Source: Betaproteobacteria bacterium (lineage in GTDB: Bacteria > Pseudomonadota > Gammaproteobacteria > Burkholderiales > Casimicrobiaceae). From it: a stretch of 47,124 nt of DNA. Below, piece after piece: positions 1 through 47,124 of this stretch (its first letter is position 1; each line of letters opens with the position of its first letter). The DNA lies in assembly GCA_005882995.1 (NCBI GenBank), contig VBCY01000118.1, positions 1 through 47,124 of the forward strand, written 5' to 3'. A program made the translations under genes and the position numbers. Below the pieces are notes generated by a model. The model saw nothing but the letters and a program-made list of their open reading frames with translations, was not told the origin of the DNA and did no database searches.

Positions 1-224
1 TCGAAGCGCTTGCGCCGAACGGGAAGTGGGTGGCACTAGGACCGCCTAGCGCCGAAGTCGACCTGGAGCGCACGTCTGCCGGGTTCTCGCTGCCGCTGGT
101 GTGGCCGTTGGATCTTTCCTGTACCGAGCAGATCCGGATCGGATTCAGGTTCAGCCAGGCGAACAGCGCAATACGCATCGCTCATATCGCTCTCTATCCG
201 CCCAAATCCAACCTTCGTGTCTAG
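1..224 (+). CDS. C-terminal end of an unrecognised protein (5' truncated)
   Basis: An open frame enters from the left edge (first whole codon at base 3) and stops with TAG at 222-224, giving about 73 residues. The segment alternates hydrophobic and polar residues and ends in short strand-like stretches (RIGFRFSQ, IRIAHIALYP), as at the C-terminus of a beta-rich domain. I do not recognise the family. It converges on the methyltransferase gene that ends at 246, leaving about 21 bases between the stops. That spacing and the in-frame stop make a real gene end plausible, but the short length and missing N-terminus prevent a functional call. Confidence 0.4.
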   Translation, partial: EALAPNGKWVALGPPSAEVDLERTSAGFSLPLVWPLDLSCTEQIRIGFRFSQANSAIRIAHIALYPPKSNLRV

Positions 225-245
225 CGCTCTGCGAGGTTTCGCGCA

Positions 246-1220
246 TTAGCGACGAAGCAGGATGGCGCCTTCAGTCGCCCATTCGCGGCGCAGATCGTTG
301 GAGAATCCTGCATCGGTTGCGTCGATGACCTCCCACGCCCACGTGGGAAGCGCCGAGGGAGGAAGTTCCGCGCCCAGCTTGAGATGCACCTCCGCCTGGT
401 TGCGCAGCGGGGTTGCGCAAACATTGAGTGGATAGCTGATGAGCTCGCTCCAACCCTGCTCGGCTCGAATCCGCTCGAAATAGCTGCGCGTGAACATCCA
501 TTTGTCGTCGAGGTCGCGGAACACAGGGTCGGACTTGGGTCTCTGTCGCAATTGATAATCGGCGACCATTCGTGCGAGAAAACGCATCGCGTCCCCGTCG
601 CGCTCGTCTTGCGACGCTTGCGCGATGATGCGCTCATAGACGAGCTTGACGATCGCATTACCGGCTTCGAATGGCTCGAAGAAGATCGCCCATCCGCCGC
701 GTTTCAGCGCCTCTCGACACGAAGCGAGAACTCGCGCGGGTTCCAGAATATGGTGCAGGATCGCCGCACCGACGACCAGATCGGCAACACCGGATCGGTA
801 AGCTGCGGCTGAGGCGTCGACGCAGACCAGCGAAATCCGTTGCAGCATCTCGGGCCTCTGCCGCAGGAATTGGCGAAGGATCGCCAGCAGCTGTGGACTG
901 ATGTCGGTGGCGACGATCCTTGCGCGTGGAAAACGCTCTGAGAGCGGAATGACCGAATTCCCCGAACCCGAACCGATGTCGATCACGGTCCCAACCTCGC
1001 CGGTGATTGCCGCCTTTTCCAGCGCGTTGCCGATGAGAAAGCGCCAGTAATCGACATCGTGGTAGCGTCGGTGATACTCCTCGGCGTGGTCCAGGAACTG
1101 TGCGGTGACTCCGACTTTGACGGCTCCCAATGCGCTTCTCGGCGTAACGATCCCCGCGAACGCGGGATCGCTGTCGCCCAGATCGACCAGCGGCTCCGCG
1201 AAGACCTCGCCCAAGTTCAT
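246..1220 (-). CDS. class I SAM-dependent methyltransferase
   Basis: A 324-residue protein with a Rossmann-type methyltransferase domain. Motif I is VIDIGSGSG (about residues 79-87), followed by the acidic strand ending IVATDIS, a later LVCVDAS strand, and a hydrophobic LVVGAAILHHI motif like those of type-11/12 small-molecule or lipid methyltransferases. The N-terminal 75 residues (YHRRYHDVDYW) resemble a substrate-binding cap. The C-terminal third is less conserved and I do not recognise it. It starts 17 bases after the surA stop on the same strand, so it probably belongs to the lptD-surA transcript. The substrate is unknown; small-molecule or envelope-glycan methylation is only a guess from context. 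In many proteobacteria pdxA and rsmA follow surA, and this protein is neither. Confidence 0.8.
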   Translation of the reverse strand: MNLGEVFAEPLVDLGDSDPAFAGIVTPRSALGAVKVGVTAQFLDHAEEYHRRYHDVDYWRFLIGNALEKAAITGEVGTVIDIGSGSGNSVIPLSERFPRARIVATDISPQLLAILRQFLRQRPEMLQRISLVCVDASAAAYRSGVADLVVGAAILHHILEPARVLASCREALKRGGWAIFFEPFEAGNAIVKLVYERIIAQASQDERDGDAMRFLARMVADYQLRQRPKSDPVFRDLDDKWMFTRSYFERIRAEQGWSELISYPLNVCATPLRNQAEVHLKLGAELPPSALPTWAWEVIDATDAGFSNDLRREWATEGAILLRR

Positions 1221-1237
1221 CGGCCGTGCGGAAGGGG

Positions 1238-2554
1238 TTACTTATCGTCCAGCCGGATCTCGACGTAGGCGCGATCGCGCGTCTGGCGCACCCAGTCCTG
1301 GAAGAGCTCATCGGCCTTGCGTTGGCGGATCGCAAGTTGTGCCTCGGCGCGCCCGCGCTCCGCAGTCACATCCTGCTTGCGCCGCTCGAGCACCTGGATC
1401 AAGTGCCATCCGAAAGGTGAGCGAACCGGCCCCGAAATCTGATCAATCGCAAGCTTGTTCATGGCTTCCTGGAATTCGCCGACGGTGTCACCGGGGTTGA
1501 TCCAGCCCAGATCACCGCCCTTGGCAGCAGTCGCGTCTTCCGAATTGAGCTTCGCCTGCTCGTCGAACCTGACGCCAGAGTCGAGCCGATCCTTGATGCG
1601 CTCGATTTTCACTTTGGCATCGGCTTCCGACATCAGCTCGTTGACCCTGATCAGAATATGCCGTGCATGCGTCTGCTCGACGACCGTCGATTGGTCGCGA
1701 CCTCGCTTGTCGATGAGCTTCACGATGTGAAAGCCTGCGGCGCTACGCAGAACGGGCGAGACGTCACCCGGCTTCATCTGCCGCACCGGCTCGGCGAATA
1801 CGGTCGGTAATCGAGCCCCCGGGCGCCAGCCGAGATTGCCACCGCGAAGCGCATCACTGGCATCTGAAAACCCTGCCGCCACTTGCCCGAAATCGGCGCC
1901 GCCACTGATCGCCTTGAGCGCTTCCTCAGCGCGACGCCGCTTGGCGTCGATCTGATCCGCGCTCGCCTGCTCCGGGACGATAACCAGGATGTGCGCAAGC
2001 TCGTACTCCGAATCTCCGGCGTTCTGGACCTTCAGCGTCGCGAGGTAGTGTTCGACTTCGGAATCGCTCACGGTAAGCCGGCTCTCGACCTCGCGCTCGC
2101 GCAGCCGCTGCACAATCAGCTCGTTGCGGATGTCTTCGCGGTACTTCGTGTACGAAATATTTTCCTGCGCGAGCGCCTTGCGAAAGTCCTCGGTGGAGAG
2201 TTTGTTGTCCTGCGCGATACGCTGAATCGCCCGTTCGACGAGTGTGTCGTCGACCTTGACGCCCGTCTCTTTGGCAAATTGCAACAGCGATCTCTCAGTG
2301 ATGAGGCGCTCGAGCACCTGCTTCTCGAGCACATCAACCGGAGGCGGCTGCAGCTTCTGCTGCTTCATCTGCTGCAGCACGATGCGCGATGCGTCGTCGA
2401 CATCGTGCTGAGTAATCGCCTCGTCGTTTACCACTGCGACCACGCGGTCGATACTGATCACTCGCGGCGCCGGCCGAGCGGGAGCGAGCCCTTGCGCCCA
2501 GCTGGCGCTGGTCGCAACAGCCCCCATCAGGAAAAGAAGCATGCGTATTGCCAC
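1238..2554 (-). CDS. surA: periplasmic chaperone / peptidyl-prolyl isomerase SurA
   Basis: A 438-residue protein with a signal peptide ending near SWAQG. A SurA N-terminal chaperone domain follows (VVAVVNDEAITQHDVDDASR, then the segment with ERLITERSLLQFAKETGV). Two parvulin-type isomerase domains come next, beginning near YELAHILVIVPE and THARHILIRVNE, with the typical GGDLGW and FGWHLIQVLERR endings. SurA escorts outer-membrane beta-barrel proteins, including LptD, through the periplasm. The GTG start at 2554 is preferred over the ATG at 2542 because an AGAGG ribosome-binding site lies 6 bases before it. It follows lptD by 11 bases on the same strand, the usual arrangement. Length and architecture are normal. 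Confidence 0.96.
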   Translation of the reverse strand: MAIRMLLFLMGAVATSASWAQGLAPARPAPRVISIDRVVAVVNDEAITQHDVDDASRIVLQQMKQQKLQPPPVDVLEKQVLERLITERSLLQFAKETGVKVDDTLVERAIQRIAQDNKLSTEDFRKALAQENISYTKYREDIRNELIVQRLREREVESRLTVSDSEVEHYLATLKVQNAGDSEYELAHILVIVPEQASADQIDAKRRRAEEALKAISGGADFGQVAAGFSDASDALRGGNLGWRPGARLPTVFAEPVRQMKPGDVSPVLRSAAGFHIVKLIDKRGRDQSTVVEQTHARHILIRVNELMSEADAKVKIERIKDRLDSGVRFDEQAKLNSEDATAAKGGDLGWINPGDTVGEFQEAMNKLAIDQISGPVRSPFGWHLIQVLERRKQDVTAERGRAEAQLAIRQRKADELFQDWVRQTRDRAYVEIRLDDK

Positions 2555-2565
2555 GTTGAACCTCT

Positions 2566-4884
2566 TCAGAACCTTGGAAAGAAGTCAGCGGCGCCCGGTG
2601 TCTCGCCGCCTGGCCGCGCCGTCGGATCGTTGGCCGTGGTGTAGCCTGGGACGTTGCGCAAGAACACGTCGACCGGATTGGTGCCGAGGCGGGCGAGGCC
2701 GTTCAACTCGAGCTGCACGAAAACCGAATTGCTGACCTGCTGGGTGTTGGTTTGCAGACGCTGCGCCGCGAGGCGGAACACCCAGCAGCCGCCATTGTAC
2801 TCGAAGCCAACGACCCCCTCCAGGGTCTTGGCGTCGACAAGAGAATAATTCCAGCGTCCGATCACCGACCAATTGTCGGAAATGGGCCATTGTCCCGAGG
2901 CATCGATCTGCTTCAACTGCGACACCTGGCCGCTGGAATTGATGTACTGGCGGATATAGCGGTAGAGCAGATTGAACACCTTGCCTGGAGCGGGCTGATA
3001 GCGACCGCCCAGATCGAGCTCCTCGGTCTGGCGCGGACTTGGCTGGTAGTTGAGCAATCCGGCAGCGGTCCACACATCGGAAAGGCGACTTTCTCCGTAT
3101 ATCAGAATGTCGGAGCTGTTCGATGTGCGCGGCGGCTCGTTCAGCGTCACTTGCTGGCTCTCAAAGTAGTAGCGCTGGCCTACTGCGAAGCGCATTCGCT
3201 CCGCGCCTGTTTCCGGATCCAGGAAGCGCGACTGCAGCGCCAGCGTCATCTGGTTGGCGTCACCGATGCGGTCCCAGCCCAAGTACCGGTTGGCGGTGAA
3301 CAATTGCGAGAAGTTGAAATCGTCCTGTGCTGTGTCGAAGATGGGATAGTTGCTCTGGTTGCGGAACGGGATGTTGACATAGTACGCACGCGGCTCGAGC
3401 GTCTGGATGAACTTGCGCCCGAACCACTCGGCGTCGCGTTCGAAGACGATGCCGCTCTCGACCGTCGTGATCGGCAGCACGCGATTGAAACTGGTGGGCG
3501 GCGGGGCTGGATTGTCCAGATCGTAGTGCGTCATCTGCAGACCCGTCTGCGCGTTGAAGAACCACCAGCTTCCGTTTTTGGACCAGCTCACCGTGGGATA
3601 TAGAAACATCCGGTCGCCGTTGGGACTGAGCGCCGGCTGACGGAAACGAACGAACTCGCCGCTTGCCTCGAAGTCGAGCCCCTGCCACTCAACGGGCCTC
3701 ATCGTCAACAGGAATTGTGGCTCGCGGAAGTATGGCGGCGTGATGGGGTTGTTCGGATCCTGCAGGGTCTGGAAGGTCTGCACTTGCGTGAGCAGGGAAA
3801 AGGGGCCGCGCGTATATCCGAGGCCCACGATGCGCGGCAGGTTCGTCTGCGAGGTGAGTGCCAGCCGATCGGACAAATCAGCGAAATATGTGTTGTCTGA
3901 AACCTTCTGCGCGTTGATGAAGCCGGAAAGACCTTGGCCGAAGTCGTGGTTGTGCTTCCAGGCGAGCGCGTAGCGATCCGTGCCGGTAACGCGATCGTAT
4001 GGCAGGTATTCGGCGTCGGCCTCGCCGTTCGACTGCGCAAACAAGTACCGGAACTGGCCATCCATCTGCACGCCGCGACGGGTCATCGGCCGGGCAAGGA
4101 TGGTCGCGTCGTAGTTGGGCGCGAGGTTCAAGTAATAAGGCTGCGTGATTTCGAATCCGCGCTGATTGCTCGATCCGTACACCGGCGTGAGAAAACCCGA
4201 CTTGCGCTCGTTCGACAGCGGGAAGCTCAGATAGGGCGAATACAGAATCGGCGTGCCTTTGAAGTACACCGTCGTATCGTGCGCGACGCCGACTTGACGC
4301 GATTTGTCGAGATCGACATCGAGGGCTCTTAAATACCAGTCCTCGTTGCCGGCGACGCAAGTCGTGTAGCGTACGTCCTTGAGCTGGTCATGGTTCGGAC
4401 CCGCGAAGATCACTTCCCTGGCGTCGCCCCGCGAAGCATTTTCTCCGATGTGAAACTCGGGCATGGCGAAAAAACCGGTTTCGTCGCCGCGCTTGAATTT
4501 CAGCTCAGGGCCCGTCACCCAGTCGATGCCGCGCCGCAGCGTGACATTGCCTTTCCCCCAGATCTCGTCGGTTGCGGCGTCGTAACGAAGCCAGTCTGCC
4601 AGCACGGTCTGCCGGCGCGTACGCAACTCCACCTTGCCTTGAGCCTCGATCCACTTCTGGCCTTCGCCCTCGAGCCGGTCCGCGCGCAGGAATATCGCGT
4701 CATGATCGGCAGCCGCTGGTTGCGGAGTCAGCGGCTTGCTTGCCGGCGGCTCGAGAATCGGCGAGGGCTTGAGGCGCGGCGGCGGAGATTGAGGCGTGAC
4801 AGCTTCGCCAACTTGCGCCTGGCTGTCGACGACTCGCAGAAGCGCGACCACGGCAAAAGCGGCGAAGGCGATGCAGCGACGCAT
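2566..4884 (-). CDS. lptD: LPS-assembly outer-membrane protein LptD
   Basis: A 772-residue protein with a signal peptide (about residues 1-23), a Pro-rich linker, an N-terminal beta-jellyroll (OstA/LptA-like; FLRADRLEGEGQKWIEAQGKV region) and a long C-terminal beta-barrel. The conserved segment YFKGTPILYSPYLSFPL is present near residue 210. LptD with the lipoprotein LptE inserts lipopolysaccharide into the outer leaflet. The mature protein has only two cysteines, about C176 (TTCVAGN) and C700 (NGGCWVF), so just one jellyroll-barrel disulfide is possible. It is the first gene of the lptD-surA-methyltransferase run and is divergent from amgK; the 68-base gap must hold both promoters. I see no strong ribosome-binding site before the ATG at 4884. 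Confidence 0.95.
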   Translation of the reverse strand: MRRCIAFAAFAVVALLRVVDSQAQVGEAVTPQSPPPRLKPSPILEPPASKPLTPQPAAADHDAIFLRADRLEGEGQKWIEAQGKVELRTRRQTVLADWLRYDAATDEIWGKGNVTLRRGIDWVTGPELKFKRGDETGFFAMPEFHIGENASRGDAREVIFAGPNHDQLKDVRYTTCVAGNEDWYLRALDVDLDKSRQVGVAHDTTVYFKGTPILYSPYLSFPLSNERKSGFLTPVYGSSNQRGFEITQPYYLNLAPNYDATILARPMTRRGVQMDGQFRYLFAQSNGEADAEYLPYDRVTGTDRYALAWKHNHDFGQGLSGFINAQKVSDNTYFADLSDRLALTSQTNLPRIVGLGYTRGPFSLLTQVQTFQTLQDPNNPITPPYFREPQFLLTMRPVEWQGLDFEASGEFVRFRQPALSPNGDRMFLYPTVSWSKNGSWWFFNAQTGLQMTHYDLDNPAPPPTSFNRVLPITTVESGIVFERDAEWFGRKFIQTLEPRAYYVNIPFRNQSNYPIFDTAQDDFNFSQLFTANRYLGWDRIGDANQMTLALQSRFLDPETGAERMRFAVGQRYYFESQQVTLNEPPRTSNSSDILIYGESRLSDVWTAAGLLNYQPSPRQTEELDLGGRYQPAPGKVFNLLYRYIRQYINSSGQVSQLKQIDASGQWPISDNWSVIGRWNYSLVDAKTLEGVVGFEYNGGCWVFRLAAQRLQTNTQQVSNSVFVQLELNGLARLGTNPVDVFLRNVPGYTTANDPTARPGGETPGAADFFPRF

Positions 4885-4952
4885 GCAGGGCGTTGGAGAG
4901 CGTGGATGCTAAAATGCAGCATTCTACCTGCCCGGCTCATTCACTCCAGCGC

Positions 4953-5987
4953 ATGACTGGCGACCCCCGTTTCGATGCGCTCAGAGCGTGGCTGGCTCGG
5001 GTGCTGCCTGCGCCGGGTGAGTCCATAGCGCCGGCGTCTTTCGATGCAAGCTTTCGCCGCTACTTTCGCGTGACGCTGTCACACGCGATCGTGCTGCCGG
5101 CTTCAGGCGAGCGCGTGACAACGCTCATCGCCATGGATGCTCCGCCGCCGCACGAGGACTGCCGTCCCTATGTCGCCGTTGCCCGACTGCTTGCCGACGC
5201 GGCGGTGCACGCTCCCGTGGTGCTCGCGGAGGACCTCACTCGGGGCTTCCTCCTCCTGTCTGACCTGGGGACTCGAACGTTTCTCTCGGAGTTGAGCGAC
5301 GCCACAGCGCCCGCGCTTTATCGCGACGCGACCAGCGCGCTACTTTCCTGGCAACTCTCCAGCCGCGAAGGGGTTCTGCCACGCTGCGATGAAGCGCTGC
5401 TGCAGCGTGAGCTCAATTTGTTTCCGGAATGGTATGTTGCCAAGCATCTCGGTATCCGACTTAGCGACGCGCAGCGCGAAGTACTTGCGACTGCCTTTCG
5501 GCGCATTCTCGACAACAACCTGGCGCAGCCCAGCGTCTTCGTCCACCGCGATTACCACTCGCGCAACCTCATGGTATCTACCCCGAACCCGGGCGTTCTT
5601 GATTTCCAGGACGCGGTTTATGGGCCGATTACCTACGATCTCGTTTCCTTGCTGCGCGACGCCTACATCGCATGGGACGAGGAGCATGAGCTCGACTGGG
5701 CCGTGCGTTACTGGGAACGTGCGCGCGACGCGGGTTTGCGCGTGAGCGATGACTTTGCCGCGTTCTGGCGAGATTTCGAGTGGATGGGCGTGCAGCGACA
5801 GTTGAAGGTCCTGGGCATCTTCGCCAGGCTTTACCATCGAGACGGCAAAGATGGTTATCTCGCCGACATGCCGCGGGTCATGACGTATCTTCGCCGAGCT
5901 TGCGGCCGCTATCGCGAGCTCTTTCCTCTGACGCGACTTCTCGACCAGATCGAGGCGCGAGCGCCGGCGGTCGGGTACACCTTTTGA
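4953..5987 (+). CDS. amgK: N-acetylmuramate/N-acetylglucosamine anomeric kinase AmgK
   Basis: An aminoglycoside-phosphotransferase-fold kinase of 344 residues from the ATG at 4953. The catalytic loop is HRDYHSRNLM (about H198, D200, N205) and the metal-binding motif is LDFQDA (D217). AmgK phosphorylates the anomeric hydroxyl of recycled MurNAc (and GlcNAc), the first step of a bypass to UDP-MurNAc that avoids MurA. The call rests on the fold plus the immediate partner murU, which uses MurNAc-1-phosphate. The frame is open upstream to a TTG at 4893 and an ATG at 4914, but family members usually begin just before the RFDALRAWL helix, so 4953 is preferred. It is divergent from lptD, a common betaproteobacterial arrangement. 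Confidence 0.9.
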   Translation: MTGDPRFDALRAWLARVLPAPGESIAPASFDASFRRYFRVTLSHAIVLPASGERVTTLIAMDAPPPHEDCRPYVAVARLLADAAVHAPVVLAEDLTRGFLLLSDLGTRTFLSELSDATAPALYRDATSALLSWQLSSREGVLPRCDEALLQRELNLFPEWYVAKHLGIRLSDAQREVLATAFRRILDNNLAQPSVFVHRDYHSRNLMVSTPNPGVLDFQDAVYGPITYDLVSLLRDAYIAWDEEHELDWAVRYWERARDAGLRVSDDFAAFWRDFEWMGVQRQLKVLGIFARLYHRDGKDGYLADMPRVMTYLRRACGRYRELFPLTRLLDQIEARAPAVGYTF

Positions 5988-6685
5988 AGGCCCTCGCCAT
6001 GATTCTCGCCGCCGGACGCGGCGAGCGGATGCTTCCGCTCACGGAAACGCGGCCGAAACCGCTGCTCGAGGTTGGAGGCAAGCCGCTGATCGTGTGGCAG
6101 ATCGAACGGCTGGTGGCTGCGGGTTTCGAAGACATTGTCATCAATGTCTCGCACCTGTCGGCGACCCTCGAAGACGCTCTCACAAACGGCGCCGCGTACG
6201 GTGCGACGATCCGCTATTCGAGAGAGGCGTTTCCGCTGGAAGTCGCTGGCGGCATCGCGACCGCGTTGCCGCTTTTGGGCGACGGCATCGTGCTCATCAT
6301 TAGCGCTGACATCTACACCGATTATCACTATGCCGGCCTGCACTCACGCATTGAAGCCATGGCGGCGACGTCCGAACCGCCGCACCTGCACATGGTGATG
6401 GTGCCGAACCCCGCGTATCACCCCCGCGGAGACTTTGTTCTCACAGACGGGCGACTCGCACTCGACGGCGAGAATCGATGGACATTCGGCAACATCGCGC
6501 TCTACCGCACGTCGCTGTTCGATGACTTTCCTCGTGGCCAGAAACTCAAAATGCTTCCCCATTATCAGAGCTGGATAAAGCGCGGGTGGGCGAGCGCGGA
6601 ACTCTACAGCGGTCCCTGGGCCAATGTCGGCACTCCCGCGGAGCTGGATCGCCTGGATGCCATGCTGCGAACGCCGGTCCGATGA
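5984..6685 (+). CDS. murU: N-acetylmuramate 1-phosphate uridylyltransferase MurU
   Basis: A 233-residue nucleotidyltransferase with the GT-A signature LAAGRGERMLPLTETRPKP near the N-terminus, then LEVGGKPLIVWQIERL and the acidic metal-binding motif IISADIY. It transfers UMP to MurNAc-1-phosphate to make UDP-MurNAc, completing the recycling step begun by AmgK. A TTG start at 5984 overlaps the amgK stop (TTGA) and yields KALAMILAAG; the ATG at 5999 would start directly at the nucleotide-binding loop and remove residues usually present. The overlap implies translational coupling of the two enzymes. Sugar-1-phosphate nucleotidyltransferases for other sugars look similar, but the amgK neighbour decides the call. 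Confidence 0.9.
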   Translation: MKALAMILAAGRGERMLPLTETRPKPLLEVGGKPLIVWQIERLVAAGFEDIVINVSHLSATLEDALTNGAAYGATIRYSREAFPLEVAGGIATALPLLGDGIVLIISADIYTDYHYAGLHSRIEAMAATSEPPHLHMVMVPNPAYHPRGDFVLTDGRLALDGENRWTFGNIALYRTSLFDDFPRGQKLKMLPHYQSWIKRGWASAELYSGPWANVGTPAELDRLDAMLRTPVR

Positions 6686-6715
6686 ACGCTCAAACCCAAC
6701 GAAAGCAAGTGACCC

Positions 6716-8773
6716 GTGAACGCGAACACTGAGCCTTTGATGAGTAACCCGCTTCTCGATTTCTCCGCTCTGCCTCGCTTTGCGGAAATCGTGCCGCCAC
6801 ATGTGAGTCCCGCGGTGGACACGCTCCTCGCAGAAGCTCGCGCGACGGTCGATGACATCACCGCGGCGACGGTGGAGCCGTCGTGGGAGAATTTTGTCGC
6901 CCCGCTCGCCGACGTCCTCGACCGGCTCGACCGCGCATGGGGCCAGGTCGCCCATCTCAATGCCGTCGTCAATACGCCGGCATTGCGTGAGGCTTATCAC
7001 GCCAATCTGCCGAAGATCACCGCCTTCCATACCGAGCTTGCGCAGGATGATCGGGTGTTCGCGCGCTACCGCGCGATCGCGGACTCGAGCGTGTTCGCCA
7101 GCCTCGCGCCCGCACAGCGGCGGATGATCGAGAACACCTTGCGAGACTTCCGGCTATCCGGCGCCGAGTTGCCAGCCGACAAAAAAGCGCGGTTCAAGGC
7201 CGTCGATGAAGAACTCGCGCTCTCCTCGTCACGTTACGAGGACAACGTTCTCGACGCCACCAATGCCTGGGCACTCTATGTCGACGATGCTGCAGCGCTG
7301 GCGGGCGTACCAGCCGACGTGATGGCGGCAGCACGGCAGGCCGCTGAGGACGACGGAAAAGCGGGTTTCAAGCTCTCATTGCGCATGCCCTGTTACCACC
7401 CCCTGATGCAGTACGCGGAGGACCGTCGACTTCGTGAAACGCTTTATCACGCCTACGGCCAGCGGGCGAGCGAGTTCGGGAATCCGGAATGGGATAACAC
7501 CCCGCTTATCGGCCGTATCCTGGAATTGCGCGAAGAGATCGCTACGCTTCTCGGCTACGGCAGTTTCGCCGATGTTTCGCTAATTCCTAAAATGGCGCGC
7601 AGCCCCGACGAGGTGCTTTCGTTCCTGCGCGATCTTGCCGGCCGAGCAAAACCCTATGCCGAGCGCGATATGGCAGAGCTGCGCGATTTCGCTCGAGAGG
7701 AGCTTGGCCTTGATGATCTGGCCGGATGGGATATTCCCTACGCATCGGAAAAGCTGCGCCAGGCGAGATACAGTTTCTCTGATGAGGAGGTCAAACAGTA
7801 CTTTCCCGAAGATCGCGTCCTTGAGGGATTGTTCGCGCTCGTCGCTAGGCTGTTTGGTGTCACGATGCGCGAGTCACGAGCGAGCGCGTGGCATCCAACG
7901 GTGCGCTTCTACGATGTCATCGACGGCTCAGGCACAACGGTCGGCCAGTTCTACCTCGACCTTTATGCGCGGCCGGCCAAGCGCGGCGGCGCGTGGATGG
8001 ACAACGCGGTCAATCGCCGCCGGCACGGCGAGCGCCTGCAACATCCGGTCGCCTGTCTCACCTGCAATTTCTCCGCGCCGGTCGGAGGCAAGCCTGCACT
8101 GTTCACCCACGACAATGTCACCACTCTTTTCCACGAATTCGGCCACGGCCTGCATCTGCTGCTGACCCGGGTTGACGTGCCGGGGGTCTCGGGACTCGAG
8201 GGCGTGGAATGGGACGCCGTCGAGCTGCCGAGCCAGTTCCTGGAGAACTTCTGCTGGGAATGGGAAGTGCTGCAATCGATGACCGCGCACGTCGACACCG
8301 GCGCGTCGCTGCCTCGATCGCTGTACGAAAAGGTGCTTTCCGCAAAGAATTTCCAGAGTGGCATGCAGATGGTTCGCCAGCTCGAATTCGCGCTCTTCGA
8401 CATGCAGCTTCATCACCATTTCGACCGCGCCAAAGCCACGCCGCAGCAGCTCGCTGCGGCCGTCCGCGAGGAGGTCGCCGTCGTACCGAGATCGGCTGAT
8501 GACCGCGGTCTCACCCACGCTTTCAGCCACATCTTCGCCGGTGGATACGCCGCTGGCTATTACAGCTACAAGTGGGCCGAGGTGCTGTCGGCTGACGCCT
8601 ACAGCCTGTTCGAGGAGCACGGCGTGCTCTCAGCCGCCACCGGCGCGCGCTTCCGGGACGAGGTGCTGGCCAGGGGAGGTAGCCGGCCGGCTTTGGAGTC
8701 CTTCGTTGCCTTTCGTGGGCGGCTACCCCAAATTGACGCGCTGTTGCGGCATAATGCTATGTCCGTGTCATAA
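6716..8773 (+). CDS. prlC: oligopeptidase A (M3 family zinc metallopeptidase)
   Basis: A 685-residue thimet-oligopeptidase family enzyme. The zinc motif LFHEFGHGLH lies at about residues 471-480, with the downstream helix GLEGVEWDAVELPSQ supplying the third ligand region. The protein is mostly helical and has no signal peptide, as expected for the cytoplasmic enzyme that degrades short peptides, including signal-peptide fragments. The GTG at 6716 is used because a GAAAG lies about 10 bases before it; the ATG at 6740 (SNPLLDFSALP) matches the usual N-terminus better but lacks a clear ribosome-binding site, so the start is uncertain by 8 codons. It follows murU by 30 bases on the same strand. 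Confidence 0.93.
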   Translation: MNANTEPLMSNPLLDFSALPRFAEIVPPHVSPAVDTLLAEARATVDDITAATVEPSWENFVAPLADVLDRLDRAWGQVAHLNAVVNTPALREAYHANLPKITAFHTELAQDDRVFARYRAIADSSVFASLAPAQRRMIENTLRDFRLSGAELPADKKARFKAVDEELALSSSRYEDNVLDATNAWALYVDDAAALAGVPADVMAAARQAAEDDGKAGFKLSLRMPCYHPLMQYAEDRRLRETLYHAYGQRASEFGNPEWDNTPLIGRILELREEIATLLGYGSFADVSLIPKMARSPDEVLSFLRDLAGRAKPYAERDMAELRDFAREELGLDDLAGWDIPYASEKLRQARYSFSDEEVKQYFPEDRVLEGLFALVARLFGVTMRESRASAWHPTVRFYDVIDGSGTTVGQFYLDLYARPAKRGGAWMDNAVNRRRHGERLQHPVACLTCNFSAPVGGKPALFTHDNVTTLFHEFGHGLHLLLTRVDVPGVSGLEGVEWDAVELPSQFLENFCWEWEVLQSMTAHVDTGASLPRSLYEKVLSAKNFQSGMQMVRQLEFALFDMQLHHHFDRAKATPQQLAAAVREEVAVVPRSADDRGLTHAFSHIFAGGYAAGYYSYKWAEVLSADAYSLFEEHGVLSAATGARFRDEVLARGGSRPALESFVAFRGRLPQIDALLRHNAMSVS

Positions 8774-8800
8774 TGCGTGGACCTTTGAAGGGAGGGCGCC

Positions 8801-9403
8801 ATGGGTAGCGTAACCTGCCGACCCCGAGCCGCGTTGGGCATAGCGGTGCTGTTGGGCATCGTCACCGCCACGGTGCAAGCGCAGACGCAACAGGTATATC
8901 GATACATCGACGTTGACGGTCGCGTTGTCTATTCCGACAAGCCGCCTCCGCCGACGGCCAAGGAAGCACAGGCGAAGCGCGTTGGCGCCAACAGTATCGA
9001 AACCAGCGCCCTTTCCTTCGCCACACAGCAAGCTCAAGAGCGCTATCCCGTGACGCTCTACAGCTTTGGCTGCGGCGTGATCTGTGATACCGCTCAGGGA
9101 GTCTTGAATAAGCGTGGCGTTCCACACACGGTCGTTGATGTCGGACAGAGCGATGGCGCCGACAAGTTGAAAAAACTCACCGGTGGGCTCGATGCGCCGG
9201 CGCTCCAGGTGGGAGACCAGTACGCCGTCGGATTCAACGAGACGCGCTGGCAGGGAATGCTCAGCGACGCGGGATATCCCAAAACACCTCCACCCCGGAA
9301 TACGCCGGTGGGGCGCGTCCCGGGACCTGCAACGCCTGAGCCGACCCCCGTCACTCAAACGGCGCAACCCACGCTTCCTCCCAAGGGCGGATACCCGCAG
9401 TAG
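8801..9403 (+). CDS. secreted DUF4124 / glutaredoxin-like protein
   Basis: A 200-residue exported protein. It has a signal peptide ending near VQAQT (residue 28), a DUF4124 segment (VYRYIDVDGRVVYSDKPPP, residues 32-50), a glutaredoxin-like domain starting RYPVTLYSFGCG, and a Pro/Thr-rich tail. The redox motif is C91-GVI-C95, a CxxxC rather than the classical CxxC, as I recall for this DUF4124-glutaredoxin family. DUF4124 is a short periplasmic domain of unknown role; the fold suggests thiol chemistry or a structural disulfide. A strong GGGAGGG ribosome-binding site precedes the ATG. It follows prlC by 27 bases. The function is unknown. Confidence 0.75.
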   Translation: MGSVTCRPRAALGIAVLLGIVTATVQAQTQQVYRYIDVDGRVVYSDKPPPPTAKEAQAKRVGANSIETSALSFATQQAQERYPVTLYSFGCGVICDTAQGVLNKRGVPHTVVDVGQSDGADKLKKLTGGLDAPALQVGDQYAVGFNETRWQGMLSDAGYPKTPPPRNTPVGRVPGPATPEPTPVTQTAQPTLPPKGGYPQ

Positions 9404-9425
9404 ACGGGCGAACAGGGAGCAGGGG

Positions 9426-9444
9426 CCCCGCGCGAAGCGCGGGG
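9426..9444. repeat. GC hairpin, repeat copy H1
   Basis: CCCCGCGC, loop GAA, GCGCGGGG: a perfect 8-bp stem with a 3-base loop, followed by GATG. It belongs to the same family as the hairpins at 9489-9505, 9660-9678 and 12514-12530. Confidence 0.7.
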
Positions 9445-9461
9445 ATGCGAGCGACCGTGAT

Positions 9462-9529
9462 GTAGCCGCGCGAGCCCGCGGCGAGGGACCCGCGCGAAGC
9501 GCGGGATCGCGCGTGGCGAGTCGCGAGCA
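9462..9529. repeat. 68-bp intergenic repeat, copy A1 (left of the acyltransferase pair)
   Basis: It starts GTAGCCGCGCGAGCCC and ends GCGAGTCGCGAGCA. The same 68 bases recur at 12487-12554 with two substitutions and no gaps. The centre carries the hairpin CCCGCGC-GAA-GCGCGGG (9489-9505). The two copies stand in direct orientation about 3.0 kb apart and enclose the algI/algJ-like genes. Confidence 0.85.
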
Positions 9530-9580
9530 GAAGGCCGACACTGATCGTGCGCAGATCAATTCGTGTACAAGGAGGCCGAC

Positions 9581-9646
9581 GCGGCTGGCGGCCGACGCGC
9601 GACGCGTCGGTTCAATGATCCCGGCGTAGGAGGCCGCGGCGCGAGA
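9581..9646. repeat. direct repeat B, copy 1
   Basis: It begins GCGGCTGGCGGCCGACG and contains GGTTCAATGATCC and GGAGGCCGC. It recurs about 119 bases later (9700-9763) with scattered substitutions and small gaps. I cannot assign it to a known repeat family. Confidence 0.65.
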
Positions 9647-9659
9647 CCCCGGCGCGGGG

Positions 9660-9678
9660 CCCCACGCGCAGCGTGGGG
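9660..9678. repeat. GC hairpin, repeat copy H3 with a compensatory change
   Basis: CCCCACGC, loop GCA, GCGTGGGG: a perfect 8-bp stem. Relative to H1 one G-C pair is replaced by A-T on both arms, so pairing is preserved although the sequence changed. It is followed by GATCG, like the copies at 9489 and 12514. Confidence 0.7.
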
Positions 9679-9699
9679 ATCGACGGGGAATTGCGAGTC

Positions 9700-9763
9700 G
9701 CGGCTGGCGGCCGACGTGCGCCGCTGCGGTTCAATGATCCGGTCAGGAGGCCGCAGCGCGAAC
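9700..9763. repeat. direct repeat B, copy 2
   Basis: Second copy of the element at 9581-9646. It shares GCGGCTGGCGGCCGACG, GGTTCAATGATCC and AGGAGGCCGC. It ends about 110 bases before the algI-like start codon. Confidence 0.65.
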
Positions 9764-9875
9764 AGCGAGAGGGCTCGAGTCGCGCTAGCAGACCGCGGCC
9801 AGCCTCGACCCGAGTAGCATCCCAGGAAGCAGCAGCCATCCTGCTGCTACACTGCGCGGCGCGAGAAACCGCGCC

Positions 9876-11312
9876 ATGGTATTCGCGTCGCCGATTTTCC
9901 TGTTCCTGTTCCTGCCGCTGGTGCTGGCGACCTATTTCGCGTTGCCGCGCCGTTTCGGTAACGCCTCCCTGGTGGTCGCCAGCATCGCCTTCTACGTTTG
10001 GGGCGAAGGAACGTATGTGGCGCTGGTACTCGCTTCGGTCGGATTCAACTGGGAAATGGGAAGAAGGATCGGCGATGCGGGCGCACGATCCGCGCGCCGG
10101 CGCTGGCTCGCGCTGGGTGTTGCGACAAACCTCACGCTACTGGCGGTGTTCAAATACGCCAATTTCGCGATCGCCAACTTCGATGGGGCAGCCAAGGCGC
10201 TTCAGTGGGGAACGGTCGCGCTCGCTGCGATTCCGCTGCCGCTGGGCATCTCGTTTTTCACCTTTCATTCCATCTCGTATCTGGTCGACATCTACCGGCG
10301 CAACGCCGACGCGCAGCGCCGCGTTGCCAGCTTCGCGCTCTACATCCTGCTGTTTCCCCAGCTGATCGCCGGACCGATCATCCGCTATAAGGACATCGCC
10401 GCTCAGATCGCGCGGCGCGAAAGACGCTTTGCCGACTTCGCCGAAGGAGTGCGGCGCTTCATTCTGGGCCTCGGCAAGAAGGTCCTGATCGCCAACACCC
10501 TCGGTGGCATCGCCGACCCGATCTTTGCGATCGCGCCGCAGGAATTGAACTCCCCGGCAGCGTGGCTCGGACTCGGTTGCTACACCTTGCAGATCTATTT
10601 CGATTTCTCCGGCTATTCCGATATGGCGATCGGTCTCATGCGCATGTTCGGCTTTCGCATTCTCGAAAACTTCAACTATCCATACGTCTCGCAATCGATC
10701 CGCGAATTCTGGCGGCGCTGGCACATCTCGCTTTCGACCTTCTTCCGCGACTACCTGTACATTCCTCTGGGTGGAAACCAGCGAGGCAAGGCACGCTCGT
10801 ACCTCAATCTGGTGATCGTGTTCCTGCTCTGTGGCCTCTGGCATGGCGCAAACTGGACGTTCATCCTGTGGGGCATCTGGCACGGCATATTTCTGATCAT
10901 CGAGCGCGCAAGCTTAAGCTCCGCTCTCGAGCGAGCCTGGCGGCCACTACGACACGCCTATGCGCTGGCAGCAGTGATCGGAGGCTGGGTTCTTTTCCGC
11001 TGCGAAACGCTTGCTCACGCTGGCGCATTTTTCGTCGCTCTATCGGGCCAAGGCGCTACCACCAGGCTTACCTATCCGCTGCTGATGTATCTCGACCCCT
11101 TGGCCGCGACGACGCTGGCCGCGGCGGTCGTCGGATCGATGCCGCTGGGGCGCGCGCTCGCGGCACGGATCGACATGAGCGCCAAGGCCCATCCATTCCT
11201 GCATGCTGTATCGTTCGTGGCCGAATGGCTCTGGCTCGCTGCAGTGCTCGTCGCGTCGTGCGCCTATCTTGCGGCAGGCACGTACAATCCATTCATCTAC
11301 TTTCGCTTCTGA
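9876..11312 (+). CDS. AlgI-like MBOAT family O-acyltransferase
   Basis: A 478-residue polytopic membrane protein beginning MVFASPIFLFLFLPLVLATYF, the usual AlgI-type N-terminus. The MBOAT core is clear: FNYPYVSQSIREFWRRWHIS, LSTFFRDYLYIPLGG, and LCGLWHGANWTFILWG with the candidate catalytic His at about residue 323; a second WHG follows at about 336. AlgI-type proteins move acetyl groups across the inner membrane for O-acetylation of exopolysaccharides or other envelope glycans. The next gene, 2 bases downstream, encodes an AlgJ/AlgX-like periplasmic transferase, which fits that pathway. No alginate or cellulose synthase genes are visible nearby, so the acceptor glycan is unknown and the symbol algI is not justified. 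Confidence 0.88.
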   Translation: MVFASPIFLFLFLPLVLATYFALPRRFGNASLVVASIAFYVWGEGTYVALVLASVGFNWEMGRRIGDAGARSARRRWLALGVATNLTLLAVFKYANFAIANFDGAAKALQWGTVALAAIPLPLGISFFTFHSISYLVDIYRRNADAQRRVASFALYILLFPQLIAGPIIRYKDIAAQIARRERRFADFAEGVRRFILGLGKKVLIANTLGGIADPIFAIAPQELNSPAAWLGLGCYTLQIYFDFSGYSDMAIGLMRMFGFRILENFNYPYVSQSIREFWRRWHISLSTFFRDYLYIPLGGNQRGKARSYLNLVIVFLLCGLWHGANWTFILWGIWHGIFLIIERASLSSALERAWRPLRHAYALAAVIGGWVLFRCETLAHAGAFFVALSGQGATTRLTYPLLMYLDPLAATTLAAAVVGSMPLGRALAARIDMSAKAHPFLHAVSFVAEWLWLAAVLVASCAYLAAGTYNPFIYFRF

Positions 11313-11314
11313 GA

Positions 11315-12487
11315 ATGACGCTCGAGCCCAGCGCTTATCTGCCGGATCGCCCACGGCCGGCGTGGTTCGGGCTGGCACTTTCGACGCTGTTCTTGGCGCT
11401 GATCGTTACCGCGTTGTTCGGCGCTTTCCGAAAGCCGGGCGAAGAGCCCCCTACGTTCGAGAACCGGCAGGTAGCGCAGGCACCGCAATGGCCGCAAACG
11501 CGCGCGGCGCTGAGCGACTATCCAGCGCGTTTCGAGCGCTTTTTTGACGACCGCTTCGGGCTGCGCGCTCCGCTGGTCAAGCTTGATCACTTTGCCAAGG
11601 CGGTCGTGTTCGGCGTCTCGCCGGTATCCAAGGTCCTCATCGGCAAATCGGGATGGCTTTACTTCAAAGGAGAGGACAGCAAAGCCCTTGATCGCTGGTA
11701 CCGGGGAATCGACCCCTTGAGCGACTCCCAGATCGTTGCGTTGCGCGAGGAGCTGCTCAAGCGCAACGCATTCCTTGACAGCCGCGGCATAGCGTTTCTG
11801 GTGGTCATCGTGCCTGAGAAGTATTCGGTGTATCCGGAGTTTCTGCCGGAGTGGGCCACCGCCTCGAAAGACGGAACCACTTCGCTCGACCGCATCGCCG
11901 CCGATCTTGCCAAGTATCCGGAACTCCATTTCATCGATTTGCGAGCGCCATTGCAGGTCGCCAAAGGGCGAGAGCGAGTCTATTATCAGACCGACTCGCA
12001 CTGGAATTATCTCGGTGCCATGGTCGGCTATACGGAAGTGATGGACGAAGCGATGCGGCTCGTTCCCGGACTGAGCATGGCCCCGGCGGTGCGGCCTCCC
12101 TACGTCGCGGGGGTAGACTACTACGGCGGCGATCTGGCGCAGATGCTTGGATTGCCGAAGGAGCTACAGGAAGATGACATTGCTCCGCTGGGCAAGATCT
12201 TGGCAACGCCGCAGACGCGCTGCGCGCAACTTGAGATCACTGCTGAAACCGATTTGGAAATCTACGTCAATCGATGCGCTGATGCGTCACGCTACACCGC
12301 GCTCGTCTACCGGGATTCGAACGCGATTCCACTGATTCCGATGTTGGCGGAGAATTTCGCACGCTCGACTTTCGTGTCGTCGGCGCAGATCAATCCTGCA
12401 CTCGTCGATCGCCTCAAGCCAGACATTGTGATCGAGGAAATGGTCGAGCGTTCACTCGCATCGCCTGCCGCGCTGCCCATGAGGTAG
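11315..12487 (+). CDS. AlgJ/AlgX-like SGNH-type O-acetyltransferase
   Basis: A 390-residue protein from the ATG at 11315, 2 bases after the algI-like stop. It has one N-terminal membrane segment (ALSTLFLALIVTALFGAF, about residues 21-38) and a periplasmic domain with family motifs: FENRQVAQAPQWP, FFDDRFGLRAPLVK, GKSGWLYFKGEDS, and the catalytic pair in YQTDSHWNYLG (D227, H229). The candidate Ser nucleophile is S335 in YRDSNAIP, where relatives carry a GDS-type motif. It probably accepts acetyl groups delivered by the MBOAT partner and transfers them to an extracytoplasmic glycan. The longer upstream open frame overlaps the algI-like gene and is rejected. A 68-bp repeat begins at the last base of its stop codon. 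Confidence 0.85.
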   Translation: MTLEPSAYLPDRPRPAWFGLALSTLFLALIVTALFGAFRKPGEEPPTFENRQVAQAPQWPQTRAALSDYPARFERFFDDRFGLRAPLVKLDHFAKAVVFGVSPVSKVLIGKSGWLYFKGEDSKALDRWYRGIDPLSDSQIVALREELLKRNAFLDSRGIAFLVVIVPEKYSVYPEFLPEWATASKDGTTSLDRIAADLAKYPELHFIDLRAPLQVAKGRERVYYQTDSHWNYLGAMVGYTEVMDEAMRLVPGLSMAPAVRPPYVAGVDYYGGDLAQMLGLPKELQEDDIAPLGKILATPQTRCAQLEITAETDLEIYVNRCADASRYTALVYRDSNAIPLIPMLAENFARSTFVSSAQINPALVDRLKPDIVIEEMVERSLASPAALPMR

Positions 12488-12554
12488 TAGCCGCGCGAGC
12501 CCGCGGCGAGGGACCCGCGCAAAGCGCGGGATCGTGCGTGGCGAGTCGCGAGCA
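12487..12554. repeat. 68-bp intergenic repeat, copy A2 (right of the acyltransferase pair)
   Basis: 66 of 68 bases match copy A1 (9462-9529). The central hairpin is CCCGCGC-AAA-GCGCGGG at 12514-12530, so one of the two differences falls in the loop. The first base of the repeat is the last base of the algJ-like stop codon. There is no T-tract, so this is not a standard intrinsic terminator, although the hairpin could attenuate transcription between the convergent algJ-like and ntrC genes. Confidence 0.85.
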
Positions 12555-12598
12555 CGCGGCACGCTGACAGCCTCCGCAACATTCCAAGGAAGCCGCCG

Positions 12599-13999
12599 TT
12601 AGCGCTTGTCCGCGTCGAGCTTCAATTCCTTGATCTTGCGGGTGAGCGTATTACGTCCCCAACCCAGCCAGTGCGCCGCCTCCATCCGGTGCCCGCCCGT
12701 GTGCGCGAGCGCCCTCAGAATGAGCGTACGCTCGAATTCCTTTTCGAGCCGGTCTCCTACCGCCTTCTCGCCGCGGGCCAGTGCCTGCGCGAGTTCCCGA
12801 TCGAGCACCTGTTGCCAAGTGCTGTCGTCCCCGTGTGCGCCACCCGCGGCGCGCACTTCGGGCGGCAGATCGCCGACGTCGATCTTCTGCGCCGGCGCCA
12901 TGACGGTGAGCCAATGACAGATGTTCTCCAGCTGCCGCACATTCCCGGGGAACGCGAACGTCGCCAGCACCTTGAGCGCGGAATCGGTGAGCAGCTTGGG
13001 CTCAACTCCAAGCTCGCGCGCGCTCTTTTGCAAAAATTGTCTGGCCAGGGGTGCAACGTCATCCGATCGTTCCCGCAACGGCGGCAGCCGCAGCCGCACG
13101 ACGTTGAGGCGGTGCATCAGATCTTCGCGGAAGAGCCCCTGCCGCACCCGCTCTTCGAGGTTCTGATGCGTTGCGGCAATGATGCGCACGTTGGCTTTGA
13201 GTGGCGCGTGCCCGCCGACTCGATAGTACTCGCCGTCGGCCAGCACCCGTAGCAGCCGCACCTGGAGATCAGGCGGCATGTCGCCGATCTCATCGAGGAA
13301 AAAGGTCCCTGCTTCAGCCTGCTCGAAGCGTCCGCGGCGAGCGCTCTGTGCGCCGGTGAAGGCGCCCCGCTCGTGACCGAAGAGTTCCGACTCCAGAAGA
13401 TCCTTGGGTATCGCCGCAGTATTGATGGCAACGAACGGTCCGGTCGCGCGGGGGCTGTGGCGATGCAGCGCCCGAGCGACGAGCTCCTTGCCGGTGCCCG
13501 ATTCGCCGGTGATCAGAACCGTTGCATGCGATTGCGAGAGCCTGCCGATCGCCCTGAAAACTTCCTGCATCGCCGGCGCCTGCCCCAGGATCTCGGGAGC
13601 GCCGTCACCGGAATGCACCGTCGGCGTCCGTGGCGCCACGTCGGCGCTGGCGCGGCGAATCAGCGCAATTGCGTCGTCGACGTCAAAGGGTTTCGAAAGA
13701 TACTCGAAGGCACCGCCCTGGAAGGCAGCGACGGCGCTATCCAGGTCGGAATAAGCCGTCATGATGATCACCGGCACGCGCGGATGTCGCTCCTTGATCT
13801 TGTTGAGCAACGTCAGTCCCGATTCACCCGGCATGCGGATGTCCGAAACGAGCACCTGCGGTGGAGAACCGTGCTGCAGTGCCTGCATCACTTCGATGAC
13901 CGAAGCGAAGGACTTGAACGGGATGCCTTCCCGAGCCAGCGCCTTTTCCAGAACCCAGCGGATGGAACGGTCATCATCGACAATCCACACCGCTTTCAT
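12599..13999 (-). CDS. ntrC: nitrogen regulation response regulator NtrC
   Basis: A 466-residue sigma-54 activator. It has a receiver domain (VDDDRSIR acidic pocket; phospho-acceptor about D53 in LVSDIRMPGESG), an AAA+ domain with Walker A GESGTGKEL, the sigma-54 contact motif GAFTGA and Walker B TFFLDEIGDM, and a Fis-type helix-turn-helix at the end (HRMEAAHWLGWGRNTLTRKI). Phosphorylated NtrC activates glnA and other nitrogen-assimilation promoters. The ATG at 13999 is chosen because GGGAAGA lies 7 bases upstream; the longer frame to 14041 adds 14 residues not typical of the family. It is 57 bases downstream of ntrB on the same strand and convergent with the algJ-like gene. Confidence 0.95.
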   Translation of the reverse strand: MKAVWIVDDDRSIRWVLEKALAREGIPFKSFASVIEVMQALQHGSPPQVLVSDIRMPGESGLTLLNKIKERHPRVPVIIMTAYSDLDSAVAAFQGGAFEYLSKPFDVDDAIALIRRASADVAPRTPTVHSGDGAPEILGQAPAMQEVFRAIGRLSQSHATVLITGESGTGKELVARALHRHSPRATGPFVAINTAAIPKDLLESELFGHERGAFTGAQSARRGRFEQAEAGTFFLDEIGDMPPDLQVRLLRVLADGEYYRVGGHAPLKANVRIIAATHQNLEERVRQGLFREDLMHRLNVVRLRLPPLRERSDDVAPLARQFLQKSARELGVEPKLLTDSALKVLATFAFPGNVRQLENICHWLTVMAPAQKIDVGDLPPEVRAAGGAHGDDSTWQQVLDRELAQALARGEKAVGDRLEKEFERTLILRALAHTGGHRMEAAHWLGWGRNTLTRKIKELKLDADKR

Positions 14000-14056
14000 T
14001 GCCGCATCTTCCCAGATTTCATGGTCATCGTACGCATGCATGCCATCGCTCGCAAT

Positions 14057-15154
14057 CTACGCGTTACTGCGGTTGAACTCCAGCGGCAAAAGAATGGTAA
14101 ACACGGTGCTCCCAGACGTGCTCTCGCAGTCGATTGCGCCGTTGTGCTGGGCAATGAAGGTTTGCGCGATGGTCAGCCCCAATCCGGTTCCGCCTTCGCG
14201 CCCCGACACCAGTGGAAAGAAGATCTTGTCGCGTATCGCCTCCGGAACTCCCGGTCCGTTGTCTTCGATCGATAACGCGAGCGCGAGACGGTGGCGCCGC
14301 TTGGCGAGCGTTACTCCGCGCGCAACGCGGGTGGTCAGGCGAATGGTGGGATTCCTTGAATTTCCGTTGAGCGCCTGCGCGGCGTTGCGCACGACATTGA
14401 AGACTGCCTGCGTGAGTTGTTCCGGATCGGCGTCGAATTCGGGCAGGCTTATGTCGAAATCGGACTCGATCGAGATGCGTGGGAATTCGACGTGGACCAC
14501 GCTGCCGACCCTGGCGAGTATTTCGTGGATATTGGTCCTTCGGTACTTCGGCAACCGATGCGGCGTAAGCATGCGGTCGACCAGTGTCTGCAGCCGGTCC
14601 GCCTCGCCGATGATGACCTGGGTGTATTCGATCAACGGCGGGCGATCGAGCTCGCGCTCGAGTAGCTGGGCAGCGCCGCGGATGCCGCCGAGCGGATTCT
14701 TGATTTCGTGCGCGAGACCTCGAATCAAATCGCGGTTGGCCTGCTGTTGCTCCAGAAGCCGCTCTTCGCGCGCGATCTTGAGCTGCTGGTCGATGTGACG
14801 GAACTCCAGGAGCAACGTCGCAGCCGGTGTATCGACGACCGAAACGGTGCATGACAGGTGCAGACGCGACTTGCCGGCCACCGCAAGCTCGAGCTCCTGC
14901 TCGGTATACGAAGCGCCGTTGCCGAGCGCCTTGCCTATCGCCTGGAACAGCGCCGGCGCGTCGCCAAAGAGCTGTCGCGCGGCTTGTCCGGCGAGTTGCC
15001 GCCTGGAGAGCTCGAACAGATTTTCCGCCGCCGGATTGGCGTATCGAACATGCAGATCGTCGGACAATAGCAGAACCGCCGTCGCCAGTAGTTCAAGCCC
15101 GGGATAATTGGCGGATTCACTTTCCACGGGAAAATAAAGCGGCTGGACGGCCAT
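14057..15154 (-). CDS. ntrB: nitrogen regulation sensor kinase NtrB
   Basis: A 365-residue cytoplasmic histidine kinase without membrane segments. It has an N-terminal PAS domain (LLSDDLHVRYANPAAENLF), an H-box GLAHEIKNPLGG with the phosphorylated His at about residue 149, and a C-terminal ATPase domain with N-box VVRNAAQAL, SIEDNGPGVP and GLGLTIAQ. NtrB phosphorylates or dephosphorylates NtrC according to PII signalling of nitrogen status. The order glnA, DUF4124 protein, ntrB, ntrC on one strand is a familiar betaproteobacterial nitrogen-control cluster. Size and domains are normal. Confidence 0.95.
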   Translation of the reverse strand: MAVQPLYFPVESESANYPGLELLATAVLLLSDDLHVRYANPAAENLFELSRRQLAGQAARQLFGDAPALFQAIGKALGNGASYTEQELELAVAGKSRLHLSCTVSVVDTPAATLLLEFRHIDQQLKIAREERLLEQQQANRDLIRGLAHEIKNPLGGIRGAAQLLERELDRPPLIEYTQVIIGEADRLQTLVDRMLTPHRLPKYRRTNIHEILARVGSVVHVEFPRISIESDFDISLPEFDADPEQLTQAVFNVVRNAAQALNGNSRNPTIRLTTRVARGVTLAKRRHRLALALSIEDNGPGVPEAIRDKIFFPLVSGREGGTGLGLTIAQTFIAQHNGAIDCESTSGSTVFTILLPLEFNRSNA

Positions 15155-15221
15155 CGCGTGTCACCGAAGGTGCCGCGACCAAACTAGCAATATCCGCGCC
15201 TGCGTCATGACGCGAAACGCT

Positions 15222-15716
15222 TCAACGTAATGCGGCGAGTTCCTTGCGCAACGCTTCGATGTTCTTTTCGTGGAGGCTCACGGCTTGCCGCAGTCGCGAA
15301 AGACGATCCGCATATTTCTGCGCGTCCGCCTGTTCTTCGGCAAGCGGCTTGGGTGCCCCATCGCCATACGCGACACGCGCTTCGGCCAGCAATTTCTCTT
15401 CGGTGACAAGCTCGTCCTTCAGCACGCGACGGCGCACATCGTCGCGCGTTTTCTGGGTATCGGCGTCGACCTTCGGGAAAGCGGCCGGGGTGGGCGATGC
15501 CTTGCCGGCTGACGAGCGCCCCGTTTCCTCGCCAACACCGCACGAGAGCTTCTTCCATCCTTTCTCGGGCGCAACGTTGGTGTAATGCACGTTGCCCTCG
15601 AGGTCGATGTACTTGCAGATCTCTGCGTTGGTCGCTGCCGCGAATGTCAGTGCTGCGCACCAGCAGGTGGCGCACACGCACCACCTTGCAACAGAGAGAT
15701 AGGCGGTGAAGGCCAT
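15222..15716 (-). CDS. secreted DUF4124 protein with coiled-coil tail
   Basis: A 164-residue protein from the ATG at 15716; a TTG at 15734 is a weaker option. A signal peptide rich in Cys and Ala ends near NAEICKY. A DUF4124 segment follows (CKYIDLEGNVHYTNVAPEKGWKKLSC). The C-terminal half is charged and helical (QKYADRLSRLRQAVSLHEKNIEALRKEL), a probable coiled coil. The function is unknown. It sits between glnA and ntrB on the same strand, a position where such proteins are often found in betaproteobacteria, but nothing in the sequence ties it to nitrogen control. It is the second DUF4124 protein in the window (the other ends at 9403), and outside that segment the two are unrelated. Confidence 0.75.
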   Translation of the reverse strand: MAFTAYLSVARWCVCATCWCAALTFAAATNAEICKYIDLEGNVHYTNVAPEKGWKKLSCGVGEETGRSSAGKASPTPAAFPKVDADTQKTRDDVRRRVLKDELVTEEKLLAEARVAYGDGAPKPLAEEQADAQKYADRLSRLRQAVSLHEKNIEALRKELAALR

Positions 15717-15809
15717 GGCGACGCAGTGTATCAAAAAGCCGCCACGGCGGGCTGAGGCGACGGAATCGGCGCACCATGACCGATCCGTCGTTCCCGAGCG
15801 CGATGACGC

Positions 15810-17222
15810 TTACAAGCTGTAGTACATCTCAAACTCGACCGGATGAGTCGTCATCCGGAAACGCTGGACCTCTTCCATCTTGAGCGCGATGTAGGCGTCG
15901 AGCATGTCCTTCGAGAACACGCCGCCGCGGATCAGAAATTCATGATCGCTCTCGAGATTCTCGAGCGCTTCTTCCAGCGAAGCGCACGGATGCGGGACTT
16001 TTGCCGCAACTTCGGGCGGGAGGTCGTAGAGATTCTTGTCGATCGGGTCGCCCGGATGGATCTTGTTCTGCACGCCGTCGAGCCCGGCCATGAGCATGGC
16101 GGCAAAAGCGAGATAGGGATTCGCCGTCGGGTCGGGAAAACGCACCTCGACTCGGCGTGCCTTGGGATTGCTGACGTAGGGAATCCGACACGCCGCGGAA
16201 CGATTGCGCGCCGAGTAAGCCAGGTTGATCGGCGCCTCGAAGCCGGGAACCAGTCGCTTGTATGAATTCGTGCCCGGGTTGGTAATTGCGTTCAGCGCCT
16301 TGGCATGCTTGATCACTCCACCGATGTAATAGAGCGCGAGTTCCGACAAGCCCGAATAGCCGTTGCCTGCAAACAGATTCTGACCACCCTTCCACACCGA
16401 CTGGTGGACGTGCATTCCGGACCCGTTGTCACCCACGATCGGCTTGGGCATGAAGGTCGCCGTCTTGCCGTAAGAATGGGCGACCATGTGGACGGTGTAC
16501 TTGAGGATCTGCATCCAATCCGCGCGCTTGACCAGGCTATTGAATTTGGTGCCGATCTCGTTTTGCCCCGCCGCGGCGACTTCATGGTGAAACACCTCGA
16601 CTTCGACTCCTTGCTCCTCAAGGGCCAGCGAAATCGCGTTGCGGATGTCCTGCAGTGTATCGATCGGCGGAACCGGGAAGTAGCCGCCCTTGACCGCCGC
16701 TCGATGCGCCATGTTGCCGCCTTCGAAATCCTTGCCGCTCGACCACGGCGCTTCTTCGGATTCGATCTTCACGTGGCAGCCCGACATGTCCACGTTCCAG
16801 GTAACCGAATCGAAGATGAAGAATTCGGGTTCGGGTCCGAAGTAAGCAGTGTCGCCGAGGCCTGTCGACTTGAGATACGCCTCGGCGCGCTTGGCGAGCG
16901 AGCGGGGGTCGCGGTCATAGCCCTTGCCATCGGACGGCTCGACGACGTCGCAGGTGATATTGAGCGTCGTTTCATCGGTAAACGGATCGATGCGAGCCGT
17001 ATCGGCATCCGGCGAGAGCAGCATGTCGGAAGCCTCGATGCTCTTCCATCCGGCAATCGATGAACCGTCAAAGGCATGGCCGTTGTCGAATTTGTCCTGC
17101 GTGAACATCTTGGCCGGCACCTGCACGTGCTGCTCCTTGCCTCGGGTGTCGGTAAAGCGCAGGTCGACAAACTTGACCTCCTTGTCCTTAAGAGTCTTCA
17201 GTACATCGGCGGGTGAAGCCAT
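15810..17222 (-). CDS. glnA: type I glutamine synthetase GlnA
   Basis: A 470-residue GSI-type enzyme that makes glutamine from glutamate, ammonia and ATP. Signatures include [17 protein letters not shown], the catalytic domain block [19 protein letters not shown], and the ammonia/ATP-site segments [13 protein letters not shown] and [14 protein letters not shown]-like (here [14 protein letters not shown]). The adenylylation loop [10 protein letters not shown] places the modifiable Tyr at about residue 399, matching Tyr397 of the enterobacterial enzyme, so activity is probably tuned by GlnE. AGGAG lies 6 bases before the ATG. A sigma-54 type promoter is predicted about 70 bases upstream, and ntrBC lie downstream on the same strand. 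Confidence 0.98.
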
Positions 17223-17300
17223 ACGTTTCTCCTGATGGGGATAGACATTGAGGCGATGGAAACTAGATGCAAAGGCGGGGATTACTGGCGAACGAACGAA

Positions 17301-17317
17301 AAGCAGAAACTATGCCA
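17301..17317 (-). promoter_or_regulatory. predicted sigma-54 (-24/-12) promoter of glnA
   Basis: On the minus strand the bases read TGGCATAGTTTCTGCTT. The GG and GC dinucleotides are separated by exactly 10 bases, as in the sigma-54 consensus TGGCAC-N5-TTGC, with two mismatches in the less critical positions. The predicted start is near 17291, giving a leader of about 69 bases before the glnA ATG. An NtrC-activated sigma-54 promoter at glnA is well established in proteobacteria. Confidence 0.65.
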
Positions 17318-17389
17318 TAAAAAGCGGCATCCCGGCACGGGGCCTGATGACGCTTTTTGGATAGTATTCCAGCGTTATGGTAGCGCCGG

Positions 17390-17437
17390 TGCACCAAAAC
17401 GGGAACCCGATGAGGCAACCAGCCTCGCGGTGGTGCA
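17390..17437. promoter_or_regulatory. inverted NtrC-like half-sites upstream of the glnA promoter
   Basis: Perfect half-sites TGCACCA (17390-17396) and TGGTGCA (17431-17437) lie about 102 and 143 bases upstream of the predicted glnA start, close to the spacing of the two strong NtrC enhancer sites in enteric glnA. The second half of each palindrome is weak (2-3 of 7 matches). The pair could alternatively close an RNA stem around two small hairpins (CGGG-AA-CCCG and GAGGC-AACCA-GCCTC). The rest of the 17223-17585 gap holds a TATACT at 17479-17484 that might be a -10 box for the rhodanese gene, without a good -35. Confidence 0.4.
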
Positions 17438-17585
17438 GCATGGAACGCCAGTTTAACTTTGAGTGTCGAGCTGCGGTCTATACTAGGCAACGCCTCAGGC
17501 GCCCACGGCAAAGGCGCATGGGAGACAATCGAGACCGGTGGCGGCAACCTTGCTGACAATTATTTAATCGTTCGATGGCCATGCT

Positions 17586-18044
17586 ATGACCGACACTGTC
17601 AAAGACACCCTTGATGCAGCGCAGCAACGTGCCGCAATTCGCGCGCTGCCATATTTTGGTGCGGTAACGCCCAGCGAGGCGCATTTGCTTCTCTCGGCCG
17701 TGCCCGGCGCCAAGCTTATCGATGTGCGGACGCACCCCGAATGGGATTATGTCGGTCGTGTTCCGGGAAGCTTTCTTATCGAATGGAACACCTATCCCGA
17801 CGGAGCGCGGAATACGACCTTTCTGGATGAGTTACGACAGCGCTGCCCCGACGCCAATGCCCCGGTGCTCTTTCTGTGCCGCAGCGGCCAACGTTCCGAT
17901 TCGGCGGCACGGGCAGCCAGGGCAGCTGGGTACGCGATGGCGTTCAACGTTCTCGAAGGTTTCGAAGGCGATAAGGATCGTGAATCCCATCGCGGCACCT
18001 TGGGAGGCTGGCGCAAGGCCGGCCTTCCCTGGGTTCAGGGATAG
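17586..18044 (+). CDS. rhodanese-like sulfurtransferase domain protein
   Basis: A 152-residue single-domain rhodanese. The N-terminal strand/loop LIDVRTHPEWDYVGRVPGS is typical, and the active-site loop is FLCRSGQRSD with the catalytic Cys at about residue 98. Such proteins carry a persulfide and donate sulfur or detoxify cyanide; the true acceptor is unknown. The C-terminal FEGDKDRESHRGTLGGWRKAGLPW is common in this subgroup. It is divergent from glnA across a 363-base gap and its last 10 bases overlap the end of the convergent zinc-ribbon gene (18035-18044). Confidence 0.88.
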   Translation: MTDTVKDTLDAAQQRAAIRALPYFGAVTPSEAHLLLSAVPGAKLIDVRTHPEWDYVGRVPGSFLIEWNTYPDGARNTTFLDELRQRCPDANAPVLFLCRSGQRSDSAARAARAAGYAMAFNVLEGFEGDKDRESHRGTLGGWRKAGLPWVQG

Positions 18045-18874
18045 AAAAGATACAGCTGGTAGCCCGCCTGCGAGGTTGCACTGGCGTCGATAAAAAGTCT
18101 GATAGCGAGCTCGCTGTTGGCCGCGAGACCGCTGCTTGAATCCGAGGCGCCACTGAGGTAGTCCTGAGGTGCAAAAGCACGTCGCACCACGACTTGCTCC
18201 TGCGTGTCCGACAGCGTCAACTCCAGATAGGGATAGCCAAGCGCAAAAGGCGCGCGATTTCGTATGGTGGATGTAAGAATCAGCAAGCCCCGATGCGCGG
18301 GGTCTGCTTGCAGATCGGAAGCTTCTATGGAAATCGCCGCTATATCCTGCAACGGCTTTACTTGGCAATGTGCCAGGACGCAAAACCTGAGCAAGGCCGG
18401 CTTGGTGGCCGGCCAGTGAGCCGCGAGAGCGTCGCGAAAGTGAAAAAGGGTCTGAGCGGCGAGGGTTAGAACCAGGATAGGAAGCGATGCCGCGTACAAC
18501 CAGGTGGGCAAACGCCCGCGTTCTTTTTTTTCCTGCTGCGCGAAGCGATCAGCATAAACCGCCTCATCCTGCTGCGTCTCGGCAACCGACGCGGTCTTGG
18601 CGCCGCGCTCGGCATGCTCGGCGGGACGCTCCGGCGCAGGCTTGAGCGCTTGCGCGCTGCGCAGAGTGACCGTCGGAGGCCCGAGCGCTATCTCGTCTGG
18701 CTCCGGCTCTTCGCGGGGCCGGGGGGCAAGCGAAATCAGCGCCGCAACACCGTCGAATACGCTTTGACAGTGACCGCATCGCACCTGCCCCGAACGTATC
18801 GTGAGCTGCTGGGGCGTCACGCGGAAGATCGTCTTGCAGCCGGGACAGCGAGTGTATTTCTCTTCAGCGGCCAT
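18035..18874 (-). CDS. zinc-ribbon / DUF3426 membrane protein
   Basis: A 279-residue protein starting with an MJ0042-type zinc ribbon (CPGC at residues 10-13, CGHC at 33-36). An Ala/Pro/Glu-rich linker and one membrane segment (WLYAASLPILVLTLAAQTLF) follow. The C-terminal DUF3426 domain has the pattern LLILTSTIRNRAPFALGYPYLELTL and RRAFAPQDYL. The ATG at 18874 is preferred to the one at 18880 because a CAGGA sits at proper spacing only for it; the gene then overlaps the prmA stop by 11 bases, suggesting coupling. Placement after prmA is a recurring betaproteobacterial pattern. The function is unknown. Confidence 0.8.
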   Translation of the reverse strand: MAAEEKYTRCPGCKTIFRVTPQQLTIRSGQVRCGHCQSVFDGVAALISLAPRPREEPEPDEIALGPPTVTLRSAQALKPAPERPAEHAERGAKTASVAETQQDEAVYADRFAQQEKKERGRLPTWLYAASLPILVLTLAAQTLFHFRDALAAHWPATKPALLRFCVLAHCQVKPLQDIAAISIEASDLQADPAHRGLLILTSTIRNRAPFALGYPYLELTLSDTQEQVVVRRAFAPQDYLSGASDSSSGLAANSELAIRLFIDASATSQAGYQLYLFYP

Positions 18875-19763
18875 GCTCATTCCTGCGGCTTCCGGCCAGC
18901 GCGACCCATCCATCCTCCCCGCCCCAGATTCCGATATTAAACCACCGAGCATAGACCTGGACGAGCGCTGGAGCCTGTGCCGCCAGGATGCCGCTAAGGA
19001 CGACGCTGCCGCCGATCCGCACCCGGCGCGCGAACTGCGGGGCGAGTCGATCCAGGGGACGGGCAAGGATGTTCGCGACCACGACGTCGAATGATCTCGG
19101 CTTCAGGCTGCGCGGTCGCATGAAACGCCCGCGCACCGCGTTTACACGCGCGTTGTGACGGATCACATTGAGCGCCTGCGGGTCGATGTCGATCCCCGTC
19201 ACTGATCCGGCTCCGAGCAGAGCCGCCGTGATGGCAAGGATGCCCGACCCGCAGCCGTAGTCGAGCACCGACGCATCCCGTCGTAGATTTGCATCGAGCC
19301 AGCGGATGCACAGACGCGTCGAGGGATGGGTTCCGGTGCCGAAGGCAAGCCCCGGATCGATCGTGATATTCACGGCGGAGGGTTCGACCGGCTTGCACCA
19401 CGACGGCACGATCCAGATTCGCTCGGTAACGCGGACGGGGCGAAACTGATCTCGCGAACGCTGCACCCAATCGTCTTCTCGAATCGCTTCGATCACGTGC
19501 GGCGCCAGCCTTTGTCCGATGGCCGCCTCGGCACGGGCGATTGCTGCGTCGATGTCTGCGTCCGCCTCGAAGAGCGCCGTGAGTCGCGCGCCTTTCCAGT
19601 GGGGCAATACCTGTTCCGGTTCTGTTTCGAGCACCATTTGCACATCAGGCACTGAGGGCGCTTCGGCGACATCGACAGCGATTGCTCCCGCATCGAGCAA
19701 TGCGTCCCCCCATCGATCGGCGACCTCTCCGCCAGTGTCGAAGCGCACGGCGACGAGACCCAT
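18864..19763 (-). CDS. prmA: ribosomal protein L11 methyltransferase PrmA
   Basis: A 299-residue protein with the PrmA N-terminal substrate-recognition domain and a C-terminal SAM-binding domain. Motifs are DPGLAFGTGTHPSTRLC (family signature), VLDYGCGSGILAI (SAM-binding motif I), VTGIDIDPQAL and VVANILARPL. PrmA trimethylates L11 of the large ribosomal subunit on several amines. GGAG precedes the ATG by 6 bases. It follows accC by 9 bases on the same strand, as in many proteobacteria where accBC-prmA is one operon, and overlaps the downstream zinc-ribbon gene. Confidence 0.95.
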   Translation of the reverse strand: MGLVAVRFDTGGEVADRWGDALLDAGAIAVDVAEAPSVPDVQMVLETEPEQVLPHWKGARLTALFEADADIDAAIARAEAAIGQRLAPHVIEAIREDDWVQRSRDQFRPVRVTERIWIVPSWCKPVEPSAVNITIDPGLAFGTGTHPSTRLCIRWLDANLRRDASVLDYGCGSGILAITAALLGAGSVTGIDIDPQALNVIRHNARVNAVRGRFMRPRSLKPRSFDVVVANILARPLDRLAPQFARRVRIGGSVVLSGILAAQAPALVQVYARWFNIGIWGGEDGWVALAGSRRNEHGR

Positions 19764-19772
19764 TCGTCACTC

Positions 19773-21146
19773 CTACGCCTTGCGTTTGGCCATGCGCTCC
19801 TCGAGGTAATGGATCGACGTCCCGCCGCGCAGGAATGAGTCATCGAGCAGCAAATCCTGGTGCAACGGAATATTGGTCTTGATGCCTTCGACCACCATTT
19901 CGGAGAGCGCGATGCGCATGCGCGCGATCGCTTGCTGTCGAGTATCGCCGTAGGCGATCACTTTGCCGACCATCGAATCGTAATTGGGAGGAACGAGGTA
20001 GTTTTGATAGACGTGAGAGTCGACGCGGATGCCAGGGCCTCCCGGCGCGTGATACGAAGTGATGCGCCCGGGGGAGGGTACAAAAGTCTCCGGATCCTCT
20101 GCGTTGATACGGCATTCGATGGCATGGCCTCGGCGCGCAATTTCCCGCTGACGAAAGACCAGCTTCTGCCCCGCGGCGACGCGAATCTGCTGCTGCACGA
20201 TGTCGATCCCGGTAACGAGCTCCGTCACCGGGTGTTCGACCTGGATACGTGTGTTCATTTCGATGAAGTAGAACTGTTCTTCCTGGAAAAGGAACTCGAA
20301 GGTGCCGGCACCGCGATAGCCGATCTTGCGGCACGCCTCGGCGCAGCGCTCGCCGATGCGTTCGAGAAGACGCATGGGAATGCCGGGCGCGGGGGCTTCT
20401 TCGATGATCTTCTGGTGACGCCGTTGCATCGAACAATCGCGCTCAAAGAGGTACACCGCATTCTTGTGCTCGTCGGCGAGGACCTGTATCTCGATGTGTC
20501 GAGGATTGTCGAGGTACCTCTCCATGTAGACCGTCTGGTTGCCGAAGGCGGCGTTCGCTTCGGCGCGGGTGAGGCTCACTGCCGGCAGCAGTGCGGCTTC
20601 GGTGTGCACGACGCGCATGCCACGGCCTCCTCCCCCGGCCGCAGCCTTGATGATGACGGGGTACTTGACGGTACGCGCGACTCTCACGATTTCTTTTGGA
20701 TCATCCGGCAAAGCGCCTTCGGACCCCGGGACGCAGGGCACACCCGCCTTGGTCATCGCCACTTTGGCGCTGACCTTGTCGCCCATGAGCCGGATGGTGT
20801 CGGGGCGCGGTCCGATGAATACGAATCCGCTTTTTTCCACTTTTTCAGCGAAATCCGCGTTCTCCGACAGAAAACCGTAACCCGGATGGATGGCTTGGGC
20901 ATCGGTAACTTCGGCGGCGCTGATGATCGCCGGGATATTGAGATAACTCAGGGCGGAGGACGCCGGGCCGATGCAGACGGATTCGTCGGACAGCCGGACG
21001 TACTTGGCGTCGGCATCGATCTCCGAGTGGACGACTACCGTCTTGATGCCCAGTTCTCGGCAAGCCCGCTGGATTCGCAGCGCGATCTCGCCACGATTGG
21101 CGATCAGCACCTTATCGAACAGCTGGCCGGCAGTCTTGGTTGCCAC
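19773..21146 (-). CDS. accC: acetyl-CoA carboxylase biotin carboxylase subunit AccC
   Basis: A 457-residue ATP-grasp enzyme that carboxylates the biotin on AccB in the first step of fatty-acid synthesis. The N-terminal domain begins [16 protein letters not shown]. Other blocks are [16 protein letters not shown], the glycine-rich ATP loop [29 protein letters not shown] and the C-terminal [12 protein letters not shown]. The only in-frame start that keeps the N-terminus is GTG at 21146 with no strong ribosome-binding site, so expression may be coupled to accB, which ends 57 bases upstream. Size is normal (E. coli AccC is 449). Confidence 0.97.
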
Positions 21147-21203
21147 GTGTGCGGATGTACCGACGGCGCTACGCTCACGAGGAGCGCAGGACCCCTGTGA
21201 CTA

Positions 21204-21662
<459 letters not shown>

Positions 21663-21663
21663 G

Positions 21664-21677
21664 CGAGAGCGCTCTCG
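21664..21677 (-). promoter_or_regulatory. 14-bp perfect palindrome abutting the accB start codon
   Basis: CGAGAGCGCTCTCG is self-complementary and ends one base before the accB ATG. It occupies the place of the ribosome-binding site. It could be an operator or, as RNA, a small structure; chance is possible in GC-rich DNA. The remaining 21678-21871 gap includes an AT-rich CTATATATC (minus strand) that could be part of the accB promoter. Confidence 0.35.
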
Positions 21678-21871
21678 GGTGAGCGAGAAGCCCGAATTGT
21701 TGATATATAGGGCCAGTTTGCCGCAGATGCAGAAGGTTGTCTATTAATACGGCGAGAGCCGCATCAGCTCTGCCATTAAATAATGCCCAGCACCCTAGGC
21801 AAGCAAGTGGTAGCTTAGAAGGCCGTGGGCTGGAGGGCAACAAGCCTCGATCTGCAACGCCGGACCGGAAA

Positions 21872-22390
21872 TTAGAGGAGCTTCGACACAATACTCGACA
21901 ATTGGTCGGGCCTGACCGGGCCCAGTTGGGTGTGCGACACATTACCGTGGCGGTCCACAAAAATGGTGAAAGGAAGCGCAACCACCCTGTTTCCGAGCGT
22001 TCGCGAGAGCTCTATAGCCCCAAACCCGCCAACAAGGACAGGGTAGTTGAGACCAAGCTCCTTCGCGAACCGTTCAGCCTTGTCTGCGTCGTCCACGGCG
22101 ATGCCCACAAACTGCAACCCTTGGGGCCCGAACTCCTGCTGAGCCTTGATGAATTGAGGCATTTCCTCGCGGCACGGTACGCACCAGGTTGCCCAGAAAT
22201 TTACCACCAACACCTTTCCTCTCCACTGGCCCAGAGGCTGGGACTTTCCTGCCGTATCAGGGAGGGAAAGGGCGAGCAGCGTTGAGGCATCGGAAGCATT
22301 GTCTGACTGGGAACGCATGCCCAGATACAGGCCGGCCGCCAATGCAATGACAGTCGCGCCCAATAAAACGGCCCAACGGCCCTTCTTCAT
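21872..22390 (-). CDS. TlpA/ResA-like membrane-anchored thioredoxin
   Basis: A 172-residue protein with one N-terminal membrane anchor (WAVLLGATVIALAAGLYLGM) and a periplasmic thioredoxin-fold domain. The redox motif is NFWATWCVPCREEMP (C70, C73). The later segment with VGIAVDDADKAERFAKELGL is typical of the TlpA/ResA branch, and a cis-Pro lies in VALPFTIFVD. Such proteins reduce disulfides in the periplasm, for example during cytochrome c or CuA maturation. The gene 37 bases upstream encodes the alpha domain of DsbD, a natural electron donor for TlpA-like proteins, which supports a shared periplasmic thiol pathway. The exact client is unknown. Confidence 0.85.
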   Translation of the reverse strand: MKKGRWAVLLGATVIALAAGLYLGMRSQSDNASDASTLLALSLPDTAGKSQPLGQWRGKVLVVNFWATWCVPCREEMPQFIKAQQEFGPQGLQFVGIAVDDADKAERFAKELGLNYPVLVGGFGAIELSRTLGNRVVALPFTIFVDRHGNVSHTQLGPVRPDQLSSIVSKLL

Positions 22391-22427
22391 AATGGGGTCG
22401 CGGCAGATCGAAAGCCAGCGCTCACTT

Positions 22428-22955
22428 TCAATCGAACCACGATTTTCTTGATTCGTCAGGACGGGCCGGGGCGGCGTTGGCGGCTCGAATGGGTACCGTG
22501 GCCTGCTGAACCTGTGGGGGATAGCAGATGCCGATGTCCGCGCATCCCTGGGACTCCGCCTGGATCACGATGTTCTGTCCGATGGCCGCATCCTTGAGCG
22601 TCAGATTAACCACCAGGCTGCCGCGGTAGGTCTCCACCCGTCCGAAAAATGGGTCCTCCTTGGGTTTCCCTTGGGGTAATGGCGGCACGCTCAGCCCGGC
22701 CGTGACGGGTTGCGCGGTGAAGCGGATCTTGTCGCGGTAAAGATAGTAGCCGTCGGCAATCGCGAATCTGGCTTCGATCGTTTGCGGATTGAGTGCTCGC
22801 GCAGTGAAGCGGAAGGCCCGATCCGGCGGAAGCGGATTGACCTGAGAGAACGCAGGCAGCGCGATCATCGCCGTCGCCGCCAAGGCGCGCCAAAGGAACG
22901 CTTTATGGCGCGAGAGTCTCGCCGGCGATCCAGTCGAGATACTCTGGCAGACCAT
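22428..22955 (-). CDS. stand-alone DsbD N-terminal (alpha) domain protein
   Basis: A 175-residue protein with a Sec-type signal (HKAFLWRALAATAMIALPAFS) and an immunoglobulin-like DsbD alpha domain. The pattern DGYYLYRDKIRF and the redox pair QGCADIGICYPP (C138, C144, same spacing as C103/C109 of E. coli DsbD) are clear. After the domain the protein ends (RKSWFD); the eight-helix membrane beta domain and the thioredoxin-like gamma domain of full DsbD are absent. The ATG at 22955 is the nearest normal start, and it overlaps the cutA end by 53 bases; shorter TTG starts would cut the signal peptide. It probably works with the TlpA-like protein next door, taking electrons from a CcdA/DsbD-type membrane protein elsewhere. 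Confidence 0.75.
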   Translation of the reverse strand: MVCQSISTGSPARLSRHKAFLWRALAATAMIALPAFSQVNPLPPDRAFRFTARALNPQTIEARFAIADGYYLYRDKIRFTAQPVTAGLSVPPLPQGKPKEDPFFGRVETYRGSLVVNLTLKDAAIGQNIVIQAESQGCADIGICYPPQVQQATVPIRAANAAPARPDESRKSWFD

Positions 22956-23241
22956 GCGTGATGGGGACAGCGACGATCTCCGGAAGTTCGTAGGGGTGCC
23001 GTGCCCTGATCGCCGTCTCGACCCGTGAGTACAGTCCAGCGCTTGTCTTGATGGCGACCGGCGTCTCATCGGCAGTTTCGATTTGTCCCTGCCAGTGATA
23101 GAGTGAACGCACCGTCGCGCCGATATGGATGCACGCGGCCAGACGGGCAGCGAGCAGTTCGCGCGCGAGCGCTTCCGCGATGGCCCGTTCGGGGACCGTC
23201 GTCAGCACGAGCAAATGCGATTGCGCTGCGGTGCTCGACAA
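22903..23241 (-). CDS. cutA: divalent-cation tolerance / CutA1 family protein
   Basis: A CutA1 trimeric protein of 112 residues from a TTG at 23241. Conserved segments are LLVLTTVPERAIAEALARELLAARL (first part), ACIHIGATVRSLYHWQGQIE and TRARHPYELPEIVAVPI-like IRARHPYELPEIVAVP near the end. CutA proteins are highly stable; a role in copper tolerance was proposed, but the biochemical function is unsettled. The frame stays open upstream to 23394, but that part lies opposite fxsA and does not resemble CutA. The start is only 9 bases from the divergent fxsA ATG. The end overlaps the DsbD-alpha gene. Confidence 0.85.
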   Translation of the reverse strand: MSSTAAQSHLLVLTTVPERAIAEALARELLAARLAACIHIGATVRSLYHWQGQIETADETPVAIKTSAGLYSRVETAIRARHPYELPEIVAVPITHGLPEYLDWIAGETLAP

Positions 23242-23250
23242 GGAGTTTCC

Positions 23251-23640
23251 ATGCGTTTTATCGTGATGTTGATTGTACTGATTTTCCCGGTGCTGGACGT
23301 CCTCGCAACCGTGCGCTTCGCACGCTGGACCGGCATTCCTACGGTAGCCTGGTTGCTCGCATCCGCAATAGCGGGCTCGCTTTTGCTGCGACACGAGATC
23401 GTGACGTTCCGCGAGAAGAACCTGGCAGCGCTGCGTGGTGATCAGCCACTGTTGCGGGGATTGCTGGACAGCGGACGCAAAGTGCTCGCGGCGCTACTCC
23501 TCATCCTTCCCGGGATTGTCTCCGACTTGATCGCGCTCACGCTACTTTCATTGCCATTCAATCTGGGGGTTCCACTGGCAACTCAGGCGGCAGGCATGAG
23601 CCGGCGCGTTCTCGACGGCGACTACCGCCGCATCGATTAG
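23251..23640 (+). CDS. fxsA: FxsA family inner-membrane protein
   Basis: A 129-residue membrane protein with the FxsA pattern. It has a first hydrophobic helix (FIVMLIVLIFPVLDVLATV), a second (PTVAWLLASAIAGSLLLRHE), and a third pair (LAALLLILPGIVSDLIALTLL) containing the characteristic PGIVSD motif. In E. coli FxsA overproduction blocks exclusion of phage T7 by the F plasmid; its native role is unclear. AAGGAG lies 5 bases before the ATG. It is divergent from cutA and convergent with lgt, whose stop is 9 bases away; a 13-base tandem duplication spans both stop codons. Confidence 0.88.
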   Translation: MRFIVMLIVLIFPVLDVLATVRFARWTGIPTVAWLLASAIAGSLLLRHEIVTFREKNLAALRGDQPLLRGLLDSGRKVLAALLLILPGIVSDLIALTLLSLPFNLGVPLATQAAGMSRRVLDGDYRRID

Positions 23641-23649
23641 CCGCATCGA

Positions 23650-24465
23650 CTAACCCACGATGGTGGGCTCTGACCGGCGCGCGTGCCGGTATGACCATAT
23701 CATCAACGCCAAGCCGGCGATTATCATTGGCAGCGACAGCCACTGTCCCATCGTCCATCCGAGCGCAAGCAAGCCGAGAAAATTGTCAGGCTCGCGCGCG
23801 AACTCGACGATGAATCGAAAGCTTCCATAGCCGATCAGGAAGGCGCCGGACACGGCACCCAAAGGTCTTTTGCGACGTGCGTAGAGCCACAGTATGGCGA
23901 ACAGCAGCAGACCTTCGAGACCCACCTCGTAGAGTTGCGAAGGGTGCCGAGGCTGTGCGTCGATCTGCGGAAATACCATCCCCCATGGAAGGTCGGTCGG
24001 TCTGCCCCAAAGCTCTCCATTGATGAAATTGCCAAGCCGTCCCGCAGCCAGTCCGAGCGGGATCAGCGGTGCAACGAAATCGGTGACCTCGAGCCATCGC
24101 TTGTCCCTATTGCGCGCGAACAAGGCGAGCGCGACAAGCACACCCAGAAAGCCGCCGTGGAAACTCATGCCGCCTTGCCACAAGGCGAATATTTCCAAGG
24201 GATGGGCGAAGTAATAGGCGGGCTTGTAGAAAAGCACGTAACCGAGCCGCCCCCCCAGAATGACGCCGAAGACGCCGTAGAAGAGCATGTCGTCGACATC
24301 GCGAGGATGCCAGCCGGTCAGAAGATTCTGCCGCGCGCGATACTTCCCAAGCACAACGAAAAGTACGAAGCCCACCAGGTACATGAGCCCATACCAGCGC
24401 ACCGCGAGTGGACCGAGCTGAAACGCGACCGGATCGAATTGGGGATGTACCAACGCGTGTGGCAT
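23650..24465 (-). CDS. lgt: prolipoprotein diacylglyceryl transferase Lgt
   Basis: A 271-residue polytopic enzyme that attaches diacylglycerol to the lipobox cysteine of prolipoproteins, the first step of lipoprotein maturation. The catalytic-site residues match E. coli numbering: H103 in [11 protein letters not shown] and R143 in [16 protein letters not shown]. The ATG at 24465 gives the usual N-terminus ([22 protein letters not shown]); the longer frame to 25197 runs antisense through ilvD and is rejected. It is divergent from ilvD across 72 bases. Confidence 0.96.
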
Positions 24466-24537
24466 GACGCCGGGATGGAAGTGAGACGCTTTTGCTAGAA
24501 TTAATCGATTATACGCAGGCACCGAAGCGAGGCCTCC

Positions 24538-26217
24538 ATGTCGTTCAATCGCCGTAGCAGGATCATCACGCAAGGCATCGCTCGTTCGCCGAATCGCGCC
24601 ATGTTGCGCGCAGTGGGCTTCGACGACGGTGATTTCGACAAACCGATCGTCGGGGTCGCCAATGGACATTCGACGATGAATCCCTGCAATGCCGGCATTC
24701 AGCCGTTGGTCGACCGCGCCATGGCGGCGTTGACAGCGGCCGGCGCCAAGCCCCAGGTCTTCGGATTTCCGACGGTGACTGATGGGATCGGAATGGGCAC
24801 GGAAGGCATGAAATATTCGCTTGTGTCGCGCGAAGTAATTGCCGATGCGGTCGAGGTGGCGGTGATGGGTCAGTGCATGGATGGCGTGCTGTGCGTCGGG
24901 GGCTGCGACAAGAACATGCCCGGCGCAATGATGGCGATGGCGCGCATGAATGTGCCCGCGATTTTCGTGTACGCCGGCACGATCAAACCCGGATTCTGGA
25001 AAGGCGAAAAGCTCACGATCGTGAGCCCGTTCGAGGCGGTCGGCGCATTCAGCGCGGGCAAGATGTCGAAGGAGGATTTCGAGGGCATCGAAAAGAACGC
25101 TTGCCCCACGGTCGGGGCCTGCGGCGGGCAGTACACCGCCAACACCATGTCGTCCTCGTTCGAGGCGCTGGGAATGAGCCTGCTCGGCAGCTCGCAACTT
25201 GCTTCACCGGATCCCGAGAAGGCGGACAGCGCAGCGGCATCGGCGCGCGTGCTCGCCGATGCGATCTCTCGCAACCTGAAGCCGCGCGACATCATCACCC
25301 GAGCATCGATCGAAAACGCAGTCGCGCTGGTGATGGCCACAGGCGGCTCGACCAACGCCGTCCTGCATTACCTGGCGATCGCCGCAGCAGCGGGTGTGCA
25401 ATGGACGATCGATGATTTCGAGCGAGTGCGTCAGCGCGTGCCGGTGCTCTGCGAGCTCAAGCCTTCCGGACGCTTCGTCGCGACCGATTTTCACGCCGCG
25501 GGCGGTGTGCCGCAGGTTCTCAAGATGCTGCTCGTGCACGGACTCATCGATGGCGAGTGCATGACCATTACCGGCAAGATCCTCGCCGACGAGCTGGCGG
25601 AATTGCCCGACGAGCCAAGACCGGATCAGGAGGTGATCCGCCCGTGGAGCAATCCAGTGTACCCGCAAGGGCATCTCGCGATCCTTCGCGGAAACCTTGC
25701 ATCCGAGGGTTGCGTCGCGAAGGTCACGGGCTTGAAGTCGACATCGATCACCGGCCCGGCTCGCGTCTTTGATTCTGAGCCTGAAGCGCTGGACGCCATC
25801 ATGGCGAAAAAAATCCAGGCCGGCGACATAATGGTGATTCGCTACGAGGGCCCCAAGGGTGGACCCGGCATGCGGGAAATGTTGGCGCCGACTTCGGCAT
25901 TGATCGGGCAGGGCCTCGGCGAAAGCGTGGGCCTCATCACCGACGGACGCTTTTCCGGAGGAACATGGGGCATGGTGGTCGGCCATGTCGCGCCTGAAGC
26001 GTTCGTCGGCGGCACGATCGCGCTGGTCAAGGAGGGCGACAGCATCACCATCGATGCGAGCAAGCGACTCATTCAACTCGAAGTCGACGATGCTGAGCTC
26101 GACCGCCGCCGAAGCGCGTGGCGAGCGCCCAAGCCGCGCTATACCCGGGGCGTGCTCGCCAAATACATGAAGCTCGTATCCACCGCCAGTGTTGGCGCAA
26201 TCACCGACGTCGAATGA
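24538..26217 (+). CDS. ilvD: dihydroxy-acid dehydratase IlvD
   Basis: A 559-residue enzyme of valine, leucine and isoleucine synthesis (dihydroxy-acid to 2-keto acid). The iron-sulfur ligands are visible: about C50 (NPCNAGIQ), C123 ([10 protein letters not shown], with the magnesium-site Lys at 125) and C195 ([13 protein letters not shown]). The C-terminal half has the family blocks [25 protein letters not shown] and [13 protein letters not shown]. The length suits the [2Fe-2S] form. An AGCGAGG lies before the ATG. An unknown lipoprotein gene follows 11 bases later and is probably co-transcribed. Confidence 0.96.
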
Positions 26218-26228
26218 GAGGAACCTCG

Positions 26229-26954
26229 ATGCCGTATCAGTTTGCTTCATGTCTAGGCTTGAGATCCTTTGTTCTTTCTGCAAGCCTGGTTGTCGCGCTC
26301 GGGCTTGTCTGCGCTTGCGCGACCGCGCCGGTTGGACCTCCCGTTCCTGCACCGACGCTGACGGTCGGCGATCATTGGACGTACAGGATTACCGATAACC
26401 TTCGACGCGGATTGGTCACCATGCTCGACGCCGATGTGGTGTCGACCATGGCGGGCGTGGCGACGGTGAGACTCGTCTACAACAACGAGTACGGTCGCGA
26501 AGAGCTCACCGAGGAGATGAACGCCGAGGGTGGCCTTGTGGTGGGGGCTCTCAAAGAGGAGCGCGTACGGCGCTTCCCCGTGCCTATCGAAATGTACAGG
26601 TTTCCGCTGCAGCAGGGCCTGACATGGAGACAGATCGTCGATACCGTGAGCCCTGAGACTCAACTTCCCGCACAGATACTCGTCTACGCAACGGTACAGG
26701 GACGAGCCTCGAACACCGTGCCGGCAGGCCCTTTCAATACGATCTATATCTACCGCATCATCCAGCTCGACGACGAACAGTTCTGGCGCACGCGCACCAC
26801 GCGCAACGATTCGGTGTGGTTTTCCCCTGACGTCAAAGCACCGGTGCGCGAGCTGCGCGATGCATCTTATGTCTGGCGCGACGGATCAACGTCGCCTCTG
26901 GTGCGCACCGAGAATACCACCCGTGAGTTGATTTCGTTCAAGGCCGGGAGCTAA
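26229..26954 (+). CDS. predicted lipoprotein of unknown function
   Basis: A 241-residue protein from the ATG at 26229, which has a GAGAGGAA ribosome-binding site 5 bases upstream. The N-terminus is a lipoprotein signal with cysteine in LVCACATAP, so the mature protein is probably lipid-anchored. The rest is beta-rich (LTVGDHWTYRITDN; ATVRLVYNNEYGREELTEEM; NTIYIYRIIQLDDEQFWRTR), resembling the repeated-strand periplasmic domains of several uncharacterised families. I recognise no catalytic motif. It starts 11 bases after ilvD, possibly by chance rather than function. A small palindromic element follows its stop codon. Confidence 0.75.
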   Translation: MPYQFASCLGLRSFVLSASLVVALGLVCACATAPVGPPVPAPTLTVGDHWTYRITDNLRRGLVTMLDADVVSTMAGVATVRLVYNNEYGREELTEEMNAEGGLVVGALKEERVRRFPVPIEMYRFPLQQGLTWRQIVDTVSPETQLPAQILVYATVQGRASNTVPAGPFNTIYIYRIIQLDDEQFWRTRTTRNDSVWFSPDVKAPVRELRDASYVWRDGSTSPLVRTENTTRELISFKAGS

Positions 26955-26962
26955 CTGACTAG

Positions 26963-27182
26963 GAGCCTGTCGGGCTTACTGTCGCGTATGCGACGGACGC
27001 GCTTTGGTGGGCAGTCCTAGGCGCCGGCCGCGCCGCAGTGCCGGCCCACTGCCAGCGGCCGGCAACAACGGAATTGTCCCCAAAGCGCCCCGTCCCTTCG
27101 GGTTGCGGTCGCTGCGCCGAGCGCCTCGCATTCATCACCGTTTGGCCAGCAACGCACACGTGAGAGCAAGCCCGACAGGCTC
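26963..27182. mobile_element. MITE-like palindromic element flanked by CTAG
   Basis: Perfect 15-bp terminal inverted repeats GAGCCTGTCGGGCTT (26963-26977) and AAGCCCGACAGGCTC (27168-27182) enclose 190 bases with no coding frame of note. CTAG lies on each side (26959-26962 and 27183-27186) and may be a 4-bp target duplication; as CTAG is itself palindromic it could instead extend the repeats to 19 bp. Two further inverted repeats are nested inside: GCGCTTTGG/CCAAAGCGC (26999 and 27080) and GCCGGCCGC/GCGGCCGGC (27023 and 27055). The right CTAG supplies the metF stop codon. Lying between convergent genes, it may also serve as a two-way terminator. Confidence 0.75.
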
Positions 27183-28037
27183 CTAGGGTTGCCCCATCGG
27201 GAGCCCAAGCCTTTGCCAGATGGTGATGCTGAGGGCGGCCTGGTTGAGCGTGTAGAAGTGCAATCCGGGGGCACCTCGCGCAAGCAGATCCGCGCAGAGT
27301 TGCGTGACGACGTCGACCCCGAAGGCGCGAATCGATGCGCTATCATCGCCAAAGCTTTCCATCCTGCGCCGGATCCATCGCGGGATCTCCGCCCCGCACG
27401 CGTCGGAGAAGCGCGCGATCTTGGAAAAACTCAATATCGGCATGACGCCCGGGACGATAGGGACGTCGATGCCCATTTTATGGGCGCGATCGACCAGGTG
27501 ATAGTAGCTGTCGGCGTTGAAGAAGTACTGAGTGATCGCCGAATCCGCACCCGCATCGATCTTGCGCTTGAAGTTGGCGAGATCGGCATCAGGATTCGCG
27601 GCCTGCGGGTGATACTCGGGATAGCACGCGACCTCGATCTGGAAAGCGTCTCCCGTCTCGGCGCGTATGAACTCAACCAGCTCGTAGGCGTAGCGGAATT
27701 CGCCGACGTCTGCGCTACCGGACGGCAGGTCGCCGCGCAATGCCACCAGGTGCCGGATTCCGTGCTCGCGATAGTTGCGGAGCGTTTCACGGATGCTTGC
27801 CCGACTCGATCCGATGCACGAGATGTGGGGCGCGGCTCGATGGCCGGCTGCCTGAATTTCCAGCACTGCGGAGAGCGTTCGGTCGCGGGTTGAACCGCCA
27901 GCCCCGAAGGTGACCGAGAAAAACTTCGGCGCGAGAAGCGCGAGCTGCTCCCGAGTCGCGGCGAGTTTCTGCGCGCCCTCCGGCGTTGCCGGCGGAAAGA
28001 ATTCGAAGCTGAAGACGCGCTCGCGCTTGGGGCTCAT
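27183..28037 (-). CDS. metF: 5,10-methylenetetrahydrofolate reductase MetF
   Basis: A 284-residue TIM-barrel flavoprotein that makes 5-methyl-THF for methionine synthesis. Conserved blocks are FSFEFFPPATPEGAQKL, SVTFGAGGSTRDRT, GIRHLVALRGDLPSG, DSAITQYFFN and the C-terminal LHFYTLNQAA. The ATG at 28037 matches the usual N-terminus just before the FEFFPP motif; the frame to 28070 adds 11 atypical residues. It is the last gene of an apparent ahcY, holin-like, metF operon. The stop TAG at 27185-27183 is part of the CTAG next to the palindromic element; the protein still ends at about the normal point. Confidence 0.95.
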   Translation of the reverse strand: MSPKRERVFSFEFFPPATPEGAQKLAATREQLALLAPKFFSVTFGAGGSTRDRTLSAVLEIQAAGHRAAPHISCIGSSRASIRETLRNYREHGIRHLVALRGDLPSGSADVGEFRYAYELVEFIRAETGDAFQIEVACYPEYHPQAANPDADLANFKRKIDAGADSAITQYFFNADSYYHLVDRAHKMGIDVPIVPGVMPILSFSKIARFSDACGAEIPRWIRRRMESFGDDSASIRAFGVDVVTQLCADLLARGAPGLHFYTLNQAALSITIWQRLGLPMGQP

Positions 28038-28083
28038 TCGCTTGCAGCAGCTCAACTGGACACGGTGCAACAGTGGCGCGGAA

Positions 28084-28428
28084 CTAGCTCTTGCGCAACA
28101 GAATCGCCGACAGCGCCCAGGAAATGATGCTGTACAGGATCGCGCCGGCTACCGCAGACCAGAAACCGGCGACGTGAAAGCCTTGCACCCACGAGCCCAC
28201 GATCCAGAAGAGCACCCCGTTGATCACTAAGATGAAGAGTCCCAGCGTGAGCATCGTCGCGGGCAGCGTCAGGAGGATCAGGATCGGCCTGATGAAGGTG
28301 TTGATGAGTCCCAGAACCAGCGCGGCAATCAAGGCGGTGGCGAATGAGTCCACCTGTATCGAGGACATCAGATACGGCAGCGCCAGCAGCGCCACCGTAT
28401 TGATCAGCCAGGCGAGCAGCAATCGCAT
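28084..28428 (-). CDS. small phage-holin-family (type 4) membrane protein
   Basis: A 114-residue protein with four hydrophobic helices (LLLAWLINTVALLALPYL; ALIAALVLGLINTFIRPILI; LTLGLFILVINGVLFWIVG; AVAGAILYSIISWALSAILL). The LGLINTFIRPIL segment is typical of the YvlD/holin-4 family found in many non-phage chromosomes. The function is unknown; no lysis genes are nearby, so a phage origin is not implied. It lies 15 bases after ahcY and 46 bases before metF on the same strand, a conserved placement in betaproteobacteria. Confidence 0.85.
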   Translation of the reverse strand: MRLLLAWLINTVALLALPYLMSSIQVDSFATALIAALVLGLINTFIRPILILLTLPATMLTLGLFILVINGVLFWIVGSWVQGFHVAGFWSAVAGAILYSIISWALSAILLRKS

Positions 28429-28443
28429 GAGGCGTTGTGGCTT

Positions 28444-29877
28444 TCAATACCGGTAGCTATCCGGCTTGAAAGGACCTTCCCTCGCTACCCCGACGTAACG
28501 CGCCTGCTTGTCGGAAAGCTCGGTCAGCATCGCCCCGAGCTTCTTCAACTGCAGCCGCGCCACCTTCTCGTCCAGATGCTTGGGCAGCACGTAGACACCG
28601 ACGGGATACTTGCCGCCGCCACTTCTCGCGTCGCCCCACAACTCGATTTGCGCCATGACCTGGTTGGTGAACGAGCTCGACATGACGTAGCTCGGGTGTC
28701 CTGTCCCGCAGCCGAGGTTCACCAGCCGTCCTTCCGCGAGCAGGATGATGCGCTTGCCATCGGGGAAGATGATATGGTCGACCTGGGGCTTGATGTTCTC
28801 CCAACGGCAGGCGCGCAGCGATGCAACGTCGATTTCGTTGTCGAAGTGGCCGATGTTGCAGACGATCGCGTTGTTCTTCATGCGCCGCATGTGCTCGTGG
28901 CCGATCACGTCGATGTTGCCGGTCGCGGTGACGAAGATGTCCGCCTTGTCGCAAGCGTAATCCATGGTCACGACGCGATAGCCCTCCATCGCTGCCTGCA
29001 ACGCGCAGATGGGATCGATCTCCGCGATCCACACCTGCGCCGAGAGCGCCCGCAGCGCCTGCGCCGAGCCCTTGCCGACGTCTCCGTAGCCATTCACCAG
29101 CGCGATCTTCCCGGCGATCATCACGTCGGTGGCGCGCTTGATGCCGTCGACCAGCGACTCGCGGCAGCCGTAAAGATTATCGAATTTGCTCTTGGTCACC
29201 GAGTCGTTGACGTTGATCGCCGGAAAACCGAGGCGGTCTTCCTTGTGCATTGCGTATAAACGCTTGACACCCGTTGTGGTCTCTTCGGTCACGCCTTTGA
29301 CGCCGCCTTTGATGCGCGAGTAGAAGTGCGCATCGATGGCGAGACGGCCGGCGATCGCCGCAAAAAGCGCGAACTCTTCCTCATTGGCAGGATGCGAAAT
29401 GGCCGAACGGTCGGTCTCCGCCTGGGCGCCGAGATGCACCAGCAACGTGGCATCGCCGCCGTCATCCAGGATCATATTGGCCATCGAGCGTCCACCGTCC
29501 CACTCGAAAATGCGATGCGTGAACTCCCAATAGTCCTTGAGCGATTCACCCTTGTACGCAAACACCGGCGTGCCTCCTGTCGCAATCGCGGCAGCGGCGT
29601 GATCCTGTGTCGAGTAGATGTTGCACGACGCCCAGCGCACGTCCGCCCCGAGCGTTTTCAGCGTCTCGATCAGTACGGCCGTCTGGATGGTCATATGCAG
29701 CGAACCGGCGATGCGCGCACCGCGCAACGGTTGCTCCGGCGCGAACTCCTCGCGAATCGCTATCAGGCCCGGCATCTCGGTCTCGGCGATCGCAATCTCT
29801 TTGCGGCCCCACTCTGCGAGAGCGAGATCAGCGACTCGGAAGTCGGTGAAATTTCGGATGTCAGTGGCAGCGTTCAT
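28444..29877 (-). CDS. ahcY: adenosylhomocysteinase AhcY
   Basis: A 477-residue enzyme that splits S-adenosylhomocysteine to adenosine and homocysteine, removing the product inhibitor of methyltransferases. It shows the start of the substrate domain ([22 protein letters not shown]), the NAD-binding loop [16 protein letters not shown], and the conserved C-terminus [22 protein letters not shown] and PFKPDSYRY. The ATG at 29877 has a GGAG 5 bases upstream; the longer frame is rejected. The leader contains an SAH riboswitch. It is the first gene of the ahcY, holin-like, metF run. Confidence 0.97.
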
Positions 29878-29948
29878 GGTCACTCCGTATCGAGCGGCCG
29901 CGCCAAATGGGTGGGTGCTTTGCACTCGTCACCCCGCGCGCGAGTCGC

Positions 29949-30045
29949 GGTTCAACGAGCGCCGTTGCAAAAGGTACACCCCCGAGCCTGGCAGACGACA
30001 CGGTCCAGGAAGGACCGCGGCCCGTTGCAACGCTCCTCGGGAGTG
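29949..30045 (-). ncRNA. S-adenosylhomocysteine (SAH) riboswitch upstream of ahcY
   Basis: On the minus strand the leader reads CCCGAGGAGCGTTGCAAC, then a hairpin CGGTCC-TTCC-TGGACCG, then CCAGGCTCGG, and about 20 bases later TTGCAACGGCGCTCG. This follows the SAH-aptamer consensus: stem P1 is CCGAG (30040-30036) with CTCGG (29986-29982), and the pseudoknot joins GAGCG to CGCTC of the 3' part. SAH binding is known to turn on ahcY-type genes. The aptamer ends about 70 bases before the ahcY ATG, so control could act on an expression platform in between. The remaining gap 30046-30219 holds the ahcY and mdtA promoters. Confidence 0.88.
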
Positions 30046-30179
30046 GGTAGTTTAGCGCAAAAAGCGCCTCGCTTGTGCACTCGGCACCCGGCGACATGTC
30101 CAATGCAGGCGGCCCGGGCTGGCGCAGCTTAACACCTGGTTACAAGTCGGAGGAAACCAGAAGCTGCAAACCGGGACAA

Positions 30180-30207
30180 TGACAATGTCCACCTCGCCGC
30201 TTATATA
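30180..30207 (+). promoter_or_regulatory. candidate sigma-70 promoter of the mdtABC-type operon
   Basis: TGACAA (30180-30185), a 16-base spacer and TATATA (30202-30207). The implied start is only about 6 bases before the mdtA ATG at 30220, and no ribosome-binding site is visible, so the message would be nearly leaderless if this promoter is used. The match is moderate and unproven. Confidence 0.3.
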
Positions 30208-30219
30208 AACAACAAAACG

Positions 30220-31512
30220 ATGCCACCCGATCCGTCGCGACAGTCGCCTCCCGATACAGAGCTTGTGCCACCGTCCCGCGGCGAGCGGCGCAGGCGCATC
30301 CTGATTGCTGCGCTCATCGCCGTCGCGGCGATTATTGCCATCGTCTGGTATGCATGGCCGAAGACCGAGCAGCCCGGGCCCGGGCGCGGGGGTGATGCTT
30401 CGGCGCGCCCGCTGCCTGTCGTCGCCGCACCGGCAAGGAAAGGCAGCATCGATGTCGCGATTAGCGCACTGGGGACCGTGACGCCACGCAACAGCGTCAC
30501 GGTGCGCAGTCGGGTTGACGGGCAACTGGTCAGCGTCGCCTTCAGCGAAGGACAGATGGTGAAAACCGGCCAACTGCTCGCAGAGATCGACCCTCGTCCA
30601 TTTGAAGTGCAGCTCACGCAAGCCCTCGGGCAAATGGCTCGCGATCAAGCACTTCTGAAGAACGCGCAGGTCGATCTTGAACGCTACAAGACACTGCTCG
30701 CTCAGGATTCGATTTCGCGCCAGCAGGTCGATACCCAGGAAGCGCTGGTGCGACAGTATGAAGGCGCGATCAAGACTGACCAGGGTCAGATCGATAACGC
30801 CAGGCTGCAACTGACTTATGCGCGCATCACCGCACCGATCAATGGCCGGGTCGGTTTGCGGCAGGTCGACCCAGGCAACATTATCCACGCGACAGACAGC
30901 AACGGGCTCGTAGTCATCACACAGCTGCAACCGATCACTGTTCTGTTTCCGATTCCTGAGGACAGTCTGCCGCGAGTCATGAAACGCATGCAGTCCGGCG
31001 AAACAGTGCCGGTCGACGCATTTGATCGTGCGCAGAAGGTGAAGCTCGGCGCCGGTAAGCTGGTCACCATCGATAACCAGATCGACACGACAACGGGCAC
31101 GGTCAAGCTGCGCGCCGAGTTTCCCAACACCGACAGCGCGCTGTTCCCGAATCAGTTCGTCAACGTGCGTCTCGTGGTCGAGACACTGCCAGACGCCACC
31201 CTCGTTGCATCTTCAGCGATTCAACGCGGCGCGCCGGGAACCTTCGTCTACGTCGTAAAGGCCGATAACACGGTGAGCGTCGCGCCGGTCAAGCTCGGGC
31301 CCGTTCAGGGCGAGACAACAGCGATTGAATCCGGCATCAACGTCGGAGACAACATGGTCGTCGATGGGGCCGACAAGCTGCGCGAAGGCTCCAAGGTCGA
31401 GTTGATCACGCCCGAGGCACGCGATGCTGCTGCGCAGACGACGCGCGGGCAGAAAGGGGACGGCAATGGCTCGCGTCGCGATGGCGGCGGACGCGCCAAG
31501 AAGGGCGGCTGA
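30220..31512 (+). CDS. mdtA: RND efflux periplasmic adaptor (MdtA-like)
   Basis: A 430-residue membrane-fusion protein. It has an N-terminal anchor (ILIAALIAVAAIIAIVWYAW), a split lipoyl/barrel-sandwich domain (TVRSRVDGQLVSVAFSEGQ ... ARITAPINGRVGLRQVDPGN) and an alpha-helical hairpin between (LTQALGQMARDQALLKNAQV region). A beta-barrel domain follows, and a charged Lys/Gly/Arg-rich tail ends the protein. It links the inner-membrane pump to the outer-membrane channel. Two RND pumps of the MdtB and MdtC types follow, so MdtABC-type assembly is likely; substrates cannot be read from the sequence, though the E. coli system exports bile salts and novobiocin. Confidence 0.9.
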   Translation: MPPDPSRQSPPDTELVPPSRGERRRRILIAALIAVAAIIAIVWYAWPKTEQPGPGRGGDASARPLPVVAAPARKGSIDVAISALGTVTPRNSVTVRSRVDGQLVSVAFSEGQMVKTGQLLAEIDPRPFEVQLTQALGQMARDQALLKNAQVDLERYKTLLAQDSISRQQVDTQEALVRQYEGAIKTDQGQIDNARLQLTYARITAPINGRVGLRQVDPGNIIHATDSNGLVVITQLQPITVLFPIPEDSLPRVMKRMQSGETVPVDAFDRAQKVKLGAGKLVTIDNQIDTTTGTVKLRAEFPNTDSALFPNQFVNVRLVVETLPDATLVASSAIQRGAPGTFVYVVKADNTVSVAPVKLGPVQGETTAIESGINVGDNMVVDGADKLREGSKVELITPEARDAAAQTTRGQKGDGNGSRRDGGGRAKKGG

Positions 31513-31602
31513 GATGCCTGCGATCGGCTTATCGCTCATCCCTGACTCCTTTCCCGCCGGGAGAGGGGAATGTCGCGCGTGCCCTCGACGTGAACAACGG
31601 CA

Positions 31603-34600
31603 ATGAATCCGTCGCGCCCGTTCATCCTGCTTCCGGTAGCTACCTCGCTGCTGATGGTGGCGATCCTGCTTGCGGGCATCGTTGCCTATCGCGTGTTGCC
31701 GCTCTCCGCGTTGCCGCAACTCGGCTATCCGACCATCCAGGTGGTCACGCTCTACCCCGGCGCGAGTCCCGACGTGATGACCTCTTCGGTGACGGCCCCT
31801 CTGGAGCGGCAGTTCGGGCAGATGCCGGGATTGAACCAGATGTCATCGACCTCCTCCGGCGGCGCCTCCGTGATCACGCTGCAGTTCAACTTGCAGCTCT
31901 CGCTCGATATTGCCGAGCAGGAGGTTCAGGCGGCGATCAACGCCTCGAGCAACTTTCTCCCCACTGATCTGCCTACCCCGCCGATCTACAGCAAGGTCAA
32001 TCCCGCCGATACGCCGGTGGTCATTTTTGCCCTGACGTCGCAGACCTTGCCGTTGCCCAGACTCTACGATCTCGCCGACACGCGCCTCGCCACCAAAGTC
32101 TCGCAACTTCCAGGTGTCGGTCTGGTGAGCCTGTCGGGCGGACAGCGTCCTGCTGTGCGCGTGCAAGCCAATCCGACGGCGCTGGCGGCCTACGGACTCT
32201 CGCTCGACGACGTGCGCACAGCCATCAGCAACGCCAACACCAATCAGGCCAAAGGCAGTTTCGACGGGCCCACGCGCGCGTCGACCATCGACGCCAACGA
32301 TCAGCTCAAGAGCGCCGACGAATACCGCGGCCTGATCGTCGCTTATCGCAACGGCGCGCCGATCCGGCTCTCCGATGTCGCAGATGTCGTCGACGGCGCC
32401 GAGAATTCGCGGCTCGCGGCATGGGCCAACGAGCACGCTGCGGTCATCGTCAACATCCAGCGCCAGCCCGGCACCAACGTGATCGAAGTCGTCGATCGCA
32501 TCAAGCAACTGCTGCCGCAGCTCCAGTCTTCGCTGCCCAGCGCGGTGGACGTCACCATGCTGACTGACCGTACCGTGACCATCCGTGCGTCGGTTCACGA
32601 TGTCCAGTTCGAGCTCTTTCTCGCCGTCGCGCTGGTGGTGATGGTCATCTTTCTTTTCCTGCGTAGCCTGTCTGCAACGATCATTCCCAGCGTTGCGGTG
32701 CCGCTGTCGCTGATCGGAACCTTCGGCGTGATGTATCTGGCTGGATTCTCGATCAACAACTTGACCTTGATGGCGTTGACCATCGCCACCGGATTCGTGG
32801 TCGACGACGCAATCGTCATGATCGAAAACATCGCCCGTTATATCGAGGCGGGAGATCCGCCGCTGGAAGCTGCGCTCAAGGGCGCCGAGCAGATAGGCTT
32901 CACCATCATTTCGCTCACTTTTTCACTGATCGCGGTGCTGATCCCGCTCTTATTCATGGGCGACGTGGTGGGACGGCTGTTCCGGGAGTTCGCCATCACA
33001 CTCGCCGTCTCGATCCTGATCTCGGCGGTGGTGTCGCTCACGTTGACGCCGATGATGTGCGCCAAGCTGCTGCGCCGGATACCCGAAGACCAACAAGGAT
33101 GGTTCTATCACAAGAGCGGCGAGATTTTCGAACGGGTCATCGCCCGCTATGGAGAGATGCTCAACTGGGTGCTTGACCGCCAGGGCGCGACGCTGCTCGT
33201 TGCGATCGCGACGCTGTTGCTCACCGCCGTGCTCTATATCGTGATACCCAAGGGCTTCTTCCCGGTTCAGGATACCGGCGCGATTCAGGGTATCTCGGAA
33301 GCGCCGGCCACGGTTTCCTTTACGGCGATGGCCGAGCGCCAGCAGTCGCTTGCTCGCGTCATCCTTCAGGATCCGGCGGTGGAAAGCCTTTCATCCTTCA
33401 TCGGCGTCGATGGCACCAACGTCACGCTCAACAGCGGACGCATGCTCATCAACCTAAAACCCCTGGCCGATCGCGATGCCAGCGCGTCACAAGTGATCCG
33501 CCGTCTGCAGAATAAGCTAGCCGACGTCGAAGGCATCCGGCTGTACATGCAGCCGGCGCAGGATCTGACCATCGAGGATCGGGTGAGTCGCACGCAATAT
33601 CAGTTCACTGTCGAGGACGCCAATCCGGAAGAGCTTTCGGCGCTGGTGCCACGACTGGTCGATCGTCTCCGACAGTCCCCCGTGCTCGCCGATGTGGCGA
33701 GCGACCTGCAGGACGACGGCCTGCAGGCCTATGTCGACATCGATCGCGCGACCGCGAGCCGATTTGGCATCACGCCTGCGATCATCGACAACGCGCTGTA
33801 CAACGCCTTCGGGCAGCGGCTGGTGTCGACTATTTTCACGCAGACCAATCAGTATCGTGTCGTGCTCGAAGTTCAGCCGGGATTCCAGCTGGGTCCGGCA
33901 GCACTCGAGAACATTTATGTGCCGGCCAATGTGCCGCCGGCCAACGGCTCACCATCAGGGGCCACTGGTTTGGCCACGGGCGCAGTCACGGCGACCACCG
34001 CCAATCCGGCCACCAGCGCCGGCGCCTCCGGGACGCAGCAGATTCTACTGTCGTCGATCGCACGCGTTGTCGAGCGTCCCGCTTCGCTGGTCGTGAATCA
34101 CAACGGCCAATTCCCCGCGTCGACCATCTCGTTCAACTTAGCACCCGGTGCGTCTCTGGGTGACGCGGTCAAGACCATCGAAGCCGCGCAGCAGGAGCTC
34201 GCGCTTCCGGCGAGCGCGCAGGTCCGCTTCCAGGGCGCGGCGCTCGCCTTCCGCGCGTCGCTCGCGAATGAGCTATGGCTCATCCTCGCCGCCATCGTCA
34301 CCATGTACATCGTTCTGGGCGTTCTCTATGAAAGCTACATCCATCCGGTAACGATCCTGTCGACGCTGCCGTCGGCGGGAGTCGGCGCGTTGCTCGCACT
34401 GATGCTCGCCCGTCAGGATATGGGGATCATCGCGATCATCGGCATCATCCTGCTCATAGGCATCGTCAAAAAGAACGCGATCATGATGATCGATTTCGCG
34501 CTCGACGCCGAACGCAAGGAGGGCATGGCGCCGCGCGACGCGATTTTCCAGGCGTCACTGCTGCGCTTCCGTCCGATCATGATGACCACGATGGCCGCGC

Positions 34601-34815
34601 TGCTTGGGGCATTGCCGCTGATGATCGGATGGGGAGTCGGTTCCGAGTTGCGGCATCCACTTGGAATCAGCATGGTCGGCGGGCTGATTGTGTCGCAGAT
34701 GCTGACTCTGTTCACGACTCCCGTCATCTATCTCGCGTTCGACCGCGTCGCGCGCCGAGTGAACGCGCGACGCGCCGCGCGCAACGCGGCGCGCGCCGGC
34801 GCGGCCGGCGAATGA
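31603..34815 (+). CDS. mdtB: RND efflux inner-membrane pump, MdtB-like
   Basis: A 1070-residue 12-helix proton-driven pump. The N-terminus ([21 protein letters not shown]), [20 protein letters not shown] and [20 protein letters not shown] match MdtB rather than MdtC. The proton-relay aspartates are in [13 protein letters not shown], and the late helix has [16 protein letters not shown]. An Ala/Thr/Gly/Ser-rich stretch of about 35 residues (777-811) interrupts the second periplasmic domain just before [13 protein letters not shown], where close relatives are shorter. It lies 90 bases after mdtA and 14 bases before mdtC. MdtB and MdtC form a heterotrimer in E. coli. Confidence 0.92.
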
Positions 34816-34829
34816 GCGGGCGCTAAAGC

Positions 34830-37800
34830 ATGAATCTTTCCGCACCGTTCATCGATCGACCGGTCGCCACGACGCTGCTCACCATCGGCATCGCGCTCGC
34901 CGGCGCGGTTTCGTTCCGATTGCTGCCGGTATCGCCCTTGCCTCAGGTTGATTTCCCGACGATTTCCGTCCAGGCTTCGCTTCCCGGCGCAAGCCCGGAG
35001 ACGATGGCAGCTACCGTGGCGACGCCGCTCGAGCGCTCGCTCGGGCGCATTGCCGGCGTCAATGAGATGACTTCGTCGAGCGCGCTCGGTTCGACGCGCA
35101 TCACGCTGCAATTCGACCTCGACCGCGATATCGACGGCGCTGCGCGCGATGTCCAGGCGGCGATCAACGCCGCCCGCAGCCTGCTTCCTTCGGGTCTGCC
35201 AAGCAATCCCACCTATCGCAAGGTGAATCCAGCCGATGCTCCCATCATGATCCTGGGACTCACCTCCGACACGATGACTCAGGGGCAGATGTACGATGCG
35301 GCGTCGACGATCATCGCGCAGAAGCTCTCACAGCTCCAGGGAGTGGGACAAGTCAATGTCGGCGGTAGCTCGCTGCCGGCGGTGCGAGTGGAGCTTCAGC
35401 CGCAGTCGCTCAACAAGTACGGCATCGGGCTGGAAACCGTGCGCACGGTGCTGGCCGCGACCAACGCCAACCGGCCGAAGGGCTCGGTCGAGGACGCTGA
35501 GCGTCACTGGCAGATCTACGCCAACGATCAGGCGAAGACCGCTGCCGAGTATCTGCCTCTGCTCGTAGCCTATCGCAACGGCTCGGCGGTGAAGCTTGCG
35601 GACCTTGCAACGGTCGTCGATTCGGTGCAGGACCTGCGCAACGCCGGGTCCGCCAACGGCAAGCCTTCAGTGCTCGTGATCATTTTCCGTCAGCCTAACG
35701 CCAACATCATCGAGACCGTCGACAGCGTTGGCGCGCTTCTGCCGCAACTTCGTGCGTCGATTCCCAGCGCCATCGACTTGAACGTCATGATGGAGCGTAC
35801 GACCACGATTCGCGCGTCGCTCCGCGACGTCGAGCGGACGCTGACTCTTTCGGTGATCCTGGTCGTCCTCGTCGTGTTCCTGTTTCTGCGCAATGCCCGA
35901 GCGACCCTCATCCCCAGCGTCGCCGTTCCGGTGTCACTGGTGACCACCTTTGGCGTGATGTATCTCGCTGGTTACAGCCTGAACAACCTCTCGCTCATGG
36001 CGCTCACCATCGCCACCGGCTTCGTCGTCGACGACGCGATCGTCGTGCTGGAGAACACTTCGCGCCATATCGAGGCCGGAATGGAACCGAAAGAGGCGGC
36101 GTTGCTCGGTGCCCGCGAGGTCGGATTCACGGTGCTTTCGATGAGCCTGTCGCTCATTGCCGTATTCATCCCGATCCTGCTTATGGGCGGCATCGTCGGC
36201 CGTTACTTCCGCGAATTCGCCGTCACGCTCTCGGTGGCAATCCTCATCTCGCTCGTGCTTTCGCTGACGACCACGCCGATGATGTGCTCGCGACTGTTGC
36301 GGCCGCGGCAGGAAACCCGCAAAGGGTGGTTGCTCACGCGCAGCGAGCGCGCCTTCGCGGGCATCCTCCACGGCTACGAGCGCGCGCTCGCGTGGGTATT
36401 GCAGCACGGCGTGCTGACGATGCTGGTGCTGCTCGTCACCATCTGCCTCAATGTCTACCTGTACATCATCATTCCCAAGGGCTTTTTCCCGCAGCAGGAC
36501 ACGGGAAGGCTGATCGGATTCATCCAGGCCGACCAGAGCATTTCCTTCCAGGCCATGCAACAGAAGCTCGCGGGCTTCATCGACATCGTGCGTTCCGATC
36601 CTGCGGTCGATAACGTGGTCGGGTTCACCGGAGGACAGCAGCGCAACACCGGCCAGATGTTCGTGGCGCTGAAGCCGCTGTCCGAGCGCAAGGAGTCGGC
36701 CATGCAGATCATCGGACGGCTGCGCGGCAAGCTCGCCAAGGAACCCGGTGCGAACCTGTTCCTGAATCCAGTGCAGGATATCCGCGTAGGCGGTCGGCAA
36801 AGCAACGCAACCTACCAGTACACGCTCCAGGCCGACGACCTTACTGAACTTCGCACATGGGAGCCGCGAATCCGTGCGGCGATGTCCAGTCTGCGGGAGT
36901 TGGTCGACGTCAATACCGACCAGCAGGACAAGGGGCTGCAGACGACGCTCACCATCGACCGCGACACCGCGTCGCGTCTTGGCGTGAGCCCGCAGTTGAT
37001 CGACGCAACGCTCAATGACGCCTTCGGACAACGCCAGGTGTCGACGATCTACGCCCCGCTCAATCAGTACCACGTGGTCATGGAGGTCGCGCCCGAATAC
37101 TGGCAGTCGCCGGAAGCGCTCGACACCGTCTACGTCAGCACCTCGAGCGGCGCGCAAGTGCCACTGTCGGCTTTCGCACGTTACACGCCGACCAACACCC
37201 CGTTGGGCGTGAATCATCAGTCACAGTTTGTCGCCGCGACCATTTCGTTCAATCTTGCGGACAACATTTCGCTTTCTCAAGCAACGCGTGCGATCGACGC
37301 CGCCATGGCGAAGATCGGCGTGCCCAACAGCGTGCGCGGCAGCTTCCAGGGGACGGCGCAAGCGTTCCAGGCGTCGCTCGCGAGCCAGCCGTGGCTCATC
37401 CTCACAGCGCTGGTCGCCGTGTATATCGTGCTCGGCGTGCTCTACGAGAGCTATGTTCATCCGCTGACGATTCTATCCACGCTGCCGTCGGCCGGAGTCG
37501 GTGCGCTGCTCGCGCTGCTGCTTTTCAAGACTGAATTTTCGGTGATCGCGCTGATCGGCGTCATCCTGTTGATCGGCATCGTCAAAAAGAACGCAATCAT
37601 GATGATCGATTTTGCGATCGACGCCGAGCGCAGCCGCAAGCTTTCGCCGCGCGACGCGATTTTCGAGGCGTGCAAGCTGCGCTTCCGTCCGATCATGATG
37701 ACAACCTTTGCCGCGTTGCTCGGGGCGATTCCGCTGGCGATCGGTTTTGGCGACGGCGCCGAGTTGCGCCGGCCTCTGGGCATTTCCATCGTCGGCGGAC

Positions 37801-37934
37801 TGCTGCTGAGCCAGCTCCTCACGCTGTTCACGACACCGGTCGTCTATCTGTATCTGGACCGCTTCAGCGCGTGGTGGTCGCAAAAGTTTTCGCGCCGTCA
37901 GCGGCCGAACCTGGCACCTCATGGGGCGGACTAA
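34830..37934 (+). CDS. mdtC: RND efflux inner-membrane pump, MdtC-like
   Basis: A 1034-residue RND pump, paralogous to the preceding one. [40 protein letters not shown] and [20 protein letters not shown] are hallmarks of MdtC. Proton-relay residues lie in [13 protein letters not shown], and [16 protein letters not shown] repeats near the C-terminus. There is no low-complexity insertion, in contrast to the MdtB-like partner. In E. coli MdtC, not MdtB, is thought to move the drug within an MdtB2C trimer. It is followed by the outer-membrane factor 15 bases downstream, so a complete tripartite system is encoded. Confidence 0.92.
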
Positions 37935-37949
37935 CCGGAGATGAGTCGG

Positions 37950-39383
37950 ATGACCAACACGCGGATGAGCGTCCTGATCGCGCCGGTCGCGGGCGCGCTC
38001 ACGCTGGTGGGCTGCATGATGGGTCCGAATTATGTAAGGCCGGCGGCGGAGGCTCCGGCCGCTTACAAGGAAGCCGCCGGCTGGAAAGTTGCGCAACCCC
38101 AGGACAACGTGGCGCGAGGCCAATGGTGGGCAATATTTGGAGACGCGAAGCTCGATGAGCTCGAGGCGCAAGTCGACATCTCCAACCAGAACCTCAAGGT
38201 GGCCGAGGCGAACGTGCGCCAGGCGCAAGCCCTGACGCAGGCCGCCCGCGCAGAGTTATTTCCCGCGGTCACCGGCAACGTGAACGCCACGCGTTCCAAA
38301 CCCCCGACGGGAGGGCAAATCGTCAACACGCCCGGCATTCGCAATAATTACAACGTCGCGCTCGACGCAAGCTGGGAGATCGATCTGTGGGGAAGCATTC
38401 GCCGTAACGTCGAATCGCGCGAAGCGAGCGCTCAGGCAAGTGTAGCCAATCTCGAAGTCGCGAGGCTTTCCGCACAGGCGCTGTTGGCGCAGGACTACTG
38501 GCTGTTGCGCGTCGCCGACGCGGAGATTGTCTTGCTCAACGAGACGGTCGCCGCCTACGAAAAATCGCTGCAACTCACCCGCAATCAATATGCGGCCGGG
38601 GTGGTCGGACGCAATGATGTCGTACAGGCGGAAACTCAACTCAAGTCGACGCAGGCGCAGGCATTCGACGCTGGCGTGCAGCGCGCGCAACTCGAGCACG
38701 CCGTCGCCCTTCTCATCGGCAAGCCTCCGTCCGATGTTTCAATCGCAGTGCAAGCGGTGCAGTGGGTCTTCCCCGACATCCCGACAGGCATGCCTTCGGA
38801 GTTGCTCGAGCGTCGGCCCGACGTCGCGGCCGCTGAACGCGGCGTCGCAGCAGCGAATGCGCAAATCGGCGTGGCGGAGGCGGCCTTCTTTCCATCGCTC
38901 ACACTCTCGGCGACGGGCGGGTATCAAAGCTCGAGTTTCGCGCACCTGTTCTCCTTGCCCAACCAGTACTGGGCGATCGGAGCGGCCGTTGCGCAAGCGA
39001 TTTTCGATGCGGGATTGCGCAGCGCGCAAAAGGCGCAGGCGGTCGCTGCCTACGACCAGACCGTCGCGACCTACCGTCAAACGGTTCTCATCGGCTTCCA
39101 GGAAGTCGAGGACAACCTCGCGGCGCTGCGCATCCTGGAACAGGAAGCGCAGGTGCAGGACGAGGCGGTGAAAGCGGCGCGCGAATCGGTGACGATTACC
39201 AACAACCAGTACAAGGCGGGAACGGCCAACTACCTCGCAGTGGTCGTCGTGCAGGCTGCCGCCCTCAATAACGAGCGCACCGCGCTCGCAATCCTCGGCC
39301 GCCGATTGACAGCGAGCGTGGGACTGGTGAAGGCCTTGGGCGGAGGCTGGAACGCCTCGGAACTGGCGCAGGCAAAGCCTTGA
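37950..39383 (+). CDS. RND efflux outer-membrane factor lipoprotein (OprM/NodT family)
   Basis: A 477-residue TolC-like channel protein from the ATG at 37950. The ATG at 37941 directly follows the GGAG, too close for initiation, while 37950 has 9 bases spacing. The lipobox is LTLVGC, so the protein is probably lipid-anchored. Two outer-membrane efflux repeats follow (LKVAEANVRQAQALTQAARAEL; later SVTITNNQYKAGTANYLAVVV), typical of the coiled barrel. WWAIFGDAKLDELEAQ near the N-terminus marks the NodT/OprM branch. It completes the tripartite efflux system. E. coli mdtABC lacks a linked OMF and uses TolC, so this operon is more self-contained. Confidence 0.9.
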   Translation: MTNTRMSVLIAPVAGALTLVGCMMGPNYVRPAAEAPAAYKEAAGWKVAQPQDNVARGQWWAIFGDAKLDELEAQVDISNQNLKVAEANVRQAQALTQAARAELFPAVTGNVNATRSKPPTGGQIVNTPGIRNNYNVALDASWEIDLWGSIRRNVESREASAQASVANLEVARLSAQALLAQDYWLLRVADAEIVLLNETVAAYEKSLQLTRNQYAAGVVGRNDVVQAETQLKSTQAQAFDAGVQRAQLEHAVALLIGKPPSDVSIAVQAVQWVFPDIPTGMPSELLERRPDVAAAERGVAAANAQIGVAEAAFFPSLTLSATGGYQSSSFAHLFSLPNQYWAIGAAVAQAIFDAGLRSAQKAQAVAAYDQTVATYRQTVLIGFQEVEDNLAALRILEQEAQVQDEAVKAARESVTITNNQYKAGTANYLAVVVVQAAALNNERTALAILGRRLTASVGLVKALGGGWNASELAQAKP

Positions 39384-39389
39384 GCGCGG

Positions 39390-39914
39390 TTATTCGTTTT
39401 GCGCTGTGACGCTTCGCGAAGTTTGCGCGAGCAGCGCGGTGACGACGCTTGACTCGCGCTTGTAAAAGCCTTCGGTGTGAAACGTCTCGTCGAGCGCAAA
39501 CAACTCGTAGTCGAGATGATGACAAAGCTCGTGGATCAGCGTGCGCAGGAAGGTCTTGAAAGCCACTACCTGCTTTCGTTGCGCGGTGCGCATCCACACG
39601 CTGATGCGCGGCGGCGAGCCATCGTCATTGGGCTCGTAGAGCCCATGCAGCTCGCCTTCGCCATCGGCCGGACGCCTGGCTAATACTCGCACCTTGACTT
39701 TCGGAACATGATAGCCGCGGGTCAACGCATCGATTAAGCTCTGACACGCGGCCTGAACGTCGGCACGCCGGTCGTTGCGCAGCGCTTCTCCGATGGCCGC
39801 TACCTGGGAGCCGAGCAGAAGTCCCGGCGGCAGTCCCAAAGCAGCGATCTCATCGCTCTTGCGATAAGTGCGCTGACGAGCGGGCGAAAGCTTGTCGTAG
39901 TAGGCAAAACGCAT
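39390..39914 (-). CDS. putative HEXXH zinc metalloprotein (SprT-like)
   Basis: A 174-residue protein from the ATG at 39914. It carries a clear zincin motif TLIHELCHHLDYE (H128, E129, H132) in the middle of a helical/strand domain, and the HELCH form recalls SprT-like proteins. The preceding strand GSPPRISVWMRTAQRKQVV is consistent with the edge strand of a zinc peptidase. The N-terminus (YYDKLSPARQRTYRKSDEI) contains an Arg-rich helix. No signal peptide is visible, so it is probably cytoplasmic. The substrate is unknown. It converges with the efflux operon (6 bases apart) and is divergent from mnmC. Confidence 0.7.
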   Translation of the reverse strand: MRFAYYDKLSPARQRTYRKSDEIAALGLPPGLLLGSQVAAIGEALRNDRRADVQAACQSLIDALTRGYHVPKVKVRVLARRPADGEGELHGLYEPNDDGSPPRISVWMRTAQRKQVVAFKTFLRTLIHELCHHLDYELFALDETFHTEGFYKRESSVVTALLAQTSRSVTAQNE

Positions 39915-40025
39915 GGCAGGCGCTGTCGAGTCTACCGATCGAGCGCAAGGGCTGGCAATGTCCGACGCCAGTCGGCGTTCAGGCACGCACGTTCGCTGCG
40001 AAAGACCACGCCCTTGAGCTTCCCA

Positions 40026-41948
40026 ATGCGGCCGGCAACCCTCGCCTTCGATGCGTCGGGCACGCCCTGGTCAGCTCAATTTAGCGACGTGTATTACAGC
40101 ACCGAGTCCGGCACCGGGCAGGCACGTCACGTCTTCCTCCATGGAAACGATCTCCCGGCGCGCTGGGCGGACGCACATGTTTTTACCATGGTCGAGCTGG
40201 GCTTCGGCTCGGGGCTCAACTTCCTCGCGACGTGGGACGCGTGGCGAAGCGACCCCAGGCGTTGCACCCGGCTGCATTTCGTTTCGATCGAACGCCATCC
40301 GTTCGAAGCTGCTGATCTTGCGACGCTGCACGGCCGCTTTCCGGAGCTCTCGGCTCTCTCGAGCGTTTTGCGCGCGGCGTGGCCGCCGCTCCTGCCCGGA
40401 TTGCATCGACTGCATTTCGACCATGAGGCAGTCACGCTGACGCTCGCCTTTGCCGATGCGGCGGTGGCGTTGCGCCAACTTCGGCTCGCAGCCGACGCCT
40501 TTTATCTCGATGGCTTCGCACCGGATCGCAATCCCGAAATGTGGTCGGCGGCGAGCATGAGGGCGCTCGCGCGGCTTGCCCGACCCGGAGCGACGCTCGC
40601 CACATGGAGCGTCGCCGTGAGCGTTCGCAACGCGTTGACGTCCGCCGGGTTCGCGATCGAAAAGCGGCCTGGCTTCGGCCGCAAGCGCGAAATGCTGGCG
40701 GGACGCTTCGCGCCGCGCTGGCCAGTGCGACGGGCAGCTCCGCCCGATGCTTGTGGGTCGGCGCGACACGCGATTGTGGTCGGGGCAGGGCTCGCCGGCG
40801 CGGCAGTCGCTTCGCGCCTTGCCGCGCGTGGATGGGCGGTCGAGCTCGTGGAGCGCCATCACAGCGCATCGGTGGCAGGCGGCTCCGGACTCCACGCAGG
40901 GGCTTTCCAACCGCACGTGTCGCGCGACGACAGCGTACTTTCGCGGCTCACTCGTGCCGGTTTCCTCTACGCTGCCCGCGATGGGGTGGCGACTGGCCAA
41001 TCGGCGCCGCAGATCCGCTGCGGCGTGCTGCAACTCGCCGACGGGCCCGATAACGAGGAACGTGTCGCGGCCACCGCTCGGATGCTGGCGCTACCAACGG
41101 GCTTCGCCAGATGCGTCTCTCGCGACACTGCGTCCGCGATTGCCGGCGTCCAGGTTCCGATTGGCGGATGGTGGTTTCCACAAGGCGGATACGTAAGGCC
41201 ACGAGACCTTGTGCAGGCACAACTCGCCAAGGCGCCCGAAGTCGGTCCGCGTTTCGGCTGCACAGTCGCAACGCTCGACCCTATTGACGGCCTGTGGAGC
41301 GCTTACGACGGCAGCGGCGGACTCATCGCCCGAGCACCGGTTGTGGTGCTGGCCAATGCACAGGACGCGCTTCAATTTGCCGACATCGGCGACGACGCGC
41401 TGCGGATGGTGCGCGGGCAGCAGACGTATCTCGCGGTGCCGCCCTTCCGCGCGCCGCGCGTGGTCGTTGGCGGCGACGGTTATGTGCTGCCGGCGATCGA
41501 CGGCATCGCGGTCGCGGGCGCGACCTATGATCTCGATGACCTCAACCCTCGGCCCGATTCGAAAAGCCATGCTGTCAACCTGCGCCGCGCGGAATTCATG
41601 CTTCCGGGCAGCACAGCGGACATCGATCCCGCGGCGCTTTCGGGCGGCGTCGGTTTTCGTTGCGTCGCCACGGATCGCCTGCCGCTGGTCGGACCGATGG
41701 TCGACATCGTCGCTGCGCGAGCCCAGGCGAAGACCCTCACCGGAGCGCACGCGCCCGACCTGCCGCGCATTCCCGGGCTGTTCGGCACGTTTGCATTCGC
41801 ATCGCGAGGCCTGGTATGGACATTGATCGCGGCTGAGCTGCTGGCGAGCCGGCTCGAGGGCGAGCCCCTGCCCCTCGAGGGGGACCTGGTGGACGCGATC
41901 GATCCAGGCCGCTTCGCCCTTAAACGACTGCGCCGGGCAAGCCTTTAA
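40026..41948 (+). CDS. mnmC: bifunctional tRNA mnm5s2U biosynthesis enzyme MnmC
   Basis: A 640-residue two-domain enzyme for the last two steps of the wobble-uridine modification mnm5s2U34. The N-terminal part is a SAM-dependent methyltransferase (FTMVELGFGSGLNFLATW, FYLDGFAPDRNPEMW). The C-terminal part is an FAD oxidoreductase (AIVVGAGLAGAAVASRLAARG, GGSGLHAGAFQPHVSRDD, FASRGLVW). The ATG at 40026 is preferred to the upstream TTG at 40014. The stop TAA (41946-41948) lies at the left edge of a palindromic element, so the native C-terminus may be slightly altered, though the final FAD-domain blocks are intact. Confidence 0.93.
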   Translation: MRPATLAFDASGTPWSAQFSDVYYSTESGTGQARHVFLHGNDLPARWADAHVFTMVELGFGSGLNFLATWDAWRSDPRRCTRLHFVSIERHPFEAADLATLHGRFPELSALSSVLRAAWPPLLPGLHRLHFDHEAVTLTLAFADAAVALRQLRLAADAFYLDGFAPDRNPEMWSAASMRALARLARPGATLATWSVAVSVRNALTSAGFAIEKRPGFGRKREMLAGRFAPRWPVRRAAPPDACGSARHAIVVGAGLAGAAVASRLAARGWAVELVERHHSASVAGGSGLHAGAFQPHVSRDDSVLSRLTRAGFLYAARDGVATGQSAPQIRCGVLQLADGPDNEERVAATARMLALPTGFARCVSRDTASAIAGVQVPIGGWWFPQGGYVRPRDLVQAQLAKAPEVGPRFGCTVATLDPIDGLWSAYDGSGGLIARAPVVVLANAQDALQFADIGDDALRMVRGQQTYLAVPPFRAPRVVVGGDGYVLPAIDGIAVAGATYDLDDLNPRPDSKSHAVNLRRAEFMLPGSTADIDPAALSGGVGFRCVATDRLPLVGPMVDIVAARAQAKTLTGAHAPDLPRIPGLFGTFAFASRGLVWTLIAAELLASRLEGEPLPLEGDLVDAIDPGRFALKRLRRASL

Positions 41949-42223
41949 GGAACCTCTGAATAAGCCCCGCGTGGCCGCGACGGAGGCTTTCCGGGATGAG
42001 ATGCGCGAAGCAAGGCGAAGCCAATAGCAGGCGCTATTGGCGAGCCGAGCGACAAAGCAGATCGCCCGGAAAGCCCCGTCCCATCCGGGTTTCGGCGCAA
42101 TGGCCTCATCTGCTTTGTTGCACGGCTTGCGAATAGTACGAACTATTCGCTGCGCCGCGACGCCTAGCATCTGAAGCCATTGCGCCCGAAACGCGGCTCA
42201 TGTGGGACTTGTTCAGAGGTTCC
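41949..42223. mobile_element. MITE-like element with two internal stem-loops
   Basis: The ends are inverted repeats: left GGAACCTCTGAATAAGCCCC (41949), right (reverse) GGAACCTCTGAACAAGTCCC, mismatching at two positions. Flanks TTAA (41945) and CTAA (42224) could be a degraded 4-bp target duplication. Inside, GGCTTTCCGGG/CCCGGAAAGCC (41985 and 42065) encloses CCAATAGC-AGGC-GCTATTGG (42021-42040). A second arm, TTTCGGCGCAATGGC with GCCATTGCGCCCGAAA (42090 and 42176), encloses GCGAATAGT-ACGA-ACTATTCGC (42129-42150). There is no transposase. It fills most of the 327-base gap before the pirin gene, whose promoter must lie in or just after it. Confidence 0.8.
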
Positions 42224-42275
42224 CTAACAGCAGCATGGCGCATCGCGTTACCATAGCCGAATCCGAGGGACATCG

Positions 42276-43148
42276 ATGACTTCACGCGTGGCAACCGTGC
42301 TCAAGCCGCACACTCGCGATCTCGGCGGATTTCAGGTGCAACGCCTGCTGCCCGCGTTCCCGCACAAGATGGTGGGCCCGTTCATTTTTTTTGATCACTT
42401 CGGGCCGGTGACCTTCGGTGCCGGTCAGGGCATCGATGTGCGGCCGCATCCGCATATCGGACTCGCCACGGTCACGTATTTGTTCGAGGGTGCGCAGGTG
42501 CACCGCGACAGTCTCGGCAACGTGCAACGCATCGAGCCGGGCGACGTGAACTGGATGACGGCGGGCAAAGGCATCGTTCACTCTGAACGCACGGCCGTCG
42601 AGGACCGGGTCGGCGGCCATCGTCTGCACGGTCTGCAAACGTGGGTGGCGCTTCCCAAGTTGCACGAACAGGACGAGCCGTCGTTCAGCCACCACGGCGT
42701 AGACTCGCTGCCGGTGGTGTCGTCGCCCGGGGTATCCATGCGCATTCTTGCCGGGACGGCCTTCGGAAAGCGCGCTCCAACGCCAACCTTCTCGCCAATC
42801 TTCTACGTCGCGGTGGAAATGGCCGCCGAAGCCGCGCTCGATCTGCCTCCGGAGCACGAGGAACGCGCTATCTATCCGATCGATGGCGACATTTCGATCG
42901 ACGGCAACGCCGTCACGCTGGGGCAAATGGCGGTGCTCGCGCCGTGGACCTCGGTGCGTGTCGAAGCGCGCGCTGCATCGAAGCTCGTGCTCCTGGGCGG
43001 CGCCAGAATGGACGGCGATCGACTCATATGGTGGAACTTCGTCGCCAGCTCGCGCGACTTGATGGATGCGGCGTCGAGCCGCTGGCGGGCAGGTGATTTC
43101 CCGCCGGTGCCCGGCGACAACGAATTTATCCCGCTACCCGAGCACTGA
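42276..43148 (+). CDS. pirin family protein
   Basis: A 290-residue bicupin. The N-terminal cupin has the metal-site pattern DVRPHPHIGLATVTYLFEG and later GKGIVHSER; the second cupin is PEHEERAIYPIDGDISIDGN. The opening HTRDLGGFQVQRLLPAFP and FDHFGPVTF are pirin hallmarks. Bacterial pirins are iron-binding; some have quercetinase activity and some modulate enzymes, so the function here is open. GAGGGA lies about 6 bases before the ATG. The gene stands just after the second palindromic element. Confidence 0.9.
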   Translation: MTSRVATVLKPHTRDLGGFQVQRLLPAFPHKMVGPFIFFDHFGPVTFGAGQGIDVRPHPHIGLATVTYLFEGAQVHRDSLGNVQRIEPGDVNWMTAGKGIVHSERTAVEDRVGGHRLHGLQTWVALPKLHEQDEPSFSHHGVDSLPVVSSPGVSMRILAGTAFGKRAPTPTFSPIFYVAVEMAAEAALDLPPEHEERAIYPIDGDISIDGNAVTLGQMAVLAPWTSVRVEARAASKLVLLGGARMDGDRLIWWNFVASSRDLMDAASSRWRAGDFPPVPGDNEFIPLPEH

Positions 43149-43173
43149 AAGCGATACATCGTTCTGCCGCTGC

Positions 43174-43197
43174 CTCGCTTCGCACTCTCGAAGCGAG
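43174..43197. terminator. hairpin between convergent pirin and metK genes
   Basis: CTCGCTTCG, loop CACTCT, CGAAGCGAG: a perfect 9-bp stem with a 6-base loop, placed between two converging stop codons. It has no T-tract on either side, so it is not a textbook intrinsic terminator, but its position suits two-way termination. Confidence 0.5.
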
Positions 43198-43219
43198 AGC
43201 GATGCGGCTGTTACGGCTG

Positions 43220-44425
43220 TTACGTCGTTACGCGCGCCCGCGAGCGTTCCGCAGGCGAGTCGAGTCCGGCGGCGGCGCGCAAGGCGCCCACCCTGTCGAC
43301 TGCTTCCCAGCTGAACTCCGGCTCGTCGCGGCCAAAGTGTCCATAGGCTGCGGTCTTGGTATAGATCGGGCGCAAAAGATCGAGCATCTGGATGATGCCT
43401 TTCGGCCGCAAGTCGAAATGCGTGTTCACCAGCTTCGCGATCTCGACATCCGGAATGCGTCCCGTTCCTTCGGTGTAGACGGTGACATTGATCGGTTGCG
43501 CGACGCCGATCGCGTACGAAAGCTGCACCTGGCATTGGCGCGCGATGCCGGCGGCGACGATGTTCTTCGCCACATAGCGCGCGGCGTACGCTCCCGAGCG
43601 GTCGACCTTGGAAGGGTCCTTGCCCGAGAAGGCGCCGCCACCGTGCGGTGCCGCGCCGCCATAAGTATCGACGATGATCTTGCGTCCGGTCAGGCCCGCG
43701 TCGCCGTGCGGTCCGCCGATTTCGAAGCGGCCGGTGGGATTCACCAGATAGCGCGTGTTGACCAGCATGTCCGCCGGCAACACCGGCTTGATGATCTCCT
43801 CGATCACCGCTTCGCTGAGCTCCTTCTGCTTCTGGTTCATGCTGGGGTGATGCTGCGTCGACAGCACGACCGTGTGGACGTTCTTAGGGCGCCCGTCGAC
43901 ATAGCGCACGGTGATCTGCGACTTCGCGTCCGGCCGCAGCCAGGGTAGCCGCCCGTCACGTCTAACTTCGCTTTGCCGCTGCACCAGCCGATGCGCGTAA
44001 TAGATCGGGAACGGCATGAGGACAGGCGTCTCGTCGCACGCGTAACCGAACATCAATCCCTGGTCGCCGGCACCCTGGTTCATGTATTCCTCGGAGGTAC
44101 GATCGACTCCGCGTGCGATGTCAGGCGATTGCCGGCCGTAGCAGACCAGTACCGCACAGCCTTCGGCTTCGAAGCGCAACTCCGGATCGGTGTAGCCGAT
44201 GCGATGGATGGTGTCCCGCGCGATGCGCGCGTAGTCATGCTTGTGGCTGGTCGTTATCTCGCCGGTCATCACCACGAGGCCGGTGGACACCAGCGTCTCT
44301 GCTGCTACCCGCGCGTGAGGATCCAGCGCTAGAATGGCATCGAGGACCGCATCGGAGATCTGATCGGCCACTTTGTCGGGATGCCCCTCGGCGACCGATT
44401 CCGACGTGAATAGAAACTCGTTCAT
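43220..44425 (-). CDS. metK: S-adenosylmethionine synthetase MetK
   Basis: A 401-residue enzyme that makes SAM from methionine and ATP. The N-terminus [20 protein letters not shown] is the family signature, [16 protein letters not shown] forms the methionine/ATP site, and [21 protein letters not shown] is the phosphate-binding loop. AGGGAG lies 5 bases before the ATG. It is divergent from the sua5-type gene; on the minus strand TAGAAT (44498-44493) may be a -10 box, but no good -35 is visible. ahcY and metF, the other SAM-cycle genes, lie about 14 kb away on the same strand. Confidence 0.97.
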
Positions 44426-44548
44426 TCAAGCTCCCTGCGTGAAAGTTTTTTGCGGCGCCAGCGCAAGACCGCCGGCGGGTGGAAGGATCGAAATTCTACC
44501 AAATTCCCGGCGTTCGCCGGCCGCCCCTTTACCCAGCAAGGTCTTTGT

Positions 44549-45532
44549 ATGATCGTCCCCGCTACACCTGAAGCCATTGCCCACGCGGCAGACGCTCTCC
44601 GCAAGGGCGATCTGGTCTCCTTCCCGACAGAGACTGTGTATGGGCTCGGGGCGGACGCTCGCAACGCCGACGCTCTGCTGAAGCTCTATGCGGCGAAGGG
44701 GAGACCCGCCGATCATCCGGTGATTGTTCACCTCGCCGACGGCTCAGCGGCGACGCGCTGGGCAAAGGCGCTACCCGCGTACGCGACGCTGCTGGCTGAC
44801 GCGTTCTGGCCGGGCCCTCTGACCCTTATTCTGACGCGCGGCGAAGGCGTCAGCGACTCGATCACGGGCGGTCAGGAGAGCGTCGGACTGCGCGTACCGG
44901 CACACCCCGTCGCTCATGCGTTGCTGAGCGCATTCATGGAGTGCGGCGGCGACGGCATCGCCGCCCCTTCTGCGAACCGCTTCGGCCGCATCAGCGCAAC
45001 GACCGCGCAGCACGTTGAAGATGAGTTCGGCGGCGAAGTCGCGATCGTCCTGGATGGCGGCCCGTGCCGTCACGGCATCGAATCGACCATTATCGATTGC
45101 ACCGGCAGAGAGCCCAGGCTGCTGCGACCTGGCGCCGTCGGCGTCGACCAGTTGACGCGTGTTCTCGGTCGAGAGCCGAGCGCGGCCACCCCAGCTTCGC
45201 CGCGCGCATCGGGTAGCCTCGCGTCGCACTACGCGCCGCGCACGCACGCTCGTCTATTGCAACGCAAGGAGCTCATCGGAGCGCTGGGCAGATTGGCGCG
45301 GCCCGGCTCGCACATCGCGGTTCTCGCCCATTCGATCGACCAGCCGCCATCCTTCGAAGGCACCTGGTTCGATGCACCGTCGGAGAGCGCTGGCTACGCG
45401 CAGCAACTCTACGCGAACCTGCGTGCGCTCGACGCGCGTGAGGCGGATGAAATCTGGATCGAGGCGCCGCCGGACGGACCGGACTGGATCGCGATCAATG
45501 ATCGGTTGCGGCGAGCGACCCACCGCGGCTGA
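44549..45532 (+). CDS. sua5: L-threonylcarbamoyladenylate synthase (Sua5 type)
   Basis: A 327-residue protein with the YrdC/Sua5 catalytic domain: ALRKGDLVSFPTETVYGLGADA, KLYAAKGRPADHPVIVHL and AAPSANRFGRISATTAQHV. A C-terminal Sua5 domain starts near RASGSLASHYAPRTHARLL. It makes threonylcarbamoyl-AMP for the universal t6A37 tRNA modification. The longer Sua5 form is used rather than the short TsaC of E. coli. AAGG lies 7 bases before the ATG at 44549; the frame upstream to 44450 is rejected. It is divergent from metK. Confidence 0.93.
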   Translation: MIVPATPEAIAHAADALRKGDLVSFPTETVYGLGADARNADALLKLYAAKGRPADHPVIVHLADGSAATRWAKALPAYATLLADAFWPGPLTLILTRGEGVSDSITGGQESVGLRVPAHPVAHALLSAFMECGGDGIAAPSANRFGRISATTAQHVEDEFGGEVAIVLDGGPCRHGIESTIIDCTGREPRLLRPGAVGVDQLTRVLGREPSAATPASPRASGSLASHYAPRTHARLLQRKELIGALGRLARPGSHIAVLAHSIDQPPSFEGTWFDAPSESAGYAQQLYANLRALDAREADEIWIEAPPDGPDWIAINDRLRRATHRG

Positions 45533-45552
45533 GGCGGTCGCGGCTAAGCTAG

Positions 45553-45900
45553 GTTGGGTTCTATGAAGAAGACGAACGAGTAGTGGGCCATGCCGCTGAC
45601 AGCTACCACCGTATCGATATTCGCCAGGCCTCCCGCAACCTCGTGGTCCGCTATCGCGACCGCATCATCGCCGATACCAAGCGGCCCCTCGTCCTCTACG
45701 AGTCCGGGTTCGCGCCGCGCTGGTACGTTCTACGCGCCGACATCGATGAGTTCGCCCTCATCCGCGTGGAGAACCAGACCTTCTGCCCCTACAAAGGGCT
45801 TTGCAGCTACTGCAACATTGGTGACGCGACTCTGGCGACATGGTCGTATCGCGAGGCCTATCCTGAGGTCGGCCGCATCTCCCCACCAGAGCGGAGCGAC
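45553..45900 (+). pseudogene. truncated DUF427 domain, in frame with the following oxidoreductase
   Basis: After an in-frame TAG at 45550 the frame reads GFYEEDERVVGHAADSYHRI ... VLYESGFAPRWYV ... NQTFCPYKGLCSYCNIG ... ATWSYREAYPEVGRIS, a clear DUF427 domain. Related proteins usually have an extra N-terminal DUF427 repeat and a further C-terminal strand, both missing. No ATG opens this segment; only a GTG at 45583 could, without a good ribosome-binding site. The frame runs without a stop into the MOSC gene at 45901. It could be a remnant of a broken gene or the N-terminus of a real fusion; I favour a remnant because a good ribosome-binding site lies right before 45901. Confidence 0.6.
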
Positions 45901-47124
45901 ATGGCTCGACTACTCTCGGTGAACGTCGGACTCCCGCGCGACGTCGAGTGGAAGGGTCGCACGGTCCACACCGCGATCTGGAAGGCTCCCGTGCGCAGCC
46001 GCTGCCGCGTGGCCCGGTTGAATCTCGACGGAGACGGTCAAGGCGACCTGGCCGGGCACGGGGGCGAGCAGCGCGCCGTGTTCGTCTATCAGATCGAGTC
46101 GTATCGCTATTGGCAGGAGCAGCTGAAGCGGACCGACTTCGTCCTCGGACAGTTCGGCGAGAACTTCACGATCGAAGGATTGCCCGACGATGCCGTGTGC
46201 ATCGGCGACCGTTATCAGATCGGCAGCGCGCTGTTCGAGGTCACGCAACCTCGCGTTACCTGCTATCGCGTCGGCATTCGGATGAACGAATCCCGGATGC
46301 CGGCATTGCTGACATCGAGCGGACGACCGGGGTTCTACTTCCGCGTGCTGCAGGAAGGCGAGGTCGGCCCCGGCGACGAAATCGTAAAGGTGGGAGAGGC
46401 GGAAGAGCGAATGACTGTCGCAGAGATCAACGCGCTCCTTTATTCGCCCAATCATGCGCGCGATCGACTGGAGCGCGCCTTGGTGATCGAGTCGCTTTCG
46501 CCCGGATGGCGCTCGTCGTTTGAGGCGTTACTGCAGAGCCAAACAACTGCCGTGGGAAGTGGCAACGCGGGGCTCGCGCCGGCAGCAGCTGCGCATCCGG
46601 CTGCACCGGGATTTCGGCCGCTCGCGGTGACCGCGATCGATCAGGAGTCCGGGGACGTCCTCTCGCTGACGATGCAGAACCCGGACGGTCAGCCGCTACC
46701 AACCGCTCTGCCGGGGCAGTACGTCGTCCTGCATCTTCCGCAGACCACAGGCGGCGCGTCGCTTTTTCGCAGCTACTCGCTCTCGGGTGCCCTATCGACC
46801 GACCGCTATCGAATCAGCGTGAAGGTCGAGCCGAATGGGGCGGCTGGAACTTACCTGCGGGAGCATGTGCGTGTGGGCGATGCTCTCGACGTCAGCTCGC
46901 CGCGTGGAAGCTTCATTCTGCAATCCGGAGAGCGGCCGGTGGTGCTACTCAGTGCGGGAATCGGGGCGACGCCTGTTCTGGCGATGCTGTACGCCCTGGC
47001 GGCTGTCCGCTCCACACGCCAGGTCTTGTGGCTGCACGCCGCTCGTGATCGGCAGCATCATCCATTCGCCGCCGAAGTCCGCCGCCTCATGCTCGCGCTC
47101 ACGCACGGCCGCAGCTATGTTTGT
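45901..47124 (+). CDS. MOSC domain / ferredoxin-reductase-like oxidoreductase (3' truncated)
   Basis: At least 408 residues, running off the right edge. The ATG at 45901 has GGAG 4 bases upstream and gives a start typical of the family (ARLLSVNVGLPRDVEWKGR). A MOSC domain follows (LAGHGGEQRAVFVYQIESY, GQFGENFTIEGLPDDAVCIG, and VTQPRVTCYRVGIRM with its conserved Cys). An Ala/Gly linker leads to an FAD/NAD(P)-binding reductase module: LFRSYSLSGA is the flavin-binding motif and VVLLSAGIGATPVLAML the nucleotide-binding loop. A C-terminal ferredoxin domain may follow outside the window. MOSC domains handle sulfur or molybdenum-cofactor chemistry; the actual reaction is unknown. Confidence 0.88.
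   Translation, partial: MARLLSVNVGLPRDVEWKGRTVHTAIWKAPVRSRCRVARLNLDGDGQGDLAGHGGEQRAVFVYQIESYRYWQEQLKRTDFVLGQFGENFTIEGLPDDAVCIGDRYQIGSALFEVTQPRVTCYRVGIRMNESRMPALLTSSGRPGFYFRVLQEGEVGPGDEIVKVGEAEERMTVAEINALLYSPNHARDRLERALVIESLSPGWRSSFEALLQSQTTAVGSGNAGLAPAAAAHPAAPGFRPLAVTAIDQESGDVLSLTMQNPDGQPLPTALPGQYVVLHLPQTTGGASLFRSYSLSGALSTDRYRISVKVEPNGAAGTYLREHVRVGDALDVSSPRGSFILQSGERPVVLLSAGIGATPVLAMLYALAAVRSTRQVLWLHAARDRQHHPFAAEVRRLMLALTHGRSYVC

Follow-up and report, generated by a model that had tools for sequence, protein, structure and literature searches.

A dispersed family of hairpin-forming repeats at stop codons in uncultured soil bacteria, with two members around an AlgI/AlgJ-like acyltransferase gene pair

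Several described families of bacterial REP elements lie close to the ends of genes. The GTAG REPs are presented by Di Nocera et al. (2013) as elements of 20-40 bp whose GTAG stays outside the base pairing and whose termini often supply the TAG stop codon to flanking ORFs (PMC3733652). BIMEs, as outlined by Nunvar et al. (2010), contain REPs in alternating orientation (PMC2817692), and for E. coli an upstream stop codon no more than 15 nt away is reported for 446 of 4072 predicted REPs (PMC12306157). Here, we describe two copies of a 68-nt repeat that lie on either side of an AlgI/AlgJ-like gene pair in a 47,124-nt stretch of DNA from a bacterium of the family Casimicrobiaceae (contig VBCY01000118.1, hereafter the window), and we show that this pair represents two members of a scattered, hairpin-forming family in uncultured soil bacteria. 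No publication on this hairpin family was found in a literature search, which does not prove that none exists.

The repeat-bearing locus and its hairpin family

The left repeat array begins at the end of a DUF4124 protein gene (8801-9403, plus strand; stop TAG 9401-9403; Pfam PF13511), orthologs of which lie near ntrC in relatives. The first unit of the array (9400-9461, plus strand) is diverged, with 63% identity to the 68-mer; its own TAG is the DUF4124 stop codon, and the covariance model R1 detects only its core (9421-9446). The left 68-mer copy follows (9462-9529, plus strand), a hairpin of subtype A that scores 55.9 bits against R1 at 9463-9539. Next come a second module, recognized by the pattern GCCGAC-N-AAGGAGGC (9534-9576, plus strand), another second module that is not immediately preceded by a complete first hairpin (9591-9634, plus strand), a hairpin unit of subtype B (9634-9715, plus strand; 95% identity to the typed B consensus, 84.6 bits against R1) and a last second module (9710-9751, plus strand).

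Downstream of the array lie the genes for an AlgI-like MBOAT acyltransferase (9876-11312, plus strand; Pfam PF03062, E 7e-32) and an AlgJ/AlgX-like SGNH acyltransferase (11315-12487, plus strand; Pfam PF16822, E 1e-22). The right 68-mer copy, also of subtype A (12487-12554, plus strand; R1 46.3 bits at 12488-12564), begins on the last base of the algJ-like stop codon, TAG 12485-12487, and its own TAG (12488-12490), the conserved start of the family, follows that stop directly and in frame. It stands alone as a hairpin and, together with a diverged second module (12556-12596, plus strand) whose GCGGC/GCCGC ends pair in the predicted fold, nearly fills the gap between algJ and the convergent gene for an ntrC-like sigma-54 response regulator (12599-14041, minus strand; Pfam PF00158, PF00072). 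These positions agree with the earlier note, which had reported two directly oriented copies identical at 66 of 68 bases (97%) and the start of the right one within the algJ stop. Its statement that the copies enclose only two acyltransferase genes holds for the identity of the genes, which Pfam assigns to the MBOAT and AlgX/AlgJ types, but not for the interval as a whole: since the array that contains the left copy spans 9400 to ~9751, repeat units are also enclosed.

A unit usually begins with TAG and consists of an outer stem, a second stem and a third inner stem, leading to a C/G-rich tip with a GCGAAGC-like loop; the 48 aligned units span 76-89 nt (~80 nt). In this alignment, 88.2% of 1130 cells are paired and 55 two-sided changes are seen against a shuffled mean of 14.9, with far fewer once the partners are slid by 1-3 columns, although the pairing figures benefit from the fact that the scored sequences were also those used to draw the structure. 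Tip and outer stem account for most of the covariation, the second helix being nearly invariant. Folded as single strands, the window units show at most a modest advantage over shuffled sequences (z -0.2 to -2.2), and because this test on the window units alone is weak, the structural claim is founded on covariation. The TAG heads most arrays, preceded by any of the four bases (G, C, A or T), and is partly paired, with column pair 2-84 formed in 23 of 48 units and column pair 3-83 in 42 of 48.

The hairpin is usually followed by a second module of ~45 nt, which opens with GCCGAC, has a variable interior and closes with AAGGAGGC. Its pattern has 31 matches in the genome that contains the window, some of which look like chance matches in coding sequence, versus one in the reversed control; in genome G004 the module occurs alone, 3' of a terminator-like hairpin of rpoD. 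Integron attC sites come after stop codons and were considered for this reason, as was a CRISPR on account of the variable interior of the second module; both were set aside on reading the sequence alone. A search of the window and six loci against Rfam at the gathering score, and one of window positions 8801-13400 with E up to 1, gave no match over the repeats.

A search of the window's own genome (a 5.29-Mb assembly of 639 contigs) with the 68-mer gives 15 matches at E up to 0.001, both window copies included. Besides the window, three other contigs carry it at full length with 97-99% identity, which excludes a chance match. The typed subtype-B consensus gives 23 matches (E up to 0.01) and a covariance model built from the 48 units gives 33. 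The family is present in all six congeners searched, with 7-30 covariance-model matches each, and two genomes from another genus of the same family have 49 and 16; dispersed intergenic copies, as known from GTAG REPs, number 33 in the own genome and 7-49 in eight others. A match to the repeat was tallied in 19 of 60 genomes. An exact 22-base core occurs in 24 stretches of a named species collection, from which the own genome may be absent, and all 24 are by title betaproteobacterial or Burkholderiales MAGs of four isolates (Chersky_114, palsa_1003, BP_30 and BP_31). Beyond the repeat modules, the flanks of subtype-A copies are unrelated to one another. Arrays run head to tail, with all 28 pairs of adjacent units within 400 bp on the same strand and none on opposite strands. 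The copy number is modest compared with known REP families.

Repeats, stop codons and orthologous gene ends

Of 61 arrays from the genus, 33 have a first unit whose start coincides with the stop codon of the co-directional gene upstream (31 TAG, 2 TAA), and 44 have a stop between -6 and +12 of the array start. In the other 17 arrays, the called stop is farther off (nine) or none is called nearby (eight). The nearby stop is TGA or TAA in eight of the 61: two exact TAA, one near TAA, one near TGA and four TGA at +9. Loci in G014, G019 and G030 lie outside this count. The left array of the window was scored as far, because its first, diverged unit at the DUF4124 stop went unrecognized by the model used, and the right copy was scored as near rather than exact. 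As a background, 33 of 355 TAGs outside genes and repeats are stops (~9%), with rough gene calls made by a simple codon-bias script. The raw excess of exact stops is about fivefold; the binomial p of 1.4e-16 overstates it, because the null ignores constraint on some intergenic TAGs. The genes that carry repeats include those for RpoD, RpoS, RodA, cystathionine beta-lyase and class II aldolase, identified above the cut-off, and SspA-like and peptidylprolyl isomerase (PpiD-like) proteins, identified below it.

To compare occupied and empty gene ends, 17 repeat-bearing ends were set against their orthologs in seven genomes, giving 88 loci, of which 24 are occupied and 64 empty. Seven of 24 prepared protein tails were left out of the ortholog search, tail matches ending short and weak paralogs were excluded, and a second rpoD-like locus (L248) was dropped before these counts. 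At one locus in G006 (L070/L198) the frame walk stopped 22 nt 5' of the element, and the locus was counted as occupied, not exact; in a few rows kept in the counts (e.g. L201, L211, L212, L220, L235 and L249) the walk possibly ended at a wrong stop. TAG is the stop in 21 of 24 occupied loci, whereas the empty orthologs have TAG in 28, TGA in 24 and TAA in 12 of 64 (Fisher p 1.7e-4). The TAG share of the empty orthologs (28/64) exceeds that of genes away from repeats (33/141; p 0.003), also within families that have an exact-TAG occupant (17 of 42 empty orthologs; p 0.026). The size of this excess is moderate. Many sister genes end in TAG and have no repeat, for example the algJ ortholog in G005 and the DUF4124 orthologs in G003 and G005. 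The excess favours insertion next to an existing TAG and does not prove it, as the 17 families were picked for having one occupied member and related species are not independent. Among 63 pairs of exactly occupied and empty ends, 51 share the same final residue, four differ by +1, two by -1 and six are unclear; insertion as a rule therefore neither truncated nor extended the proteins. We consider it probable that the TAG is a pre-existing target of insertion.

Our main reading, to which we give a probability of roughly 0.7, is that the 68-mers are independent copies of a dispersed, non-coding REP-like element that inserted next to TAG and survived at stop codons. The left copy would have inserted within the array starting at the DUF4124 stop, and the right copy directly 3' of the algJ stop. 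The element would insert 3' of a TAG; insertions inside genes would be lost through selection, and those at TAG stops would persist because the protein and the reading frame are both unchanged. Mobilization would most likely occur in trans, as single-stranded DNA, by a RAYT-type Y1/HUH enzyme. We name a Y1-type enzyme as mobilizer only tentatively: none of 31 Y1_Tnp loci (a subset of the listed matches, in incomplete genomes) has a unit in its flanks (1.5 kb at most), and four incomplete MAGs (G001, G002, G003 and G005) have the repeat and no Y1_Tnp match. A simple model in which a single TAG is kept does not predict the double TAGs, at algJ and at locus L013, where the gene stop precedes the repeat's own TAG, or the TGA at +9 inside the element. 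Across 74 arrays, no systematic target-site duplication was found. A duplicated gene end was seen in L082 only, the rpoD end in G003, which lies near a contig end; the match in L103 is itself repeat-like.

Competing accounts of the repeats

Two alternatives survive best, and we regard each as unlikely. In the first, the repeats persist at gene ends because of a function there: as RNA hairpins in the 3' UTR, they would influence mRNA stability or the termination of translation. The stem covariation and the head-to-tail, co-directional placement of neighbouring units are in keeping with such a function, as is the rpoD locus of G006, where a unit lies between the TAG stop and a terminator-like hairpin plus T-run and is by this position probably transcribed. 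A precedent is found in the E. coli REPs reported within 15 nt of stop codons (PMC12306157). However, the repeat is absent from most congener orthologs (64 of the 88 panel loci) and is in this sense dispensable at a given gene, and the window units fold at most modestly better than shuffled sequence. Nor does a 3'-UTR function by itself explain why the units abut TAG exactly and are not scattered over short distances from it.

The second alternative attributes the similarity of the copies mainly to gene conversion among old insertions and not to recent transposition. It would account for the same stops being occupied by species-specific subtypes in different species (L011/L071, L003/L075, L117/L066 and L072/L082), but the many sites at which a single species has the repeat require insertion or repeated loss, and subtype-A copies sit in flanks that share nothing beyond the repeat modules. 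A broader proposal, which we find quite improbable, is that a mobile hairpin lineage homes on stops as such and that the shared structured 3' end forms a layer of post-transcriptional control; if this were true, unrelated housekeeping genes (RpoD, RpoS, RodA, aldolase and others) would have been given the same structured 3' end.

We think it less probable still that the element carries the stop itself, landing near gene ends and replacing the old stop codon. This idea draws on the description of GTAG REPs as providers of TAG stops (PMC3733652) and on the four arrays of 61 with a TGA at +9 inside the element. Against it stand the unshifted C-termini of occupied genes and the free choice of base before the TAG.

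Least credible of all is the proposal of the earlier note that the 68-mers are recombination sites that imported the algI-algJ block or can excise it: the direct orientation and 97% identity of the copies, the patchiness of AlgJ (10 of 60 genomes of the bacterial family) and the varying contents of the DUF4124-ntrC interval among relatives speak for it, but the genes and the repeats do not go together in a small sample of three informative congeners, at species-level distance, and the repeat adjoins many unrelated housekeeping genes. In G005, algJ adjoins ntrC and the start of algI lies 3' of DUF4124, with the repeat on neither side; algI is split there across two contigs, as a result of either an insertion or the assembly. 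The genome of G003 lacks any algJ match, and that of G006 has none at the site, with a weaker match on another contig only; their short DUF4124-ntrC gaps (~117 nt and 164 nt, respectively, where other relatives have up to several kb with other genes) contain no residual repeat. The covariance model R1 likewise has zero matches in the congener loci L128, L129, L132 and L133. Presence or absence of the acyltransferase block is hence not coupled to the repeats in this comparison. Because neither a single leftover copy, as after loss, nor two copies, as after gain, were seen, repeats and genes most likely came and went independently, and the algI-algJ pair would most likely occupy its site irrespective of the repeats.

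Two separate insertions of a dispersed repeat, the other possibility raised in the earlier note, are very probably the correct explanation rather than recombination of a block, given the scattered copies in the own genome and in congeners. The genome search suggested there returned many scattered copies largely unlinked to gene gain or loss, the outcome which it had named as speaking against recombination. Since the copies belong to a dispersed family, they give no indication of a joint movement of the two genes, and a plausible but unsupported story of a mobile acyltransferase module can be set aside.

Comparison with described repeat systems

MITEs are short, non-autonomous, structured and dispersed, and the repeat resembles them in all of these respects. 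It differs in the lack of a systematic target-site duplication, with one of 74 arrays having a duplicated gene end. Like the GTAG REPs as Di Nocera et al. portray them, the units are dispersed intergenic palindromes located near gene 3' ends and usually headed by TAG; unlike those 20-40 bp elements, they form hairpins of ~76-89 nt with three tiers of stems, only the TAG is common to both, any base may precede it, and its AG enters the outer stem in many copies (PMC3733652). A further difference from the GTAG REP super-family is that no unit-flanked RAYT gene is present among the 31 Y1_Tnp loci. The arrays are mosaics of more than one repeat module, as in the BIMEs described by Nunvar et al., yet all 28 neighbouring pairs share one strand where BIME REPs are said to alternate (PMC2817692). 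With the E. coli REPs they share the placement of hairpin repeats just 3' of stop codons, and they depart from the figures given for that species in that roughly half the arrays have their start precisely at the stop codon (PMC12306157).

The occupied and empty orthologous stops of seven related genomes constitute a natural data set on why REP-like elements end genes, one that speaks more for survival at TAGs already present than for the import of a stop codon. The family, a variant of REP-type elements tied unusually strictly to stop codons, provides a useful outlier for models of REP spread: its hairpins are large, its arrays run strictly head to tail, and no RAYT was found next to the repeat.

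Gene ends and hairpin elements

Duplication of a gene end was found in one of the 74 arrays of the dispersed REP-like hairpin repeat, at the rpoD locus L082 of the congener G003, where the last 31 bases of the gene recur directly 3′ of the element with 30 of 31 positions identical. At seven other loci (L034, L073, L089, L093, L098, L099 and L108), the upstream reading frame is closed by a TGA inside the element, at approximately position +9, and several of the proteins ending there have the C-terminus VAA or a similar one.

A further hairpin type of ~45 nt, resembling GTCCGAGAGC, lies 5′ of the unit in L009, L010, L012, L073 and L088, in several cases directly after a TGA stop codon. In L010, the outer arm of this hairpin, TGACGCAGCTG, is complementary to CAGCTGCGTCA, the sequence that ends the second module, a ~45-nt piece usually found 3′ of the hairpin unit.

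The DUF4124–ntrC interval in relatives

The interval that holds the algI–algJ acyltransferase pair in the window ranges from ~0.9 to 11 kb in related genomes, with very variable gene content (G002, G004, G008, G010, G014, G016 and G019; loci L130, L131 and L134–L138). In the congener G005, algI is split between two contigs (loci L133 and L132): its start is on contig C303, as a short piece with other genes after it, and its end is on contig C188 together with algJ.

Other features of the window and a Y1-type transposase

An SAH riboswitch, scoring above the Rfam gathering score, is located on the minus strand at 29950–30044. Two long adjacent ORFs (31603–34815 and 34830–37934), which we take to resemble paralogous RND-type pump genes, contain diverged tandem copies 3116 bp apart (34177–34749 and 37293–37865; piecewise identity 74–89%). 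A 34-nt inverted repeat, 88% complementary with arms 160 nt apart (26959–26992 and 27153–27186), perhaps represents the termini of a small mobile element.

Elsewhere in the same genome, locus L017 carries a Y1-type transposase ORF (~1128–1850) with GGGGTCAGAGACGACTTTC-like repeats at its borders. These repeats fit the GGGGWSAS motif described for TIR-associated tyrosine transposases (PMC3733652).
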